A DNA stretch of 64,000 bases from the NCBI RefSeq assembly GCF_003449015.1, contig NZ_QRGD01000007.1, positions 186,001 through 250,000 on the forward strand. Reading direction: 5' to 3'. Made by a program: the position numbers and the translations under genes. Within the stretch, counting starts at the first letter, position 1. Each line of letters begins with the position of its first letter. This stretch comes from Aureibaculum luteum (GTDB lineage Bacteria > Bacteroidota > Bacteroidia > Flavobacteriales > Flavobacteriaceae). The notes under the pieces were generated by a model. The model did not search any database, was not told the origin of the DNA, and saw only the letters and a program-made list of their open reading frames with translations. Shown here piece after piece: positions 1 to 64,000 of the stretch.

Positions 1-870
1 CATTTGAGCTAAACTTAATCCATTTTTCTGAGCAATTTTTAAATACTCAGCAACTGCTTTCGAGGATTCTGGGCTACTATATCTGTTATAAACAGGAAAT
101 TGATTTATACGAGCATCTTTAGGGGCTTTTCCGTTTAAATATTTACCAGATAACACTCCAAATGCCATTGGAGAGAATGCCAATAAGCCAATATTTTCTC
201 TTAAAGCTACTTCTGAAAGTCCCGTTTCAAAAATTCTGTGTAATAAAGAATAGGCGTTTTGAATGGTAACCATTCTAGGTAATTTTTTTGTTTTAGCCTC
301 TTCTAAATATCGCATGGTTCCCCAAGGCGTTTCATTAGAAAGTCCCACATGTCTAATTTTACCTTGTTTTACAAAACCATCTAAGGTTTCTAAAATTTCA
401 GCAAAATTATCTTCCCATTGCGAAGCTACCTGATAGGGGTAGTCTCTAACACCAAAACAATTTACAGGTCGTTCTGGCCAATGTAATTGATATAGATCAA
501 TATAATCGGTTTGCAATCTTTGTAAGCTATTATGAATGGCTTCTGTGATGGCTTCTCTTGAAAATCCAGTTGTTCTGACGTGCTCCGTATAGGCTCCAGT
601 TCCAGCAATTTTACTTGCTAAGATAATCTTATCTCTATTCCCCGTTTTTTTAAACCAAGTGCCTATAATTTCTTCTGTACGTCCATATGTTTCTAATTTT
701 GCTGGAACAGGGTAAAGCTCTGCCACGTCAAAAAAGTTAACACCTTGTTCTAGGGCGTAATCCATTTGCTCGTGACCATCGGCTTCGGTATTTTGTTGTC
801 CCCATGTCATGGTACCCAAACAGATTTTACTAACTTCAATATTAGTTTCTGGTAATTTGTTGTACTTCAT
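1..870 (-). CDS. Tas-like NADP(H)-dependent aldo/keto reductase (partial, C-terminus off the window)
   Basis: Translated from the complement, the 290 visible codons match the aldo/keto reductase superfamily, closest in pattern to E. coli Tas. The N-terminus has the barrel start LGTMTWG. The catalytic tetrad is recognisable as D48 and Y53 (in FFDVAELYP), K87 (in ILASKI) and H130 (in LYQLHWP). The family reduces aldehydes or ketones with NADPH in the cytoplasm; the substrate cannot be read from sequence. Tas proteins are about 345 residues, so roughly 55 residues are missing beyond base 1. The start is the ATG at 868-870. It lies 144 bp from pgk, so the two may be separate transcripts. Confidence 0.85.
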   Translation of the reverse strand, partial: MKYNKLPETNIEVSKICLGTMTWGQQNTEADGHEQMDYALEQGVNFFDVAELYPVPAKLETYGRTEEIIGTWFKKTGNRDKIILASKIAGTGAYTEHVRTTGFSREAITEAIHNSLQRLQTDYIDLYQLHWPERPVNCFGVRDYPYQVASQWEDNFAEILETLDGFVKQGKIRHVGLSNETPWGTMRYLEEAKTKKLPRMVTIQNAYSLLHRIFETGLSEVALRENIGLLAFSPMAFGVLSGKYLNGKAPKDARINQFPVYNRYSSPESSKAVAEYLKIAQKNGLSLAQM

Positions 871-1014
871 GAAATAAGAGTTTTAATGTTTGTTAATTTG
901 GGAGGATGAGAAATAGATCTATATAAATATTTCTCACTTTTTGTATTATTTTAAATAGAAAAGACAGAGTTATATTAATGAAACTCTGTCTTTAAAATAG
1001 TTTATGTAAACCAA

Positions 1015-2205
1015 TTAGTCTTCGTATATAGCCGCTATCCCAGGTAAAGTTTTACCTTCTAGCATCTCTAACATGGCACCACCACCTGTTGAAACATAGC
1101 TTACTTTGTGTTCAAAACCGAATTGTTTTACCGCCGCAACAGAATCACCACCACCTACAAGAGAAAAAGCTCCATCAGCAGTAGCATCAGCTATGGCATT
1201 ACCTAATTCAATAGTTCCTTTAGCAAATTTTGGCATTTCAAAAACACCAACGGGGCCATTCCATAAAATGGTTTTTGATTGAGCTATAATCATTGAAAAA
1301 GCTACATTAGTTTTTGGACCAGCATCAACACCTTGCCATCCATCTGGTATATGAAAAATATCTACTACTTGCGTATTGGCATCATTGCTGAAAGCATCAG
1401 CAGCGATAACATCTACAGGTAAATGTACTTTTACACCTTTTTCTTTGGCTTGTTTTAAAATATCTAATGCTAATTCTTGTTTATCATCTTCGCAAATAGA
1501 ATCGCCAATACTACCACCTTGTGCTTTAATAAAAGTAAAGCTCATACCGCCACCAATAATTAAGTGATCTACCTTGTCTAAAATATTTTCAATTACAGTG
1601 ATTTTTGAAGAAACCTTGGCACCACCTAAAATTGCGGTTACTGGCTTTTTACTGTCTTTAAAAACTTTATTTATACTAACAATTTCTTTGGCTAATAAGG
1701 CACCAAAACATTTTTTACCTTTAAAAAATTGAGCGACAACAGTTGTAGATGCATGGGCTCTATGAGCTGTACCAAAAGCATCATTAACGTAAATGTCACC
1801 AAGCTTAGAAAGTTTTTTAGCAAAGTCAACATCTCCATTTTTTTCCTCATCGTGAAAACGTAAATTTTCTAATAATAATACTTCTCCAGGTTCTAATTCA
1901 GCAGCGGCTTTTTCAGCTTCTTCACCAACACAGTCATCAACAAATTTTACTTGAACACCAATAATTTCACTTACGGTATCAACAATATGAGAAAGCGAAA
2001 ATTCAGGACTAACTCCTTTTGGACGACCTAAATGTGACATTAAAACACAACTACCTCCGTCTTCCAATATTTTTATAATAGTTGGCTTTGCAGCTTCGAT
2101 TCTTGTAGTGTCAGTTACTTTAAAGTTTTCATCTAAAGGCACGTTAAAATCTACTCGGATTAATGCTTTTTTATTCTTGAAATTGAAATCGTTGATTGTA
2201 GTCAT
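1015..2205 (-). CDS. pgk: phosphoglycerate kinase
   Basis: This is a complete 396-residue phosphoglycerate kinase, the usual bacterial length. It transfers phosphate from 1,3-bisphosphoglycerate to ADP in glycolysis. Visible signatures are the substrate-binding RVDFNVP (R17, D19, N21), the SHLGRP loop, the hinge-region LGGAKVSSK, and the C-terminal nucleotide loop GGGDSVAAV. The start ATG at 2203-2205 is preceded on the same strand by a good -7 box at 2229-2236. No truncation or odd residue was seen. It appears monocistronic: the flanking M28 peptidase gene ends 48 bp upstream on the same strand and the aldo/keto reductase starts 144 bp downstream. Confidence 0.97.
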
Positions 2206-2228
2206 GTTTTATAAAAAATTTTGAGCTA

Positions 2229-2236
2229 CAAATATA
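2229..2236 (-). promoter_or_regulatory. candidate -7 box of the pgk promoter
   Basis: On the minus strand this reads TATATTTG, an exact match to the Bacteroidota -7 consensus TAnnTTTG, 23 bp before the pgk start codon. No clear TTG -33 element is visible at the usual distance, so the call rests on the -7 box and position only. Confidence 0.5.
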
Positions 2237-2253
2237 ATCTTTCTCTTACTTTT

Positions 2254-4560
2254 TTAGTCTAGATTTATCTGTTTTTTTACAATTATGGCATCATTTATTA
2301 TAAAAGGCATAGGCATCATGGTTTCTGTTCTTGGTGTAATGTCGAAAGCCATACTTTCAAACAAATCATAAGAGGTTTCATAGATTATAAATGATGGATT
2401 TTGCTCTTTGGGAATTGAAAAGCGAATTGATAAGTACGCGTCATTATTTGCAAAATAATAGCTTAAAACTTGGCTATTGGTTTTAAATACAAATTCGGAA
2501 TCATTTCTATTGGGCAGCGATTCGCCATTTACAATAAAGGTTTTAAAGGAAAGGGCATTGGTAGAAAGTAACTCTATTCTATTAATTTTTCTTTGAGGCG
2601 TTATTTTTAAATCTATATGTCTGAATGCATCAATAATTGTGTCTTTGCTAATTTCTATTTGGGGTTGAATTATAGTTTTGACTTCTGTTTTTTTATGCAA
2701 TTTTATTTTCGTGCCATACTTACTGGCCGTTGTTGAGTTATCAAAACCTCCTGCTGTGGGGGTATCACCCAAAAATTGATTTGTAAATTCATCAGTTTTT
2801 TTGTTATAACTAGCCCAATAAGCTTCGTTTTTGTCTGCATCTAAAACATAGATTATACTATTTGGTTGTTTTTGTTCAATGGAATAGCCTGATTTAAATG
2901 CTGCTGAAATAAATAAAAGCAATGAAAGTGCAAGAAACAATCGTCCTAATTTCTTTATGTTTTTATAAGATGAAAAAATAGGTACGAGTAAACCAAATAG
3001 TAGTACGATGAAAATGCTGCTAACTACTAGCATTTTTAATCCCAATCCGATTGGAAACATCTGTATTAAAGGGACGAAGATAAATAAAACAGGAATTGAT
3101 AATACGCTTAATAAAACGGATTGATGTTCTTTTTTTGAGAACAGTAGTAGTGCTAAGGCTATTATACCATATATGCCTGCTATTATAAAGTAGCCAGCAC
3201 CTTTTAAATAAATGCTGATCGTTATATTGATGATAATCCAAATGAATAGTGGGGCGATTATTAAATTTTTAGCTTCTATTTTTTTAAAATAACGATTGTA
3301 AATAATTATGCAAATGGCTAAAGTTAAAGCTGAAAAAGAGGCAATATACCAATGGCCATTGTAGGTGAATCCATGTAAAATATCCTGATATTGAGGATGG
3401 ATTTTGAGGATTAATTTCCAACCGAAAAACGTGAAGAACCCAGAAATTAGCAAGGAGAATATAAATGGAATAAACCCTTTAAATAGTTGAGTAAGTATTA
3501 ATTTTTTTTTTGAAATTCCAAAAATTAGCAATCCTAGAAATACGAAGCTGAATATTATAATCATTGGTAATACCCATGAAAAAGGATAATATATCATGCC
3601 CATATAAGGCATATTAAAATATACGTTATCACTATCTGAATTGAGATTGGTTAAATCAGCATCCGCAAAGTAATTTAGCAACGGTATCAAATAGCTTGCT
3701 TGATGTTCTAATGTATTTCTATCTAAGCGTTCATAACTATCTTGTTCTGTGTGATAATCAAAATGGTCATCTATAAAGGCAAAATTGTAGCCTTGAATAT
3801 TACCATCCTCTCTAAAAACAGTTAAATCAGTATCGTTAGGTAACATTTTATAAATACTATACATTAACGAACTTGCAACTGGATATTTTGGCTTAGCCTT
3901 TGCAAATTGTTCAATTAGTTTTTTGTTACCCCCATTAGTTTCCATGAGCATATAGCTGGGTCCGCCACTACCTCTTGCTTCAAAATTCAAAACCAAGCCA
4001 ACGTCTTTAGCCCAAGGATGATGATTTACGAATGCATTTGCACCTAATAAACCTAATTCTTCGGCATCAGAAATTAGAATAATAATATCATTTTTAGGAG
4101 CTTTATGAGTTGTCATAAATGCTCTTAGACCCTCTAAAATTGTCACGACACCACTTCCAGCATCACTAGCTCCCAAAGAAGAATGAACAGCACTATCGTA
4201 ATGGGTTAAAAGCAATAATGCTTTTGAATTATCAGTGCCTTTTATTTTTGCTATGATATTTTGTGTATTTGTGCCCGCTCTCCACTTTTTATTGAGAGCT
4301 ACTTGCTCTTGAATTTCAGTGGTTAATCCTAGTTTTTCTAATTCACTAACTATGTATTCTTGTACTTTTTTATGTGCTGTAGTACCTACAAAGTGAGGTT
4401 TTTGGGTTATTTCCTTTAAATGCACGAGAGCTCTATCACTCGAAAACTCGTTAAGTGGAATAGTTGTATCAGATTTTTCTTTTGGCATTAAGCTACTGAA
4501 TGACAAGTAAATGATTGTTGTAATTATAATAAATGAAATGGCTGAAGCGTATTTTTTCAT
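2254..4560 (-). CDS. M28-family zinc metallopeptidase with C-terminal membrane domain
   Basis: A 768-residue membrane protein. It has an N-terminal membrane segment (about residues 8-25), then a peptidase M28 domain (about 45-345). Probable zinc ligands and catalytic residues are H120 (in LLTHYD), D133 (in ASDAGSG), E167/E168 (in SDAEELG), E194 (in LNFEARG) and H270 (in DYHTEQD). The C-terminal half holds about eight hydrophobic segments and a terminal extracytoplasmic domain, the layout of Fxna/ERMP1-type M28 peptidases. It probably trims peptides outside the cytoplasmic membrane. The open frame continues up to 4698, but that extension overlaps the divergent CBS gene. The ATG at 4558-4560, followed by a basic-hydrophobic leader, is the better start. 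Confidence 0.85.
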   Translation of the reverse strand: MKKYASAISFIIITTIIYLSFSSLMPKEKSDTTIPLNEFSSDRALVHLKEITQKPHFVGTTAHKKVQEYIVSELEKLGLTTEIQEQVALNKKWRAGTNTQNIIAKIKGTDNSKALLLLTHYDSAVHSSLGASDAGSGVVTILEGLRAFMTTHKAPKNDIIILISDAEELGLLGANAFVNHHPWAKDVGLVLNFEARGSGGPSYMLMETNGGNKKLIEQFAKAKPKYPVASSLMYSIYKMLPNDTDLTVFREDGNIQGYNFAFIDDHFDYHTEQDSYERLDRNTLEHQASYLIPLLNYFADADLTNLNSDSDNVYFNMPYMGMIYYPFSWVLPMIIIFSFVFLGLLIFGISKKKLILTQLFKGFIPFIFSLLISGFFTFFGWKLILKIHPQYQDILHGFTYNGHWYIASFSALTLAICIIIYNRYFKKIEAKNLIIAPLFIWIIINITISIYLKGAGYFIIAGIYGIIALALLLFSKKEHQSVLLSVLSIPVLFIFVPLIQMFPIGLGLKMLVVSSIFIVLLFGLLVPIFSSYKNIKKLGRLFLALSLLLFISAAFKSGYSIEQKQPNSIIYVLDADKNEAYWASYNKKTDEFTNQFLGDTPTAGGFDNSTTASKYGTKIKLHKKTEVKTIIQPQIEISKDTIIDAFRHIDLKITPQRKINRIELLSTNALSFKTFIVNGESLPNRNDSEFVFKTNSQVLSYYFANNDAYLSIRFSIPKEQNPSFIIYETSYDLFESMAFDITPRTETMMPMPFIINDAIIVKKQINLD

Positions 4561-4656
4561 TCTGATTATAGGTTTGATTGAAAATGGATTTTTGACTAAA
4601 GTAAGTATTTTTAAAGAATTTATGTTATATTTATACGAACCTAAAAATATTAAGTT

Positions 4657-5121
4657 ATGGCAATCAAAAGTTTTCAAGGCAAAAGATCTCAACCTCAAAA
4701 AGAGGAATTAAAACCAGCTTTAGTGTCTGATTACATGACTACAAAGTTGATTACATTTAAACCAGACCAACCCGTTTCTGAGGTGATAGAATCTTTAATT
4801 CAAAATAGAATTTCAGGTGGACCAGTTGTTAACGAAAATAATGAATTACTCGGTATTATTTCGGAAGGAGATTGTATTAAGCACATTTCAGAAAGCAGAT
4901 ATTATAACATGCCAATGGATAATAATACAGTAGATAAGCACATGGTGAAAAATGTGGATACTATTGATGGAAATATGAATATTTTTGAAGCAGCTGATAT
5001 GTTTTTAAAAGCGAAGCACAGACGTTTTCCTATTGTAGAGAACGGTAAGCTAATAGGACAGATAAGTCAAAAAGACATTCTTATTGCAGCTCTAAAACAA
5101 AAAGGAGAGAACTGGAAGTAA
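4657..5121 (+). CDS. two-CBS-domain protein
   Basis: A 154-residue soluble protein made of a paired CBS (Bateman) module: CBS1 about residues 24-82, with RISGGPVVNENNELLGIISEGD, and CBS2 about 94-148, with HRRFPIVENGKLIGQIS. Such stand-alone modules bind adenine nucleotides and act as cytoplasmic sensors or regulators of partner proteins; the partner cannot be inferred here. The N-terminal 23 residues are basic and Gln-rich. It is divergent from the M28 gene and is followed 26 bp later by a strong terminator that also opens the repeat array. Start ATG at 4657. Confidence 0.9.
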   Translation: MAIKSFQGKRSQPQKEELKPALVSDYMTTKLITFKPDQPVSEVIESLIQNRISGGPVVNENNELLGIISEGDCIKHISESRYYNMPMDNNTVDKHMVKNVDTIDGNMNIFEAADMFLKAKHRRFPIVENGKLIGQISQKDILIAALKQKGENWK

Positions 5122-5140
5122 AACTTTTAAATTTTTAATA

Positions 5141-5393
5141 AAAAAAAGCCCCACGCTTCAGTGGGGCTTTTTTTTCTAACTAAACTATCAACTTAAACTA
5201 ATTCTTATTATTTTTTATATTAAAATTTTTCTAAATCCTTTTTTGAGGATTTCCTTAATCTGGGGAGAAAGGAGATAAAGTTTTAATGGTAAATTTTTTT
5301 TATTTTTATCATAAAATTTCCACTTATTACGACTAAAGCATTGTTTGTTTCGCTGCTTCGGTTATAAAACAATCTATAGCATAAAACTCCCCC
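5141..5393. ncRNA. candidate structured small RNA, unit 1 (type A)
   Basis: About 250 bp from the terminator to CCCCC at 5389-5393. GGGGAG (5262-5267) can pair with CTCCCC (5387-5392), closing a 131-nt domain. Inside it, ATTGTTT can pair with AAACAAT, and AAGC with GCTT. An AAATCCT/AGGATTT hairpin lies just before GGGGAG. The strand is unresolved. Clean T-tracts after the hairpin favour minus-strand transcription (5' end at the G-run, 3' end at the terminator). G-U compatible differences between copies mostly favour plus. No coding capacity was seen. Confidence 0.5.
5148..5175 (+). terminator. bidirectional Rho-independent terminator after the CBS gene
   Basis: A perfect 7 bp stem GCCCCAC (5148-5154) / GTGGGGC (5161-5167) with a 6-nt loop is followed by T8 (5168-5175) and preceded by A7. 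It therefore works in both directions: it ends the CBS gene on the plus strand, and would end unit 1 of the repeat array if that is transcribed from the minus strand. Confidence 0.9.
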
Positions 5394-5612
5394 TTTAAAA
5401 TGAAATTTTTTACTGTAATATTTTTAAATACCTGATTTTTAGTTAGTTTAAGTTGTATTTTTTTTCTTTAGTTATGAATGTGATAATGAAGTTGGGGGTG
5501 AAGTTTATGGTTATTTTTTTGTTGAATTAAGTAAAATTAAGGCAGCGTTATCATTGTATTGGTACATTAGAAAAAGTTAGGAGGTGAAAGGTCTTCAATT
5601 TAGTCAATAAAC

Positions 5613-5866
5613 AAAAAAAGCCTCACTCTTCAGCGGGGCCATTTTTCTCTAACTAAACTATCAACTTAAACTAATTCTTATACTGTTTTTTATATTAAAA
5701 TTTTTCTAAATCCTTTTTTGAGGATATCCTTAATCTGGGGAGAAAGGAGATAAAGTTTTAATGGTAATTTTTTTGTTGTTATCATAAAATTTCCACTTAT
5801 TACGACTAAAGCATTGTTTGTTTCGCTGCTTCGGTTATAAAACAATCTATAGCATAAAACTCCCCC
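5613..5866. ncRNA. candidate structured small RNA, unit 2 (type A)
   Basis: Near-identical copy of unit 1, including the spacer after it. GGGGAG is at 5737-5742 and CTCCCCC at 5860-5866. The terminator stem is weaker than in unit 1 (GCCTCAC opposite GCGGGGC) and its plus-strand side is followed by ATTTTT, while the minus-strand side is followed by T7. Confidence 0.5.
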
Positions 5867-6085
5867 TTTAAAATGAAATTTTTTACTGTAATATTTTTAA
5901 ATGCCTGATTTTTAGTTGGTTTAAGTTGTATTTTTTTTTCTTTAGTTATGAATGTGATAATGAAGTTGGGGATGAAGTTTATGGTTATTTTTTTGTTGAA
6001 TTAAGTAAAATTAAGGAAGCGTTATCATTGTATTGGTACATTAGAAAAAGTTAGAAGGAGAATGGTCATTAATTTATTCTATAAA

Positions 6086-6335
6086 CAAAAAAAGCCTCAC
6101 TCTTCAGCGGGGCCATTTTTCTCTAACTAAACTATCAACTTAAACTAATTCTTATACTGTTTTATATTAAAATTTTTCTAAATCCCTTTTGAGGATTTCC
6201 TTAATCTGGGGAGAAAGGAGATAAAGTTTTAATGGTAATTTTTTTTGTTATCATAAAATTTCCACTTATTACGACTAAAGCATTGTTTGTTTCGCTGCTT
6301 CGATTATAAAACAATCTACAGCATAAAATTCCCCC
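6086..6335. ncRNA. candidate structured small RNA, unit 3 (type A)
   Basis: Third type-A copy. GGGGAG is at 6208-6213 and CCCCC at 6331-6335. The partner of GGGGAG reads TTCCCC here, so the closing pair becomes G-U if the plus strand is the RNA. The spacer after CCCCC differs from units 1 and 2, marking the end of the conserved element. Confidence 0.5.
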
Positions 6336-6538
6336 TTGAGAAAGCGATATTTTTAAATATTATTTTTAACTATTTGGTATAAAGGTGTTAGTGATTGTTT
6401 TTATTTTGAAATTACAGAGGTGTTAGTGGTTTTAATTTTGATGGAAGGTTAATGTTTAGGTAAGATTAAGTGTAGTTATGGTAACAATCGTATTTAATTA
6501 ATTTTTTGAAGAATGATTTATATTATCGTTTTTTAAAC

Positions 6539-6744
6539 AAAAAAACCCCACGCTACGTGGGGTTTATTTCTTCTAACTAAACTATCAACTTAAACTAATT
6601 TTTGTCTTAATTCTGGGGAGAAAGGAGACATGAGTCTATCGGTTAAATTATTGTCTTTTTCATAGCAATTTTCCCGTTTTCGACAGAAGCGTTGTTTGTA
6701 ACGTTGCTTCGAATATGAAACAATTAGCTTTAAGAAATTCCCCC
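6539..6744. ncRNA. candidate structured small RNA, unit 4 (type B)
   Basis: A shorter type-B copy (about 206 bp). The terminator has a 7 bp stem CCCCACG/CGTGGGG (6546-6552, 6556-6562), extended by AAA/TTT. GGGGAG is at 6615-6620 and CCCCC at 6740-6744. The core hairpin reads GAAGC...GCTTC with perfect pairing. On the minus strand the terminator is followed by T7; on the plus strand its T-tract is interrupted (TTTATTT). Confidence 0.5.
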
Positions 6745-6991
6745 TAAAAAAGTAAATAAAATGTTTTAAAAATTATAACAAACTGATAAACAGTATATAA
6801 AAATATAATTAATTTTAGTTGTTATTTTGAAAAGTGATTTTACCACCATTTTTATTTGCTGTCGATTACAAAACAGATTCGTATTTAATTTTTCTTTTGC
6901 ATATTAAATTCATTTCTATTTTGTTACTACATATAATTATTAATTCTGAATTGGGAAGTTTTCTTTACAGGTAAACGGAGGTTTTTTAAAC

Positions 6992-7197
6992 AAAAAAACC
7001 CCACGCTACGTGGGGTTTATTTTTTCTAACTAAACTATCAACTTAAACTAATTTTTGTCTTAATTCTGGGGAGAAAGGAGACATGAGTCTATCGGTTAAA
7101 TTATTGTCTTTTTCATAGCAATTTTCCCGTTTTCGACTGAAGCGTTGTTTATAACGTTGCTTCGAATATGAAACAATTTACTAGGAGAAATTCCCCC
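6992..7197. ncRNA. candidate structured small RNA, unit 5 (type B)
   Basis: Second type-B copy, nearly identical to unit 4 through the element (GGGGAG 7068-7073, CCCCC 7193-7197; terminator stem 6999-7005/7009-7015). The sequence after it (7198-7336) is unrelated to the other spacers, so this is the edge of the array next to the GH18 gene. Confidence 0.5.
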
Positions 7198-7336
7198 TAA
7201 AAAAGGAAAATAATTATTAAATAGATTCTAAGTTGCTGGTATTTAGAGTTATAAACATCTTATTGTTCTTTAGCAAAGATAAATCACACCAACATCATTA
7301 TTGATGTAAAATGTATTGTATATCATACAGTTCAGT

Positions 7337-8769
7337 TTAAGATTTAATTATTTTATAAGTTGCTTTATTACCATTTTCATCCTTAATTTTCAGATAATAA
7401 ACCGCACTTTTAAGTCCTGAAATATCTAGAATCTCTCTGTTAGGGTTGTAACTATTTAATTTTTGTCCTAATAGGTTGTAAATTTCGATACTTGTAATAT
7501 CTATACCATTATTTGAAACTGTAAGGTTGTCTTTAGCAGGGTTGGGATATACTTTTAAGCTCTGTTTTATGAATGAATCATCTACGGCAAGTATGCTACT
7601 AAATTTTGTGTCAATCAAGTCCCACAATTCACTTCTATTACCATCATAATTCAACGCCCATATACCTATGCCCCCTAAGTTTTTACTTAAAGCTAAGCTA
7701 TATTTTAAATCTAAACTTTGCTCATTGTCAGCCCAAACTTGATGCCAGTCACCGGATGACTGCCACGCATAATATGGTGTTTGTGAGCTTGCGTTCCAAA
7801 CATCGCCACCATGATTATCAGATTCTATGGCAGTATCTTGGTAGAAAGTGGAACCTTCATATGATGTTATTGAAGAGCCTGCAGAACTCGAAGAAGTTTT
7901 ATAGTGCTTGCCGTAATAAGGAACTGCAAGTACTATTTTTTCAGGGTAATTAGCTATGGCTTCACCGTAGTCATTAGTAAGCGATTTAGTTACGCTAATA
8001 CCTCCACTGGGATGTGTTAAAGGAGCTACCGCAGCAGTATATGAACTCCACCATTATAGTCATAAGCCATAACTATGAGCTGATCTACAGCTTCGGCCAA
8101 ATCATTAAGTTCCCAACCGCTCCAATTGACAGCGGGTGCGTCAAAAGAAACTTCTTTTCCGGGTAAATTTGAATGAATATAACTTGTTAAATCGGCCATA
8201 AAGGTATTTATAAGAGAACCCCTATCCGCAGAGTCTAAGCCTTCAAAATCAATATTAACACCATCTAATTGGTACGTTGTTATTGTGTTTTTTATAGCAG
8301 TAAATAATGCTGTTTTAGAAGTCGAGTTCGTAAGTAATGTATGAATTTGAGAACTGTTAAAATTAGTAACAGCCATAATAACTTTTACACCTTCAGTATG
8401 TGCTGCATTAATAACATTTGTCCATGGCCAGCCTGAAGGGTTTGTAATTGTACCTGAAGCGGAAGCTTTAAAATCAAATGCCGCGATATGTGTAAGTAAA
8501 TCATATTGAAGGTTGTCATGGGCTCCACTAGAATATTCCCAATAGGGTAGAAATCCAAATATTATTTTAGATAGGTTTGTAGATTTTTTTGTTTGAAGCG
8601 GGATTATATCTGTTCCATTTGGATTGTAAGAAGATTTTAATATTTTAGTATATCCAAATTCTTCACTATGTTGTTGATGGGTTGATTTTCTATCAATTTC
8701 TTGACTAAAACTTAAGGTAAAAACTAGTAATGAAAGGGAAGTTAGTAATGTTTTTTTCATGGGGTTCAT
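7337..8769 (-). pseudogene. GH18 chitinase-like glycosidase with T9SS sorting domain, interrupted by a frameshift
   Basis: Two overlapping frames together encode one secreted GH18 enzyme of about 478 residues. The N-terminal frame (8769 to 8026) has a signal peptide, the GH18 start FGFLPYWEY, and the catalytic motif DGVNIDFEG (residues 169-177, acid E176). It continues to VMAYDYNGG and then stops. The next frame resumes with WSSYTAAVAPL, runs through YYGKHYKT and GGIGIWALNYDG, and ends with a type A Por-secretion sorting domain (VYPNPAKDNLTV to YKIIKS). The shift lies within 8044-8056. A sequencing error, a recent mutation or a real pseudogene would all look like this. The ATG at 8769 overlaps the upstream gene by ATGA; the ATG at 8760 begins the signal peptide more cleanly. 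Confidence 0.85.
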
Positions 8770-9113
8770 TCTTTTTTTATGAGTAAATAATAATTGTTTT
8801 CTAATGGTAAATAACCTTGGTCATATATATAAAAATAGGTGTTTCCAGTTTTTGTAGTGTAGATTGATGTGAAAAAGGTAAAATCAAAATTGTGATTCAA
8901 TAATTTTGCTCGGGTTACTTTTGTTTTACCTGTTGTATTAAGATCTGAAAGTGTTTTGTAATTTTTTCTTAAGCGATTATTGGTGTTTCTAATTAGGTTT
9001 TTACTATCTCTGTTTACTTTATTATTAAAAGCATTACGACAATAATCAGAACAAAACTTTTTATCTTGACGGCCAATAATTTTTGATCCACATTCGGGGC
9101 ATAATTTTTCCAT
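8766..9113 (-). CDS. zinc-ribbon protein of unknown function
   Basis: A 115-residue soluble protein. The N-terminus has a four-cysteine knuckle, CPEC (residues 5-8) and CSDYC (21-25), typical of a small treble-clef or zinc-ribbon domain. A basic middle (NRDSKNLIRNTNNRLRKNY) and a C-terminal beta-rich part follow. No catalytic motif was recognised. It may bind nucleic acid, but that is inference. It overlaps the GH18 start by 4 bp and follows the 9117-9845 gene by 3 bp, so the three form one transcription unit. Confidence 0.7.
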   Translation of the reverse strand: MEKLCPECGSKIIGRQDKKFCSDYCRNAFNNKVNRDSKNLIRNTNNRLRKNYKTLSDLNTTGKTKVTRAKLLNHNFDFTFFTSIYTTKTGNTYFYIYDQGYLPLENNYYLLIKKE

Positions 9114-9116
9114 AGA

Positions 9117-9845
9117 TTATTGTTGTTTATATTTCTCATTTTCATAAGTCAATATAACTTTTTCAGTTTGCACAGAAGTTACCTTGTCTTCACATTCACC
9201 TTTGCTTTCCTCATACACAACAGTTTTGTTGGTAATATCAACAACGATATCTAAGAAGCCATTAGTTGCGTTTTTAGATATTGAAAATTGTCTGCTTTCA
9301 ATTTCAAATTTTCCATAACACTTCATGTCGGTTTCGCCTATCGATTCATAGATAGGGTAGTTTTTTAAAATATTTTTTAATTCTTTGCCCTGACTGATAA
9401 ATAATGAAATTGATTTTGCATAGTAGGGATTCGGTTGCGACATGCTTCTTTCATGTAAAACAACACCAAATGCGTTTGTGTTTTTATCAATTAAATAGGA
9501 AGTTGTATCAATACTAATGTCATAAATAAAAATCGCGTCAGATTGCCAACCACTTGTTTCGTGGCTTTCAAAAAATAAACTTTTAATTTCTTTCGTTTTG
9601 TTGTTGACTAAAACGACATAACTATCTAACGCTGTAAAATCTTCTTCTAGTTTTCCTATTTTGGGTATTACAATAACCGTTTCATCTGTATTGTAAGGTA
9701 ATTGCATTTCGGCGAAGGAACCATCACAATCTTCTACATTAATATTTAATTGATTCATCACATTTAATGTTAAATCAGATAATTGTGCAAAGGAAATTTG
9801 GCAGCAAAAAGCAAAAAAAAGAATACTTTTAAAATTCATGTTCAT
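9117..9845 (-). CDS. secreted/periplasmic protein of unknown function
   Basis: About 242 residues, with a clear signal peptide (MNMNFKSILFFAFCCQISFAQ). The mature part is a soluble beta-rich domain with no family I recognise. The open frame extends to 9869, but the ATG at 9843-9845 places the signal peptide at the very N-terminus; the ATG two codons later is equally possible. It is the first gene of the three-gene unit that ends with the broken GH18 gene, and diverges from the gene at 9995. Confidence 0.65.
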   Translation of the reverse strand: MNMNFKSILFFAFCCQISFAQLSDLTLNVMNQLNINVEDCDGSFAEMQLPYNTDETVIVIPKIGKLEEDFTALDSYVVLVNNKTKEIKSLFFESHETSGWQSDAIFIYDISIDTTSYLIDKNTNAFGVVLHERSMSQPNPYYAKSISLFISQGKELKNILKNYPIYESIGETDMKCYGKFEIESRQFSISKNATNGFLDIVVDITNKTVVYEESKGECEDKVTSVQTEKVILTYENEKYKQQ

Positions 9846-9994
9846 AATTGTATATAATGCAATATACAATTTATCCGTTTACATTCAGATAAACCTTGAT
9901 TAAATACACTAAAAAGTAATCTTATAATACTTAATAATATTTTAAGTAGATGTTCTATTTTTCAGTAATTTAGCTTAGTTAATTAGATACCATA

Positions 9995-11056
9995 ATGGAT
10001 TTAAAAGATGGTGTAAAAACCTCGGAAAATAAAGTGTCCTCTGAAGCTTATAAGCTATGTGAATTTGTTAAAGATAAAAGCAATTCATTGATAGATCGAT
10101 TAGAAAGTTTCGAAGATATTATTAATTTGGAATCTGGAGATACAGGTTTAAATAGAGCAAAAACGCTGGAACGTGAGTTTGATATTCGTCAATTGTATAT
10201 TAAATATGAAGGAGACAATCCAACGGGTACTCAAAAAGATCGCATAGCTTTTGCTCAAGTTTATGATGCATTGCGTAGAGAGTTTGATGTAATTTCTTTA
10301 GCTACTTGTGGTAATTATGGTGTAGCAATGGCATTAGCTTCAAATCTTGCTGGCATTAAATGTAAAATTTATATACCAGAAACCTATCATACTGATCGGA
10401 TTGTTGAAATGGAGTCACTCAATGCAGAAATTATACGTTTGCCCGGAAGTTATGAAGATGTTGTTATGAGTAGCACAGAAATTGCTGAAAAAAATGGATG
10501 GTATGATGCCAACCCAGGAGGCGTAAATACACCTTTGCAAATTTCAGCCTATTCACAAATCGCTTTTGAAATTGTTGAAGAATTAGGTGATGCACCTATG
10601 TATTGTGCTGCCCCGGTTTCTAACGGCACTTTGTTTGCCGGTATCTATCGCGGATTTGTAAGTCTTTACAAAAGAGGGAAAACCTCTAGAATTCCTAAAA
10701 TGATTGCCGGATCTTCTTCTGGTAAAAATCCTATTGTACAATCTTTTAAACAAGGCTTAGACTATTGTAAAGATTTAAACCCTGAAGCTATAAAAGAAAC
10801 AAAATACAATGAACCCTTAATTAATTGGCACAGTTTTGATGGTGAAGAGGCGTTATATGCCTTACAACAATCGGAAGGTGAGGCATTCAATATTAGTGAT
10901 AAAAAAATGAAAGAAATGTGTTCGTTCTTATTGAAAAAAGAAGGGATAAAAATATTGCCAGCGGCTACAGCAGGTCTTATTGCCTTGTTAGAATTAGATG
11001 AAAAATTAAACTTTAAACCTGATAGATTTGTGGCAGTTATCACTGCAAAATTTTAA
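9995..11056 (+). CDS. threonine-synthase-like PLP-dependent enzyme (fold type II)
   Basis: A 353-residue pyridoxal-phosphate enzyme of the threonine synthase/tryptophan synthase beta group. The PLP lysine is K81 in NPTGTQKDR. The following TCGNYGVAMALAS is the substrate-ammonium loop (normally GN[TH]G). The protein lacks the N-terminal domain of classical ThrC (usually over 420 residues), so it is probably a lyase, dehydratase or synthase of unassigned substrate. It lies 16 bp before the DUF1611 gene and is evidently co-transcribed with it, suggesting a step in the same amino-acid pathway. The family assignment is firm; the reaction is not. Confidence 0.75.
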   Translation: MDLKDGVKTSENKVSSEAYKLCEFVKDKSNSLIDRLESFEDIINLESGDTGLNRAKTLEREFDIRQLYIKYEGDNPTGTQKDRIAFAQVYDALRREFDVISLATCGNYGVAMALASNLAGIKCKIYIPETYHTDRIVEMESLNAEIIRLPGSYEDVVMSSTEIAEKNGWYDANPGGVNTPLQISAYSQIAFEIVEELGDAPMYCAAPVSNGTLFAGIYRGFVSLYKRGKTSRIPKMIAGSSSGKNPIVQSFKQGLDYCKDLNPEAIKETKYNEPLINWHSFDGEEALYALQQSEGEAFNISDKKMKEMCSFLLKKEGIKILPAATAGLIALLELDEKLNFKPDRFVAVITAKF

Positions 11057-11072
11057 ATAAAATTAGTTAAAG

Positions 11073-12143
11073 ATGAAAAATTCAATTGATGGAAAAGCAT
11101 TAGTTTATTGTGACGATGCTTTTAATACGCCTAACGGAAAAACGGCTCACGGATTAGTTCGTTTTACCGAACGATACGACGTTGTTGGTGTTATTGATGG
11201 TAATTATGCTGGGCAAGATGCTGGGCAAGTATTGGATGGAAAGGCAAATAATATACCAATTTTTAAAAGTATTGAAAGTGCTGTAAAGAAGCTGACAGAA
11301 ACGAATAATACACCTAGATCTTTGGTTATTGGGTTGGCTCCTGATGGAGGTCGTTTGCCAATTCAGGCTAAAGATACTATTAAAAAAGCCTTAGAAATGG
11401 GGTGGAATGTTGATAGTGGATTACATGATTTTCTAACAAATGATAAAGTGCTAACAAAGTTAGCTGCTGAAAATAATTGCACTATTAGAGATGTACGTAA
11501 AACTCCAGATAGAGATCAACTACATTTTTTTACAGGAGATATAGAAAAAGTTAATTGTTTAAAATTAGCCATTTTAGGTACAGATTCTGCCATTGGTAAA
11601 CGCACCACAGCTTGGATTATCGTTCATGCTTTTCGAAAAGCGGGACTAAAATCGGAAATGATAGGAACTGGTCAAACTGCTTGGATGCAAGGAGCGAAGT
11701 ATTCTATGATTATGGATAGTTGTATCAATGATTTTGTCTCTGGAGAAATTGAACACGCAGTAGTCAGTGCCTACAACAATGAAAAGCCTGATGTTATTGT
11801 CATTGAGGGTCAAGGAAGTTTAATGAATCCTGCCTATCCAGGTGGATTTGAAATTTTGGCTGCTGGAAGACCAGATTATGTTATTTTGCAACATGCTCCT
11901 AAACGTGTTGAGTATGATGGATTTCCTGGATATAAATTGCATTCAATAAAGGAGCAAATAAATGCTATTGAGGTTATTTCAGGTAAAAAAGTAATTGCAA
12001 TTACTATAAATCATGAAGAAATGACAGCAGATGAAATTTTACCTGCTTGCGAAGCAGTAGAAAAAGAAACAGGATTACCAACTTTTGATGTATTAGCTTA
12101 TGGAGCTGACGAGTTAATTGGCCTGTTAAAATTTAAATTATAA
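11073..12143 (+). CDS. DUF1611 protein, DgcN-like (putative D-glutamate N-acetyltransferase)
   Basis: A 356-residue DUF1611 protein. The N-terminal half is a Rossmann-like domain (VRFTERYDVVGVIDG, LVIGLAPDGG). The C-terminal half carries a P-loop, LGTDSAIGKRTT, and VIEGQGSLMNPAYPG. Members paired with an enolase-superfamily gene have been described as DgcN, which acetylates D-glutamate; the partner DgcA then racemises N-acetyl-D-glutamate. Here the enolase-type partner follows 194 bp later, so the same D-amino-acid role is plausible. Before that work the family was annotated only as unknown or NAD-dependent epimerase-like. The function is inferred from family and context. Confidence 0.75.
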   Translation: MKNSIDGKALVYCDDAFNTPNGKTAHGLVRFTERYDVVGVIDGNYAGQDAGQVLDGKANNIPIFKSIESAVKKLTETNNTPRSLVIGLAPDGGRLPIQAKDTIKKALEMGWNVDSGLHDFLTNDKVLTKLAAENNCTIRDVRKTPDRDQLHFFTGDIEKVNCLKLAILGTDSAIGKRTTAWIIVHAFRKAGLKSEMIGTGQTAWMQGAKYSMIMDSCINDFVSGEIEHAVVSAYNNEKPDVIVIEGQGSLMNPAYPGGFEILAAGRPDYVILQHAPKRVEYDGFPGYKLHSIKEQINAIEVISGKKVIAITINHEEMTADEILPACEAVEKETGLPTFDVLAYGADELIGLLKFKL

Positions 12144-12158
12144 TAACCACTGAAGTTG

Positions 12159-12264
12159 TATACGTTATTTTCCTCTTTATAATTTTATCAAATAATCGTT
12201 GAGCGTATAAGGATGAAAGTAACGTATAACATTATCAAATTAACACTTGGTCCTATTAGGTGTT
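12159..12264 (+). terminator. inverted repeat and weak hairpin after the DUF1611 gene
   Basis: The 194 bp gap holds TATACGTTA (12159-12167) and its exact reverse complement TAACGTATA (12220-12228). It also holds a 7 bp hairpin AACACTT/AGGTGTT (12242-12248, 12258-12264) followed by TTTAAAT. Either could end or attenuate transcription before the dgcA-like gene. No strong T-tract is present. Confidence 0.3.
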
Positions 12265-12337
12265 TTAAATATTTAGGTCTGCTTCTAATTTTAGTACATC
12301 GTTATTAATCAAGCAGTCCGCTTAGCTTTTAAATAAA

Positions 12338-13399
12338 ATGAAAATTAATAAAATATCTTACCAACGTTTTGATATTAAATTATCAGAACCTTATACCATT
12401 GCGTATGAAACCATAAGTAAATCTGTTAACTTTATTCTAAAAATAGAAACCGATTCCCTTTTGGTGGGGTACGGTTGTGCAGCACCAGACCCGGTAGTTA
12501 CGAATGAAACTCCTGAAGCGGTAGAAACAGCTCTTAATGATATCATCATTCCTTTTTTAAAAGGTAAAAACCCATTTCATTATGCTAAAATACTAGCGGA
12601 TTTAAAAGTATTGTTAAAAGAAAAGTCATCATCCTTGGCAATGGTAGATTTGGCATTGCATGATTTAATCGCCAAAAAAGCCGACGTGCCGTTGTATGAA
12701 TATTTGGGAGGTTATCGTAATAGTATTGCGACAAGTATCACTATTGGAATTCTTCCAATACAAGAAACATTGAAACAAGCCAAAGAATTTGTAAAACAAG
12801 GGTTTGGTATTATAAAAGTTAAAGGTGGACTAAATGTGTCAGAAGATATTGAAAAAATGATGCAAATTCATGAAGCTTATCCAAATATTAAATTACGATT
12901 TGATGGAAATCAAGGTTATTCTTTTTTTGAATCTATCGAATTTGTAGAAGGAACTAAAAAAATTGGAATAGAAGTATTTGAACAACCAACATTAGTAGAA
13001 AATGAAGAAAAATTAGGTAAAGTGACCCAAAATGTGCACTTGCCAGTAATGGCTGATGAAAGTTTAAAAACGTTAAAAGATGTCTTTCGTCTCGCTCAAA
13101 ATGAGCATATAGATATGGTGAATATTAAATTGCAGAAAGTAGGTGGTATTTTAGAAGGGTTGCACATAAATTCTGTGGCTAAATCGGCAAAACTAGAAGC
13201 TATGGTGGGGTGTATTGATGAGTGTGGTTTAGGTATTTCAGCAGGCTTGCATTTTGCTCTTTCTAGACCTAATATTCATTATGCTGACTTAGACGGGCAC
13301 CTCGATATGATCAACGATCCTTGTAAAGGTCTGTTTAATTTAAAAGATGGAGTGCTTTATCCTAGTTCTTATCCAGGATTGGGTAATTTAAATCTTTAG
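12338..13399 (+). CDS. enolase-superfamily dipeptide epimerase, DgcA-like (putative N-acetyl-D-glutamate racemase)
   Basis: A 353-residue member of the muconate-lactonizing/dipeptide epimerase branch of the enolase superfamily. The capping domain spans residues 1-120 and the barrel follows. Catalytic K160-x-K162 (IIKVKGG) and the opposite K264 (VNIKLQK) frame the active site. Metal ligands are D189 (RFDGNQG), E215 (VFEQP) and D240 (ADES). The classical annotation would be L-Ala-D/L-Glu epimerase in peptidoglycan recycling. Pairing with a DUF1611 gene instead suggests the DgcA role, racemising N-acetyl-D-glutamate. Both act on glutamyl substrates, and the sequence alone does not separate them. 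Confidence 0.8.
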   Translation: MKINKISYQRFDIKLSEPYTIAYETISKSVNFILKIETDSLLVGYGCAAPDPVVTNETPEAVETALNDIIIPFLKGKNPFHYAKILADLKVLLKEKSSSLAMVDLALHDLIAKKADVPLYEYLGGYRNSIATSITIGILPIQETLKQAKEFVKQGFGIIKVKGGLNVSEDIEKMMQIHEAYPNIKLRFDGNQGYSFFESIEFVEGTKKIGIEVFEQPTLVENEEKLGKVTQNVHLPVMADESLKTLKDVFRLAQNEHIDMVNIKLQKVGGILEGLHINSVAKSAKLEAMVGCIDECGLGISAGLHFALSRPNIHYADLDGHLDMINDPCKGLFNLKDGVLYPSSYPGLGNLNL

Positions 13400-13478
13400 T
13401 ATGTTTCAGGTGTTAAGTTGGGTTTTAGAAGGTTGAAATTCAGTAGTTTATTAGTAGTTTTATACTGAGCGGTCTGTT

Positions 13479-14120
13479 TTATTTTATATTTTTATTGGCA
13501 ATAAGCAATGTATTTGAGCCATTAACTTTTTCTTCAAGGGCAACATCATAGTTTTTGCCTTGTAATAATTGTACAATTTTGGCAATTTTATTTCCATCTT
13601 TCAATTCCAAAGAAGCATTGCATAAAATAGTAGAAGAAGCGTTCATTAAGTTTCTCCAAAATGGAGATTCTAAAAATGGACTGGGCACTTTAGTGTCAAT
13701 GTATAAATCAATGATTATTAAATCGAAATTTTTGGTATTTAGTTGCATAAAAAGTTCGGCGTCATCACAAATAATAGAAAGATTTTCACCTTCTTTAACA
13801 TCAAACTCTTCGTCGGCAATTTTTATAATTACAGGGTCAATTTCTACGGCTATAATTTTATGTTGATAATTGAAATCGTTTTGTAAGGTTTTTATTACGC
13901 TACCACCTCCCATTCCTAAAATAAGGATTTCTTTACAAGTACTAATATCAATTTTTTGCAAGCCAATTTTTAATATTTTCTGCAGAGAGCCGTATGAATA
14001 GTTGGCATTTGTAGAATTTAGGTGCTTAATGCCGTTGTACCAAGTAATTTCCAAATCGCCACTAAATTTAGAGGTTATTTTTTTGGTAACTGGGTAAATA
14101 TAACTGAAGAGTTTTTTCAT
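13479..14120 (-). CDS. spermidine-synthase-like methyltransferase-fold protein
   Basis: A 213-residue Rossmann-fold protein related to spermidine synthase. It shows the SAM/dcSAM-binding loop ILILGMGGGSV, the acidic ribose-binding motif IIAVEIDPVI, the adenine motif ICDDAELFM and the post-motif LIIIDLYID. It lacks the N-terminal beta-barrel of true spermidine synthases and is shorter (typical about 280 residues), so the substrate is uncertain. It is convergent with the dgcA-like gene and divergent from nrdB. Start ATG at 14118-14120. Confidence 0.75.
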   Translation of the reverse strand: MKKLFSYIYPVTKKITSKFSGDLEITWYNGIKHLNSTNANYSYGSLQKILKIGLQKIDISTCKEILILGMGGGSVIKTLQNDFNYQHKIIAVEIDPVIIKIADEEFDVKEGENLSIICDDAELFMQLNTKNFDLIIIDLYIDTKVPSPFLESPFWRNLMNASSTILCNASLELKDGNKIAKIVQLLQGKNYDVALEEKVNGSNTLLIANKNIK

Positions 14121-14442
14121 TTGAAAAACAAATTTACGATTAATTTAAAACATTTGTTAATAAAATTTTGACTGCTAAGACGGTTGTGGATAAATGAAAT
14201 TTTTGCCAACGTTGTTAGTTTCAAACAAGTACAAAAGTCAATGTAAATAATAGATTTTTGTGAACTTAATTACGCAAATTAAGTATTGACAGTTAAACGT
14301 TTGTAAATCAATATTGTTGAAGTGATACTAACACAATGTTAATAAAAATTGGAAAAAGATAATCTTAGGTATGTGAAATGAAAGCGATAAAACAGCAATT
14401 TTACAGTCCTCAACTTCACGAGTATTTTAAAATAAATTTGCC
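14121..14442. promoter_or_regulatory. nrdBA upstream region with a perfect DnaA box
   Basis: This 322 bp gene-free gap separates the divergent methyltransferase and nrdB genes. It contains TGTGGATAA at 14185-14193, the reverse complement of the consensus DnaA box TTATCCACA. A TAAATTTG sequence at 14433-14440 matches the -7 consensus, but sits only 2 bp before the nrdB ATG, so it would give an almost leaderless message. No NrdR box pair was recognised. Nothing else was identified. Confidence 0.45.
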
Positions 14443-15717
14443 ATGGAAATTACGCATTTAGTAAAACGGGATTATACTAAAGAATCGTTTCAGTTATATA
14501 AAATAACTCAAGCGGTTTTTAAAGCAATGAGAGCCGCTGAGCATGGAGATATTGATGATGCTGAAAAAATTACTGAAAGTGTTTATCAATCTCTTTTAGA
14601 GAGAAAAGCAAAACATCAAGACTATTTGCCTACCATTGAGCAAGTACAAGATTTTGTTGAGAACAAGTTAATGGAAAGTGGCTTTTTTGATGTTGCTAAA
14701 GGGTATATTCTTTATAGAAATGAGCAAGCTCAAAAACGTAAATCGAATATTTTTGAAAAGAGAATTAACCTAAAACCTTACGAGTATCCAGCACTTTATG
14801 AATATGTTTCGGCAATTCGTCATTCATATTGGATTCATACTGAATATAATTATACAAGTGATGTTCAAGATTTTAAAACTCGCTTAACTGAAGTAGAGCA
14901 AAGTGCGATAAAAAACACAATGTTGGCAATTTCTCAAATTGAAGTAGCCGTTAAAAGTTTTTGGGGAGATATTTATCATAAAATGCCTAAGCCAGAAATA
15001 GGTTCAGTAGGTGCAACATTTGCAGAAAGTGAAGTGCGTCATCATGATGCGTATTCACATTTACTTGAAATTTTAGGTTTGAACGATGAATTTAAGAACC
15101 TAAAGAAAAAACCTGTAATTATGAAACGGGTTCAATATTTGGAAACTGCTTTAAAGAATGCCAAAAGTGAAGATAATAAAGAATATGCAGAATCTATTTT
15201 GCTTTTCTCATTATTCATCGAACATGTATCATTGTTTTCTCAGTTTTTAATCATAATGGCTTTTAACAAGCATAAAAACATGTTAAAAGGTATTTCAAAT
15301 GTTGTAGAAGCAACATCTAAAGAAGAACAAATTCATGGTGATTTTGGTATTGATATTATCAAAATAATTAAAGATGAAAATCCTGATTGGTTTGATGATG
15401 ATCACGCCAAAATGATTCAAGACATGTGTCGAGAAGCATTTGTTTCTGAAAGCAGTATTGTAGATTGGATTTTTGAAGCAGGCGAACTAGATTTTCTACC
15501 AAAAGCCTTGGTAAATGAATTTATCAAAAAACGTTTTAACAATTCTTTAGAAAGTATTGGCATTGAGAAAGTATTTGAAGTAGACGAAATATTATTAAAC
15601 GAAACCGAGTGGTTTGATGATGAAATTATTGGCACCAAACATGGCGATTTTTTCGTAAAACGATCAATCAACTATAGTAAAAGAACAAAAAGTATAACCA
15701 GCGACGACTTATTTTAA
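14443..15717 (+). CDS. nrdB: ribonucleotide reductase small subunit with N-terminal ATP-cone
   Basis: A 424-residue class I small (beta) subunit. Residues 3-92 form an ATP-cone (LVKRDYTKESFQLYKITQAV to YRNEQAQ), a module normally found on NrdA. The ferritin-like metal domain follows. The helix with E197, H200 and Y204 (EVRHHDAY) has the Glu-x2-His-x3-Tyr spacing of the metal ligands and radical tyrosine, and EEQIHGDFG supplies a later Glu-x2-His pair. This architecture is that of Leeuwenhoekiella blandensis NrdB, where dATP on the beta ATP-cone controls activity by oligomerisation and the cofactor is a dimanganese centre. The same chemistry here is inference. The stop overlaps the nrdA start (TAATG). 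Confidence 0.95.
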   Translation: MEITHLVKRDYTKESFQLYKITQAVFKAMRAAEHGDIDDAEKITESVYQSLLERKAKHQDYLPTIEQVQDFVENKLMESGFFDVAKGYILYRNEQAQKRKSNIFEKRINLKPYEYPALYEYVSAIRHSYWIHTEYNYTSDVQDFKTRLTEVEQSAIKNTMLAISQIEVAVKSFWGDIYHKMPKPEIGSVGATFAESEVRHHDAYSHLLEILGLNDEFKNLKKKPVIMKRVQYLETALKNAKSEDNKEYAESILLFSLFIEHVSLFSQFLIIMAFNKHKNMLKGISNVVEATSKEEQIHGDFGIDIIKIIKDENPDWFDDDHAKMIQDMCREAFVSESSIVDWIFEAGELDFLPKALVNEFIKKRFNNSLESIGIEKVFEVDEILLNETEWFDDEIIGTKHGDFFVKRSINYSKRTKSITSDDLF

Positions 15718-17501
15718 TGAACGACTTAAACAAAACACAAGAATCAACAAAGACAACTTTATTAAACGAACAACTTTTAAAAGCAAGAAAAGAAACGCTT
15801 AAAAATTTAGCTCCATCCAAAGAAACCGGTTTTGAATGGTTAAATGAACATAGTCGTAATTTTTTAAATTCGGGCTATTTATCAGAAGGCGTAAATGCAG
15901 AGCAACGAATTAGAGAAATTGCTGATAGAGCAGAACAAATTTTAGATATGCCTGGTTTTTCAGATAAATTCTTTGGCTATATGTCAGAAGGGTTTTTCTC
16001 ATTAGCATCACCAGTATGGTCAAACTTCGGTAAAGAAAGAGGTTTGCCAATTAGCTGTTTTGGTTCGCATATTGGCGATGATATGGGTAATATACTTTAT
16101 ACCCAATCAGAAGTGGGTATGATGTCTAAACTTGGAGGTGGAACTTCAGGGTATTTTGGAAAGATAAGAGGTCGTGGTGCTGAAGTGACAGATAACGGAC
16201 AAGCGTCTGGAGCAGTGCATATTATGCAACTTTTTGAATCTATGGTAGATGTCGTTAGCCAAGGTTCTATACGTCGTGGTCGTTTTTCGCCTTACTTACC
16301 TGTAGAGCATCCAGATATTATGGAATTTTTGGAAATTGGTACTGAAGGTAATCCAATTCAAGAGTTAACACACGGTGTAACGGTTACAGACAAGTGGATG
16401 CAAGAAATGATTGATGGTGATGCTGATAAGCGTACCATTTGGGCCAAAGTTTTACAACGTAGAGGTGAAATGGGGTATCCTTATATTTTCTTTAAAGATC
16501 ACGCTAATAATTTTGCGGCCGATGTTTATAAAGATAAACAACATACAGTTTACGCTAGTAATTTATGTACAGAGATCATGTTACCATCAAATGATGATTG
16601 GTCGTTTGTATGTGTTTTATCATCAGTAAATGTGCTTCATTATGATAAGTGGAAAGATACAGATGCTGTTGAAACTATGGTTTACTTTTTAGATGCGGTA
16701 ATTTCAGAATTTCTTGAGAAGTTAGAAAGATATCGCGATTCTGATAGTCGTGAAGACCGTCAAACGTTCTTATTTATGGAGCGTGCTTATAATTTTGCAA
16801 AAGACAATCGTGCTTTAGGTCTAGGCGTTTTAGGTTGGCATTCATTATTGCAGTCCAAGGATCTAGCATTTAATAGTGAAAAAGCGTACATGTTAAACAA
16901 CGAGATCTTTAAAAATATTAAAGTAAAATCTTACAAAGCATCTGCTGAATTAGCTGATAAATTTGGAGAGCCAGCGGTTTTAAAAGGATACGGAAGAAGA
17001 AATGCGACATTGAATGCTGTTGCACCAACAACATCATCCGCTTTTATATTAGGACAAGTTTCTCAAGGTATTGAGCCAATTTGGTCGAATATATATGTAA
17101 AAGATATTGCGAAAGTAAAAACTACTATTAAAAATCCATTTTTAGTTAAGTTATTGGAGGAGAAAGGTCAAAATACGACTAGTGTTTGGCATAGTATCCG
17201 TGAACGGGATGGTTCAGTGCAACATTTAGAGTTTTTAAGTGAAAATGAAAAAGAGGTGTTTAAAACATATCCTGAAATAGATCAAATGGATGTTGTTTAT
17301 CAAGCAGCCAATCGTCAGAATCATATTGACCAGGGGCAATCGGTAAACCTAATTATACACCCAGATACTCCTGTTAAGGAAATCAACAAAATACACGTTA
17401 CAGCATGGCAAATGGGCTTAAAGTCATTGTACTATCAACACAGTATGAATGCAGCTCAGAAGTTTAAACAAAAGAAAGAGTGTAGTAGTTGCGAAGCGTA
17501 A
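15717..17501 (+). CDS. nrdA: ribonucleotide reductase large subunit lacking an ATP-cone
   Basis: A 594-residue class I catalytic (alpha) subunit that reduces ribonucleotides to deoxyribonucleotides. It is short because it has no N-terminal ATP-cone; that module sits on the partner NrdB. Active-site residues are visible: C114 (LPISCFGS) and C299 (WSFVCVL) as the redox pair, and N282, C284 and E286 (SNLCTEI) with C284 as the thiyl cysteine. The tyrosine pair is in SLYYQHS near the C-terminus, and the shuttle cysteines are C589 and C592 in the tail CSSCEA. The start overlaps the nrdB stop by one base, and a strong terminator ends the operon. Confidence 0.95.
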   Translation: MNDLNKTQESTKTTLLNEQLLKARKETLKNLAPSKETGFEWLNEHSRNFLNSGYLSEGVNAEQRIREIADRAEQILDMPGFSDKFFGYMSEGFFSLASPVWSNFGKERGLPISCFGSHIGDDMGNILYTQSEVGMMSKLGGGTSGYFGKIRGRGAEVTDNGQASGAVHIMQLFESMVDVVSQGSIRRGRFSPYLPVEHPDIMEFLEIGTEGNPIQELTHGVTVTDKWMQEMIDGDADKRTIWAKVLQRRGEMGYPYIFFKDHANNFAADVYKDKQHTVYASNLCTEIMLPSNDDWSFVCVLSSVNVLHYDKWKDTDAVETMVYFLDAVISEFLEKLERYRDSDSREDRQTFLFMERAYNFAKDNRALGLGVLGWHSLLQSKDLAFNSEKAYMLNNEIFKNIKVKSYKASAELADKFGEPAVLKGYGRRNATLNAVAPTTSSAFILGQVSQGIEPIWSNIYVKDIAKVKTTIKNPFLVKLLEEKGQNTTSVWHSIRERDGSVQHLEFLSENEKEVFKTYPEIDQMDVVYQAANRQNHIDQGQSVNLIIHPDTPVKEINKIHVTAWQMGLKSLYYQHSMNAAQKFKQKKECSSCEA

Positions 17502-17525
17502 TAGCTAGTTTACAATCCATAAAAA

Positions 17526-17558
17526 AGCCAGATACAATTAAATGTATCTGGCTTTTTT
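17526..17558 (+). terminator. terminator after nrdA
   Basis: A perfect 11 bp stem AGCCAGATACA (17526-17536) / TGTATCTGGCT (17543-17553) with a 6-nt loop is followed by a T-run and preceded by A6. It can also terminate the converging HmuY-like gene on the minus strand. Confidence 0.9.
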
Positions 17559-17616
17559 ATTGACTATTTTAAATAGATTTCAAATCCAATAATAAAGTGG
17601 TTTTGCTTCTTTTTTT

Positions 17617-18243
17617 TTAGAAGGTTGTTACACCGTCATTTGGTTGATAAACATAATTGAAAGTAAAATAAGGACTTTCATCAGTAAATGCATCTGGTTC
17701 TGCTGGAGCATCTTTATAATAGCTCAAAATTTCCATTTTTGCATAGTTTCCAGTTCTAGTTTTAACTACCAATATTTTTCCTGGTGTAGGATTGATTAAA
17801 TGTGTAGGGTCTCCTGCATAAGTATACCAATCGCCCAAAACATAACCTTCATTTGAGTCTTCTTTTAGTAATGATGTATTTACTTCAGTAACACTAGCCA
17901 AAGTACCAGAAGTAATATATCCTGAGGCTTCTTTGGTTCTTTCTGGCTCATCTACTGCACCCGCGGACGTACCGCCATTTACAATAATTGAAAGTCCTCT
18001 AAAGGCGATATCCCATTCTGTATCACTTGTTGTGGTTGTTCCCGTTGCAAAATCGAATTTTGTAAATTCACCTGAAAAAGTAGGAGCTCCCTGCTGGCTT
18101 CCACCTTCCACTGGTGCATGTAAATTAACTATACTTTCAGATTTTACTTCTACTAACGGAGTTGGATCATCATCATCATCGCTACATGATGCAAATCCTA
18201 CAAATAATGCTACTACTATTAAAAGTTTTATTGTTTTACTCAT
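17617..18243 (-). CDS. HmuY-family lipoprotein (putative heme-binding)
   Basis: About 208 residues. A lipoprotein signal (MSKTIKLLIVVALFVGFASC, lipid-modified C20) is followed by an acidic linker (SDDDDDP) and a beta-sandwich with TEWDIAFRG and FTFNYVYQPN, the pattern of HmuY proteins. HmuY-type lipoproteins sit on the cell surface, capture heme and hand it to a TonB-dependent receptor. The receptor is the gene immediately upstream (20 bp to the longest open frame, 70 bp to the ATG at 18241-18243 chosen here because it starts the lipoprotein signal). Heme as the ligand is inferred from family; axial ligands were not assigned. Confidence 0.8.
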   Translation of the reverse strand: MSKTIKLLIVVALFVGFASCSDDDDDPTPLVEVKSESIVNLHAPVEGGSQQGAPTFSGEFTKFDFATGTTTTSDTEWDIAFRGLSIIVNGGTSAGAVDEPERTKEASGYITSGTLASVTEVNTSLLKEDSNEGYVLGDWYTYAGDPTHLINPTPGKILVVKTRTGNYAKMEILSYYKDAPAEPDAFTDESPYFTFNYVYQPNDGVTTF

Positions 18244-18313
18244 AGAATTACTATTTTTTGTAATGTGTTCGTGATTTTTCTTTGAAAAGTTCATGTTTAT
18301 TTAGTGTTATAAA

Positions 18314-20392
18314 TTATAATTGAATATTAAGTTTTGCGTAAAGAATTCTACCTGGTATATTACCAATATTTTGGGGGTCCGTAAAATCGAAAATATTGTC
18401 AATACCAAGTCCTAATCTATAGTTTTTATAAATGGTTTTGTTTACGGCAACATTTACAATTGCATAGCCGTCTACAAAATCGTCATAACTGTCTAAGTAA
18501 CTATTACCGTTTTTATCATTTAAACCATATTTACTTCGGTAAGTTCCTCTAATGTTGGTATCCATATTCCATTCAGGAATATTATAAAAGACTTTTAAAT
18601 TTGCCATATGACGAGAACGATTGAACAAACCAAAGTAATCGTCCTTTTTGAGTTGAAATGAAGGGGAGCTGGCATCTACTCTCGCAAATACTTCTCCATT
18701 TTTAAATGCTTTTTCTGCGTCCTTATCTTTTGCATATAGCAATTGATAACCTCCAGTAATTTTTAATTGATTATCAGGCCTCCAAGTGATATTAAATTCT
18801 GAACCTTGTGTGTAAACTTTGTTTATATTAAAATAACTGAATACACTTTGTCCATTCGTTTTGGTTGCAACTATTTTATTATCTATTAAATCATCAATAT
18901 TATTCCTAAATAAGTTCAGGTCTAACTTAAGTGTTGTAGATATTTTATAGTCAAAGCCTAAATCTATACTCACAGAGTTTTCAGGTTTTAATTCACTATC
19001 AAATTGATCTAATGAAATAGAAATTATAGCTAATTGACCTTGCTCATCTAAAGCTTTTATGGCATCTGGGGCTGCATTATATCCTAAAAGTGTATAACCA
19101 ATAGTGGCATTTGTAAAGTTAAAATAGAGTTGTCTAAAGTCAGGAGCTTTAAATCCGTAACCTATAGATCCTTTTAAAGCTAGTTTATCATTTACTCCAT
19201 AGCGTAATGCTACTTTTGGACTAAACTGTGATTTGTATTCGCTGTGGCCATCAAAGCGTGCACCTAAAATAATATTTATATTTTCTGTGGGATTACCATC
19301 ATATTGTAAATAGGCATATGGTGAATTATAAACGGGCTTTTCAGAAAAATCAGTCCTATCTAAAGTTTCATTATTAAAGCCAGTACCAGCGATAAATGAT
19401 GATTTATCATTCGGGTTATAGGTTGCTCTAATTTCTGGACGTACTAGCAATTGCTTATAAAAAGCATCAGTTGCTGATGTAGAATTGGCATCATCTAAAT
19501 ATTCATTGGCGTTATATTGGGTAGCATAGAATTCAAAATAACTACTCCATGTATCACTGTATTTATTGTTTAATTTAATATGTGTATTCCAATCTTCTAT
19601 TTTTGTTTCACCTTTTAATAATGACGAGGCAACATAATCTTGCTTTTGATTGTAATATTTACCAGCAACAATCAAATCAGTTCTGTTCGAAAATTTATAG
19701 GTTAGTTTGGGGTTAATAGTATAATTTCGAAAAGGATCAACAGTACTTAGCTCGTTACGATCAGTTAAACTATAACCATCACTACTATATCTATTAAAAA
19801 ACGTACTAATACCTAATTTATCTTTTTTGTAGCTTAATGTTGTACCTAAATCGTGTGTGTTAAATGAACTTATTCTATAATTTAGGTTTCCATGAAAACC
19901 ATTTTTAGGAGTTTCTGTAATAATGTTAATAACACCACCAAGAGCTTCGCTGCCATAGAGGCTAGAAGAAGCACCGCGTACTACCTCAATTTGTTTAATA
20001 TTACCTACAGTTATTCTACTAATGTCTAAAGTACCCGCTAAACGACCTACCAAGGGTACGCCATCTACAAGAATTAAGGTATATGCTCCATCTAAACCTT
20101 GCATTTGAATACCTTTACTACCACCAAAATCGGGTATCGTTATTAATCCGGTTTGTTCATTTAATATATTATTTAAACGAACAGAATTAGAGCGTTGAAT
20201 GTCTTTCTGAGAAATAATCTGGGCAGGTAATGGGAGTGAAGATAATTGTCTAAACGTTCTAGTTGCCGTAACTATAATTTCTTCTAAATTTTCAATTTTT
20301 ACAGAATCTTTTGTAGTAGGGTTTTCCTCTTGAGAAGATACAAGAAAGGTGAAAAAAAGTGATAATAAAGTAAAGATATGTTTTTTACTCAA
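18314..20392 (-). CDS. TonB-dependent outer-membrane receptor (HmuR-like, probable heme/iron uptake)
   Basis: A 692-residue receptor with signal peptide (MSKKHIFTLLSLFFTFLVSS), TonB box region (IEEIIVTATR), plug domain (about residues 45-150; ILVDGVPLVGR, VVRGASSSLYGSEALGGVINIIT) and a 22-strand barrel ending in ILYAKLNIQL. The gene has no ATG in frame upstream. TTG at 20390-20392 is the start that keeps the signal peptide. It is co-transcribed with the HmuY-like lipoprotein. A -7 box and a Fur-like palindrome lie just upstream, so iron repression is likely. Confidence 0.9.
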   Translation of the reverse strand: MSKKHIFTLLSLFFTFLVSSQEENPTTKDSVKIENLEEIIVTATRTFRQLSSLPLPAQIISQKDIQRSNSVRLNNILNEQTGLITIPDFGGSKGIQMQGLDGAYTLILVDGVPLVGRLAGTLDISRITVGNIKQIEVVRGASSSLYGSEALGGVINIITETPKNGFHGNLNYRISSFNTHDLGTTLSYKKDKLGISTFFNRYSSDGYSLTDRNELSTVDPFRNYTINPKLTYKFSNRTDLIVAGKYYNQKQDYVASSLLKGETKIEDWNTHIKLNNKYSDTWSSYFEFYATQYNANEYLDDANSTSATDAFYKQLLVRPEIRATYNPNDKSSFIAGTGFNNETLDRTDFSEKPVYNSPYAYLQYDGNPTENINIILGARFDGHSEYKSQFSPKVALRYGVNDKLALKGSIGYGFKAPDFRQLYFNFTNATIGYTLLGYNAAPDAIKALDEQGQLAIISISLDQFDSELKPENSVSIDLGFDYKISTTLKLDLNLFRNNIDDLIDNKIVATKTNGQSVFSYFNINKVYTQGSEFNITWRPDNQLKITGGYQLLYAKDKDAEKAFKNGEVFARVDASSPSFQLKKDDYFGLFNRSRHMANLKVFYNIPEWNMDTNIRGTYRSKYGLNDKNGNSYLDSYDDFVDGYAIVNVAVNKTIYKNYRLGLGIDNIFDFTDPQNIGNIPGRILYAKLNIQL

Positions 20393-20415
20393 ACCCGTTT
20401 TGGTGAAATTTCGTG

Positions 20416-20423
20416 CAAATATA
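20416..20423 (-). promoter_or_regulatory. -7 box of the HmuR/HmuY-like operon
   Basis: The minus strand reads TATATTTG, an exact TAnnTTTG match, 23 bp before the TTG start. It lies 4 bp from the Fur-like palindrome that would cover the -33 region. Confidence 0.6.
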
Positions 20424-20427
20424 TGGG

Positions 20428-20449
20428 TTATTTTGAATCAATCTAAATA
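20428..20449. promoter_or_regulatory. Fur-like operator upstream of the HmuR-like receptor
   Basis: On the minus strand the site is TATTTAGATTG followed by ATTCAAAATAA. It is a near-palindrome of form TATTTnGAnTnAnTCnAAATA and almost the same sequence as the box at 60979-61001 in front of the other siderophore receptor. The match between two unlinked receptor promoters supports a shared iron regulator; naming it Fur is inference. Confidence 0.55.
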
Positions 20450-20614
20450 GGTTCAGTTAAAATTTAATTATTTTCATACATTTAAAATTAGATTATTAAA
20501 AATGAAGCACTTAGTAAAGTTGTATGTGCTATTTGTTACTTAAGCATTTTACTAATAATCATGTTTTAATAATATAAATAAAAGTTGTAAAAAATATTTA
20601 ACCATTATTTGCGT

Positions 20615-20694
20615 TATAGTTCTACAAAATGCTAGAGGCGGAAAATCGCTTTGAGCGAGAAAAAGTGAAAGACCGTCTGCTAGGCGGTCTTTTT
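20615..20694 (+). ncRNA. candidate small RNA ending in a Rho-independent terminator
   Basis: About 80 nt with a TCGCT/AGCGA hairpin near 20646-20657. A strong terminator follows, AAAGACCGTC (20668-20677) / GGCGGTCTTT (20683-20692) with T's following. No open frame or plus-strand gene lies upstream for it to terminate. A promoter-like TTG ... ATTATTTG sequence lies just upstream of about 20615. The exact 5' end is a guess. It could instead be a relic terminator, or act in reverse for another transcript. Confidence 0.4.
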
Positions 20695-20822
20695 AATTAT
20701 AAATATTTCTTCAAATAGTCTAAATATTCCTCGATAAGCCGCGAATATAGGTTGCCTAATTTTTTGGAAACATAAGTTTTATACATTTGAAACGTTTAAT
20801 AGTTTAGCTAAAACCAAAAATT

Positions 20823-21041
20823 ATGTCAAAAATAGGAGGATACATTGCAATCTTCGGAATTGCATCAATTATTTTATATTTCTTTAATTATGAGCTTAGA
20901 ATCCTTGGTTGGATCGGTGCTTGGGGAGAAACTACAGCTTGGATCATTAGAATAGGACTTGTAGTGCTAGGTGCCGTACTTTTCTTTATTGGGGCAAGTG
21001 GAGATTCAGAAGAAGAGGTAGAGGTTCAACGACCAGAATAA
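20823..21041 (+). CDS. small two-segment membrane protein of unknown function
   Basis: 72 residues with two hydrophobic helices (about 4-22 and 41-60) and an acidic C-terminal tail (SGDSEEEVEVQRPE). No family with a known function was recognised. It is followed 24 bp later by another membrane protein gene, so the pair are probably co-transcribed. The start ATG at 20823 is the only reasonable one. Confidence 0.7.
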   Translation: MSKIGGYIAIFGIASIILYFFNYELRILGWIGAWGETTAWIIRIGLVVLGAVLFFIGASGDSEEEVEVQRPE

Positions 21042-21065
21042 TATTAAAAAGGTTATCGATCCAAA

Positions 21066-21677
21066 ATGAAAAAGTCAAAACCCAAATTATGGAAACGGAT
21101 TCTTTTCGGATTGATAGCCTTTATTTTTACAATGGCTGTTTTTATTGGTAGTGTATTTTTAAAAGCCAATTACCAAAAGAATGAAGCAGCTCAATTAACT
21201 GAGAAAGATTTTATTACAGAGGAGGTAGTAATCGATTCGGCATATACAAAGCTGATTTATCAAATGCCTTGGCCTCGTTATCTTAGAAAAGTTGTTTTTG
21301 CAGAAAGAACCTTTTCCGTAAAAAACAAGCCTATATACTTTCGTTCGCCGCAATTTGTACGCAATAGTAACTCATTTAGTGAATCTAGAATGAGAAACTT
21401 AAACTTGAAACATGGCGACACCGTTTCCATTATCTATAAAAAGACAGCCCTTGAAGATGCAAAGAGTCCCAACTTTTTATCTAAATTTTATCATCGCTAT
21501 AAAACACCGTTAGTATATAACATGAGCAACGATAATGGTAAGTTATTTGATGTTGGGTTGGATTACGATGAATATATTGACGAAAAAATTCACAATGAAT
21601 CGTTTTATTACTTAATTATACTCTTCACGATAATTAGCATTGCGTTTGTTGGTTTTAAATTCAATTTAATTAAATAA
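21066..21677 (+). CDS. membrane protein of unknown function
   Basis: 203 residues with an N-terminal membrane anchor (about 12-32), a 140-residue extracytoplasmic-type domain and a C-terminal membrane helix (about 180-200). The central domain has a predicted beta-rich SH3-like character (GDTVSIIYKKT, FRSPQFVRN). This is similar in feel to domains that sit on membrane loops, but no family was recognised. It is the second gene of a probable pair with the 72-residue protein. Confidence 0.65.
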   Translation: MKKSKPKLWKRILFGLIAFIFTMAVFIGSVFLKANYQKNEAAQLTEKDFITEEVVIDSAYTKLIYQMPWPRYLRKVVFAERTFSVKNKPIYFRSPQFVRNSNSFSESRMRNLNLKHGDTVSIIYKKTALEDAKSPNFLSKFYHRYKTPLVYNMSNDNGKLFDVGLDYDEYIDEKIHNESFYYLIILFTIISIAFVGFKFNLIK

Positions 21678-21711
21678 TAGCTTCGAAAAGAAAGTCTTTT
21701 TTATTTTAAAA

Positions 21712-21743
21712 TTGACCAAAATGAAAAATGCTCCGTATCTTTA
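21712..21743 (+). promoter_or_regulatory. Bacteroidota-type promoter inside the apparent 5' end of the next open frame
   Basis: TTG at 21712-21714, 21 bp, then TATCTTTA at 21736-21743, one base off TAnnTTTG. It predicts a transcript start near 21750, which decides the start of the following gene in favour of the ATG at 21769. Confidence 0.6.
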
Positions 21744-21768
21744 CGGACAGCTTAATTTTTTTCGAACA

Positions 21769-21921
21769 ATGGCAATATCAAACTTTTGGTTCTATTTTAT
21801 AATGGTGGTGGTAATCCTCCATTTTGTGATAGGCTTCGGGTATTTAATTTATAAACTATCGCCTAGAAAGAGTGATAAGAAAAAAAATGAATCAGAAGAA
21901 GCCGACAATAATGCACCCTGA
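21769..21921 (+). CDS. 50-residue single-span membrane protein
   Basis: A small protein, MAISNFWFYFIMVVVILHF onward, with one membrane helix, then a basic stretch (KLSPRKSDKKK) and an acidic tail. The frame is open from 21712, but the promoter described at 21712-21743 overlaps that extension and the ATG at 21769 sets the helix at the N-terminus. Function unknown. Its size and layout resemble small accessory subunits of membrane complexes, but nothing in the neighbourhood identifies one. Confidence 0.6.
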   Translation: MAISNFWFYFIMVVVILHFVIGFGYLIYKLSPRKSDKKKNESEEADNNAP

Positions 21922-22091
21922 ATTTTTTTTATAAACCTACAATAGTTATATTATAGATTACTTTGTTATTATTGATTAACATAATGAAAAAGTAATTTGA
22001 ATTTCAAAAAATTAAATATATCATAAAAATTAAAAGAAGCCATCTGCAATCACTTTGGCTTTAGTATTTTTACCAAAATATAACACAAAAT

Positions 22092-24674
22092 ATGTCTGTA
22101 CAACCAAGATTACAAAGATTCAATCAAAACGTATTGTCTAAATATCAAATTTACAATAGTATTTTTATGACATTGCCGTTTGATTCTATAACGAAGACGG
22201 GCGTTTTATTGCCTTTGTTTCACGAAACCTGTAAAAATGGTTTTAAAAATGGTGAGAATCCAACTACCATTGTAGATACCTTTTTTAGCAAATATCAGGC
22301 AAGACGAAATAAAGAAAGTCAAATTAATTTGCTGTTTCGTTTTATTCAATATATCGAAAGACAGGTAGTATTGTTTGATGCTATTGAAGATGCCGCATTT
22401 CCAGTAGTCCATAATATGGATGGTATTGGAACATTGCGAAGTTTGAAAGAAACTGCCAAAGCTGAGAGTCAATTGGAGATGTTGAGACAGTATTTAGAAG
22501 AATTCAAAGTTCGTATTGTACTAACGGCTCATCCAACACAATTTTATCCTGGTAGTATATTGGGAATCATTACTGATTTAACGAAAGCAATAAAGGAAAC
22601 TGACTTAACAGCCATTACCGATTTACTTGCACAATTGGGCAAAACTGCTTTTTATAAAAAGAAAAAACCTACTCCTTATGATGAGGCGGTAAGTTTGATT
22701 TGGTATTTAGAAAATGTGTTTTATTATTCATTCGGTTCTATTTTCGATTATATTCAACAAAATATTTTTGAAAATAAAGATATTGATAATAACATTATCA
22801 ATGTTGGTTTCTGGCCTGGAGGCGATAGAGACGGAAATCCTTTTGTAACCCCTCAAATTACGAGAAAAGTAGCGAACAGATTAAGAGAAACCATTCTTAA
22901 AAATTATTACAGAGATGTAAGAAAATTAAAAAGAAAGTTGACTTTTAATGGATTAGAGGAGCGTTTAGGAAAGTTAGAGCGAAAATTATATAATAGCTTT
23001 GTTGATGAAGATGCTTCGCCACAAATAAGTTTACATGATTTTGAGGCAGAATTAAAAGACATTAGAACGTTAGTTGTTGAAGAACATCAATCGTTGTATT
23101 TGACAGAAATAAACAGTTTGTTGAATAAAATAAAATTGTTTGGTTATCATTTTGCCATTTTAGATATTAGGCAGGATAGTCGTGTGCACGAAGGTGTTTT
23201 TAATACGTTGGCTGAAGAATTAATAGCATCTAATAGTGCTATTTTTCCAAAAGATTATTTTCAACTAACGGCTAAAGAGCAAGTGAAAATTTTATCTGAA
23301 GTTAAAGGTAGTGTTGATGTATCGCAATTTAATGATGAAGATCTATTAAAGACGTTCGATACCATTAAAGTTGTTAAGGAAATTCAAGAAAATAATGGTG
23401 AACGAGCAGTACATAGATATATCATAAGTAATACACAAAGTACATTACATGTTATGCAACTGTTTGCAATGTTAAAATTGGCGGCTTTTAAGGATGATTT
23501 AACCCTTGATATTGGGCCTCTATTTGAAACGGTTCCTGATCTGGAAATTGCTCATGAGGTGATGGAAGAATTATATATGAATCCAGCCTATGCACAACAT
23601 TTAAAAGAGCGTAAAAACAAACAACTAATTATGCTTGGTTTTTCTGATGGAACCAAAGATGGTGGGTATTTAATGGCCAACTGGGCTATTTTTAAAGCCA
23701 AAGAACGTTTAACAGAAGTTTCTAGGAAATATAATATTGATGTTATTTTCTTTGATGGTAGAGGTGGGCCACCAGCTAGAGGTGGAGGTAAAACACATCA
23801 GTTTTATGCATCACTAGGTCCAACGATTGAGGCTAAGCAAGTACAATTGACTATACAAGGGCAAACTATTAGTTCTAATTTTGGAACCTTAGATTCGTCT
23901 CAATACAATTTAGAGCAATTGATAAGTTCAGGTATTGATAATAAATTGGAAACCAATTTACCAATGAACGAAGCTGACAGGGTGGTAATGGAAGAAATGG
24001 CAAACATCAGTTATAAAAAATATGTAGATTTTAAGAATCACCCCATGTTTGTACCGTATTTAGAGCGTATGAGTACGTTGAAATATTATGCAAAAACAAA
24101 TATTGGTAGTAGGCCAAGTAAGAGAGGTAAGTCAGATGAGTTGAAGTTTGAAGACTTAAGAGCGATACCATTTGTAGGATCTTGGAGTCAATTAAAACAA
24201 AATGTTCCTGGTTTTTATGGTGTAGGAACTGCCTTAAAAAAATATGAAGAAAATGGTGAATTTGATAAAGTAGAAGCTTTATATAAAAATTCAAAATTCT
24301 TTAAAACGTTGGTTGAAAACAGTATGATGTCATTGTCTAAATCATTTTTCGATTTGACAAAATATATGTCAGAAGATGCGGAGTTTGGTCCTTTTTGGGA
24401 TATTATTCATGAAGAGTATCAAACTACAAAAGCCTTGTTGTTAAGACTAACGGGTTCTAAGGCCTTAATGGAAAATGAACCTGCAGGTAAGGCTTCAATT
24501 GACATTAGAGAATCTATAGTGTTGCCTTTATTAACAATACAACAATACGCTTTAAAGAAGATTCAAGAATTGGAAAAAGAATCTCCTAAAGATGAAGAAC
24601 AAATAAAGATTTATGAAAAATTAGTAACCCGATCTTTATTTGGAAATATTAATGCAGCTAGAAATTCGGCATAA
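22092..24674 (+). CDS. ppc: phosphoenolpyruvate carboxylase
   Basis: An 860-residue PEP carboxylase, which fixes bicarbonate onto phosphoenolpyruvate to give oxaloacetate for the TCA cycle. The catalytic H147 is in LTAHPTQ. Other conserved blocks are GFWPGGDRDGNPFVT, the FAILDIRQDSRVH region, the GFSDGTKDGGY block, and FFDGRGGPPARGGG, the glycine-rich catalytic loop, here PPAR instead of the more common TVGR. The length is near the usual 880-960. A terminator lies 33 bp after the stop. Apparently monocistronic. Confidence 0.93.
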   Translation: MSVQPRLQRFNQNVLSKYQIYNSIFMTLPFDSITKTGVLLPLFHETCKNGFKNGENPTTIVDTFFSKYQARRNKESQINLLFRFIQYIERQVVLFDAIEDAAFPVVHNMDGIGTLRSLKETAKAESQLEMLRQYLEEFKVRIVLTAHPTQFYPGSILGIITDLTKAIKETDLTAITDLLAQLGKTAFYKKKKPTPYDEAVSLIWYLENVFYYSFGSIFDYIQQNIFENKDIDNNIINVGFWPGGDRDGNPFVTPQITRKVANRLRETILKNYYRDVRKLKRKLTFNGLEERLGKLERKLYNSFVDEDASPQISLHDFEAELKDIRTLVVEEHQSLYLTEINSLLNKIKLFGYHFAILDIRQDSRVHEGVFNTLAEELIASNSAIFPKDYFQLTAKEQVKILSEVKGSVDVSQFNDEDLLKTFDTIKVVKEIQENNGERAVHRYIISNTQSTLHVMQLFAMLKLAAFKDDLTLDIGPLFETVPDLEIAHEVMEELYMNPAYAQHLKERKNKQLIMLGFSDGTKDGGYLMANWAIFKAKERLTEVSRKYNIDVIFFDGRGGPPARGGGKTHQFYASLGPTIEAKQVQLTIQGQTISSNFGTLDSSQYNLEQLISSGIDNKLETNLPMNEADRVVMEEMANISYKKYVDFKNHPMFVPYLERMSTLKYYAKTNIGSRPSKRGKSDELKFEDLRAIPFVGSWSQLKQNVPGFYGVGTALKKYEENGEFDKVEALYKNSKFFKTLVENSMMSLSKSFFDLTKYMSEDAEFGPFWDIIHEEYQTTKALLLRLTGSKALMENEPAGKASIDIRESIVLPLLTIQQYALKKIQELEKESPKDEEQIKIYEKLVTRSLFGNINAARNSA

Positions 24675-24707
24675 ACGGATTTAAGTTTATAAAGTTTTAA
24701 TTTATTT

Positions 24708-24745
24708 AGACCTCATAAATTTTTAAAAACTATGAGGTCTTTTTT
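24708..24745 (+). terminator. bidirectional terminator between ppc and the XRE regulator
   Basis: A 10 bp stem AGACCTCATA (24708-24717) / TATGAGGTCT (24731-24740) with a 13-nt loop and T6 after it. It sits between the converging ppc and XRE/DUF2975 genes and can serve both. Confidence 0.85.
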
Positions 24746-24947
24746 ATTCTCTGTATTCTAATATATCTCCAGGTTGACAACTTAATATTTCACAAATGGC
24801 CTCCAATGTTGAAAACCTAACAGCTTTTGCCTTTCCATTTTTAAGAATAGAAATATTAGCCATAGTTATCCCAACACGTGTAGACAACTCAGTAACTGAC
24901 ATCTTACGTTTGGCTAGCATCACATCTAAGTTTATTATTATTGCCAT
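24744..24947 (-). CDS. small XRE-family helix-turn-helix regulator
   Basis: 67 residues, essentially only a Cro/C1-type HTH domain (MSVTELSTRVGITMANISIL, then FSTLEAICEILSCQPGDILEY). These YozG-like regulators are regularly paired with a DUF2975 membrane protein, here the gene directly upstream with no intergenic base. The pair may form a membrane-coupled regulatory unit, but the target is unknown. Confidence 0.9.
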   Translation of the reverse strand: MAIIINLDVMLAKRKMSVTELSTRVGITMANISILKNGKAKAVRFSTLEAICEILSCQPGDILEYRE

Positions 24948-25541
24948 CTATACTGTTAATTCGTTTTCTTCAGATATTTTGTGTCCTTCTTTAAATATTT
25001 CAGCCATGATGAATGACAACAGCATCCATATAAGTGGGGTTAATGATATTTCAATTTTATTAATTTCATAATATTTATCTCCAAATAAATATTGAACTGA
25101 CCAGAACGAAGTTATTATAAAAATAATGAACAAGTAAATGCCAATTCGTTTAAATGAGATAGCGTTGTTCTTTTTAAATGTTTCCATTTTCTTAACTGAC
25201 GTTATAACGATTTGAAATTGTTTTGTGATGAGATAACTTAACACTAAAATAGTTCCCAGTCTCAGATATAAAAAATACAATGAGCCTGTTTTTATTTTAT
25301 TTAAGGCAGTCATTTTATTCATTTCTATTTCTTTATTGACTTGAGAGTCTGGGGATGATTGTTTTATCTTAAATTCATAGGTTTTATTAGACTTTTCATT
25401 AAAATAAACTGAATCATAAGACTTTGGGTTAATTTGATAGTGAACAAAAACTACGGTGACCCCAATGAGCAATAGTAAATAGGTTAATTTTAAAAATTTA
25501 CAGATATAAACGGCAATGTTTAATATGATATTTTTTGTCAT
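24948..25541 (-). CDS. DUF2975-family membrane protein
   Basis: About 197 residues with four hydrophobic segments (about 6-30, 90-110, 130-150, 165-185) and an extracytoplasmic loop between the first two, matching DUF2975 proteins. The ATG at 25539-25541 is preferred over the longer frame to 25580 because it starts just before the first helix. It is translationally adjacent to the XRE regulator. Function unknown; the family's constant HTH partner suggests signal-dependent control of the regulator. Confidence 0.8.
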   Translation of the reverse strand: MTKNIILNIAVYICKFLKLTYLLLLIGVTVVFVHYQINPKSYDSVYFNEKSNKTYEFKIKQSSPDSQVNKEIEMNKMTALNKIKTGSLYFLYLRLGTILVLSYLITKQFQIVITSVKKMETFKKNNAISFKRIGIYLFIIFIITSFWSVQYLFGDKYYEINKIEISLTPLIWMLLSFIMAEIFKEGHKISEENELTV

Positions 25542-25613
25542 GATTATTAAATTTGATACAAATATATCAAAAAATATCAAATATCAATATAAATTTATCG
25601 TAAAACGATATAT

Positions 25614-27740
25614 TTATTTATGTAATTTTAATTGTATTCGTTTTCTAGCAACATCTACTTCTAATACTTTTATGATAATTTGTTGATGTAATGTAACATG
25701 TTCACTCACGTCTTTAACAAAAGAATCAGAAAGGTTTGAAACGTGTATTAATCCACTTTCTTTAATACCAATATCCACAAAACAACCAAAATTGGTAATG
25801 TTATTTACAATTCCGGGTAAGAGTTGTCCTTCTTTAACATCGTTTATAGTTTTAATGTTCTGATTAAAAGTAAACACTTTTGCCTTTTCACGCGGATCTA
25901 ACCCTGGTTTTTCTAATTCAGAAATGATGTCGGTTAAAGTGGGTAAACCTACTGTATTACTTGTGTATTTTTGCAATTCTATTTTTTGTAATATTTCTGA
26001 ATTTCCAATTAAGTCTTCCACATCCTTTTTTACTTCTTTTGCCATTCTTCCTACTATAGCATAACTTTCTGGATGCACAGCGGAATCATCCAATGGGTTT
26101 TTGGCATTTTTTATTCGTAGAAATCCGGCTCCTTGTTCAAAGGCTTTATCGCCTAAGCGAGCCACTTTTTTTATTTGCTTTCTTGACGTAAAAGCACCAT
26201 TCTCTTCACGGTATTCAACAATATTTTCTGCCAATTTTGGACCAATACCCGATACATAACTCAACAAAGATTCACTGGCGGTATTAATGTTTACACCAAT
26301 AGTGTTTACACAGCTTTCCACCACAGTATCTAAGCTCTGTTGTAATTTTGATTGATCAACATCATGTTGGTATTGCCCTACTCCAATAGATTTAGCATCA
26401 ATTTTCACTAATTCTGCTAAAGGATCAGCCAACCTTCTACCAATAGAAACGGCACCTCTTACGGTAACATCGTAATTAGGAAATTCATCTCTGGCAATTT
26501 TAGATGCTGAGTAAATGGAAGCTCCAGCTTCACTAACCACAAATACTTGTATGTCTTTGTTGAATCTGATTTTACGGATGAGGTGTTCTGTTTCTCGAGA
26601 TGCGGTTCCGTTCCCAATAGCAATGGCATCAATTTTATAGGCGTCTACCAAAGAACTTATCTTTTTAATAGCTCCTATATTGTCGTTTTGTGGAGCATGC
26701 GGGTAAATAGTTTCATTATGTACTAATCCACCTTGAGCGTTAAGACAAACCACTTTACAGCCCGATCTAAACCCCGGATCAATAGCCAATATATTTTTTT
26801 CGCCTAAAGGGGCACCCAATAGTAACTGTTTGAGATTTTTAGCAAAAACAAGAATGGCACTCTCGTCTGCTTTTTCTTTGGCTAGACTTAATATTTCATT
26901 GGATAGAGCAGGAAACAATAAGCGTTTATAAGCATCTTGGATTGCGATAATAATTTGATTGGCAGATTCACCATTAGTACGGACCATACGGTTTTCTATA
27001 TTGTACAAAGCCTTATCATTGTCAATTTCTATTTTTACACGTATAAACCCTTCTTTTTCCGCTCTTAAAATAGAGAGTAAACGGTGAGATGGACATCTGC
27101 TTAAACTTTCTGACCAATCGAAATAATCTCTAAATTTTTGAGCTTTTTCATCGTCTTTTTTACTGCCAATAACCTTTGTTGTAATTTGTGCAAAACGCTC
27201 TAATTGTTTACGGATATTATTTCTGATATCGGTTCGTTCGTTAATCCATTCAGAAATGATGTGTCTGGCACCTTCTAAAGCCTCTTCAACCGAGGTAATT
27301 TCACCTCTAAGGTATTTATTGGCAATAGAATTGATGTCACCACTGTGGGATTGGCTCATTATAATTTTAGCCAACGGTTCTAGTCCATTTTTCCGTGCAG
27401 TTTCGGCCTTTGTCTTACGTTTTTTCTTAAACGGTAAATAAAGGTCTTCTAAGGTGGTTAAATCGGTAGTTGATTTTACTTTTTGTTTGAGTTCATCAGT
27501 TAAAACCCCTTGTTCTTCCAATGATTTTAGAATAGAAAGCTTACGTTTTTCTAGGGTTTCAAATTGCTCTTTGTATTTGACAATATCGCCAATTTGAACT
27601 TCATCTAAGTTTCCAGTTACTTCTTTACGATACCGAGATATAAACGGAATGGTACAATCTTGATTTAATAATTCAATTGTGTTTTGTATTCCTCTATCAG
27701 GAAGGTTGGTAAAAGATCTTATGTAGTTGAGTAATTGCAT
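25614..27740 (-). CDS. tex: Tex-family RNA-binding transcription accessory protein
   Basis: A 708-residue Tex protein. In order: an N-terminal helical Tex domain (FISRYRKEVTGNLDE), a YqgF/RNase H-like domain (ILAIDPGFRSGCKVV), helix-hairpin-helix motifs (VSGIGPKLAENIVEYREENG), and a C-terminal S1 RNA-binding domain (LLPGIVNNITNFGCFVDIG to VARKRIQLKLHK). Tex binds RNA and RNA polymerase and influences transcription. The length is slightly below the usual 720-780. Downstream DUF2975/XRE genes are on the same strand, 72 bp away. Confidence 0.95.
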   Translation of the reverse strand: MQLLNYIRSFTNLPDRGIQNTIELLNQDCTIPFISRYRKEVTGNLDEVQIGDIVKYKEQFETLEKRKLSILKSLEEQGVLTDELKQKVKSTTDLTTLEDLYLPFKKKRKTKAETARKNGLEPLAKIIMSQSHSGDINSIANKYLRGEITSVEEALEGARHIISEWINERTDIRNNIRKQLERFAQITTKVIGSKKDDEKAQKFRDYFDWSESLSRCPSHRLLSILRAEKEGFIRVKIEIDNDKALYNIENRMVRTNGESANQIIIAIQDAYKRLLFPALSNEILSLAKEKADESAILVFAKNLKQLLLGAPLGEKNILAIDPGFRSGCKVVCLNAQGGLVHNETIYPHAPQNDNIGAIKKISSLVDAYKIDAIAIGNGTASRETEHLIRKIRFNKDIQVFVVSEAGASIYSASKIARDEFPNYDVTVRGAVSIGRRLADPLAELVKIDAKSIGVGQYQHDVDQSKLQQSLDTVVESCVNTIGVNINTASESLLSYVSGIGPKLAENIVEYREENGAFTSRKQIKKVARLGDKAFEQGAGFLRIKNAKNPLDDSAVHPESYAIVGRMAKEVKKDVEDLIGNSEILQKIELQKYTSNTVGLPTLTDIISELEKPGLDPREKAKVFTFNQNIKTINDVKEGQLLPGIVNNITNFGCFVDIGIKESGLIHVSNLSDSFVKDVSEHVTLHQQIIIKVLEVDVARKRIQLKLHK

Positions 27741-27800
27741 TGCTTAAATTGAACATGCAATATAAAAACTATCTCGCAGAAATATTGATTAAAATAGAAG

Positions 27801-27959
27801 TTATGCTACCTTTTTATGTAAATCAAAACAAGGACATTTTTTACAACGTTTTTGTTCGCCTTTTTTGAATTTTTTACAGCAATCACTTTTTACTTTATCA
27901 GGTATAAGACCTAATTTTTGTAACTTTTTAATCGCTTTTTTTTTCTTCTTTTTACCCAA
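27801..27959 (-). CDS. 52-residue Lys/Cys-rich small protein
   Basis: A short frame not covered by longer genes encodes a very basic protein: GKKKKKKAIKKLQKLGLIP, then SDCCKKF and RCKKCPCFDLHKK. The cysteines (CC, C, CPC) could bind a metal. The only in-frame start is TTG at 27957-27959; stop at 27801-27803. The composition is too structured to be chance, and similar small proteins are familiar in flavobacterial genomes, but the role is unknown. It sits in the gap between tex and the 28043-29491 gene. Confidence 0.55.
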   Translation of the reverse strand: MGKKKKKKAIKKLQKLGLIPDKVKSDCCKKFKKGEQKRCKKCPCFDLHKKVA

Positions 27960-28042
27960 AATTATTCAGATCATAAAATAATACTACAAATATAGTTATT
28001 TTTATTAAATCTAAATAAGTGTAATAATGTAGAATTGAAAAA

Positions 28043-29491
28043 TTAATCTTTGAACAAGGCTAACGTGTATTCTTCTTTTGGCCAAGGAGAGTAATTCCCT
28101 AAAATATAATAATCTTTAAACCTGAAAAGTGACTTCCCTTTTGATGACAAGTTATTTTCATCTTCATAATCTTTTATTTTGTCAAAGGCATTTTTTTCTA
28201 TTTCCCCTTTTAAGTGATTAAAATTATCATCAAAAAGCCCTTTAAATTGTATGGATTTAGTTCGAGAATAAGAATTGTATGCAAACATAGCTGGATTAAA
28301 AAAAACAGTAACTGCACCAAAAGTAGCCATGGGCAGACCCATACCCATCGGCATCATCATGCCACCTCCTGAGTTTACTTCTTGTTTACCTCCAATAGAA
28401 ATTTCATATGTATCGTTATGTTTAAAAACAGATATTCCAATATTACCATTGGTTATTTTTCTTAGAAATTTTCTTGTTTTTTCGAGTTCTCTGTAACTAT
28501 CAAATTCCCCTCCAATTTGAATTAAGGGAGTATTTTTAAATGATATAACCTCATCAACAGTAGTATTGTATTCTTTTATTAAATTACCTGTTTCAAAACT
28601 ATAAATAGAAAAATTAAATTTTTTCTTAGTGGCGGCTACCATATAAATATTGTCACCATTAATAAAGGTGTTGGTTTCTTTTAAATGGGTCTCTTTAAAC
28701 GGTTTGTCAAATTCAATAACTTCGTAATCAAACGAATCTAAGCTTAACGTTACAACTTTTGTAAAATCTTCATTTTCATCAAATGAGAATATTATTTCCG
28801 AACCTCGTTTATACATTTTTGTTTTTTCAGAGGTAATTTCAATGGCATTTGGATTTATTTCTTCAATTTTATTTATATCCACTAATTTTTTTAAACCATA
28901 ACTACCGTCGGCAGATATTGTCAAAAGGTTATAGAGTGATTCTTTTTCCTCGAAATCTTGTGATAAATCGATTTCTTTTTTTACAAATTGGGAACCTTTT
29001 TCGAAGACATAAACGTTCAATTTCGAAGTACGTCTGACAATAGTTAAGATGTAGAAATTATTATTGTATTCAACAGTTTGAATAAACTTTTCGTCTTTTA
29101 ATTCTAAAGGTATTTCAGCTACATTAGAATTGTCGTTTTCATAAGAAAATAATAAGGAAGCAAATTTATCTCTTCTCTTATTGGTCATGAAAATTGTATA
29201 ATTCCCGTTATAGATACTACTGCCAATAATTGTTTTATATTTTCGACTCCGTTTGTCGGAAACTATTTCATCAATTATTTTAAAATTACTATCAAATAAA
29301 TAACCATATGCTTGCTTGGCATCTGTAATAAATAGTGAAGTTTCTTGATTTTGCTCATTTACTATTGGAATGACCTCTTTAATATGTGCTTTTGAAGTTT
29401 TTAAATAATTATTAAATGTTATTATTTCTTCTTGAGCAAATGAAGAAAAACTTATAGATAAGGCATAAATAAATAGTATTACTTTTTTCAT
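28043..29491 (-). CDS. secreted protein of unknown function
   Basis: 482 residues with a signal peptide (MKKVILFIYALSISFSSFAQ). The mature part looks like a repetitive beta-rich, possibly propeller-like domain, with recurrent aromatic and charged blocks. Near residue 380 there is an unusual Gly/Met-rich hydrophobic stretch (GGGMMMPMGMGLPMATFGA). No known family was recognised. The ATG at 29489-29491 is chosen over an in-frame TTG two codons earlier. It lies 12 bp after the NlpE/META lipoprotein gene, forming a unit with it and metG. Confidence 0.65.
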   Translation of the reverse strand: MKKVILFIYALSISFSSFAQEEIITFNNYLKTSKAHIKEVIPIVNEQNQETSLFITDAKQAYGYLFDSNFKIIDEIVSDKRSRKYKTIIGSSIYNGNYTIFMTNKRRDKFASLLFSYENDNSNVAEIPLELKDEKFIQTVEYNNNFYILTIVRRTSKLNVYVFEKGSQFVKKEIDLSQDFEEKESLYNLLTISADGSYGLKKLVDINKIEEINPNAIEITSEKTKMYKRGSEIIFSFDENEDFTKVVTLSLDSFDYEVIEFDKPFKETHLKETNTFINGDNIYMVAATKKKFNFSIYSFETGNLIKEYNTTVDEVISFKNTPLIQIGGEFDSYRELEKTRKFLRKITNGNIGISVFKHNDTYEISIGGKQEVNSGGGMMMPMGMGLPMATFGAVTVFFNPAMFAYNSYSRTKSIQFKGLFDDNFNHLKGEIEKNAFDKIKDYEDENNLSSKGKSLFRFKDYYILGNYSPWPKEEYTLALFKD

Positions 29492-29503
29492 AAACAATTC
29501 ATT

Positions 29504-30289
29504 CTAATAAAAATAGGCCACTTCAAATTTTGCTAACGGAGCCATTTTCGCTTTGTTCAAAGTCATCGTTTCTCCGTTAAGCGAATAATTATCGGCAGTA
29601 TTGAGAACCTTTAAAAACTGAGTTTCAGTTTCCATATTTGGACAATACATTTTTGTGGCACCTAGTTGTGAAAAAACAATTTGATTCCCTTCTTTAAGTT
29701 CAAAAGTGCCAAAAAAGCGATTACAACCTGCATTACCATAAATTTTGTTTTCTTCTTCAGGTCTTAGAATTAAATAAGGTTGTTTACCTTTTTTCTTGTC
29801 AAAGTCTACTTTTTGGCCATACAATTCGACTAATTTCCAATGTCTGTCTGTAAGTTGTGAATTTTGTTTGTTGAAAATATATTGTTGAGCTAAATCACCT
29901 GTAATTTTATTACCGTTTTCATCTAATTTCCAAATCCTATTTTCACCAACAAAATAATGTTCAGTATTTTGATTGTTTAGCGTAATTATTTGTCCGGTTT
30001 TACTCCAAGAAAAAGAACCTTTATCTTCAAAAATAGTATCTTTTTTACCTAAGTATTTTGATTTTTTAAGAAAAGTTAAATCATTGTTTAATATAAGAAC
30101 GGTTTGAATGCCTTCACAATCTGCACAAGGCAAGTTGCCTTGATAAGTGCCGCTCCAGTCTAAAGAATTCATACTGTTATGCATATCAATAACCGTTTCT
30201 TCTACTTTTTTTTCACTTATTTTTTTCTTTGTGCTACAGCTAGACAAGGCAATTGTAAGTATAATTAAGCTTATCTTTATTAATTTCAT
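29504..30289 (-). CDS. NlpE/META-domain lipoprotein
   Basis: 261 residues. The lipoprotein signal ends at C18 (IALSSC). Residues about 42-135 match the NlpE N-terminal domain (GTYQGNLPCADCEGIQT, with its CxxC). Residues about 148-255 form a META domain (HWKLVELYGQ, NAGCNRFFGTFEL). NlpE-like proteins report envelope and copper stress in other phyla; in Bacteroidota the role is not established. It sits 12 bp downstream of metG on the same strand. Confidence 0.85.
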   Translation of the reverse strand: MKLIKISLIILTIALSSCSTKKKISEKKVEETVIDMHNSMNSLDWSGTYQGNLPCADCEGIQTVLILNNDLTFLKKSKYLGKKDTIFEDKGSFSWSKTGQIITLNNQNTEHYFVGENRIWKLDENGNKITGDLAQQYIFNKQNSQLTDRHWKLVELYGQKVDFDKKKGKQPYLILRPEEENKIYGNAGCNRFFGTFELKEGNQIVFSQLGATKMYCPNMETETQFLKVLNTADNYSLNGETMTLNKAKMAPLAKFEVAYFY

Positions 30290-30301
30290 GATTATAATTG
30301 T

Positions 30302-32389
30302 TTATGATATCTGTCCACCATTTACAACATTAGCATCAGGTTCTACAAATGCCAATTTTCCGTCAGAAGTATCGCACATTAATATCATTCCTTGACTTTC
30401 TACACCACGAATAGTACGTGGAGCCAAATTGGTTAGTACAGTGACCTGTTTTCCGATAATGTCTTCTGGGCTAAAACTTTCAGCAATACCAGAAACGATG
30501 GTTCTAATATCGATACCAACATCAACTTTTAACTGTAATAATTTTTTCGTTTTAGCTACTTTTACAGCTTCTAAAATCGTGCCAATTCTAATGTCTAGTT
30601 TTGTGAAATCATCAAATTCAATGGTTTCCTTTTGAGGTTCAACCGACTGGTTTTCTAGTTCGTTGGCTTTCTTTGAAGCCGCTAACTTTTCCAATTGAAT
30701 TTGAATTTCAGCATCTTCTATTTTTGCGAATAACAATTCTGCTTTGTCTATTTGATGGCCTGTTTTTAGTAAAACATTTTCTTTAGAAACGCTGTTCCAT
30801 GACATTTCTTCGGAGCCTGTGCCAAGCGGAGTTGAGGTGCTTGAACTGACATTCAACATGCCTTTTAGTTTGTTAGAAGTAAATGGTAAAAAAGGCTCAC
30901 TCAAAATTGAAAGTGCCGTCGCTATTTGAAGTGCTACAAACATTATCGTTTTTACGCGTTCTTCATCTTGCTTAATTACTTTCCAAGGTTCTTCATCCGC
31001 TAAATATTTATTACCCATTCTGGCAAGATTCATTAACTCGTTTTGAGCCTCTCTGAATCTGTATCTTTCAATAGATTTTGAAATAATTTGAGGATATTTT
31101 TTTAACATCATCAAGGTGTCTTCATCTACTTCGCTAAATGCATTCGGACTGGGTACAATTCCGTTATAGTACTTATGAGTTAACACCACCACACGGTTAA
31201 TAAAATTCCCAAAAATGGCAACTAACTCATTATTGTTTCTTGCTTGAAAATCCTTCCAAGTAAAGTCATTATCTTTAGTTTCAGGTGCATTTGCAGTTAG
31301 TGTATAACGCAACACATCTTGTTTGCCAGGAAAATCCTCTAAATATTCGTGCAACCAAACTGCCCAGTTTTTTGAAGTGGAAAGTTTATTTCCTTCCAAA
31401 TTTAAAAACTCATTTGCGGGTACGTTTTCAGGTAAAATATAAGAACCTTCTGCCTTAAGCATACTCGGGAAAATAATACAGTGAAAAACGATATTATCTT
31501 TACCTATAAAATGCAATAATTTGGTGTCTTCATCTTTCCAATACGGTTCCCAATCCTTACCGGTACGTTCTGCCCATTCTTTTGTTGATGAAATATAACC
31601 AATAGGAGCATCAAACCAAACATAAAGCACTTTGCCTTCACCACCTTCAACGGGAACTGGGATTCCCCAATCTAAATCACGAGTTACCGCTCTAGGTCTT
31701 AAACCGTCATCTAACCAAGATTTTACTTGGCCCAATACATTAGGTTTCCAGTCATTGGCATGCCCTTCAACTATCCAAGTTCTTAACCAATCTTGGTATT
31801 GATCTAAAGGTAAAAACCAGTGTTTTGTTTCTTTTAACGTAGGTGTGTTTCCAGTAATAGCTGATTTCGGATTAATTAAATCCGTAGCATTATGACTCGT
31901 TCCGCAATTTTCACATTGATCGCCATAACTTTCTTCAAAACCACATTTAGGGCACGTACCTACAACAAATCGATCTGCTAAAAATTGATTGGCTTCCGCA
32001 TCGTACAATTGTTCATTAGTTTCTTCAATAAACTTACCGTCTTCATATAGTTTTTTAAAAAAATCAGAGGCAGTATCATGATGTACTTTAGCCGTAGTAC
32101 GTGAATAATTATCAAATGAAATTCCAAATTCAGCAAATGATTTTTTAATCATTTCATGGTATTTGTCAACCACTTGTTGAGGCGAAATTCCTTCCTTTTT
32201 CGCCTTTATAGTAATGGGTACGCCATGCTCATCTGAGCCGCATATGTAAAGTACATCGCTACCTTGTAAACGTTGATAACGGGCATAAATATCTGCGGGC
32301 ACATAAACTCCGGCCAAATGTCCAATATGTACGGGGCCATTTGTGTAGGGTAAAGCTGCAGTAATAGTATATCTTTTCGGTGTGTTCAT
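30302..32389 (-). CDS. metG: methionyl-tRNA synthetase with C-terminal tRNA-binding domain
   Basis: A 695-residue methionyl-tRNA synthetase. The HIGH motif is H21-I-G-H24. A zinc knuckle ([18 protein letters not shown]) lies in the connective peptide, and the KMSKS loop reads KLSTS. The C-terminal 110 residues are a Trbp111-like tRNA-binding/dimerisation domain ([17 protein letters not shown]). A Ser/Thr-rich stretch ([15 protein letters not shown]) lies in the linker before it. It charges initiator and elongator tRNA-Met in the cytoplasm. A good -7 box lies upstream at 32408-32415. Confidence 0.97.
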
Positions 32390-32407
32390 TCCTCAATTTT
32401 AGTAGGG

Positions 32408-32415
32408 CAAAAGTA
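32408..32415 (-). promoter_or_regulatory. -7 box of the metG promoter
   Basis: The minus strand reads TACTTTTG, an exact TAnnTTTG match, 18 bp before the metG ATG in the divergent metG/LD-carboxypeptidase region. No TTG is seen at the -33 position. Confidence 0.5.
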
Positions 32416-32492
32416 AGAAAAAGCACTCATAACACTAGTTATATTTAGCATTTTATATACTTTTACACAAAACCCCATCAATTAAAATTATC

Positions 32493-33479
32493 ATGAATAA
32501 AATTTTTAGCGTTTTCTTATTATTTATCTCAATAACGCTTTTAGCACAGAATGACAGTAATACTTCATTGATTAAACCACCTACTTTACAAAAAGGTGAT
32601 ATGGTAATGATTGTAGCTCCAGCAGGTATTGTTAGAGATTCAGTTGGTGTTAAAAATGGGATTGACTTATTAAAAAAGTGGGGACTGAAAGTGAAATTAG
32701 GTAAGAACTTATTCAATCAATATTTTAGATTTGCCGGTACTGATGAAGAACGCTTGGCTGATTTTCAAGAAGCCTTAGATGATGATGATGTAAAAGCGAT
32801 TTGGTGTGCTAGAGGTGGTTATGGAGCCATTCGGATTTTAGATGATCTTGATTTTACAAAGTTTAAGCAAAATCCTAAATGGATTATTGGTTTTTCAGAT
32901 ATAACGGCCTTTCACAATGAAGTGCACATTATGGGTATTGAAACGATGCATGGTATAATGCCATTGACCTACAAACCTGATAGTAAAGAACAGCGACAAG
33001 CCTTAAAATCGTTGAAGAGGGCTTTTTTTGGTAAAAGAGTAACGTATAGAGTTGCTGAATCTGATTTTAATCGTGAAGGTACTACTGAAGGCGAAGTTGT
33101 CGGTGGTAATTTATCTTTGGTATATAGTATGTTAGGGTCAAAATCGCAGATAGATGCTAATGGTAAAATTTTGTTTTTGGAAGAGGTTGGTGAAGCTTTG
33201 TATCATATTGATAGAATGATGATAAGCTTGAAAAGAGCGGGCTATTTTGAAAACTGTAAAGGGCTTATTATTGGTGGAATGTCCGATCGAAAAACCGATG
33301 CTTCTGAATTTGGAATGACTTATGAAGAAATAATTTTAGATGCTGTAAAAGAATATGATTTTCCAGTAGCATTTGATTTCCCAGCAGGTCATATTACAGA
33401 TAACCGTACCTTGATTCTAGGAAGAAAAATTGAAATGAAAGTTAAAGGAAGTAAGACGGTTGTAAAGTTTGAGAAATAG
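32493..33479 (+). CDS. LD-carboxypeptidase (S66 family, exported)
   Basis: 328 residues with signal peptide MNKIFSVFLLFISITLLAQ. The S66 muramoyltetrapeptide carboxypeptidase fold shows the Ser-Glu-His triad as S135 (GFSDITAF), E230 or E231 (LFLEEVGE) and H300 (PAGHITDN). The enzyme removes the terminal D-alanine from tetrapeptides in peptidoglycan turnover. Cytoplasmic LdcA is usual, so the export signal points to a periplasmic role. Divergent from metG. Confidence 0.9.
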   Translation: MNKIFSVFLLFISITLLAQNDSNTSLIKPPTLQKGDMVMIVAPAGIVRDSVGVKNGIDLLKKWGLKVKLGKNLFNQYFRFAGTDEERLADFQEALDDDDVKAIWCARGGYGAIRILDDLDFTKFKQNPKWIIGFSDITAFHNEVHIMGIETMHGIMPLTYKPDSKEQRQALKSLKRAFFGKRVTYRVAESDFNREGTTEGEVVGGNLSLVYSMLGSKSQIDANGKILFLEEVGEALYHIDRMMISLKRAGYFENCKGLIIGGMSDRKTDASEFGMTYEEIILDAVKEYDFPVAFDFPAGHITDNRTLILGRKIEMKVKGSKTVVKFEK

Positions 33480-33486
33480 AAAAATC

Positions 33487-33520
33487 GCCTCCCTAACCCT
33501 CGCCAAAGGGAAGGGCATTT
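33487..33520 (+). repeat. REP-like intergenic relic (copy 1)
   Basis: CCTCCCTAACCCTCGCC followed by AAAGGGAAGGGCATTTGAG in the gap before the YraN gene. G/C-rich blocks like this stand out from the AT-rich surroundings and have a related copy in inverted orientation at 34020-34058. Confidence 0.4.
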
Positions 33521-33587
33521 GAGGGTGAAACACTTTCTTTAAACTTACAATTCCTGAATAATATATATCATGTTAAACTTATAAATT

Positions 33588-33947
33588 ATGGCTGATCATA
33601 ATGAATTAGGAAAAAAAGGGGAGGAGTTGGCCATTGCCTATTTAAAAAAAAATGGATATAAAATTCGCGATATCAATTATAGATATTTAAAGGCAGAAAT
33701 AGATATTATAGCACAAAAAGACGATGTTTTAGCCATTGTTGAAGTAAAAACGCGTTCTACACGAGATTTTGGTTTACCGCAGGACTTTGTAAACCAAAAG
33801 AAAATAAAATTACTCGTTATGGCTGCCGACCATTATGTAGTTTCTAAAGATTTAGATGTTAATGTACGGTTTGATATTATTGCCATTATAAATGATAAAA
33901 ATAAATTTGAAATTGAGCATTTAGAAGATGCTTTTTATCATTTTTAG
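33588..33947 (+). CDS. YraN/UPF0102 family endonuclease-like protein
   Basis: 119 residues, full length for the UPF0102 family. It has the PD-(D/E)XK-type core LKAEIDIIAQKDDVLAIVEVKTRS (motif residues E, D and E-x-K). The fold is that of restriction-like nucleases such as Holliday-junction resolvases; the cellular role of the family is uncertain. Start ATG at 33588. It is flanked by two REP-like relics. Confidence 0.9.
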   Translation: MADHNELGKKGEELAIAYLKKNGYKIRDINYRYLKAEIDIIAQKDDVLAIVEVKTRSTRDFGLPQDFVNQKKIKLLVMAADHYVVSKDLDVNVRFDIIAIINDKNKFEIEHLEDAFYHF

Positions 33948-34019
33948 TCGCTCATAAACTACTGTCAGCACGAGTGTTTTTGCGTTATGAAATGGAACAA
34001 AAAACATATTATTTCCTAC

Positions 34020-34058
34020 CCTTTTTTCAAGGGAAGGTGCCGTTAGGCGGAGGGGTTT
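34020..34058 (+). repeat. REP-like intergenic relic (copy 2, inverted)
   Basis: CCCTTTTTTCAAGGGAAGG followed by TGCCGTTAGGCGGAGGGG. It lies between the converging YraN and TlpA-like genes and contains the CCTT...AAGG and CGGAGGGG blocks seen in common flavobacterial intergenic repeats. Confidence 0.4.
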
Positions 34059-35403
34059 ATTTATTTCCCTCAAAAAATGCTTTCACATCCTCAATAGTAT
34101 CAGGTTTTGCCATAATATTTTTGTTAGCATCTAATACAAAATAGGAAGGAGTAGAGGTTACTCCATATTCTCGAGCAAATTCATTTTTCCATTTGTGTGC
34201 TCCATACACATTTATAAACGAAGGGTAGTTTAAAATTAATTTTTGCCAGATCGGTTTACTAGTTTCTTCTTCCATACCAACCGCTATAACTTTGATTTTT
34301 GTGTTTCCCTTTAAATAGTCGTTTAGAACAGGAATTTCTTTTAGGCAATGTCCACATTGTGAACTCCAAAAAATTACTAGGTAGGTGTCACTTCCTGATA
34401 ACTTATAGAGGTCGTTCTTTACATTGTTAATAGTCCAATTGATATTTGGTGCTTTATTACCAATAGCTGTTTTAATTTTAACTTCAACATCTTTTTTAAA
34501 GTCTAAATCTTGATAACTAGCAGGTAGTTTATTGTAATAATTCTCTAGTATAAATCGAACTATAGGTACATTTTGCTGTTGTGTGAAGTTATATAATAGA
34601 ACTTCTTCAATATCTTTCGCTAAGCGATAGTTTGTTCCAATTTTTGTAATTACCGTTGTAATCGCTTCTTTTTTAAGTTGATTGTTAACTTGATAGTCAT
34701 CAGAGGCATTCAAGTAAAAAATATAGTCGTTTATTTTGTCGGTTATAAAAGTTGAACCCAACAAGGTCTCATTATTAAAATCAACAGTATCGAAAAAATG
34801 TGTTTTTGTACTTTTAAGATAATCATTTGGTTTTTCAATAGGTTGTGATGCATTATAACGCCCACTTGCTTTTATAAAATGATAAGCAAGTTTGCCTTTT
34901 GATTGTTTCTCTGATTGCTCTTGTGTTTCGACTAAATCGGCATGTTTTTTCTGATATAAAGCGTTGATTTTAGGTTTATTTTGAGTGCTAAAATAGGCCA
35001 CTTGTAGCGAGTCTAAAGTGTATTGAATTCCAGCAGATTTATTCAAATAAGAATAGTACAATTTATTTTCTTCTGAACTTGAAAATTGAATTTCTTTATT
35101 AGGATTTTCGGGATTAAATGTAAAAGCAATGTCTTCATTATTATAAATAACATCTATAAAAAGTTGATTTTGTAAATCGTACACCAAACGGTAAATACCC
35201 ACATTTAATGTGTCGGATAATGTAAAGGAAAATGCTCCTTCTTTGATATCAGCATTAGCAATATAGTTTTGTTTTGCTCCTTGCATATGGTATAAAATCA
35301 TCCATTCAAAATCAGCATTAGGTTGCATTTTACCAGTAATGGTATGTTGGGCGTTAGCAAAAGCAGTTGCTAATAAAAGTAAAAGTAAAAATTTCTTAAT
35401 CAT
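34057..35403 (-). CDS. TlpA-type thiol-disulfide oxidoreductase with N-terminal DUF4369-like domain
   Basis: 448 residues. A signal peptide (MIKKFLLLLLLATAFANAQ) is followed by a DUF4369-like beta domain (about 20-120), a helical linker, and a C-terminal thioredoxin domain from about 315. Its redox pair is C350-G-H-C353 (WSSQCGHCLKE) with the cis-Pro loop TSTPSYF. Acts in the periplasm or at the outer membrane to reduce or exchange disulfides. The layout is typical for Bacteroidota. Convergent with the YraN gene. Confidence 0.9.
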   Translation of the reverse strand: MIKKFLLLLLLATAFANAQHTITGKMQPNADFEWMILYHMQGAKQNYIANADIKEGAFSFTLSDTLNVGIYRLVYDLQNQLFIDVIYNNEDIAFTFNPENPNKEIQFSSSEENKLYYSYLNKSAGIQYTLDSLQVAYFSTQNKPKINALYQKKHADLVETQEQSEKQSKGKLAYHFIKASGRYNASQPIEKPNDYLKSTKTHFFDTVDFNNETLLGSTFITDKINDYIFYLNASDDYQVNNQLKKEAITTVITKIGTNYRLAKDIEEVLLYNFTQQQNVPIVRFILENYYNKLPASYQDLDFKKDVEVKIKTAIGNKAPNINWTINNVKNDLYKLSGSDTYLVIFWSSQCGHCLKEIPVLNDYLKGNTKIKVIAVGMEEETSKPIWQKLILNYPSFINVYGAHKWKNEFAREYGVTSTPSYFVLDANKNIMAKPDTIEDVKAFFEGNK

Positions 35404-35424
35404 AATGTTAATATATATAAACGT

Positions 35425-35467
35425 TGGTTCGAGTGCCTCGCTTTTCGGGCGGCGTATTGAGAACTAG
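35425..35467 (+). repeat. REP-like GC-rich intergenic element
   Basis: GGTTCGAGTGCCTCGC, then TTTTCGGGCGGCG, then TATTGAGAACTAG. The ends TTCGAGT and ATTGAGAA form an imperfect inverted repeat, and the base composition is unlike its neighbours. It resembles the TCGAGTG...GAGAACTAG repeats scattered in flavobacterial genomes. Confidence 0.4.
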
Positions 35468-35489
35468 TCAAAAACCAAACCAAATATAG

Positions 35490-36410
35490 TTATTCTACCA
35501 TAAATGTTATAGGTAAAGTGTAATTAATAGGAACAGGTCTGTTTCTTTGCGTGGCGGGTTTAAATTGAGGTAATTCGTTTATAATTCTTACAATTTCTTC
35601 TTTAAGTTTATTATGAGGAGCAAAGACTTTTAATTCTTGAACTTCCCCATTTTTATCAATCTTAAAAGTGGCTATAATTCTATGTTTTCCTTCTTTTAAA
35701 TTTAAAGTGCTCGTTAAAGTAGTGTCAAATTTAGAAAGCACAAACTCATTTATTTTTTTAGTAAATTCTTCTTTCTTTTCATAACTTGTTTTTGCTGTTG
35801 ACCCTTTAAATGTAGGTGGTGATTCTTCGATCAAACCAAAAACCGAAGGTTCAATAAAAACATCACCAGTAATTTCTGTTATTTCAATGATCTCTATGCT
35901 GTCTTTGCTCTTGCAAACTAAACTATCTTTTTCTATAATTTTTACTGGTTCTATAACTTCTGGAAGTCTCAATACTGTCATGCCAACAGTAGTAATTGGT
36001 GGTGGAGGTATTGGTATTGGTTTTGATGGTTTTTCAATTAAAGCATCTTTTTTATTTTCTCCATTAGTGTCTGACTTAGCAACGCTGTCTACTTTGGTCT
36101 TTATGTTTAATGAATCAATTTCATTATCGATTGATTTCTGAGGGTTAGTAATACTATCCAGCACAATCACCTCATTAATTTTCTGTTTTTTACCATTAGT
36201 ATTACAGCTCATTAGGGTTACACCCATAGTAATTAATAAAGCCAATAAAAACATTCTAGAATAAGACACTTGTTGAAATAAAAGCTGTTCTGGAATCTCT
36301 ATGGTAATGGTGTCTAATTGGGTTTGTTGAAAGCGACCACAAACTTTTTTACCTTGATTTTCAATAAAGAAAGATTGTATTTCAGTTACAGACTTTTTTG
36401 TAAATTTCAT
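35490..36410 (-). CDS. TonB-family energy-transducer-like protein, N-terminally truncated
   Basis: About 306 residues. The N-terminus reads MKFTKKSVTEIQSFF, then KKVCGRF. This looks like the second half of a Cys-containing N-terminal domain whose first half (the PCxxxW...GRFCxxC part) is absent. Then come a membrane segment (SRMFLLALLITMGVTLMSC), a Pro-rich linker (KPSKPIPIPPPP) and a C-terminal TonB domain (GKHRIIATFKIDKNGEVQEL to PINYTLPITFMVE). TonB-type proteins energise outer-membrane receptors. The start is ATG 36408-36410 or GTG 36435-36437, both inside the end of the preceding gene. The truncated start suggests a deletion has fused two genes. Confidence 0.7.
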   Translation of the reverse strand: MKFTKKSVTEIQSFFIENQGKKVCGRFQQTQLDTITIEIPEQLLFQQVSYSRMFLLALLITMGVTLMSCNTNGKKQKINEVIVLDSITNPQKSIDNEIDSLNIKTKVDSVAKSDTNGENKKDALIEKPSKPIPIPPPPITTVGMTVLRLPEVIEPVKIIEKDSLVCKSKDSIEIIEITEITGDVFIEPSVFGLIEESPPTFKGSTAKTSYEKKEEFTKKINEFVLSKFDTTLTSTLNLKEGKHRIIATFKIDKNGEVQELKVFAPHNKLKEEIVRIINELPQFKPATQRNRPVPINYTLPITFMVE

Positions 36411-36840
36411 CCACCATTTTTGTAGTGGGTAATGCACAATGAAATTGATCTGCTAACAATTGTGCTGCTTGAGGCGTTAGCGGCATTCTAACAAAATCGT
36501 CGTCATTACCGATGGATAAATAATCAGGTGTTACCCAAAAGCGAATCTTATATTTTTTGCCTGAATTATTTTTATAGGTATAAGAAACTTCTTTAAATTG
36601 AAAGTTATAAGAAGGCATCCAGCCTTTTGACATGTATGAGACTAGCGATTCTTCTCGTTGTCTTACAGGTAAATTAATCAAACTATTTAATGCAGAGTCA
36701 ACAGATTTTGTTTTAAAGTCAAAATCAACTGTAAAATCAGTAAACTGTTGGTTTATTTCTTTCTGTACTATTTTTGAAGAACTACAAGAAAGAACTACAA
36801 TGCTGAGAATAGAAAGTATAAAAAATTTAATTGTTTGCAC
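36382..36840 (-). CDS. lipoprotein of unknown function, probably C-terminally truncated
   Basis: 152 residues. The lipoprotein signal ends at C19 (SIVVLSC). The mature part ends with YLSIGNDDDFVRMPLTPQAA and CALPTTKMVDEIYKKVCN. In proteins with this pattern that I recall, the domain continues for another 100 or more residues after the LPT-x-KMVD-x-IY motif; here a stop follows at once. The last 30 bases overlap the start of the TonB-like gene in another frame. It lies 51 bp downstream of mfd on the same strand. Confidence 0.6.
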   Translation of the reverse strand: MQTIKFFILSILSIVVLSCSSSKIVQKEINQQFTDFTVDFDFKTKSVDSALNSLINLPVRQREESLVSYMSKGWMPSYNFQFKEVSYTYKNNSGKKYKIRFWVTPDYLSIGNDDDFVRMPLTPQAAQLLADQFHCALPTTKMVDEIYKKVCN

Positions 36841-36891
36841 TTTGGTAAAGTGTTTTAAAATTGCAGTCTAAAAATATATAATAATTATGAA

Positions 36892-39800
36892 TTAGACCTT
36901 ACGCAATACTTCCAACGCTTTTTCAATAGAATCAATTCTTATAAAAGTCAATAACAAGCGTAAACCGTTTCTGGTTTCCTTTTCTTTCATTACAGAAGTA
37001 GTTGGATTTTTTTGAACAAATTGCAACACTTTGGTAAACATTTCAGTCTGATAATAGCTCGATTGCGTATCGGAAATAAAATAACCAATCATTCTTTTTT
37101 TCTTCAAAATGAGGCGTTCAAAACCAATGTCTTTTGCCAGCCATTTTACACGAACACTATTCAATAAATCTTCAGCTTGTACTGGTAATTCACCAAAACG
37201 GTCAATCAATTGTTGTTCAAAAATGTTAAGCTCTTCTTCGGTGTTTAAGTCGTTTAATTCGTTATATAACTTGAGTCTTTCCGTTATGGAGTTGATATAA
37301 TCATCGGGGAAAAGCAATTCAAAATCCGTATCAATTTGAATTTCTTTTACAAATGGCTTAGGCTTATCTGAAGTGTCTTTATACAAGTCTTTAAACTCGT
37401 TTTCTTTCAGTTCTTCAATGGCTTCATTTAGTATTTTCTGATAGGTATCAAAACCAATATCATTAATAAAACCACTTTGCTCACCACCTAATAAATCTCC
37501 AGCTCCACGAATTTCTAAATCCTTCATGGCTATATTTAATCCACTACCTAAATCAGAGAACACTTCTAATGCTTGAATACGTTTTCTGGCATCATCCGTC
37601 ATCATATGATATGGAGGTGTTATAAAATAACAAAAGGCTTTTTTGTTAGATCGTCCAACACGTCCTCGCATTTGATGTAAATCTGACAATCCGAAATTAT
37701 TGGCATTGTTAATGAAAATAGTGTTCGCATTAGGCACATCTAGTCCGCTTTCCACAATAGTTGTAGAAACAAGTACATCAAACTCATTATTCATAAAAGC
37801 CATCATGAGTTGTTCTAACTTCTTTCCGTCCATTTGTCCATGACCAATGGCAACTTTAGCATCTGGAATAAGGCGTTGTATGAGTCCCGCTACTTCTTTT
37901 ATGTTTTCTATTCGGTTATGGATAAAAAACACCTGTCCACTCCTTGAAATTTCATACTGAATGGCGTCCCTAATAGTTTCTTCGCTAAAGCGGATAACAT
38001 TTGTTTCTATCGGATGTCTGTTGGGTGGAGCTGTATTGATAACTGATAAATCACGAGCGGCCATCAATGAAAATTGTAAGGTACGCGGAATAGGCGTCGC
38101 GGTCAAAGTTAATGTGTCCACATTTTCTTTTATAGTCTTTAGTTTGTCTTTTACACCAACGCCGAATTTTTGCTCTTCATCAACAATTAATAAACCTAAG
38201 TCTTTAAACTTCACTTTCTTGTTTACCAATTGATGTGTACCAATAACAATGTCAATGTTACCAGATTCAAGACCTTTAATAATTTCATTTCGTTGTTTGG
38301 TAGTTCTAAATCGGTTCATATAATCTACCACAACGGGTAAATCTTTTAGCCGTTCAGAAAATGTTCTAAAGTGTTGGAACGCCAAAATAGTTGTAGGTAC
38401 CAATACGGCAACTTGTTTCCCGTTATCTACCGCTTTAAAGGCTGCACGAATGGCGACTTCTGTTTTGCCGAAACCAACGTCACCACAGACCAATCTGTCC
38501 ATAGGTTGTTGACTCTCCATATCGGACTTTACATCTTGCGTAGCCGATAATTGGTCAGGCGTATCTTCATACATAAAACTCGATTCCAATTCCAATTGCA
38601 TATAGCTATCGGGTTTAGATTGATACCCTTTTTGTAATTTTCGCTTGGCATAGAGTTGAATTAAATCATATGCAACTTGCTTAACACGAGTTTTAGTTTT
38701 TTGCTTGAGTTTTTTCCAAGCACCAGAACCCAATTTATAAATTTTAGGAGGTTTACCCTCTTTGCCACTAAACTTGCTTATTTTATGTAGTGAATGGATG
38801 CTGATATAAAGTATATCTCTATCTCCATAAACCAGTTTTATAGCTTCCTGTTTTTTACCTTCAACATCTATTTTTTGCAGTCCGCCAAACTTACCAATTC
38901 CATGATCCATATGGGTCACATAATCGCCAATTTCTAGATTGGTTAATTCTTTAAGCGTAATAGATTGCTTTTTAGAAAACCCAGTTTTCAAACGAAATTT
39001 ATGATAGCGTTCAAAAATTTGGTGATCTGTATAACAGGCAATTTTTAAATCATTATCTATAAACCCTTCATATATTGGAAAAACCAAGGTTTTATACTTA
39101 ACATTTTCGTCAATGTCTTTAAAAATATCGTGAAAACGTTGAGCCTGCTTTTCATTGGCACAAAAAAGATAATTTTTTAAGCCAATTTTGGTGTTTTTAT
39201 TAAGGTTGTTAATTAATAAATCAAACTGCTTATTAAATGAAGGTTGCGGCTTAATTTGAAATGAAATTTCAATGGCCTGATTTTCTCCGTGTTGTTTATT
39301 GCCAAAAGTAACCAGGTTAAACTCTTGGAGCTGATTTTTTATATAATGGCCATCGCAGAATAATTCTTCAGGTTCCGCTAATTTTACAACCTGTTTTTGC
39401 TCTGAGAATGCCGATTTAGCTTTTTCAAATAGTCCGTTTAGGCTATCAAAAATTAAGTCTGTATTTTTCGCAAAAACAACTGTTTTGCTAGAAATGTATT
39501 TTAGAAAACTCTCTCGTTTTTCTTGAAGTTTTTTATTTTCAACATTCGGTAAAATACTTATTTTCTTTAATTTTTCTATAGATAGCTGCGTTTCAATATC
39601 AAAAGTTCTGATACTATCTACTTCATCGCCAAAAAATTCTATTCGATAAGGTTCATCATTAGAAAAAGAAAAAACATCTACAATACCACCTCTTACTGCA
39701 AATTCTCCAGGTTCAGTAACAAAATCAACACGTTTAAAATGATATTCAAAAAGCATCTCATTGACAAAGTCGAGCGAAATTGCCATACCAACACTCAGTT

Positions 39801-40242
39801 TTAAGGTATTTCTGTCCAATTCACTTTTGGTAACTACTTTTTCAAAAAGAGCATCCGGGTAAGTAACTATTACTGCAGGTTTTTTACGAGAATTAATCCG
39901 ATTAAGTACTTCAGAACGTAATAAAATATTAGCGTTATCAGTTTCTTCTCCCGAAGCGTCGGGATGATAGGGACGACGGTAAGAACCAGGATAAAAAAGT
40001 ACATTTTTGTCCCCTAACAGTTGCTCTAAATCGTTTAAATAATAAGCAGCTTCTTCTTTGTCGTTAAAGATGAGTAAGTAAGGTTTTTCAACCGACAAAA
40101 AAGTGTTTGAAATAACAAAAGACAATGAAGAACCTGCCAAATGCGATAAAAATAGCTTTTGGTTTTCTTGTTTTAATAATGTAGCAATTTGCTTTACGTT
40201 GTCAGATTGCTCATAAAGTTTAACAATGGCTTGTTTGCTCAA
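36892..40242 (-). CDS. mfd: transcription-repair coupling factor
   Basis: 1116 residues, full length for Mfd. In order: UvrB-homology domains 1-2 (about 20-330), the RNA-polymerase-interacting domain (TNLEIGDYVTHMDHGIGKFGG), the RecG-like translocase with Walker A GDVGFGKTEVA, the DEEQ box (LLIVDEEQKFG), motif III TLTATPIPRTL, the motif QMRGRVGRS, and a C-terminal TRCF domain. It displaces stalled RNA polymerase at DNA lesions and recruits UvrA. An upstream -7 box lies at 40294-40301. Confidence 0.97.
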   Translation of the reverse strand: MSKQAIVKLYEQSDNVKQIATLLKQENQKLFLSHLAGSSLSFVISNTFLSVEKPYLLIFNDKEEAAYYLNDLEQLLGDKNVLFYPGSYRRPYHPDASGEETDNANILLRSEVLNRINSRKKPAVIVTYPDALFEKVVTKSELDRNTLKLSVGMAISLDFVNEMLFEYHFKRVDFVTEPGEFAVRGGIVDVFSFSNDEPYRIEFFGDEVDSIRTFDIETQLSIEKLKKISILPNVENKKLQEKRESFLKYISSKTVVFAKNTDLIFDSLNGLFEKAKSAFSEQKQVVKLAEPEELFCDGHYIKNQLQEFNLVTFGNKQHGENQAIEISFQIKPQPSFNKQFDLLINNLNKNTKIGLKNYLFCANEKQAQRFHDIFKDIDENVKYKTLVFPIYEGFIDNDLKIACYTDHQIFERYHKFRLKTGFSKKQSITLKELTNLEIGDYVTHMDHGIGKFGGLQKIDVEGKKQEAIKLVYGDRDILYISIHSLHKISKFSGKEGKPPKIYKLGSGAWKKLKQKTKTRVKQVAYDLIQLYAKRKLQKGYQSKPDSYMQLELESSFMYEDTPDQLSATQDVKSDMESQQPMDRLVCGDVGFGKTEVAIRAAFKAVDNGKQVAVLVPTTILAFQHFRTFSERLKDLPVVVDYMNRFRTTKQRNEIIKGLESGNIDIVIGTHQLVNKKVKFKDLGLLIVDEEQKFGVGVKDKLKTIKENVDTLTLTATPIPRTLQFSLMAARDLSVINTAPPNRHPIETNVIRFSEETIRDAIQYEISRSGQVFFIHNRIENIKEVAGLIQRLIPDAKVAIGHGQMDGKKLEQLMMAFMNNEFDVLVSTTIVESGLDVPNANTIFINNANNFGLSDLHQMRGRVGRSNKKAFCYFITPPYHMMTDDARKRIQALEVFSDLGSGLNIAMKDLEIRGAGDLLGGEQSGFINDIGFDTYQKILNEAIEELKENEFKDLYKDTSDKPKPFVKEIQIDTDFELLFPDDYINSITERLKLYNELNDLNTEEELNIFEQQLIDRFGELPVQAEDLLNSVRVKWLAKDIGFERLILKKKRMIGYFISDTQSSYYQTEMFTKVLQFVQKNPTTSVMKEKETRNGLRLLLTFIRIDSIEKALEVLRKV

Positions 40243-40293
40243 TTGTTTAGAATTTTAAACTCATTAGCCAAATGGTAATCGAGTGTGAAGGTG

Positions 40294-40301
40294 CAAAGAT
40301 A
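40294..40301 (-). promoter_or_regulatory. -7 box of the mfd promoter
   Basis: The minus strand reads TATCTTTG, an exact consensus match, 51 bp before the mfd ATG. No clear -33 TTG is seen. Confidence 0.45.
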
Positions 40302-40340
40302 AAATTATAAATAACCTTATTAAAATATCCTCAGTTTATT

Positions 40341-40348
40341 TATATTTG
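40341..40348 (+). promoter_or_regulatory. -7 box of the TerB-like gene
   Basis: TATATTTG on the plus strand, 18 bp before the ATG at 40367. It is divergent from the mfd promoter 40 bp away. Confidence 0.5.
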
Positions 40349-40366
40349 ACAACTTAAAAATTAGAC

Positions 40367-40804
40367 ATGTCAATATCAGATTTATATTCAAGTGGTGCTC
40401 AAAAAGATAATTTGAGCCATTTTGCCAATATTGTTCAATTAGCTTTGGCTGATGAAAAACTAACAGATTCTGAAAAAGGACTATTAGAAAAATTGTCAAA
40501 AACATTTGAAATTGGAGATGAGAAGTATCAAGAAATAGTAAAAGATGCTGATAAATTTGCTATTCGTCCACCGAATAGTTACGATGAGCGTATTGAACGA
40601 TTGTTTAAATTGACGCAAATGATTTTTGCAGATGATGAAGTTACGGGTTCTGAAATGATTGTGTTGAGACGTGTTGCTATAGGTTTAGGTTTTCCAACAG
40701 CTAATGTAGAAACAATTTGTGATGAAGCCGTTCACCTTGTGTTAAATGACGAAGACCTCGATGAATTTACACAAGCAATTAAAGCAGTAAATAAAAGCAA
40801 ATAG
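40367..40804 (+). CDS. TerB-like protein
   Basis: 145 residues, all-helical. It has the TerB signature of two acidic metal-binding-like loops (LALADEKLTDSEKGLLEKLS and MIFADDEVTGSEMIVLRRVA). The family occurs in tellurite-resistance operons but also alone in many Bacteroidota, where its function is unknown. No other ter genes are nearby, so tellurite resistance should not be assumed. It converges with the 40806-41564 gene, 1 bp apart. Confidence 0.8.
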   Translation: MSISDLYSSGAQKDNLSHFANIVQLALADEKLTDSEKGLLEKLSKTFEIGDEKYQEIVKDADKFAIRPPNSYDERIERLFKLTQMIFADDEVTGSEMIVLRRVAIGLGFPTANVETICDEAVHLVLNDEDLDEFTQAIKAVNKSK

Positions 40805-40805
40805 T

Positions 40806-41564
40806 TTAAAAATCGAAATAAAAGGCCTTTTTAGTTCCAAATTTGGTAATTAATTGCTGAGCGTCAGTATTCGTAATTTTTATTGGACTTAACATTGGCG
40901 TTATTGTTTTTTTAGATTTATTTCTTACCTCTATAAAAATGTTATCAATTGAGAGATATTGATTTTCTTCATTTTTAAGAAAAAAGATAGAAATTTTTGA
41001 ATGTTTATACGCCAATCCTTTTTCAGCATTGCTAATTAAATCTATACCCTGTTCTTTTAGATTTGTAATTATTTTATCTTCTGAATAAAAGGAGTTAAAA
41101 TCATAATCTAAAGTTAATTTAGTATACCATTTATTGAATTTTTCAGAATAGGGATTTTCAGGAAATAACAATGTATATCTAATAGCTATAAAGAAAATGA
41201 TTATGGCTTCAATAAGCCAAATAGCGGTAAGTATTAACCCATTTACAGGGGCTTCCATAGTACCAAAACTCCAGGTACCATAGGTATTAATTTCACCAAT
41301 TATTAAAAAGAAGTTATTAGGATAAAAGAAATAACTAATGAATTCGGATGCGTTTGGAATACTTCCCGTTGTTGTAAATAAAATAAAGGCAATCCAATGT
41401 GAGTAATAGACTGTAATTAAAGAAAATATAGTCAAGTAAAGTCTTCTTGCTCTTGTTGTAATTTTAAATATTTTACCTGCTATTTGAACAGAAAATGCTA
41501 CCGCAAAGCCTAATGCAACGGTTATAACAACGTTGAAATATATTATAGGAATTAAATAGGTCAA
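40806..41564 (-). CDS. multi-pass membrane protein of unknown function
   Basis: 252 residues with four hydrophobic segments in the first 135 residues (about 4-28, 43-66, 80-97, 108-133) and a soluble C-terminal domain (about 140-252) rich in Lys, Ile and Asn. No known family was recognised. A 32-residue single-span protein gene precedes it by 9 bp on the same strand and is probably co-transcribed. Confidence 0.65.
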   Translation of the reverse strand: MTYLIPIIYFNVVITVALGFAVAFSVQIAGKIFKITTRARRLYLTIFSLITVYYSHWIAFILFTTTGSIPNASEFISYFFYPNNFFLIIGEINTYGTWSFGTMEAPVNGLILTAIWLIEAIIIFFIAIRYTLLFPENPYSEKFNKWYTKLTLDYDFNSFYSEDKIITNLKEQGIDLISNAEKGLAYKHSKISIFFLKNEENQYLSIDNIFIEVRNKSKKTITPMLSPIKITNTDAQQLITKFGTKKAFYFDF

Positions 41565-41573
41565 ATTATAAAG

Positions 41574-41672
41574 CTAACCTAGAAATACTGATATTAAAAA
41601 AATAAATAGAAACCCCAGTATTGCAGATGTTGGGTTTGACTGATTGTTTGCTTTGTATTTAGAGAAATTCAT
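41574..41672 (-). CDS. 32-residue small membrane protein (candidate)
   Basis: A short frame (ATG 41670-41672, stop 41574-41576) encodes a polar N-terminus (MNFSKYKANNQSNPT) and one hydrophobic segment (AILGFLFIFLISVFLG). It fits exactly between the aminotransferase and the membrane protein gene, on the same strand as both, with 9 bp to the latter. Evidence is position and composition only. Confidence 0.4.
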   Translation of the reverse strand: MNFSKYKANNQSNPTSAILGFLFIFLISVFLG

Positions 41673-41697
41673 AAAAGAAAGGTGAGTTTTAGGTCTA

Positions 41698-42849
41698 TTA
41701 TTTGTTTTTAAAACAACTCACAAATTTTTCAAAATCGGCTTCTGAATTATAAACACTAGGTGAAACTCTGATTGCATCACCACGATAAGAAACATGAATA
41801 TTTTCTTGTTGAAATTTTGTTTTTAAATTTTGTAAGTCAATATACTTAGGTAGGTAAACACCAAATAGATGTTTGCTTCTGAAATCATCATCTTCAATAG
41901 AACAACCCAATTCCTGCAAATTGGAAATCCCTTTTTTTGAAATAGAATTGCAATAATTTTGAAAATTTTCAGGTTGCCATTTTAATAATTGTTTGATGCT
42001 TTCAGTTAGCATCGGAACCAAAATAAAATTACTGCATTCCCCCATATTATAGCGTCCTGCTTTTGGTTGATAACCAGGATTGTAATTTACTAATTGCGTA
42101 AAATCTTCACTTTTATAACGGTTAATCCAATTATTTTCAAGCGGTTCGCCATCGTTAAAATCGTCAGAATAATAGGCCATACCTAATCCGTACGGACCCA
42201 TTAGCCATTTGTAACCCACAGATATAACGGCGTCTGGTTTAATTTCTTTAACGGAGAATGGAGCGGCTCCAATAAATTGAGAGCCATCAATAATTAATGC
42301 TGCGTTATACAATTTTGATTTTTCTCTAATAGCCCTTAAGTCAAATATTGTACCGTCTGCCCAATGAATTGGACCTAAGCTAACCACAGCAGTTTTTTTG
42401 TTTATGGCATCTAATATATTTTTATTCCACGCTTTGCCTTTTCCTGTGAGATTTTTTGGAGTGGCAATTACTTTTATTGTTGCTTTTTTTTGGGCTGCTA
42501 CTTTTTGCCAAGCATAAACATTACTAGGAAATTGAGCATCTACTATTATAATTTCGTCACCAGCTTCAAGTTTTACATTATTAGCGGCATTTGCTAAACC
42601 GTACGAGGCGGAAGGAATTATTGCTGTATTGTTAAAATCGGGCACATCAATTAGTTCTGCAAAAGCTTTTTTTAGCATTTCTGGACCGTTAAAAAAATCG
42701 TCAACACCAATTTCATTCGGAAAGCCTTGTTTTGATACTGCGTCATGTCCTGCTTTTTCAACACTTTTTAATTGCGGAGACATGTAAGCTCCATTAAGAT
42801 ATGTTATGGATTCAGGAAGGTTAAATAATGATTTTTGATTTGTTAGCAT
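41698..42849 (-). CDS. class V aminotransferase family protein
   Basis: A 383-residue PLP enzyme of the class V (cysteine desulfurase/isopenicillin epimerase-like) group. The PLP lysine is K214 (SVGYKWLMGPYG) and the PLP-pyridine aspartate is D188 (ALIIDGSQFIG). It has the YLNGAYMSP start and a C-terminal HVSYRGDAIRVSPSVYN, which binds the substrate carboxylate. No active-site cysteine loop typical of IscS/SufS was recognised, so a desulfurase role is unlikely. The substrate is not predictable. Confidence 0.85.
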   Translation of the reverse strand: MLTNQKSLFNLPESITYLNGAYMSPQLKSVEKAGHDAVSKQGFPNEIGVDDFFNGPEMLKKAFAELIDVPDFNNTAIIPSASYGLANAANNVKLEAGDEIIIVDAQFPSNVYAWQKVAAQKKATIKVIATPKNLTGKGKAWNKNILDAINKKTAVVSLGPIHWADGTIFDLRAIREKSKLYNAALIIDGSQFIGAAPFSVKEIKPDAVISVGYKWLMGPYGLGMAYYSDDFNDGEPLENNWINRYKSEDFTQLVNYNPGYQPKAGRYNMGECSNFILVPMLTESIKQLLKWQPENFQNYCNSISKKGISNLQELGCSIEDDDFRSKHLFGVYLPKYIDLQNLKTKFQQENIHVSYRGDAIRVSPSVYNSEADFEKFVSCFKNK

Positions 42850-42932
42850 GAAAAAAAAGAATTGATGACTATAAAACGGAATTCCGAAGTATATGCCGGG
42901 TTGATTCTACTGAATCAAAAATAGGTAAAAAA

Positions 42933-45185
42933 TTAATGTAATAAATAACGGAGCCCGAAAAAACCTCTTATACCTTGATTTGGAGCATACACGTATGCAG
43001 GGTCAAAAGTTAGAGCATATGGATTGTCTGCTGTGGCAACGGCATTTCCGTTGGTGTCAAATTGTACATTCTTATCAAATGGATCATCTGCACGGGCAAT
43101 GATAAAAGGATTTCCGTTGTTTGGTGTCCAGTTTAATAAGTTCTTTACACCACCATAGAGTTCAATGTTTTTAAAGCCATCATAAGTAAATTGAATATTT
43201 TGTATACTCCAAACTGGTGAATATTCTTTTCGTGGATCAAGCTCTCCTAGTAATGGTAGTCGCATAGGTCCATAAATATTACCTGTGTAATCAACGGTGA
43301 TATTTGGTTTGTAAAACTTGTAAGAAACTGACCATGTACCAGTAAACTTTTCAGTTAAAATTTGATTGATTTTTATACTGTTTTCAGTTTTTGAAACATC
43401 TTGAAGAGTAACTCCTGCCATTACTTTTAATCCATTACTAAAAACGGCATCAACATTTGCACTTATGCCTGTTGTAGTAGCATATCCGTTAAGATTACTA
43501 TAAATAATTTCATTTGGATTCGTATCATAATCTGGTAAGATTAGATTTGTAAAATGAGTGTACCATGCAGAAGCATCTACTGAAAATATAATATCATTTT
43601 TTGTGTAAAATTTTTGAAGAAAATTAAGATTCACATTATAAGAACGTTCGGGCTTTAAGTCTTCTTTTATAATCACCTCTCTTGACCCGGTAAGGGCAGC
43701 ATGTTCTTCGGTAAATAAATTAACAACCCTAAAACCTGTACCTGCATTAAGTCTTAAAATAGCATCTGCTGAAGGTTTAAACCGATAGGCTAATCGTGGT
43801 GTGAAAATAGTACCATGTCTGCTATCATAATCATATCTAGCACCTAAAAGGAGTGTGTGTTTTTTATTAAAAGCAATCTCGTCTTGAATAAATAAGGAGG
43901 GAATGGTAACTTCATCTGCCGTATTAGTAGCTGGAGTGTTGTCATTATAATAGTTGTAACGTGCAGCAATACCAAATAAAATGTCGTGACTGTTATATGT
44001 TTTATCCCAGGTAAGTTGCCCAAAACCGATACGTTGTTGAGCTAAATATGGAACATCTCCATATATAGAATTCTGGTCATGGTCGGTATAAGAAAAAGAA
44101 AGCATCACTTTTTCCTTAATGGGTAATTGGTATTTACCTAAAAGCTCATATCGAAAGGTGTAAATACTTTCACCATAAACTTCATCGCCTCCTCTGTAGC
44201 TTTTATTCCATTGCATTTCGCCACCCCATCTGTCTTCATAAAAATACCTACCAGCGAGAGAAAAAATTCGGTCGTCTTTACGTTTAAAATCCCATTTTTG
44301 AAAAATAGAGATTCTGTCTTGTAAAGTCACATCAGTAAAATTGTCATTATTATTATCAATTAAGTTGCTGTATTTAAAATAATTTGCTCCAAATAGCATT
44401 GTTGCTTTTTTTCCTATTTTAGACTTAAACCCTAAATCTGCATTAAATTCTCCCCAAGAAGTGACATTTCCATCAAAGAAAAATTGCGGAGCATTTTCTG
44501 GTAATTTAGTAATTATGTTTATAAGTCCACCAACAGCTTCGCTGCCATATAAAGAAGAAGCAGGTCCCTTTACAATTTCTACTTGTTCAATTAATGAATT
44601 GGGAATTCCAGATAGACCATATACGGTTGATAGTCCACTAACAATAGGCATTCCGTCAATTAAAACCATAGTGTATGGCCCTTCTAATCCGTTAATATGA
44701 ATGTCTCCTGTGTTACAGACATTACAGTTTAATTGTGGACGCACGCCATTTACATTTTGTAAAGCTTCAAAGATACTTGGTGTAGGGTTTCTTTTGAAAA
44801 AAGTGGGAGTATAGACTTCTACAGGTACGGGACTTTCCAATCGGCTCACGGCTTTTAAAGTACCTGAAATAACCACTTCTTCTAAAGAAATATCTTCTTT
44901 TAAATTGAAGTTTATTTTTAATGGAGTATTGGTAACATTTATTTTCTTTTTTGCGGTACTGTATCCTGAAAAGGAAATATAAATGGTATATGAACCCTCC
45001 TTAACATTTAGTATTGTGTAAAGTCCATTTTCGTCTGTAACCGCTCCTTGTTTTGAGCCAGATAAATAAACATTTGCAAAAGGTAAAGGCCCATCCTTAC
45101 TAGTAATTAATCCCGAAATAGTACTGGTTTGACTGAATAGAGCGGCAGTATGCATTATAAAAATAAGGGTAAATACTCTGAACAT
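42933..45185 (-). CDS. TonB-dependent outer-membrane receptor with CarboxypepD_reg-like N-terminal domain
   Basis: 750 residues. After a signal peptide (MFRVFTLIFIMHTAALFSQ) comes a carboxypeptidase-regulatory-like beta-sandwich (about 22-105; GLITSKDGPLPFANVYLSGS). The plug follows (QNVNGVRPQLNCNVCNTGDI, PYTMVLIDGMPIVSG, VKGPASSLYGSEAVGG) and then a barrel ending in IRGFFGLRYLLH. The CNVC pair in the plug is a notable feature. It diverges from the DtxR-family repressor and feo genes, with which it shares a 34 bp palindromic operator, so the cargo is probably an iron or manganese complex. Confidence 0.9.
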   Translation of the reverse strand: MFRVFTLIFIMHTAALFSQTSTISGLITSKDGPLPFANVYLSGSKQGAVTDENGLYTILNVKEGSYTIYISFSGYSTAKKKINVTNTPLKINFNLKEDISLEEVVISGTLKAVSRLESPVPVEVYTPTFFKRNPTPSIFEALQNVNGVRPQLNCNVCNTGDIHINGLEGPYTMVLIDGMPIVSGLSTVYGLSGIPNSLIEQVEIVKGPASSLYGSEAVGGLINIITKLPENAPQFFFDGNVTSWGEFNADLGFKSKIGKKATMLFGANYFKYSNLIDNNNDNFTDVTLQDRISIFQKWDFKRKDDRIFSLAGRYFYEDRWGGEMQWNKSYRGGDEVYGESIYTFRYELLGKYQLPIKEKVMLSFSYTDHDQNSIYGDVPYLAQQRIGFGQLTWDKTYNSHDILFGIAARYNYYNDNTPATNTADEVTIPSLFIQDEIAFNKKHTLLLGARYDYDSRHGTIFTPRLAYRFKPSADAILRLNAGTGFRVVNLFTEEHAALTGSREVIIKEDLKPERSYNVNLNFLQKFYTKNDIIFSVDASAWYTHFTNLILPDYDTNPNEIIYSNLNGYATTTGISANVDAVFSNGLKVMAGVTLQDVSKTENSIKINQILTEKFTGTWSVSYKFYKPNITVDYTGNIYGPMRLPLLGELDPRKEYSPVWSIQNIQFTYDGFKNIELYGGVKNLLNWTPNNGNPFIIARADDPFDKNVQFDTNGNAVATADNPYALTFDPAYVYAPNQGIRGFFGLRYLLH

Positions 45186-45213
45186 AGTTAAAAATTGTAT
45201 TTAAATATTTTGA

Positions 45214-45221
45214 CAAATATA
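45214..45221 (-). promoter_or_regulatory. -7 box of the divergent TonB-dependent receptor
   Basis: The minus strand reads TATATTTG, an exact consensus match, 29 bp before the ATG. It abuts the 45221-45254 palindrome, which would occupy the upstream promoter part. Confidence 0.6.
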
Positions 45222-45254
45222 AATATATTTTTAGGTTTGTCTAAAAATATATTT
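45221..45254. promoter_or_regulatory. perfect 14+6+14 palindrome, probable DtxR-family operator
   Basis: Left arm AAATATATTTTTAG (45221-45234), centre GTTTGT (45235-45240), right arm CTAAAAATATATTT (45241-45254). The arms are exact reverse complements. The TTTAG...CTAAA core resembles DtxR/MntR-type boxes. It lies between two outward-facing -7 boxes, one for the receptor and one for the repressor gene, so one regulator could control both. Confidence 0.75.
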
Positions 45255-45270
45255 AATAAAATTAAAAACG

Positions 45271-45278
45271 TATATTTG
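45271..45278 (+). promoter_or_regulatory. -7 box of the dtxR-feo operon
   Basis: TATATTTG on the plus strand, 18 bp before the ATG at 45297 and 16 bp from the palindrome. It supports that start over the longer frame from 45195. Confidence 0.6.
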
Positions 45279-45296
45279 CATAGTCAAAATTATTAT

Positions 45297-45953
45297 ATGC
45301 TTAGTTCTTCTGAAGAAAATTATTTAAAATCGATTTATCATCTTGAGCTTCTTGAGCCCAAAGGGGTTAGCACGAACGCTATTGCAAAAAAAATGAACAC
45401 AAAAGCATCATCTGTAACGGATATGGTGCAGAAGTTATCTGATAAAAAACTAGTAGTTTATAAAAAATATCAAGGTGTTCAACTTTCTAAAGAGGGAAAA
45501 GGAATTGCAGTTTATTTGGTAAGAAAACATCGCTTGTGGGAATGTTTTTTAGTAGATAAATTAGATTTTGCTTGGGATGAAGTGCATGAAATTGCAGAAC
45601 AGCTAGAGCATATAAAGTCAGACGATTTGGTGGATAAGCTAGATGAATTTTTAGATTTTCCAACGATAGACCCACATGGAGATCCTATTCCAGATAAGGA
45701 TGGTAACATTACCAAAAGGGAAAAAATTCAATTGTCTTATTTAGAGGTAAACCAAGAAAGTACTTTGTTAGGGGTTAAAGATTCGTCAGACGAATTTTTA
45801 AGATATTTAGATAAAAACGAGATTGCAATAGGTCAAAAAATTACGGTACTTGCTAAAGAGCCTTTTGATAATTCTTTAACTATTAAAGTTGGAAAAAAGG
45901 AGATGTTAATTTCACAAAAAGCGGCTCATAACTTATATTTAATAAAAAAATGA
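45297..45953 (+). CDS. DtxR/MntR-family metal-dependent repressor
   Basis: 218 residues. A winged-helix DNA-binding domain (about 1-65; NYLKSIYHL, STNAIAKKMNTKASSVTDMV) is followed by a metal-binding dimerisation domain ([31 protein letters not shown]) and a C-terminal FeoA/SH3-like domain (about 145-218). It represses metal-uptake genes when Fe2+ or Mn2+ is bound. The open frame starts at 45195, but that extension contains the operator and promoter; ATG 45297 is the start. It overlaps the next gene by ATGA. Confidence 0.92.
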   Translation: MLSSSEENYLKSIYHLELLEPKGVSTNAIAKKMNTKASSVTDMVQKLSDKKLVVYKKYQGVQLSKEGKGIAVYLVRKHRLWECFLVDKLDFAWDEVHEIAEQLEHIKSDDLVDKLDEFLDFPTIDPHGDPIPDKDGNITKREKIQLSYLEVNQESTLLGVKDSSDEFLRYLDKNEIAIGQKITVLAKEPFDNSLTIKVGKKEMLISQKAAHNLYLIKK

Positions 45954-46984
45954 ATTATAATCCAACACATGCATTGTTAATATTTTTCGGACTGGTTTTG
46001 ATATCTTATTTATTATTTAGACCAAAGTCAGGATGGTTTTGGGTCATTAAGAATAATTTAAAATCAAACGAAAAAATAGTTATTGAAGATGTTTTAAAAC
46101 AATTATATCACATCGAAAATTCAGGAAAGGAAATGAATTTGCACGATTTGAATAATTCATTGAAATTTAATGATAGAACTATTGTTGATGTGGTTAAAAA
46201 AATGACAATAATTGAATTGATAACCTTTGATGGTGATAATTTAAAATTAACCGATTCGGGTAGAGATTATGCATTGCGAATTGTTAGAGTGCATAGGCTT
46301 TGGGAAAAATATTTGGCTGAAAAAACAGGTTTTGATAAAGTGGAGTGGCACATTCGAGCAGAAGACATGGAGCATAAATTGAGTCATGAAGAAACAGATT
46401 TGTTAGCCACACGTTTAGGAAATCCTCAATATGATCCACATGGAGATCCTATTCCCACCAAATTAGGAAAAGTGGCTGATTTAGAAGGTGAGTTTTTGTC
46501 ATCTTTAAAAGTTGGTTCTGTTGGTAGAATAGTGCATATAGAAGATGAGCCTGATGTAATTTACAAACAAATACTTGCAGAGAAAATTCATATTGGTTCT
46601 CAAATAAGAGTTATAGAGAATAATAAAGAACGCGTGGTTTTTTATGCGGAAGGTCAAGAGTTTGTTCTGGCTCCAATAGTAGCGGCAAATATTACCATTA
46701 CGCTTCTTGAAAAAGAAGAATCATTGGAAGAGAATATGGCCAGATTATCTAGTTTAAAAGATAATGAAGAGGCTTCTATTATAGGAATTTCAAAAGAAAG
46801 TAGAGGAGATAGTAGAAGAAGATTATTGGATTTAGGATTTGTAAGGGGAGCTAAAATAAGCATCGATTTAGAGAGCCCTTTTGGCAATCCTATTGCTTAT
46901 TTAATTAAAGGTACCAGCATTGCTTTAAGGCATGATCAAGCTTCTAAAATTCTCATCAAAAAGGGTATAGAAAATGGAAAATAA
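45950..46984 (+). CDS. membrane-anchored DtxR-like/FeoA fusion protein
   Basis: 344 residues. An N-terminal hydrophobic helix (about 8-23, [17 protein letters not shown]) is followed by a DtxR-like winged helix and dimerisation domain (about 40-160; [36 protein letters not shown]). A FeoA/SH3-like domain (about 165-245) and a second C-terminal FeoA domain (about 265-340; [32 protein letters not shown]) complete it. The membrane anchor is unusual for a DtxR-type regulator. The protein may be the FeoA partner of FeoB, with a regulator-like domain used for sensing. It overlaps the repressor gene by 4 bp and the NFeoB gene by 11 bp. Confidence 0.85.
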
Positions 46985-47738
46985 AGTAAATAGTGCTTGT
47001 GAAACTTGCCCGCAATTTAATGCGAAAGGATTAAAAAAGTTAGGTGTTCATACCGATAATATTGACTATGTAGTCGCTTTAGCGGGTAATCCAAATACAG
47101 GAAAAAGTACCGTTTTTAATGCATTAACCGGTTTGCGTCAACATACGGGAAATTGGCCTGGTAAAACGGTGGTTAGGGCTGAAGGTGCTTTTGAGTATAA
47201 TGACAGTAAATTTAAATTGGTTGATTTACCAGGAACCTATTCGCTGCTATCTACATCGCAAGATGAGGAGGTGGCACGAGATTTTATTCTTTTCGGAAAG
47301 CCTAATGTAACGGTAATTGTTGTAGATGCCAGTAGGTTAGAACGAAATCTAAATTTAGTATTGCAAATATTAGAGATTACAGATAAAGCAGTGTTATGCT
47401 TAAATCTTATGGATGAGGCCAAAAGAAATAACATTAAAATAGATGAAAGAACGCTCTCTAGAGATTTGGGAATACCAGTAGTGCCAACGAGTGCTCGATT
47501 TAACGAAGGGATTCCTGATTTAATACAAACGATAAGCGAGGTGGCTTCAGGAAAAATAATTTGTAAACCACACAGAATAAAAAATGTACCAAAAAAAATT
47601 GAAGATGCTGTGGAAAAGTTGAGTACAGAGATAAAAAAACAATTTCCAACGATACCCAATAGTAGATGGATTGCATTTCGATTATTGGAAGGTGATGATC
47701 GTATTTTAAAAGCGTTAAGGACAGGTGAATTTGCTTAA
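46974..47738 (+). CDS. FeoB GTPase domain encoded as a separate protein
   Basis: 254 residues carrying the soluble part of FeoB. A CxxC motif (C9-E-T-C12) precedes the G domain: G1 G38-NPNTGKS, G3 V83-DLPG, G4 NLMDEAK, G5 TSARF, then the helical spacer. The frame ends GEFA-stop, and two in-frame stops (TAA, AAA, TAA) separate it from the transporter part, which begins 9 bp later. The split is therefore not a single sequencing error. It supplies GTP hydrolysis for Fe2+ import at the inner membrane. Confidence 0.9.
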
Positions 47739-47747
47739 AAATAACAA

Positions 47748-49163
47748 ATGAATAAAGACGAGATAGAAAATTTAATAACATTATCCTCAGATTTACGCTG
47801 GAAAATTGGTGACGATTTTCATGATAGCTTAGCAGAGGGTATTTATGCAGATGCTTCTGAAATTTCAAGTGCATCTGTGAGCAAAGATAATAAGAAGAAA
47901 AAATTTCGTTTAGATGCGAAGATTGATAGAATTGTAACGAGTAAAACGTGGGGATTTCCAATCATGTTTTTAGTGTTGGCTTTGATATTATGGATTACAA
48001 TTATAGGTGCTAATTACCCATCAGCTATGTTAGCTGATGTATTGTTAGATGTTGTTCATCCCTTTTTAAAAGGATTGGCAGCGAGTATAGGAATGCCTTG
48101 GTGGTTAGACGGATTTTTAATTGATGGTATTTATTTAGCTGTTGCTTGGGTTATTGCTGTAATGTTGCCGCCTATGGCTATCTTTTTTCCGTTATTTACA
48201 TTGCTTGAAGATTTTGGATATTTACCCAGAGTAGCATTTAATATGGACTATTTGTTTAAAAAATCTGGAGCTCATGGTAAACAAGCATTAACGATGAGTA
48301 TGGGTTTTGGCTGTAACGCTGCAGGGGTAGTAGCAACACGAATTATTGATAGTCCCAGAGAACGTTTGATTGCAATAATTACTAATAATTTTTCATTGTG
48401 TAATGGTCGTTGGCCTACTCAGATATTAATAGCTACTATTTTTATAGGTGCTGTAGTTCCTTCTTCTCTTTCTACCGTTGCTTCTATGTCAGCGGTTATT
48501 GGAATTGCAATTTTAGGAATATTTTTTATGTTTTTAACATCTTGGGCTCTAACGAAAACGGTGTTAAAAGGAGAGGTTTCTACTTTTAATTTGGAATTAC
48601 CACCTTATCGTCCTCCAAGAGTATTAAAAACAATTTATACTTCATTAATAGACAGAACTTTAATTGTTTTATGGAGAGCTATTGTTTTTGCGGCTCCAGC
48701 AGGTGCGGTAATATGGTTAATCTCAAATATTTATATAGGTAATGAAAGTATCGCCGCATGGACTATAGATTCTTTAGATAGTTTTGGTTTTCTACTTGGT
48801 TTAAATGGAGTTATTTTATTGGCTTATATTGTAGCTATTCCAGCAAATGAAATTGTTATACCAACTATTTTAATGTTAACTGTTTTGGTTACCGGTGTTA
48901 CAGGAGGTGAAGGTGCGGGAATTATGTTTGAATTAGATTCAGTAAATGCCACTGGTGATTTATTACGATCAGGAGGTTGGACCTTGCTAACAGCGGTTAA
49001 TTTGATGTTATTTAGCTTGTTGCACAACCCGTGTAGTACAACTATTTATACCATATACAAAGAAACAAACAGTTTAAAATGGACAACCGTAGCCACAGTT
49101 TTACCTGTGATTATGGGTTTTGTAGTTACTTTTTTAGTTGCACAAATTTGGCGATTGTTTTGA
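47748..49163 (+). CDS. FeoB membrane transporter domain encoded as a separate protein
   Basis: 471 residues comprising the membrane part of FeoB. It begins with a short helical tail of the spacer domain (about 1-70), then about eight hydrophobic helices with the Gate motifs ([18 protein letters not shown] with its conserved Cys, and [11 protein letters not shown]) and the C-terminal Nucleoside/Gate half ([30 protein letters not shown]). Together with the preceding gene it totals 725 residues, the size of a normal one-piece FeoB. It moves Fe2+ across the inner membrane. Confidence 0.9.
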
Positions 49164-49191
49164 TATAATATACTTTTATAAAAAAATCGAT

Positions 49192-52100
49192 TTGCAACCA
49201 TCAACATTTCAAGTTTATAATGCATCCGCAGGAAGTGGTAAAACATTTACGCTTGTAAAGTCTTATGTAAAGATTTTATTAGAAACGGAAGAGACGTATC
49301 GTTTTCAACATATTTTAGCCGTAACCTTTACCAATAAAGCCGCGGCAGAAATGAAAACAAGGGTGATAGAAAATCTAAGAGCGTTTTCTAATCCTGATAT
49401 TTTAAAAAATAAAACGGATCTTTTCAAGACCATAGAAGCTGATTTTTTAAAGGAAGGAATAATTGTAAATGATATTGCATTACATCAACGCTCCAAAAAA
49501 GTAGTAAATGCTATTCTTCAAAATTACTCTGCATTTAATATAACCACCATTGATAGTTTTACGCATCGGTTAATTCGAAGTTTTGCTCATGATTTGGGAC
49601 TGTCGCTTAATTTTGATGTTGAAATGGATGCCAATTCGTTATTAGACGAGGCTGTAGATCAACTTATTTCTCAAATTGGTGAAGATGCTGAATTAACAAC
49701 TATTTTAATCGATTTTGCTCTACAGAAAACTGATGATGATAAGTCGTGGGATATAACGCGAGAGCTAAAAGAAATTGCAAAAATATTATTGAATGAAAAT
49801 GATAAAACACAGCTCGAAAAAATTCAAGAAAAACCAATAAAAGATTTTATTGACTTAAAAAATGAGTTACTTAAAAATCAAAAATTACTAGAAAATCAAT
49901 TCAAGTCAATTGGTGAAGAAGGTATAAAGATTATTGAAAATTTGGGATTGAATTTCAATGATTTTTTTAGGTCAATGTTACCCAATCATTTTAAAAATAT
50001 AGCTTACAATTTAGAAAAGGCCAAATTTTTTAGTGTAAATAGCTTAAGAGAAAAAGTAACGAATCAAGAGTTTTATGCAAAATCAAAATCGCCCGATATA
50101 AAAGCAGCCATTGATGGTGTAGCCTCTGAATTAAGCTCCTTGTATTTTGAGTCTGAAAAAATATATCAAGAATATATTTTAAAGCAACTTTTTCTTAAGA
50201 ACTTAATACCACTTGCAGTATTAAGTCGTATTAACAAGACGTTAAACGAGATAAAAGAAGAAAAGAATATTCGCTTAAATGCCGAGTTTAATCAACTTAT
50301 AAGTAAAAATTTACAAGACCAACCGGCACCTTATATTTACGAGCGTATTGGTGAAAAATTCAAGCATTATTTTATTGATGAAATGCAAGATACTTCCTTG
50401 CTGCAATGGCATAATATCATTCCATTAATAAAAAATGCCTTGTCTCAAGAACATACCGGATTGCTTTTGGTGGGCGATACCAAACAGTCCATTTATCGTT
50501 GGCGAGGAAGTGAGCCAGAACAGTTCCTTAAATTGGCTCAAGAAGGAGATACTCATGCTCATAACCCTTTTCATATAAAAAAGGAGTTACGGTCTTTAGA
50601 AACTAATTATCGAAGTTATACGGAGGTTATTAATTTTAACAACAACTTTTTTCAATACATTTCTAATTATTTTAATGAAGTTGATTACAAGGATATTTAC
50701 TTTAATGAGAATAAGCAGCAACAAACCAATAAAGTGGGCGGATATGTTTCACTATCTTTTGTTGAAAAAGGCTTAGTTGCTGACGAAAAGGGGTTGGCTT
50801 ATGGAGAAAAAGTACTTCAGATTATAAAAAATGCAGCGGAAGATTTTCAATTAAATGAAATTTGTGTACTCACAAGAACAAAGAAACATGGCGTTGCTAT
50901 TGCCAATTTTTTAACAGAAAATAATGTCGATATTATCAGTTCGGAAACATTGTTATTACAGAATTCTGAAAAGGTTAATTATGTGATTGATGTATTAACA
51001 TATCTTCAAAATAACAACGATAAGGAGGCGAAGTTTAACCTGCTCTATTTTTTATATAATCATTTAGGTGTGACTAGTGATAAGCACTTGTTTTTTAAAG
51101 AATTAATTGACTTATCTGTCGTTGAGTTATTTCAGTTTTTAAACGATTTTCAAATTGACTTTGATCCTAAAGAGATTGGACAATTACCACTTTATGAAAG
51201 TGTTGAATATATTTTAAGAAGCATTAATTTTAATGAAACTTCTGATGCCTATTTACAATTCTTTTTAGATGAGGTATTAAAATATTCACTAAAAAAATCG
51301 ACGGATACCCGAGCGTTTTTAGAATTTTGGAAAGATAAAAAAGATAAGCTCAGTATCGTAGTGCCTGAAGAAAAAAATGCCGTTCAGATTATGACCATTC
51401 ATAAGTCTAAAGGACTGGAATTTCCAGTAGTTATTTTTCCTTTCGATTTAGATATTTATAGAGATATGGGGTCTAAAGGTTGGTATTCGATTGAAAACCC
51501 TGAGGACTTTAATAATTTTGAGACTTTATTGGTCAATCAGAGTAAATCGTTAGAGAATATTGGCGAATTAGGCCAGCAATTGTATCAATCCTATCGAAAT
51601 GAAAAGGAATTAGATAATATTAATTTGTTATATGTCACTTTTACAAGAGCAATTGAGCAATTATATATTATTGGAGAGCAAAAAACGTTAAAGGATAAAC
51701 CTTCTTCTTCTTCTCAATTTTTAATGGATTTCTTGGATAAAAAAGGCGAATGGAGTGAGACAAAAACCGAATATGTTTTTGGAAATAAAGAAAGAGTTTC
51801 TGTTAAACCTGAGGACAAGAAAAACACGGTACAATTTAATCAATTAATGAGTACTTCTTGGCAATCGCATAACATTGCCATTGTGGCAAATTCTTCATTG
51901 TTATGGGATAGTGAGCGAGGTGAATCTATTAAATATGGTAATTTAATTCACGAATTGATGTCTCAGATTAAAACTGCAGATGATATTGAAGAGGTTATTG
52001 AAAAATATGTGAGTTTAGGGAATATTATTGCGAGTGACAAGGAAACTATTAGTGGTTTAATCCATCAAATAGTATCACATCCAAGTTTAGAAAGTTATTA

Positions 52101-52353
52101 TCAGCAGAACAATACCGTCTATAACGAACGTGAGATCTTTACAGAATTAGGTGAGATTATTATACCAGATCGTTTGGTGATTGACGAAGATAATAATGCC
52201 ACAATAATCGATTATAAAACAGGAAAACCAGAAAAAAAATACCATCATCAACTGAATAGTTATGCCAATGTTGTATCTCAATTGGGCTATACAGTTGCTA
52301 AGAAGATGTTGGTTTATATAGATGAAGATATCGCTGTAGAAGAGGTATTATAA
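49192..52353 (+). CDS. AddA/RecB-like UvrD-family helicase-nuclease
   Basis: About 1053 residues. UvrD/Rep superfamily 1 helicase: Walker A NASAGSGKTFTL at the N-terminus, motif Ia AVTFTNKAAAEM, Walker B HYFIDEMQDTS, motif III LLLVGDTKQSIYRWRGSEP, motif V VQIMTIHKSKGLEFPVV, motif VI LLYVTFTRAIEQLYI. The C-terminal PD-(D/E)XK nuclease core reads IPDRLVID and IIDYKTG. The family processes double-strand breaks together with an AddB-type partner, which is not in this window. TTG at 49192-49194 directly precedes the helicase fold; the frame is open to 49138 but that overlaps feoB. Confidence 0.88.
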   Translation: MQPSTFQVYNASAGSGKTFTLVKSYVKILLETEETYRFQHILAVTFTNKAAAEMKTRVIENLRAFSNPDILKNKTDLFKTIEADFLKEGIIVNDIALHQRSKKVVNAILQNYSAFNITTIDSFTHRLIRSFAHDLGLSLNFDVEMDANSLLDEAVDQLISQIGEDAELTTILIDFALQKTDDDKSWDITRELKEIAKILLNENDKTQLEKIQEKPIKDFIDLKNELLKNQKLLENQFKSIGEEGIKIIENLGLNFNDFFRSMLPNHFKNIAYNLEKAKFFSVNSLREKVTNQEFYAKSKSPDIKAAIDGVASELSSLYFESEKIYQEYILKQLFLKNLIPLAVLSRINKTLNEIKEEKNIRLNAEFNQLISKNLQDQPAPYIYERIGEKFKHYFIDEMQDTSLLQWHNIIPLIKNALSQEHTGLLLVGDTKQSIYRWRGSEPEQFLKLAQEGDTHAHNPFHIKKELRSLETNYRSYTEVINFNNNFFQYISNYFNEVDYKDIYFNENKQQQTNKVGGYVSLSFVEKGLVADEKGLAYGEKVLQIIKNAAEDFQLNEICVLTRTKKHGVAIANFLTENNVDIISSETLLLQNSEKVNYVIDVLTYLQNNNDKEAKFNLLYFLYNHLGVTSDKHLFFKELIDLSVVELFQFLNDFQIDFDPKEIGQLPLYESVEYILRSINFNETSDAYLQFFLDEVLKYSLKKSTDTRAFLEFWKDKKDKLSIVVPEEKNAVQIMTIHKSKGLEFPVVIFPFDLDIYRDMGSKGWYSIENPEDFNNFETLLVNQSKSLENIGELGQQLYQSYRNEKELDNINLLYVTFTRAIEQLYIIGEQKTLKDKPSSSSQFLMDFLDKKGEWSETKTEYVFGNKERVSVKPEDKKNTVQFNQLMSTSWQSHNIAIVANSSLLWDSERGESIKYGNLIHELMSQIKTADDIEEVIEKYVSLGNIIASDKETISGLIHQIVSHPSLESYYQQNNTVYNEREIFTELGEIIIPDRLVIDEDNNATIIDYKTGKPEKKYHHQLNSYANVVSQLGYTVAKKMLVYIDEDIAVEEVL

Positions 52354-52373
52354 TTACGTGATTTTAAATTAAA

Positions 52374-52405
52374 TTGTCCTATTAAATCTCAAACCGCTAC
52401 TTTTG
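52374..52405 (+). promoter_or_regulatory. promoter of the cvpA-like gene
   Basis: TTG at 52374-52376, 21 bp, then TACTTTTG at 52398-52405 (exact TAnnTTTG), 17 bp before the ATG. The 21 bp spacing equals that at 21712-21743. Confidence 0.65.
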
Positions 52406-52422
52406 AGCTTTAAACCTAACCT

Positions 52423-52932
52423 ATGAATACCTTAGATATAATATTAGCCGCCTTGTTACTTTTCGGATTGGTCCGTGGATTTATGAAAGGTTTTTTTGTA
52501 GAAGTTGCCGGATTAGCAGCTTTGGCATTAGGACTTTACGGAGCTATTCATTTTTCACATTTTGCATCTAGTTATATAGAGAGAAGTGTAGAATGGAATG
52601 ACAAACAGATTCAAATAGCTGCTTTTGCTGTAACTTTTTTAGTAATCATTATTGCAATTTCTTTGGCTGGTAAACTATTGACTAAAATTGCAGACGTGGC
52701 TGCTCTAGGAACCTTTAATAAAATTATGGGAGGTGTATTCGGTGCAGCTAAGATTGGACTGATTTTAAGCGTAGTTTTAGTTGTATTTAGTAAATTAAAT
52801 AGAACAATACCTTTTCTCACAGAGGAGCAAATAGAGGAATCAGAATTGTACGAACCTGTTAGAGGTTTTGTACCCTTAATTTTTCCGAATATAGTTCAGG
52901 AGGATGAAGAGGCTAATGAAGATGAAGTTTAA
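52423..52932 (+). CDS. CvpA family membrane protein
   Basis: 169 residues with four hydrophobic helices (about 3-20, 25-45, 65-88, 105-122) and the CvpA start NTLDIILAALLLFGLVRGFMKGF. It ends with an acidic tail (EDEEANEDEV). CvpA-type proteins are needed for colicin V production and for envelope integrity in proteobacteria; in Bacteroidota the role is not established. Its 3' end overlaps the converging reductase gene by 4 bp. Confidence 0.88.
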   Translation: MNTLDIILAALLLFGLVRGFMKGFFVEVAGLAALALGLYGAIHFSHFASSYIERSVEWNDKQIQIAAFAVTFLVIIIAISLAGKLLTKIADVAALGTFNKIMGGVFGAAKIGLILSVVLVVFSKLNRTIPFLTEEQIEESELYEPVRGFVPLIFPNIVQEDEEANEDEV

Positions 52933-55133
52933 TAACAATCCATCAGTACAGCACCTTTATTTTGATAATAGCTAAGTGATTTTTTTAGGTATTTTTTACA
53001 AATTTCATCTAACGTATTGGTAACGTCTTTCTGCATAACAACAGATCCGCAAATCATAACAACACCTTTATTTTTGAGAATTTCGGAAATCTTTTCACCA
53101 TCTTCTTTTAATACATCTTGCACATATAACTTCTCCTCTTGTTCTTGAGATAAAGCCAATCGTAGTGACGCTAAGTTTCCTTTTTCTAGTTGTGCATCTA
53201 TTTCCTTTTTATACAGATTAAAAGATTCCTTTTTCCTTCCACCCCAATAAAGATGTAAACCTGATTTTTCATTGTTTTCATGCAACATGCCTAAATATGG
53301 GCCAATACCAGTTCCTGTAGCAATTAACATTACATTTTTTGCTTTTTTAGGAAGACGGAAGCCTTTATTTTTTACAATACTACATTCTATTTTATCGCCT
53401 ATGTTAAGGTTATTTAAATGATTAGAAATATATCCTTTGTCATGCAATTTAACGCTAATTAAGATGGTGTTTCCATCTGATTTCCCAATTGAATAAAGAC
53501 GTTCTCTATGGTCTTTATCACTTACAATTGATAGTAAATCACCAGATTTGAACCTTACTTTACCCAAGGTAACCTTTAGCTGAATCAAAAAAGTGTTATC
53601 ATATTGTTCATCTGCTTTCGTGTTTTTTGTGACTTCAAATGTGTAGGTTTTCCGCTTCTTTTTTGAGAGTATAGCTTCAGGTAATCTTATATCTAAATTT
53701 TCCTTGTCTTTCCATTGCAGTAACCATTGGTTAAAAGATTCTAAGGACTGATTGTTAATTGTAAAAACATTATCCAATCGGTTACTGTTAGCATGTTGTT
53801 GTAACATATCATCAACATGATATGCAAATTGACAAAAATCAGGATAAGCCAACGAACCAAAACCTACAACTGAGTAATCAAAGGATTTACCTTGTTGATG
53901 TGTTTGTAATAATGCATTGAATTTTTTTGCATTTGTAGGAGCTTCTCCTTTACCATAAGTCGCCGTCATCACAATTAAATGTTGCATGTTTTTGTAACTT
54001 TTGTAGCTGTTTAATTCTGCTAAGAACGACTTTTTGCCAAGTCTTATTAATTCTGAATGAAGGGCATTTGCAAAATGAAATGTATTTCCATTTTCGGAAC
54101 CGATAAGGATTACATATTCACAAGCATCTTTTTTAAAGCGATTTTTAATTCGCGACTTTCTGCGTTGCAAGGCAATGCTAAAACCAGAATACATGAAAAA
54201 AAGAATCCCTATACAGGCAAGTAGTAAAATAATACTCCAGAGAATGCTGGCTTGTCCAGTATGTAAAATCAGGCTGTAATAAGAAATTAATGCGGTAAAG
54301 GGATAGTTAAACTCGCTAACAATAGTACCGTTAAATTGATTAACTAATACTTCTTTGTTCTTTAATTGCAGTAAAAAATAACTGTCTGGAAATTCTGCAA
54401 AAGGGAATTCTATTTTGCGAACATCAGATAATTTGGTGTTGTTAAATATTTCAAATTGCGACAATGCTAATAGCGGCTCTTCTGCAAAAAGGGTATCTTC
54501 TTGATGAACTATTTTTGATTTTGGAATAATAGCAAACTGCTCTAATGAAAGATAAACACCGCTTATGGTGATAATGAGTATTGGAATTAACAACCATCTT
54601 CCAAATAGGGTATGATAATACGGATTGAATTTTTCTTTTACAATTGGCCTAAAAAAGCCAGGAAAGCCTCCTTGCTTTTTAAAGATTAGGAAAATTCCTG
54701 TTATGCTAATTAAAAAAAGTAATAAAGAGGTTAATCCAATAAAGAAACGCCCAATACTTTTTAAAAATAACGAACGATGTAGGTTGGTTGCAAATTGAAA
54801 TATTGAATTTGTTTCAGTAGGTTTTCCTAAATTATCTCCAGTTTTAGGGTTAATGTAGAAGATTTCATTATTGCCTTCTTCATCTATAATTGATGCGGTA
54901 ACCCAATCATTTTTATCAATTTCTACAGAGATAATTTCAGTATAATTTTCACGAAGTGTAGTTGCTATTTCAGCAACAGTAATCTCGTTTAAATTATTAG
55001 TTGTGTTAGGTTGTACACGATTTGAAATGGGCTCAAATGCTAATATAATTCCAGTTATGGAAGCGAGTAAGATAAAAATAGAAGAAGATACAGCCAAAAC
55101 AAGATGACTGTACCTCCAAACTGATAATGTCAT
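52929..55133 (-). CDS. PepSY-membrane/flavodoxin/NADPH-flavin reductase fusion (probable ferric-siderophore reductase)
   Basis: 734 residues. PepSY-associated membrane module (about 1-330) with four hydrophobic helices and two periplasmic PepSY parts. Then a flavodoxin domain (about 336-470; VILIGSENGNTFHFA, TATYGKGEAPTNAKKF, VVGFGSLAYPDFCQFA), and a ferredoxin-NADP-reductase module (RERLYSIGKSDG for FAD, MLIATGTGIGPYLGML for NADPH, C-terminal MDCY). It is an electron wire from cytoplasmic NADPH across the inner membrane. Last gene of the siderophore operon; XusC-like PepSY proteins in Bacteroides hold the same position. A role in reducing imported ferric complexes is inference from context. 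Confidence 0.88.
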   Translation of the reverse strand: MTLSVWRYSHLVLAVSSSIFILLASITGIILAFEPISNRVQPNTTNNLNEITVAEIATTLRENYTEIISVEIDKNDWVTASIIDEEGNNEIFYINPKTGDNLGKPTETNSIFQFATNLHRSLFLKSIGRFFIGLTSLLLFLISITGIFLIFKKQGGFPGFFRPIVKEKFNPYYHTLFGRWLLIPILIITISGVYLSLEQFAIIPKSKIVHQEDTLFAEEPLLALSQFEIFNNTKLSDVRKIEFPFAEFPDSYFLLQLKNKEVLVNQFNGTIVSEFNYPFTALISYYSLILHTGQASILWSIILLLACIGILFFMYSGFSIALQRRKSRIKNRFKKDACEYVILIGSENGNTFHFANALHSELIRLGKKSFLAELNSYKSYKNMQHLIVMTATYGKGEAPTNAKKFNALLQTHQQGKSFDYSVVGFGSLAYPDFCQFAYHVDDMLQQHANSNRLDNVFTINNQSLESFNQWLLQWKDKENLDIRLPEAILSKKKRKTYTFEVTKNTKADEQYDNTFLIQLKVTLGKVRFKSGDLLSIVSDKDHRERLYSIGKSDGNTILISVKLHDKGYISNHLNNLNIGDKIECSIVKNKGFRLPKKAKNVMLIATGTGIGPYLGMLHENNEKSGLHLYWGGRKKESFNLYKKEIDAQLEKGNLASLRLALSQEQEEKLYVQDVLKEDGEKISEILKNKGVVMICGSVVMQKDVTNTLDEICKKYLKKSLSYYQNKGAVLMDCY

Positions 55134-55140
55134 AATGAGC

Positions 55141-55626
55141 TTATTTCTGTGGTAACATACGGATATATCTTATATAGCCTGTACCGTCTACTTTACTTTT
55201 TACACTTTCTGAAGTCAATTCAAAAGTTACATCATCTGCAACATATTTTTGATCTTCAACAGCAGTTTCAAAACGAATTTTATATCCTTTATTTAATTTG
55301 TCATCATCAATTTTAATGACTTTAATGGTACGTTCTCCACCACTAATTGTGGCTCCAGTAATTGCATCGATAGTATTGGTTGTGTTTTCAAAATATTTCC
55401 ACCAATTTGTTAAATCGTGATACCACTCATTATCATCTCCAATTACATTTAAAGTTTCTACGTAATTGCCCTTAGCATCCAATAATGAAACGGCAATATA
55501 AGCTCCTTCACCATTGTAATTAATAAGCTGAATCATGCATTTGTAAGAGGTGCTTTTGGCTACTGGACTGAAAGCAGCAAGCGTTAGTAACGTTACGATG
55601 CTTAAAATAAATAATTTTAATTTCAT
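55141..55626 (-). CDS. DUF2271 family periplasmic protein
   Basis: 161 residues with signal peptide MKLKLFILSIVTLLTLAAFS. The mature domain contains DAITGATISGGERTIKVIKI and matches DUF2271 proteins, which are usually encoded next to PepSY-type or flavin reductases. The frame is open to 55650; ATG 55624-55626 starts the signal peptide. It lies 7 bp before the reductase fusion gene, so the two are translationally close. It may carry flavin or stabilise the periplasmic side of the reductase, which is inference. Confidence 0.8.
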   Translation of the reverse strand: MKLKLFILSIVTLLTLAAFSPVAKSTSYKCMIQLINYNGEGAYIAVSLLDAKGNYVETLNVIGDDNEWYHDLTNWWKYFENTTNTIDAITGATISGGERTIKVIKIDDDKLNKGYKIRFETAVEDQKYVADDVTFELTSESVKSKVDGTGYIRYIRMLPQK

Positions 55627-55646
55627 GTATTTATATTTATTGCCTG

Positions 55647-55664
55647 CCACGATGGCAAGCGTGG
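55647..55664 (-). other. intra-operon hairpin between the ankyrin and DUF2271 genes
   Basis: CCACG (55647-55651) pairs with CGTGG (55660-55664). No T-tract follows on the minus (coding) strand, so it may stabilise or process the operon mRNA rather than terminate it. Confidence 0.35.
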
Positions 55665-55706
55665 TTTTTCAATGGATCTCAAAGTAGCTCCGAGATTATT
55701 CACAAT

Positions 55707-57191
55707 TTATAACTTTAAAAATTCAATACTGTTTTTATCTAAAAGCTCGTTTTCTAGTGCCAAATCATATGAAGATTCTTCAAAGTCTGTTAAAATGCTT
55801 GTTTTGGCTCCTAACGCTATTAAATGTTTGATTATTTCTACATTTTTGGCGGTCATTATCGCTCTGTGCAAAGGGGTAAGTCCATCATTGTTCTTAGCAT
55901 TAATATTCAGTTTATGCTTAGCGATTTTATCTAAAATGGACGTGCTGTTTTTAATTGCGGCTAAATGATACAGGTTGTTGCCTTGTTTTTGAATATGGGT
56001 AAAATTCAGCTGTTTTTTTGTAAGTAAATCCCACTTTTGGTTAAAAGATTTTTCATTACGTTTTGAATAAGAATCTACTAAGTAGAATGCTAGATTATTT
56101 CCATTTTCGTCAATAATATTTATAGCTGCTCCGTTGTTGATTAAAAATTCAACCACTTCAAATGAATTTTGTCTTACCGCATTAGTCAGTGCTGTTTTGC
56201 CAAATTCATTTTTTGCATTTATATGTTCATATTTATCAACAAAATATTTTACTATTGCCAAGTCATTGCTATAAGCAGCATTCATTAACGGTGTATTACC
56301 TTCATTATCTGCCTTTGTTATTGGTATACCGTTTTCAGAAAAATAGTCAAAAATAGCTACATCTTTATTTTTGTAAGCTAGATAATGCATTGGGTTTACA
56401 CCTTGCTTATCAGAAATATTTGCTTCAATTTCTAGCCCTTTTAAATACTTGAAAAATTCTAAACTATTGCCACTGCCACGACCTCCAATGGAAGCTATTA
56501 AAATAGCATTACTACCATCTGAATTAGTGTCCTTATACGAAACACCTTTTTTAATCAATTGTTCAATAATTTCTTTGTTTCCTGTTTTTGCGGCATAATC
56601 AATAGCATTATGTCCTAGTTTGTCTTTACTATTTAAGTCTAACCCTTTATTTGTAAAATAGTCTAACTCTTTTAAGTTTTTGGCTCTACCAATCAGCTGA
56701 TGTAATGCGTTGGCACCTTTTGGATTGGTTTCATTTATGGTGGCACCGTTGGCTAAAAGCAAGTTGTAAAGTTCAGGATTCGTTTGTCCACCTCCAGCTG
56801 CAAAAAGTAAAACAGTACTTCCTTTATCATCAAGGATGTCCGTTTTTGCTCCATTGCTGATAAGGTGTTTCATTACAGGTAAATTCCCTTTTAAACCTGC
56901 CCAAAACAAATAGGTTCGACCGTCATGAGTAATCTTGTTAACATCGTTACCATCATAGCTTAATAGATGTTTAATAACATCATCAGATGCATTGGCTAAA
57001 ATGGCATTTACAGTAGCGTCAAAGTTGCTTGAGCTTAATGCTGTGGCATCATTACCTTCTTTTACTTTTTGTACTACATCAGCAATTGTGGTCGTTGGTT
57101 TCCAGAAGTCGCGATTCCAAAAAATATTAGTTTGTTGTGCTGTAATTGTACTGGCAATAACTAATAATATTAATGTAAAATATTTTTTCAT
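55707..57191 (-). CDS. exported ankyrin-repeat protein
   Basis: 494 residues with signal peptide MKKYFTLILLVIASTITAQ, followed by a long array of about twelve ankyrin repeats (recurrent DG-x-T-x-LxxAA and N-x-x-D-x-x-G blocks such as DDKGSTVLLFAAGGG and NNDGLTPLHRAIM). It presumably sits in the periplasm as a protein-interaction scaffold. It lies between the DUF4374 and DUF2271 genes of the siderophore operon. Exported ankyrin proteins are known next to catalase and TonB systems, but the partner here is unknown. Confidence 0.85.
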   Translation of the reverse strand: MKKYFTLILLVIASTITAQQTNIFWNRDFWKPTTTIADVVQKVKEGNDATALSSSNFDATVNAILANASDDVIKHLLSYDGNDVNKITHDGRTYLFWAGLKGNLPVMKHLISNGAKTDILDDKGSTVLLFAAGGGQTNPELYNLLLANGATINETNPKGANALHQLIGRAKNLKELDYFTNKGLDLNSKDKLGHNAIDYAAKTGNKEIIEQLIKKGVSYKDTNSDGSNAILIASIGGRGSGNSLEFFKYLKGLEIEANISDKQGVNPMHYLAYKNKDVAIFDYFSENGIPITKADNEGNTPLMNAAYSNDLAIVKYFVDKYEHINAKNEFGKTALTNAVRQNSFEVVEFLINNGAAINIIDENGNNLAFYLVDSYSKRNEKSFNQKWDLLTKKQLNFTHIQKQGNNLYHLAAIKNSTSILDKIAKHKLNINAKNNDGLTPLHRAIMTAKNVEIIKHLIALGAKTSILTDFEESSYDLALENELLDKNSIEFLKL

Positions 57192-57211
57192 AAGTTAAGA
57201 TTAAATATACC

Positions 57212-57231
57212 GCCCGATAATCAAATCGGGC
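57212..57231 (-). other. intra-operon hairpin between the DUF4374 and ankyrin genes
   Basis: GCCCGAT (57212-57218) and ATCGGGC (57225-57231) form a perfect 7 bp stem with a 6-nt loop and no T-tract. It may protect the 3' end of the highly expressed receptor-lipoprotein part of the message. Confidence 0.4.
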
Positions 57232-57248
57232 AGTAAAGAAATGAGAAT

Positions 57249-58520
57249 TTAATACACTCCAAGGTAGAATGAGTCTGCACCATTATCAAGTTCGGCTCCT
57301 ATTGTAAAGCCATCTGGTGATGTGCTTTGTGGATCGAACATATAGATGTTACCTGATTCTCCAAGAGGAGCAATAGCCATATAGAAATTACCATCTTTTC
57401 CTAAAACACCAGATTGATAATACCACATCCATAAATTATTAGGTAGGTTTAACTTCACTGCAGTTTTATTGTATAGGTCGACTCTAGCAACACCCCAAGG
57501 CGTAGTATCGTCACTTCCACTTCCTATTGTAGCATCGTAATATGGAGCATACCCTATTCCGTTACCTACATAGTACCAACCATTAGCACCAACGTTAGTC
57601 ATACCCAAAGCAGTTGATAAATCTAATTCATAAGAGTTATCATAAGCTCCATTTTTAATTTTAATTATTTTAGCAGGCTCGGCTGTTAAATGATAAATAT
57701 CTCCCAATTCATCAGTATGGTAAACAGGGGCACGGTAGCCGTATGTAGAGCCTTGAGCTACTTCAGATTCTAATAAAGTTGGATTTTCTAAAGATGGATA
57801 ATCAACTACTAATGTTGTGGCTTTATAATCAGTTGTGTTAATATTTTCATCAGTATTTGGGTCATAACCTCTCTTGGCAACACCGTAGTATGCCTTACCA
57901 CCTTGGATAGTAGGATTGTCTATTCTCCAAATATGTAAGCCATCTTCCGTTTGAGGAATAATAACTTCTGACTTTTCTGCCAATGATAAATCAGCTAATT
58001 CAATACGTTGTAAAACTGCAGTTGCATCAGTATGCGTATAGACATCATCTACATAAATGTGCTCAGTGTTTATGGTATGTACAAGAGCATCATCAGCATT
58101 AAGTACTTTCCATCTTGGGTACGCCGTACCCATTGCAATTTGTACATTGGTTTCTTCTAGTTGCACATAATTAGAACCTCCTTTTATTTCATATTTGTAT
58201 AAAAATCCACCTCCATAACTTAGGTTATATAAATATTTTCCAGATGGTGATCCGTAAATTCTTGCTGTACGAACAGAAGGAACCTCAAAACCTTCTCCGT
58301 CAAATGAAATGCTTCCATTTGATATATCCGTGAAGGCTTGTGCATAAGTACCAGAATTTCCTTCTGAACTTACTCCAAAAGCTACATTGTAATATTCCTG
58401 ATTCCCTACGGGAATCGGTTCTTCTGGATCGTCACTTGAGTCGCAGCTTGTAAATAGTGCCCCTATTAAGGTTGCTGATAATAGCAATGATTTGCTTATT
58501 GATATTAGATTTGTTTTCAT
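57249..58520 (-). CDS. DUF4374 lipoprotein (XusB-like siderophore-binding candidate)
   Basis: 423 residues. The lipoprotein signal ends at C26 (GALFTSC), followed by an acidic linker (DSSDDPEEP). The mature domain is a repeated beta-rich, propeller-like fold with AFGVSSEGNSGTYAQAF and GSPSGKYLYNLSYGGG, as in DUF4374 proteins. In Bacteroides thetaiotaomicron XusB, a surface lipoprotein of the same family as far as I recall, binds enterobactin and passes it to the receptor XusA. Here it directly follows the receptor gene in the operon, supporting an equivalent role. Confidence 0.85.
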   Translation of the reverse strand: MKTNLISISKSLLLSATLIGALFTSCDSSDDPEEPIPVGNQEYYNVAFGVSSEGNSGTYAQAFTDISNGSISFDGEGFEVPSVRTARIYGSPSGKYLYNLSYGGGFLYKYEIKGGSNYVQLEETNVQIAMGTAYPRWKVLNADDALVHTINTEHIYVDDVYTHTDATAVLQRIELADLSLAEKSEVIIPQTEDGLHIWRIDNPTIQGGKAYYGVAKRGYDPNTDENINTTDYKATTLVVDYPSLENPTLLESEVAQGSTYGYRAPVYHTDELGDIYHLTAEPAKIIKIKNGAYDNSYELDLSTALGMTNVGANGWYYVGNGIGYAPYYDATIGSGSDDTTPWGVARVDLYNKTAVKLNLPNNLWMWYYQSGVLGKDGNFYMAIAPLGESGNIYMFDPQSTSPDGFTIGAELDNGADSFYLGVY

Positions 58521-58554
58521 AATAATAGAAATAATTTATATTGATTTATATGAT

Positions 58555-60975
58555 TTAAAATATGGGTCTATAGGTTAGTTTAATGTAAAAAGACCGACCA
58601 GGTTTTTGCATTGCCCAGTTGTCAAAAACTTGTTCGTCTGTAATATTTTTAGCATTAAAACTTAGGGTAATTTTATTATTTGGTGCTGTATATGAAGCTC
58701 CAAAGTCATGTATCGCTTGTGTTGGTATATAGGCTTTTCCTGTACTGGCATAACTCTCCCAGTTTCTGAAAAATTCATGCGTATATCCGAAATTATAATT
58801 GACCGAAAATTTAGAGTTCTCTTTAAATAATTTACTGAACTTGTATTCTATATAAGTATTAGAAGTGAGGTAAGGTGTATTTCGTAATCGATCGCCATAA
58901 TGGCCGTATTCGGAACCATTTTCATCATATCTTAAATTGTAACGGGCATTAAAGTTGGAAAAATTAGTCGCTACAAAAAAACGATTATCGTAATTGTATT
59001 TTAGTTCTGCATCAAAACCTGAACTCTTAACTTTTCCTAGATTTTCATAACCGTAGGTATCCGATATACTATTGCTTATTCCTCTAATAATTAGATCGCT
59101 AATGTCTCTAATAAAATAGTTAGCTTCTAAGTTAAAACTATGTTTGTTTAGGGTGTAAGTGCCTAAAAGAAAGCCCAAATTAAAGTTATTACTGTTTTCT
59201 GGTAGTAAGTCATAAGTTGGTTCTATTCCTCCACTTGTATTACCTAAAAGTTCTGAGTCACCAGGCATACGCACTGCTTTTTCTGCAGAGGTTAATAATG
59301 TTATTTTTGGTGAAACAGCATAAGATAGAGCAAGTCCATAACCATTAAAGTCAATATTATTTTCATTTATCAACGATTTAATCTCGTTGTCTTCTCTAAT
59401 ACGGTCTAAAAGTTTAACATGTTGTTTGTAATATTTATAAAATAGATTTCCTTTTAGTTTTTCATCTAGAAAATCACTTTCATAAGTAACACTAGCTATT
59501 TGTTTCGTAAGATAGCGGGTATCTGAGAAGTCTTGGATTGACTGTGGTCGTAAAGGATCATTAACATCTCTCGTAAATCGGTTGAAAAAGTAATGCACTC
59601 CAATTTTATGATGTGGAAGTATTTGGTAAGAAATATTTGTTCTATTAGCAACATTTACTTCTTTATTATTCTCTAAAGTTGCATCTCCAGCTTCTCCACC
59701 ATTACTTTGCCAATTGATAGGATTACCTTCATCATCGCTAATTATGTCACCTAGCCAATTGTACATTACAGACATGGTATCTATAACCATTCTATTTGTG
59801 CGTGAAAATGAAGTGAATGTGTTTGCAGACAAGCCTTTAAATAGGATGTCGTTTTTACTATATTTTAGAGAAGCCATTTTACTGTCGAGTTTGCTTCTTC
59901 TATTTCCATAAACAATATCCATAGTTGGCCCAGTCTGTATGTCGTTATCCATATCAGAAATCATTAAACCAAGTGTAATTTCATCGGCCCAACTTTTTGA
60001 AGTATAACCAATATTGGCTTTTAGACCTTTAGATTTATAATCATCATGGAAACGTTCTGCTCTTACATATTCAACTTTTCCAGTGTTGGGGTCAATAACA
60101 TATACATTATCTCCCCAAACTTCGTAATTATTATCTGTACTGTTGTAAAATGTCGAAACGTCAACATTGAAATTGGTTTCAGGGTTTCTGTACCCCGCAT
60201 CGATATTGACTTGATGCGTGTTAAAAGAACCAAAAGAATAGGAAGCACTTAAATGAGTGCCAATATTTTTTTTAAGAACGATATTGATACCTCCTCCCAA
60301 GGCATCTTCAGATAACGCTGCGGGTAAAACACCTTTGTAGGTCTCAATCCTTTCAATCATAGCCGGTGGAATACTTGATAATGAAAAAGATTCGCCATAA
60401 TTTCTGATTGGAATTCCATCAATAAAAATTCTGACAGAATTGCCTGTAAGTCCGTTAAGGTTAAAATGGGTATGCGAACCTAATCCACCTGACTGTCGAA
60501 TTTTAACTCCTGATGTGCGATTTAAAAGCTCGGTAGATTGTAAGTTCTGAATTGCCATTTCTTGCGTGTTTACAACATCTATAGCATAACCTTTCTCTTT
60601 GATAAGTTTTCCCTTCGATTTACTAACTACCATAACATCGTCTAGGGCAATTCCTTGATCATTTTTTAGAACAACCGATAAGTGGTCAGATTTTTTACTA
60701 AGGTCTACTGTGATTGTGATGCCTTCAGTCTCATAAGTTTTTATAAATACGGAGTAAATGCCAGGAGGAACATTAGAAAAAATAAAGTTTCCATTTCCGT
60801 CAGTGTAAGTACTTTTATTTAGCTTTTTAATGTAAACCAATGCCATTTCTACTGGCGAACCATTTTTGTAACTGACTTTACCAGATAAACTCATTAGGTT
60901 ATCACTCTCAGATGAATAACAAAAGCTGTTCATACTGAAGAAAAAAGATAAACATAATAGAGGTAGTGTCTTCAA
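58555..60975 (-). CDS. TonB-dependent siderophore-type receptor (XusA-like)
   Basis: 806 residues. Signal peptide (MKTLPLLCLSFFFSMNSFC), a carboxypeptidase-regulatory-like domain (about 28-110; GKVSYKNGSPVEMALVYIKK), a plug (GVKIRQSGGLGSHTHFNLNG, IDGIPIRNYGESF, YKGVLPAALSEDALGGGINI) and a barrel ending in PGRSFYIKLTYRPIF. An in-frame TAA lies two codons upstream, so translation starts at TTG 60973-60975 (the next ATG would cut the signal peptide). The promoter is flanked by two Fur-like boxes. First gene of the five-gene operon. Confidence 0.9.
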   Translation of the reverse strand: MKTLPLLCLSFFFSMNSFCYSSESDNLMSLSGKVSYKNGSPVEMALVYIKKLNKSTYTDGNGNFIFSNVPPGIYSVFIKTYETEGITITVDLSKKSDHLSVVLKNDQGIALDDVMVVSKSKGKLIKEKGYAIDVVNTQEMAIQNLQSTELLNRTSGVKIRQSGGLGSHTHFNLNGLTGNSVRIFIDGIPIRNYGESFSLSSIPPAMIERIETYKGVLPAALSEDALGGGINIVLKKNIGTHLSASYSFGSFNTHQVNIDAGYRNPETNFNVDVSTFYNSTDNNYEVWGDNVYVIDPNTGKVEYVRAERFHDDYKSKGLKANIGYTSKSWADEITLGLMISDMDNDIQTGPTMDIVYGNRRSKLDSKMASLKYSKNDILFKGLSANTFTSFSRTNRMVIDTMSVMYNWLGDIISDDEGNPINWQSNGGEAGDATLENNKEVNVANRTNISYQILPHHKIGVHYFFNRFTRDVNDPLRPQSIQDFSDTRYLTKQIASVTYESDFLDEKLKGNLFYKYYKQHVKLLDRIREDNEIKSLINENNIDFNGYGLALSYAVSPKITLLTSAEKAVRMPGDSELLGNTSGGIEPTYDLLPENSNNFNLGFLLGTYTLNKHSFNLEANYFIRDISDLIIRGISNSISDTYGYENLGKVKSSGFDAELKYNYDNRFFVATNFSNFNARYNLRYDENGSEYGHYGDRLRNTPYLTSNTYIEYKFSKLFKENSKFSVNYNFGYTHEFFRNWESYASTGKAYIPTQAIHDFGASYTAPNNKITLSFNAKNITDEQVFDNWAMQKPGRSFYIKLTYRPIF

Positions 60976-60978
60976 TTC

Positions 60979-61001
60979 TTATTTAGATTAATTACAAATA
61001 A
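60979..61001. promoter_or_regulatory. Fur-like operator, proximal copy
   Basis: TTATTTAGATT followed by AATTACAAATAA. It overlaps the predicted transcript start of the XusA-like operon and nearly matches the site at 20428-20449 (TATTTAGATTrATT...AAATAA). Confidence 0.55.
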
Positions 61002-61005
61002 GGTG

Positions 61006-61013
61006 CAAATATA
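61006..61013 (-). promoter_or_regulatory. -7 box of the XusA-like operon
   Basis: The minus strand reads TATATTTG, an exact consensus match, 30 bp before the TTG start and between the two operator copies. Confidence 0.65.
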
Positions 61014-61023
61014 TAAATAATTC

Positions 61024-61046
61024 TTATTTAGACTCATTAAAGATAA
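61024..61046. promoter_or_regulatory. Fur-like operator, distal copy
   Basis: TTATTTAGACTCATT followed by AAAGATAA, a direct repeat of the proximal copy 45 bp away (both preceded by AATTC). It covers the -33 region of the same promoter. Confidence 0.45.
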
Positions 61047-61255
61047 TATATTTTTTAATTTATTTTAATGCTTCACTTTTTTTAAAAAACCTATATTTCA
61101 TAAAGGTTAAACAGTGGTGGTGCTGTTTTATGGAGTACTATTAAAATTAAATAAGTATGACATTAAAAAGTAAATCAATTGATAAAAACAAAATGTACGC
61201 GTAAGAATTATGAAAAACAGAAAGCCTAATAGTCACTGAAATTTAATCTTTGATT

Positions 61256-61352
61256 AAAAGACCAGTCATTATATAGTTTTTAACTATTTTTGAAATCAGA
61301 AAAAATATAATCGGTCTTTTGAGGTATAGACTTTGGTCTGTAGTCAAAAGAC
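61256..61352 (+). promoter_or_regulatory. panB leader with mutually exclusive hairpins
   Basis: AAAAGACC (61256-61263) can pair with GGTCTTTT (61313-61320). The overlapping GTCTTTTGA (61314-61322) can instead pair with TCAAAAGAC (61344-61352), just before the ATG at 61368. Both stems are exact and share one strand, which is the layout of an attenuator or switch. No known riboswitch was recognised. Confidence 0.35.
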
Positions 61353-61367
61353 TTTTAGCTACATAAT

Positions 61368-62183
61368 ATGTCAACAGCAAAAAAAGAATATAAAAGAGTT
61401 ACTACTAAATCTTTAGTAGAAATGAAGCGTAACAATCGTAAAATTGCTATGCTAACGGCCTATGATTATACCATGGCAAAAATTATCGATAACGCAGGTA
61501 TAGATATCATTTTGGTAGGAGATTCTGCCTCTAATGTAATGGCAGGTCACGAAACCACATTGCCTATTACTTTAGACCAAATGATTTATCATGCTTCTTC
61601 TGTAATAAGAGCCATTGAAAGATGTTTAGTAGTAGTAGATTTACCTTTTGGAAGTTATCAAGGTAATTCGAGAAATGCCTTAGATAGTGCGATTAGAATA
61701 ATGAAAGAATCTGGAGCACATTCTATAAAAATGGAAGGTGGGGAAGAAATTGCTGAATCCATAAAAAGAATTTTATCTGCTGGTATCCCTGTTATGGGCC
61801 ATTTAGGATTAACACCACAATCCATTTATAAATTTGGATCTTATACTGTGAGAGCCAAAAAAGATACAGAGGCTGAAAAGTTAAAAAAAGATGCATTACT
61901 ATTAGAAGATTTAGGTTGCTTTGCAGTTGTATTAGAAAAAGTTCCTGCTAAATTAGCTGAAGAAGTTGCTAAAAGTCTAACCATACCTGTAATTGGAATC
62001 GGTGCTGGAAACGTTGATGGTCAGGTGCTTGTTACGCATGATATGCTTGGTATGACTCATGAATTTAGTCCGCGGTTTTTACGTAGATATTTAGATTTAT
62101 ATAATGAAATGGATGGTGCTTTTAAAAAATATATAACCGATGTAAAAAGCGGTGATTTTCCAAATGATGATGAGCAGTATTAA
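61368..62183 (+). CDS. panB: 3-methyl-2-oxobutanoate hydroxymethyltransferase (ketopantoate hydroxymethyltransferase)
   Basis: 271 residues, full length. Transfers a hydroxymethyl group from methylene-THF to 2-oxoisovalerate, the first committed step of pantothenate synthesis. Visible signatures are [31 protein letters not shown] (metal/substrate aspartate), [30 protein letters not shown] and [20 protein letters not shown]. It starts at ATG 61368 after an unusual leader. It is divergent from the siderophore operon. Confidence 0.97.
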
Positions 62184-62387
62184 TGCTTTATTTTTTATAT
62201 AGGGGTAATATTTACAATAGTTTTGAAGAAAATTTTAACATTTAAGGTAAAATCCCCTTAAAAAATTCCCAATTTCTTTTGAACCCCCTTATTTTAACCA
62301 AATTTTAACAACATAACCTTCTCTTAAACGCTAAGTTTGCTATCGGTAAAATTAGTGTAGAAAATAAGTATTAATTTTAATTAAAGT

Positions 62388-63392
62388 ATGGAAGAACAAT
62401 ACCCAACAGTTGATATTAGAGCTATCAACGAAAAAATTGAAAAAGAAAGTGCTTTTGTTGATTTGCTAACGCTAGAAATGAAGAAAGTAATTGTTGGCCA
62501 AAAGCATATGGTTGAAAGATTACTTATAGGTTTGTTAGGAAATGGACATATATTGTTAGAAGGTGTGCCGGGTTTGGCAAAAACATTAGCCATTAATACT
62601 TTAGCGAAGGCCGTAAAAGGTTCTTTTAGTAGAGTTCAGTTTACACCCGATTTGTTACCTGCAGATGTTGTTGGTACAATGATTTATAACATGAAAGATA
62701 ATGACTTCGCTATCAAGAAAGGTCCTATTTTCGCAAACTTTGTACTAGCAGATGAGATTAATAGAGCTCCCGCCAAAGTTCAGTCAGCTTTATTAGAAGC
62801 GATGCAAGAGCATCAAGTTACCATTGGAGAAACTACGTTTAAGTTGCCAGAGCCATTTTTAGTAATGGCTACTCAAAACCCTATAGAACAAGAAGGAACC
62901 TATCCGTTGCCAGAAGCTCAAGTTGACCGTTTTATGCTAAAAACGGTTATTGATTATCCTAAACTAGCCGAAGAACAATTGATTATGCGTAATAGTCTAA
63001 AAGGTAGTTATGAGAAAGTAAATGCTGTAGTAAGTCTTGAAGAAATTTTATCTGCTCGTGAAGCGGTTAAAGAGGTTTACATGGATGAGAAAATTGAAAA
63101 ATATATTTTAGATATTGTCTTTGCAACCCGTTCTCCTGAAGACTATAGATTACCAGATTTAAAGCAATTAATTAGTTTCGGAGCCTCTCCAAGGGGTAGT
63201 ATTAATTTGGCTATGGCATCAAAATGTTATGCGTTTATTAAACGAAGAGGTTATGTGATTCCTGAAGATGTAAGAGCTGTTGTACATGATGTATTACGCC
63301 ACAGAGTAGGGATTACCTATGAAGCAGAAGCCGAAAACATTACCTCTGTTGATATTATCAACAAAATTGTAAACGAAGTAGAAGTACCTTAA
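62388..63392 (+). CDS. MoxR-family AAA+ ATPase
   Basis: 334 residues. AAA+ domain with Walker A GVPGLAKT (residues 59-66), Walker B FVLADEINRAP, sensor 1 MATQNPIEQEGTYPLPEAQ and the C-terminal lid. MoxR ATPases act as chaperones that activate proteins with von Willebrand A domains. The DUF58 protein gene that follows 104 bp later is the usual partner, so this is the start of a moxR-DUF58-batA type operon that continues beyond the window. Confidence 0.95.
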   Translation: MEEQYPTVDIRAINEKIEKESAFVDLLTLEMKKVIVGQKHMVERLLIGLLGNGHILLEGVPGLAKTLAINTLAKAVKGSFSRVQFTPDLLPADVVGTMIYNMKDNDFAIKKGPIFANFVLADEINRAPAKVQSALLEAMQEHQVTIGETTFKLPEPFLVMATQNPIEQEGTYPLPEAQVDRFMLKTVIDYPKLAEEQLIMRNSLKGSYEKVNAVVSLEEILSAREAVKEVYMDEKIEKYILDIVFATRSPEDYRLPDLKQLISFGASPRGSINLAMASKCYAFIKRRGYVIPEDVRAVVHDVLRHRVGITYEAEAENITSVDIINKIVNEVEVP

Positions 63393-63496
63393 AAATTAGT
63401 TGGCATTATTCAGTGTTCAGTATTTAGTAACCTAAATTTTTTAATTTACGTTCTATATTAACTGCCAACTGTGACTGCCATCTGTTGACTGAAAAA

Positions 63497-64000
63497 GTGG
63501 ATACAAAAGAAATACTAAAAAAAGTTCGAAAAATTGAGATTAAGACAAAAAGGTTGTCTGATCATATATTTTCAGGAGAATACCATAGCTCCTTTAAAGG
63601 GAGAGGTATGACTTTTTCTGAGGTGCGTCAATATCAATTTGGAGACGATATTCGTTCCATAGATTGGAATGTAACAGCACGTTATCACGAACCTTTTATT
63701 AAAGTTTTTGAAGAAGAACGTGAGTTGACTATGGTATTAATGGTTGATGTAAGTGGATCTGAATATTTTGGAACAACAGAACAATTTAAGCGAGAAACCA
63801 TTACCGAAATTAGTGCAACATTAGCCTTCTCGGCAATTCAAAATAATGATAAAGTAGGGTTGTTATTGTTTTCTGATGATATAGAGTTGTTTATTCCACC
63901 CAAAAAGGGAAAAACACACGTTTTAAGAATTATTAGAGAACTGATAGAGTTTCAGCCAAAAAGTAAAAAAACAAACATCGCTCAGGCCTTACGGTATTTA
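63497..64000 (+). CDS. DUF58 protein (partial, C-terminus off the window)
   Basis: The first 168 codons of a DUF58 protein: GEYHSSFKGRGMTFSEVR, the family hallmark QFGDDIRSIDWNVTARYH, and the start of a VWA-like fold (LMVDVSGSEYFGT). DUF58 proteins are partners of MoxR ATPases in envelope-associated operons. The start is GTG at 63497-63499; a TTG at 63485 is in frame but would add an unlikely extension. The upstream gap contains repeated ACTGCCAACTG-like words. Confidence 0.88.
   Translation, partial: MDTKEILKKVRKIEIKTKRLSDHIFSGEYHSSFKGRGMTFSEVRQYQFGDDIRSIDWNVTARYHEPFIKVFEEERELTMVLMVDVSGSEYFGTTEQFKRETITEISATLAFSAIQNNDKVGLLLFSDDIELFIPPKKGKTHVLRIIRELIEFQPKSKKTNIAQALRYL

Follow-up and report, generated by a model that had tools for sequence, protein, structure and literature searches.

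Between a CBS-domain gene (4657-5121) and position 7337 of the 64,000-nt stretch of Aureibaculum luteum DNA analyzed here (the window), there is no open reading frame of at least 60 amino acids. What does this locus encode, if not protein? A first-pass annotation, made from the sequence alone, had noted the lack of a protein gene and had described five head-to-tail units of two diverged types in its place. Our measurements agree with this description. The array spans 5139-7198, its unit hairpins (family D6) start 472, 474, 451, and 453 bp apart, and the units fall into class A (U1-U3) and class B (U4 and U5). Beyond the gap, the minus strand carries a GH18 chitinase-like gene with a T9SS tail (7337-8820), whose reading frame is broken, either by a frameshift or by a sequencing error, since it is read in two frames overlapping at 8026-8053.

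The array reads best on the minus strand, as five RNAs of 207-256 nt. In this direction, U5 (6992-7198) is the first copy, followed by U4 (6539-6745), U3 (6087-6336), U2 (5613-5867), and finally U1 (5139-5394), which adjoins the CBS gene. All five match the unit covariance model (R2). The earlier annotation had listed hairpin, linker, GGGGAG, and CCCCC in the order of the plus strand. These elements are indeed present there, but the RNA is better read from the other strand, on which CCCCC becomes a 5' GGGGGA, GGGGAG a 3' CTCCCC, and the hairpin a 3' terminator. A terminator scan detected six terminator-like sites in 4600-7600, against 1.3 expected. As three of them lie on each strand (including those of U4 and U5 on the minus strand and those of U1, U4, and U5 on the plus strand), the scan alone leaves the strand undecided. 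By reading, each unit ends on the minus strand in a hairpin followed by a T-run, in line with the idea that every copy has its own terminator. In U5 and U4, the hairpins and T-runs that pass the scan on this strand are at 6996-7018 and 6543-6565, and these hairpins score on the plus strand as well. Upstream of U5 lies the element ACCAGCAACTTA (7229-7240, minus strand), whose CAG ends 37 nt before AGGGGG. The corresponding distance is 36-39 nt in 18 of the 26 units with upstream sequence, suggesting a transcript start near AGGGGG. The hairpin with T-run at the end of each unit and the fixed CAG spacing together led us to prefer the minus strand.

Two further blocks are shared by all units, both given here on the minus strand. 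The C-rich arm TCTCCTTTCTCCCC (7068-7081 in U5) is also found in U1-U4 and is the most conserved block of the unit. The 22-nt 3' linker GTTTAAGTTGATAGTTTAGTTA (7027-7048 in U5) recurs identically at 6574-6595 in U4, 6124-6145 in U3, 5650-5671 in U2, and 5177-5198 in U1.

A covariance model built from 30 unit cores was used to ask how far the units extend beyond this genome. Homologous units were found in 14 of 17 genomes of the genus, with one to five strong matches each (36 strong matches at E of 1.3e-10 or less, and three weak ones at E 0.013-0.099). All 11 genomes that are at least 90% complete contain units, and the three genomes without them are 85-87% complete. Five units each were present in the A. 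luteum genome itself (G000), G009, and G007, and one to three in the others; G014 is counted with three, of which two lie at identical ends of separate contigs and are possibly the same unit. Of 149 genomes sampled from the family, units were matched in 2, both from this genus, and in none of the 147 from other genera (this search and the family-wide search for the small RNA P described below were run under Infernal's stricter filters). The same CBS gene lies beside the units in 13 of the 14 unit-bearing genomes (A. luteum and 12 others), and a cysteine-motif gene (window 8766-9113) is near the units in nine other genomes. In G010, neither gene was found within the sequence stretch examined. 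The recurrence of homologous units in 14 of 17 genomes, in 13 of 14 cases adjacent to the CBS gene, indicates that the array is more than chance, and it bears out the proposal of a conserved structured RNA of about 205-255 nt that has been amplified.

The predicted fold of the unit was examined in three helices, which had been picked by eye from the same units. In these helices, 94.2% of cells pair, compared to 92.3% in shuffles (none of 500 as high). Three pairs, all in GAAGC/GCTTC, changed on both sides, against a shuffled mean of 1.1 (14 of 500 as high). Some of the compensatory changes that the first-pass annotation had asked for in related genomes are thus present, and they lend the unit fold modest support. 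A stem closing the seed loop (AACGG/CCGTT or AGTGG/CCATT) was seen by eye only; it is outside the counted structure, as the MAFFT alignment puts the classes out of register. A TTGTTT/AAACAA helix, which would form a pseudoknot with GAAGC/GCTTC, showed only G-U changes and is not claimed. In Rfam, the whole window gave no match at gathering level. Flavo-1 and 6S, the families that had been suggested for comparison, were not among the 82 Rfam matches with E up to 10, and GibS (RF04182) scored 20.2 bits on the array against a gathering threshold of 115.

Each unit of the array contains a segment that is antisense to a small RNA encoded elsewhere in the genome. In class B, this segment is GGGAAAATTGCTATGAAAAAG (6655-6675 in U4 and 7108-7128 in U5, minus strand), and its reverse complement is carried by a small RNA of about 78 nt, which we call P. 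In the predicted fold of P, a 5' hairpin and a terminator hairpin flank a single-stranded centre with CTTTTTCATAGCAATTTTCCC, and the U4/U5 segment is a perfect 22-nt complement of the predicted unpaired centre. The calculated pairing energy of -33.9 kcal/mol was not reached by any of 1000 dinucleotide shuffles and was the lowest among 1276 segments from the two strands of the window; outside the array, the best value was -26.4 kcal/mol. Pairing of P with U1-U3 was rejected, as 213-264 of 1000 shuffles were as low. The related pattern GGGAAAATTGCTAT occurred in 25 of 80 genomes, compared to a single hit of the reversed pattern in all 80. Its eight copies in the A. luteum genome were found in the array (two), in P genes (three), in a further sRNA-like locus (one), and at other sites (two).

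P is distributed far more widely than the array. A P covariance model (R1) matched 130 of the 149 family genomes; 128 of these belong to other genera, and no array was detected in them. Within the genus, P was found in 17 of 17 genomes at E 0.1, in G015 only at 0.026. For R1, 51 P loci were used out of 61 collected. They were chosen by an exact 20-mer or a near match to it, so that the invariance of that stretch in the resulting alignment (A3) carries no meaning. The P variants reported here were taken from R1 searches of the family and the genus. In A. luteum, two tandem copies precede rnpB (L110:1810-2092, contig C40), in the order dnaJ, P copy 1, P copy 2 (with CTC for CCC), and rnpB. In the family, P lies downstream of dnaJ-like end codons in 22 of 27 readable loci. 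A TAnnTTTG motif was present near the P start in 40 of 51 copies and in none of 26 units (40 nt before each). Among 26 P loci from other genera, ten had the four-U form, 15 had five to seven U, and one had ACUUU; the ten show that the four-U form is not peculiar to Aureibaculum. The P loci that were searched gave no gathering-score match in Rfam, and one P locus searched to E 1 gave nothing near the cut-off.

Several observations concern sequences related to P. With up to two mismatches, AAAATTGCTATGAAAAA had 222 sites in seven genomes, array and P copies included, compared to 160 for the reversed pattern. In A. luteum the counts were 33 and 29, G009 was below its control, and G011 and G012 were above. 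The sites were counted with regard to a possible antisense role of P at the start regions of many genes, and the counts differ in direction between genomes. A paralog, P', carries CAATTTCCC (L354, L356, L357, L362-L364), or CAACTTTCCC in L366. Upstream of several of its copies, TGTAAG...CGAC by eye resembles an ECF-sigma promoter. The gene preceding P' encodes MORN repeats in L439; in L443, another gene has a comparable position. The further sRNA-like locus (L113, L117, L121, L067, L092, L100) combines the 3' linker of the array and GGGAAAATTGCTAT with a different body; next to it in L113, in divergent orientation, is the gene of an ECF sigma factor, followed by a FecR gene. Finally, in intergenic elements of L109, L115, L118, and L045, several TTGCTATGAAA-like sites follow one another on the same strand; these elements are possibly additional RNAs that bind P.

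The partner of class A is a different RNA. The antisense segment of U1 (TCGTAATAAGTGGAAATTTT, 5313-5332, minus strand) and the 20-nt segments of U2 (5786-5805) and U3 (6255-6274) are perfect complements of the predicted hairpin loop 1 of Q, an RNA gene about 155 nt long that is preceded by TATCTTTG or TATATTTG. In A. luteum, Q is divergent from a LytTR response-regulator gene. Loop 1 and U1-U3 pair at a calculated -26.9 kcal/mol, the lowest of 1276 segments in a comparison made without a shuffle control; the next place outside the array is at -17.9 kcal/mol. Q surfaced with the 16-mer AAATTTCCACTTATTA and not with the 15-mer GTGGAAATTTTATGA used earlier, which was confined to the array in G000, G007, and G009 and otherwise had one match each in G037 and G041, from other families of the order. 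Outside the array, the 16-mer has exactly one site in each of G000, G007, G009, G011, and G016, and this site is always in Q (0.033 sites expected from base composition in A. luteum). Class A units are found in exactly these five genomes. When up to two mismatches were allowed, the 16-mer was not above its reversed control (26 versus 41 in A. luteum). DNA searches, which could miss a diverged Q, found homologs at E below 1e-40 in 5 of 17 genomes, all with class A units, and short matches at E 0.003-0.009 in three more. The five genomes may be one clade, in which case Q and class A may represent one event. The second loop of Q contains TTCATAGCAA, the core of the P seed, which is kept in all five genomes, so that this RNA may bind class B units as well (calculated at -17.0 kcal/mol, without a control).

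Is the complementarity maintained across the genus? In 32 of the 36 strong units, we measured the longest Watson-Crick run that can form with a partner loop of the same genome and set it against 200 shuffles; the four units outside this comparison are one of G007, one of G003, and two of G014. Three P-like elements did not pass the partner filter: CAATGGACCC in G013, and CATAGTAATTTTCCC once in G000 and once in G009. In 28 of the 32 units, the run exceeded all 200 shuffles, and the best partner was P for 16 units (14-25 nt), P' for three (20 nt), and Q for nine (18-20 nt). The complementarity is thus kept across relatives in these 28 units and fails in four: G011_1 tied with the best shuffle, and G013_1, G008_1, and G008_2 did not exceed the shuffles. 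Both G008 units are without one T of the seed, and the P of G008 is standard. For Q, the shuffles are no independent test, because Q was found by its complementarity to class A; the independent evidence is its recurrence in five genomes.

The P' cases are the second units of G002, G004, and G005. They are perfectly complementary to this paralog, which has one U fewer than P, and also pair with P over 25 nt if G-U pairs are allowed. P' is found in genomes without a P'-type unit as well. Similarly, unit G014_1, with GAG, matches P copy 2 in its CUC form, which is also present in genomes with GGG units. That copies might be specialised for different targets had been suggested from the array itself, and the complementarity of the class A segment to Q and of the class B segment to P agrees with it.

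These results also bear on the notion that the array is a non-functional satellite or a chance repeat of terminators. Neighbouring units of the same class are 93-98% identical, as after a recent duplication. However, the conservation and synteny of the units over the genus, the two-sided helix changes, and complementarity of 14-25 nt to small RNAs of the same genome in 28 of 32 units all speak against a satellite, which we regard as highly improbable. The preference of the first-pass annotation for a functional RNA over a simple satellite is upheld on these grounds.

We consider it rather probable that the locus consists of anti-sRNA (sponge) genes that are encoded in trans, arranged in tandem, and specialised for different small RNAs. 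Given the complementarity to P and Q, its products probably titrate or inactivate other small RNAs. On the minus strand, each unit would be transcribed between an upstream element and a terminator of its own, with the antisense segment probably presented in a loop. U4 and U5 would pair with the single-stranded centre of P, and U1-U3 with hairpin loop 1 of Q. The pairing would cover these parts and so keep P or Q from their own targets, or lead to their decay. Having five copies would increase the dosage, and with two classes the load would be shared between two small RNAs. Transcription of the units and their pairing in vivo are inferred, as is the direction of control, with the array acting on P and Q and not the other way round.

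The direction of action deserves particular attention, since the roles could be reversed: the array RNAs would then regulate mRNAs through the C-rich sequence CUCCUUUCUCCCC, and P and Q would be their sponges. In class B (13 units, one per genome), conservation was 0.907 in the seed and 0.683 in the rest of the core outside the C-rich arm; in class A (n=5), the values were 1.0 and 0.797. The C-rich block of class B reached 0.967, so that no other part of the units is as well conserved. It resembles the UCCC-type seeds of Firmicutes sRNAs, and clear Q homologs were found only together with class A units, as would be expected for a dedicated antagonist. Against these points, the CCCC end of the C-rich arm and the 5' GGGGA of the same unit are able to pair in 96% of cells, and the occurrence of P in 128 genomes outside the genus without a detected array implies that P did not arise to bind the array. 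We therefore take the array RNAs as the derived antagonists, P being far wider in distribution and class B being antisense to its fixed centre, and judge the reversal of roles to be unlikely. The sponge model nevertheless leaves the C-rich arm, at least as conserved as the seed, and the linker unexplained.

The linker also raises the question whether an array RNA and P or Q might pair for mutual turnover, or assemble into a linker-bound protein complex, with no sponging involved. The 22-nt linker has six exact sites in the A. luteum genome, five in the array and one in the further sRNA-like locus that also carries GGGAAAATTGCTAT (C1:627558-627579). With up to two mismatches, no other site was found in this genome, which suggests a protein site. 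Yet in G002, G004, and G005, where the seed is retained, the linker has diverged, and we think such a turnover or complex function quite unlikely. With sponging as the favored explanation, the array can be compared to known systems.

CrfA of Caulobacter is described as a sponge of four sibling small RNAs, SisA-D, and QrrX as a sponge of the Qrr set (PMC12559287); QrrX, AgvB, and SroC are further bacterial RNA sponges (PMC12559287, PMC8383071). The likeness is that a noncoding RNA pairs with a conserved stretch of one or more small RNAs encoded elsewhere. The array resembles CrfA and QrrX in anatomy, its sponging being putative, and differs from CrfA-type sponges as described there in having up to five terminator-bounded tandem units, with classes matched to different small RNAs. 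FopS/GibS of Bacteroides, which like the host of the array belongs to the Bacteroidota, is presented as a multicopy sRNA family with a shared seed that pairs with mRNA start regions (PMC11697453) and by that account is more like P than like the array. The Rfp small RNAs of Flavobacterium psychrophilum are, like P, conserved flavobacterial sRNAs. Rfp18 is reported to pair by its third stem-loop (PMC9723704), whereas P is predicted to fold into two hairpins; one of the Rfp set could be a P homolog. No paper was found for the string ATAGCAATTTTCCC, and our searches of open-access PMC articles brought up no description of a tandem sponge array.

A broader interpretation is possible, if on balance doubtful: the locus would duplicate and re-target decoys, each class fitting another member of an sRNA superfamily with the seed CUUUUUCAUAGCAAUUUU, and P would be an undescribed, near-universal sRNA hub of the Flavobacteriaceae. 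The array and the small RNAs may even be engaged in an RNA-level arms race, because elements with the same 18-mer lie on IMG/VR contigs. Among these viral contigs, 23 stretches (L444-L466) contain CTTTTTCATAGCAATTTT; by eye, about 15 of the 23 have a following hairpin and T-run, as P does, and some clearly do not.

If our proposal is true, the locus would be a sponge locus built as a tandem array, with units that diverge to follow different small RNAs. The natural seed differences between the unit classes make the code between small RNA and sponge directly testable. Our analysis also brings to light P, a small RNA that 130 of the 149 sampled Flavobacteriaceae genomes contain, in a family where control by small RNAs is little known.
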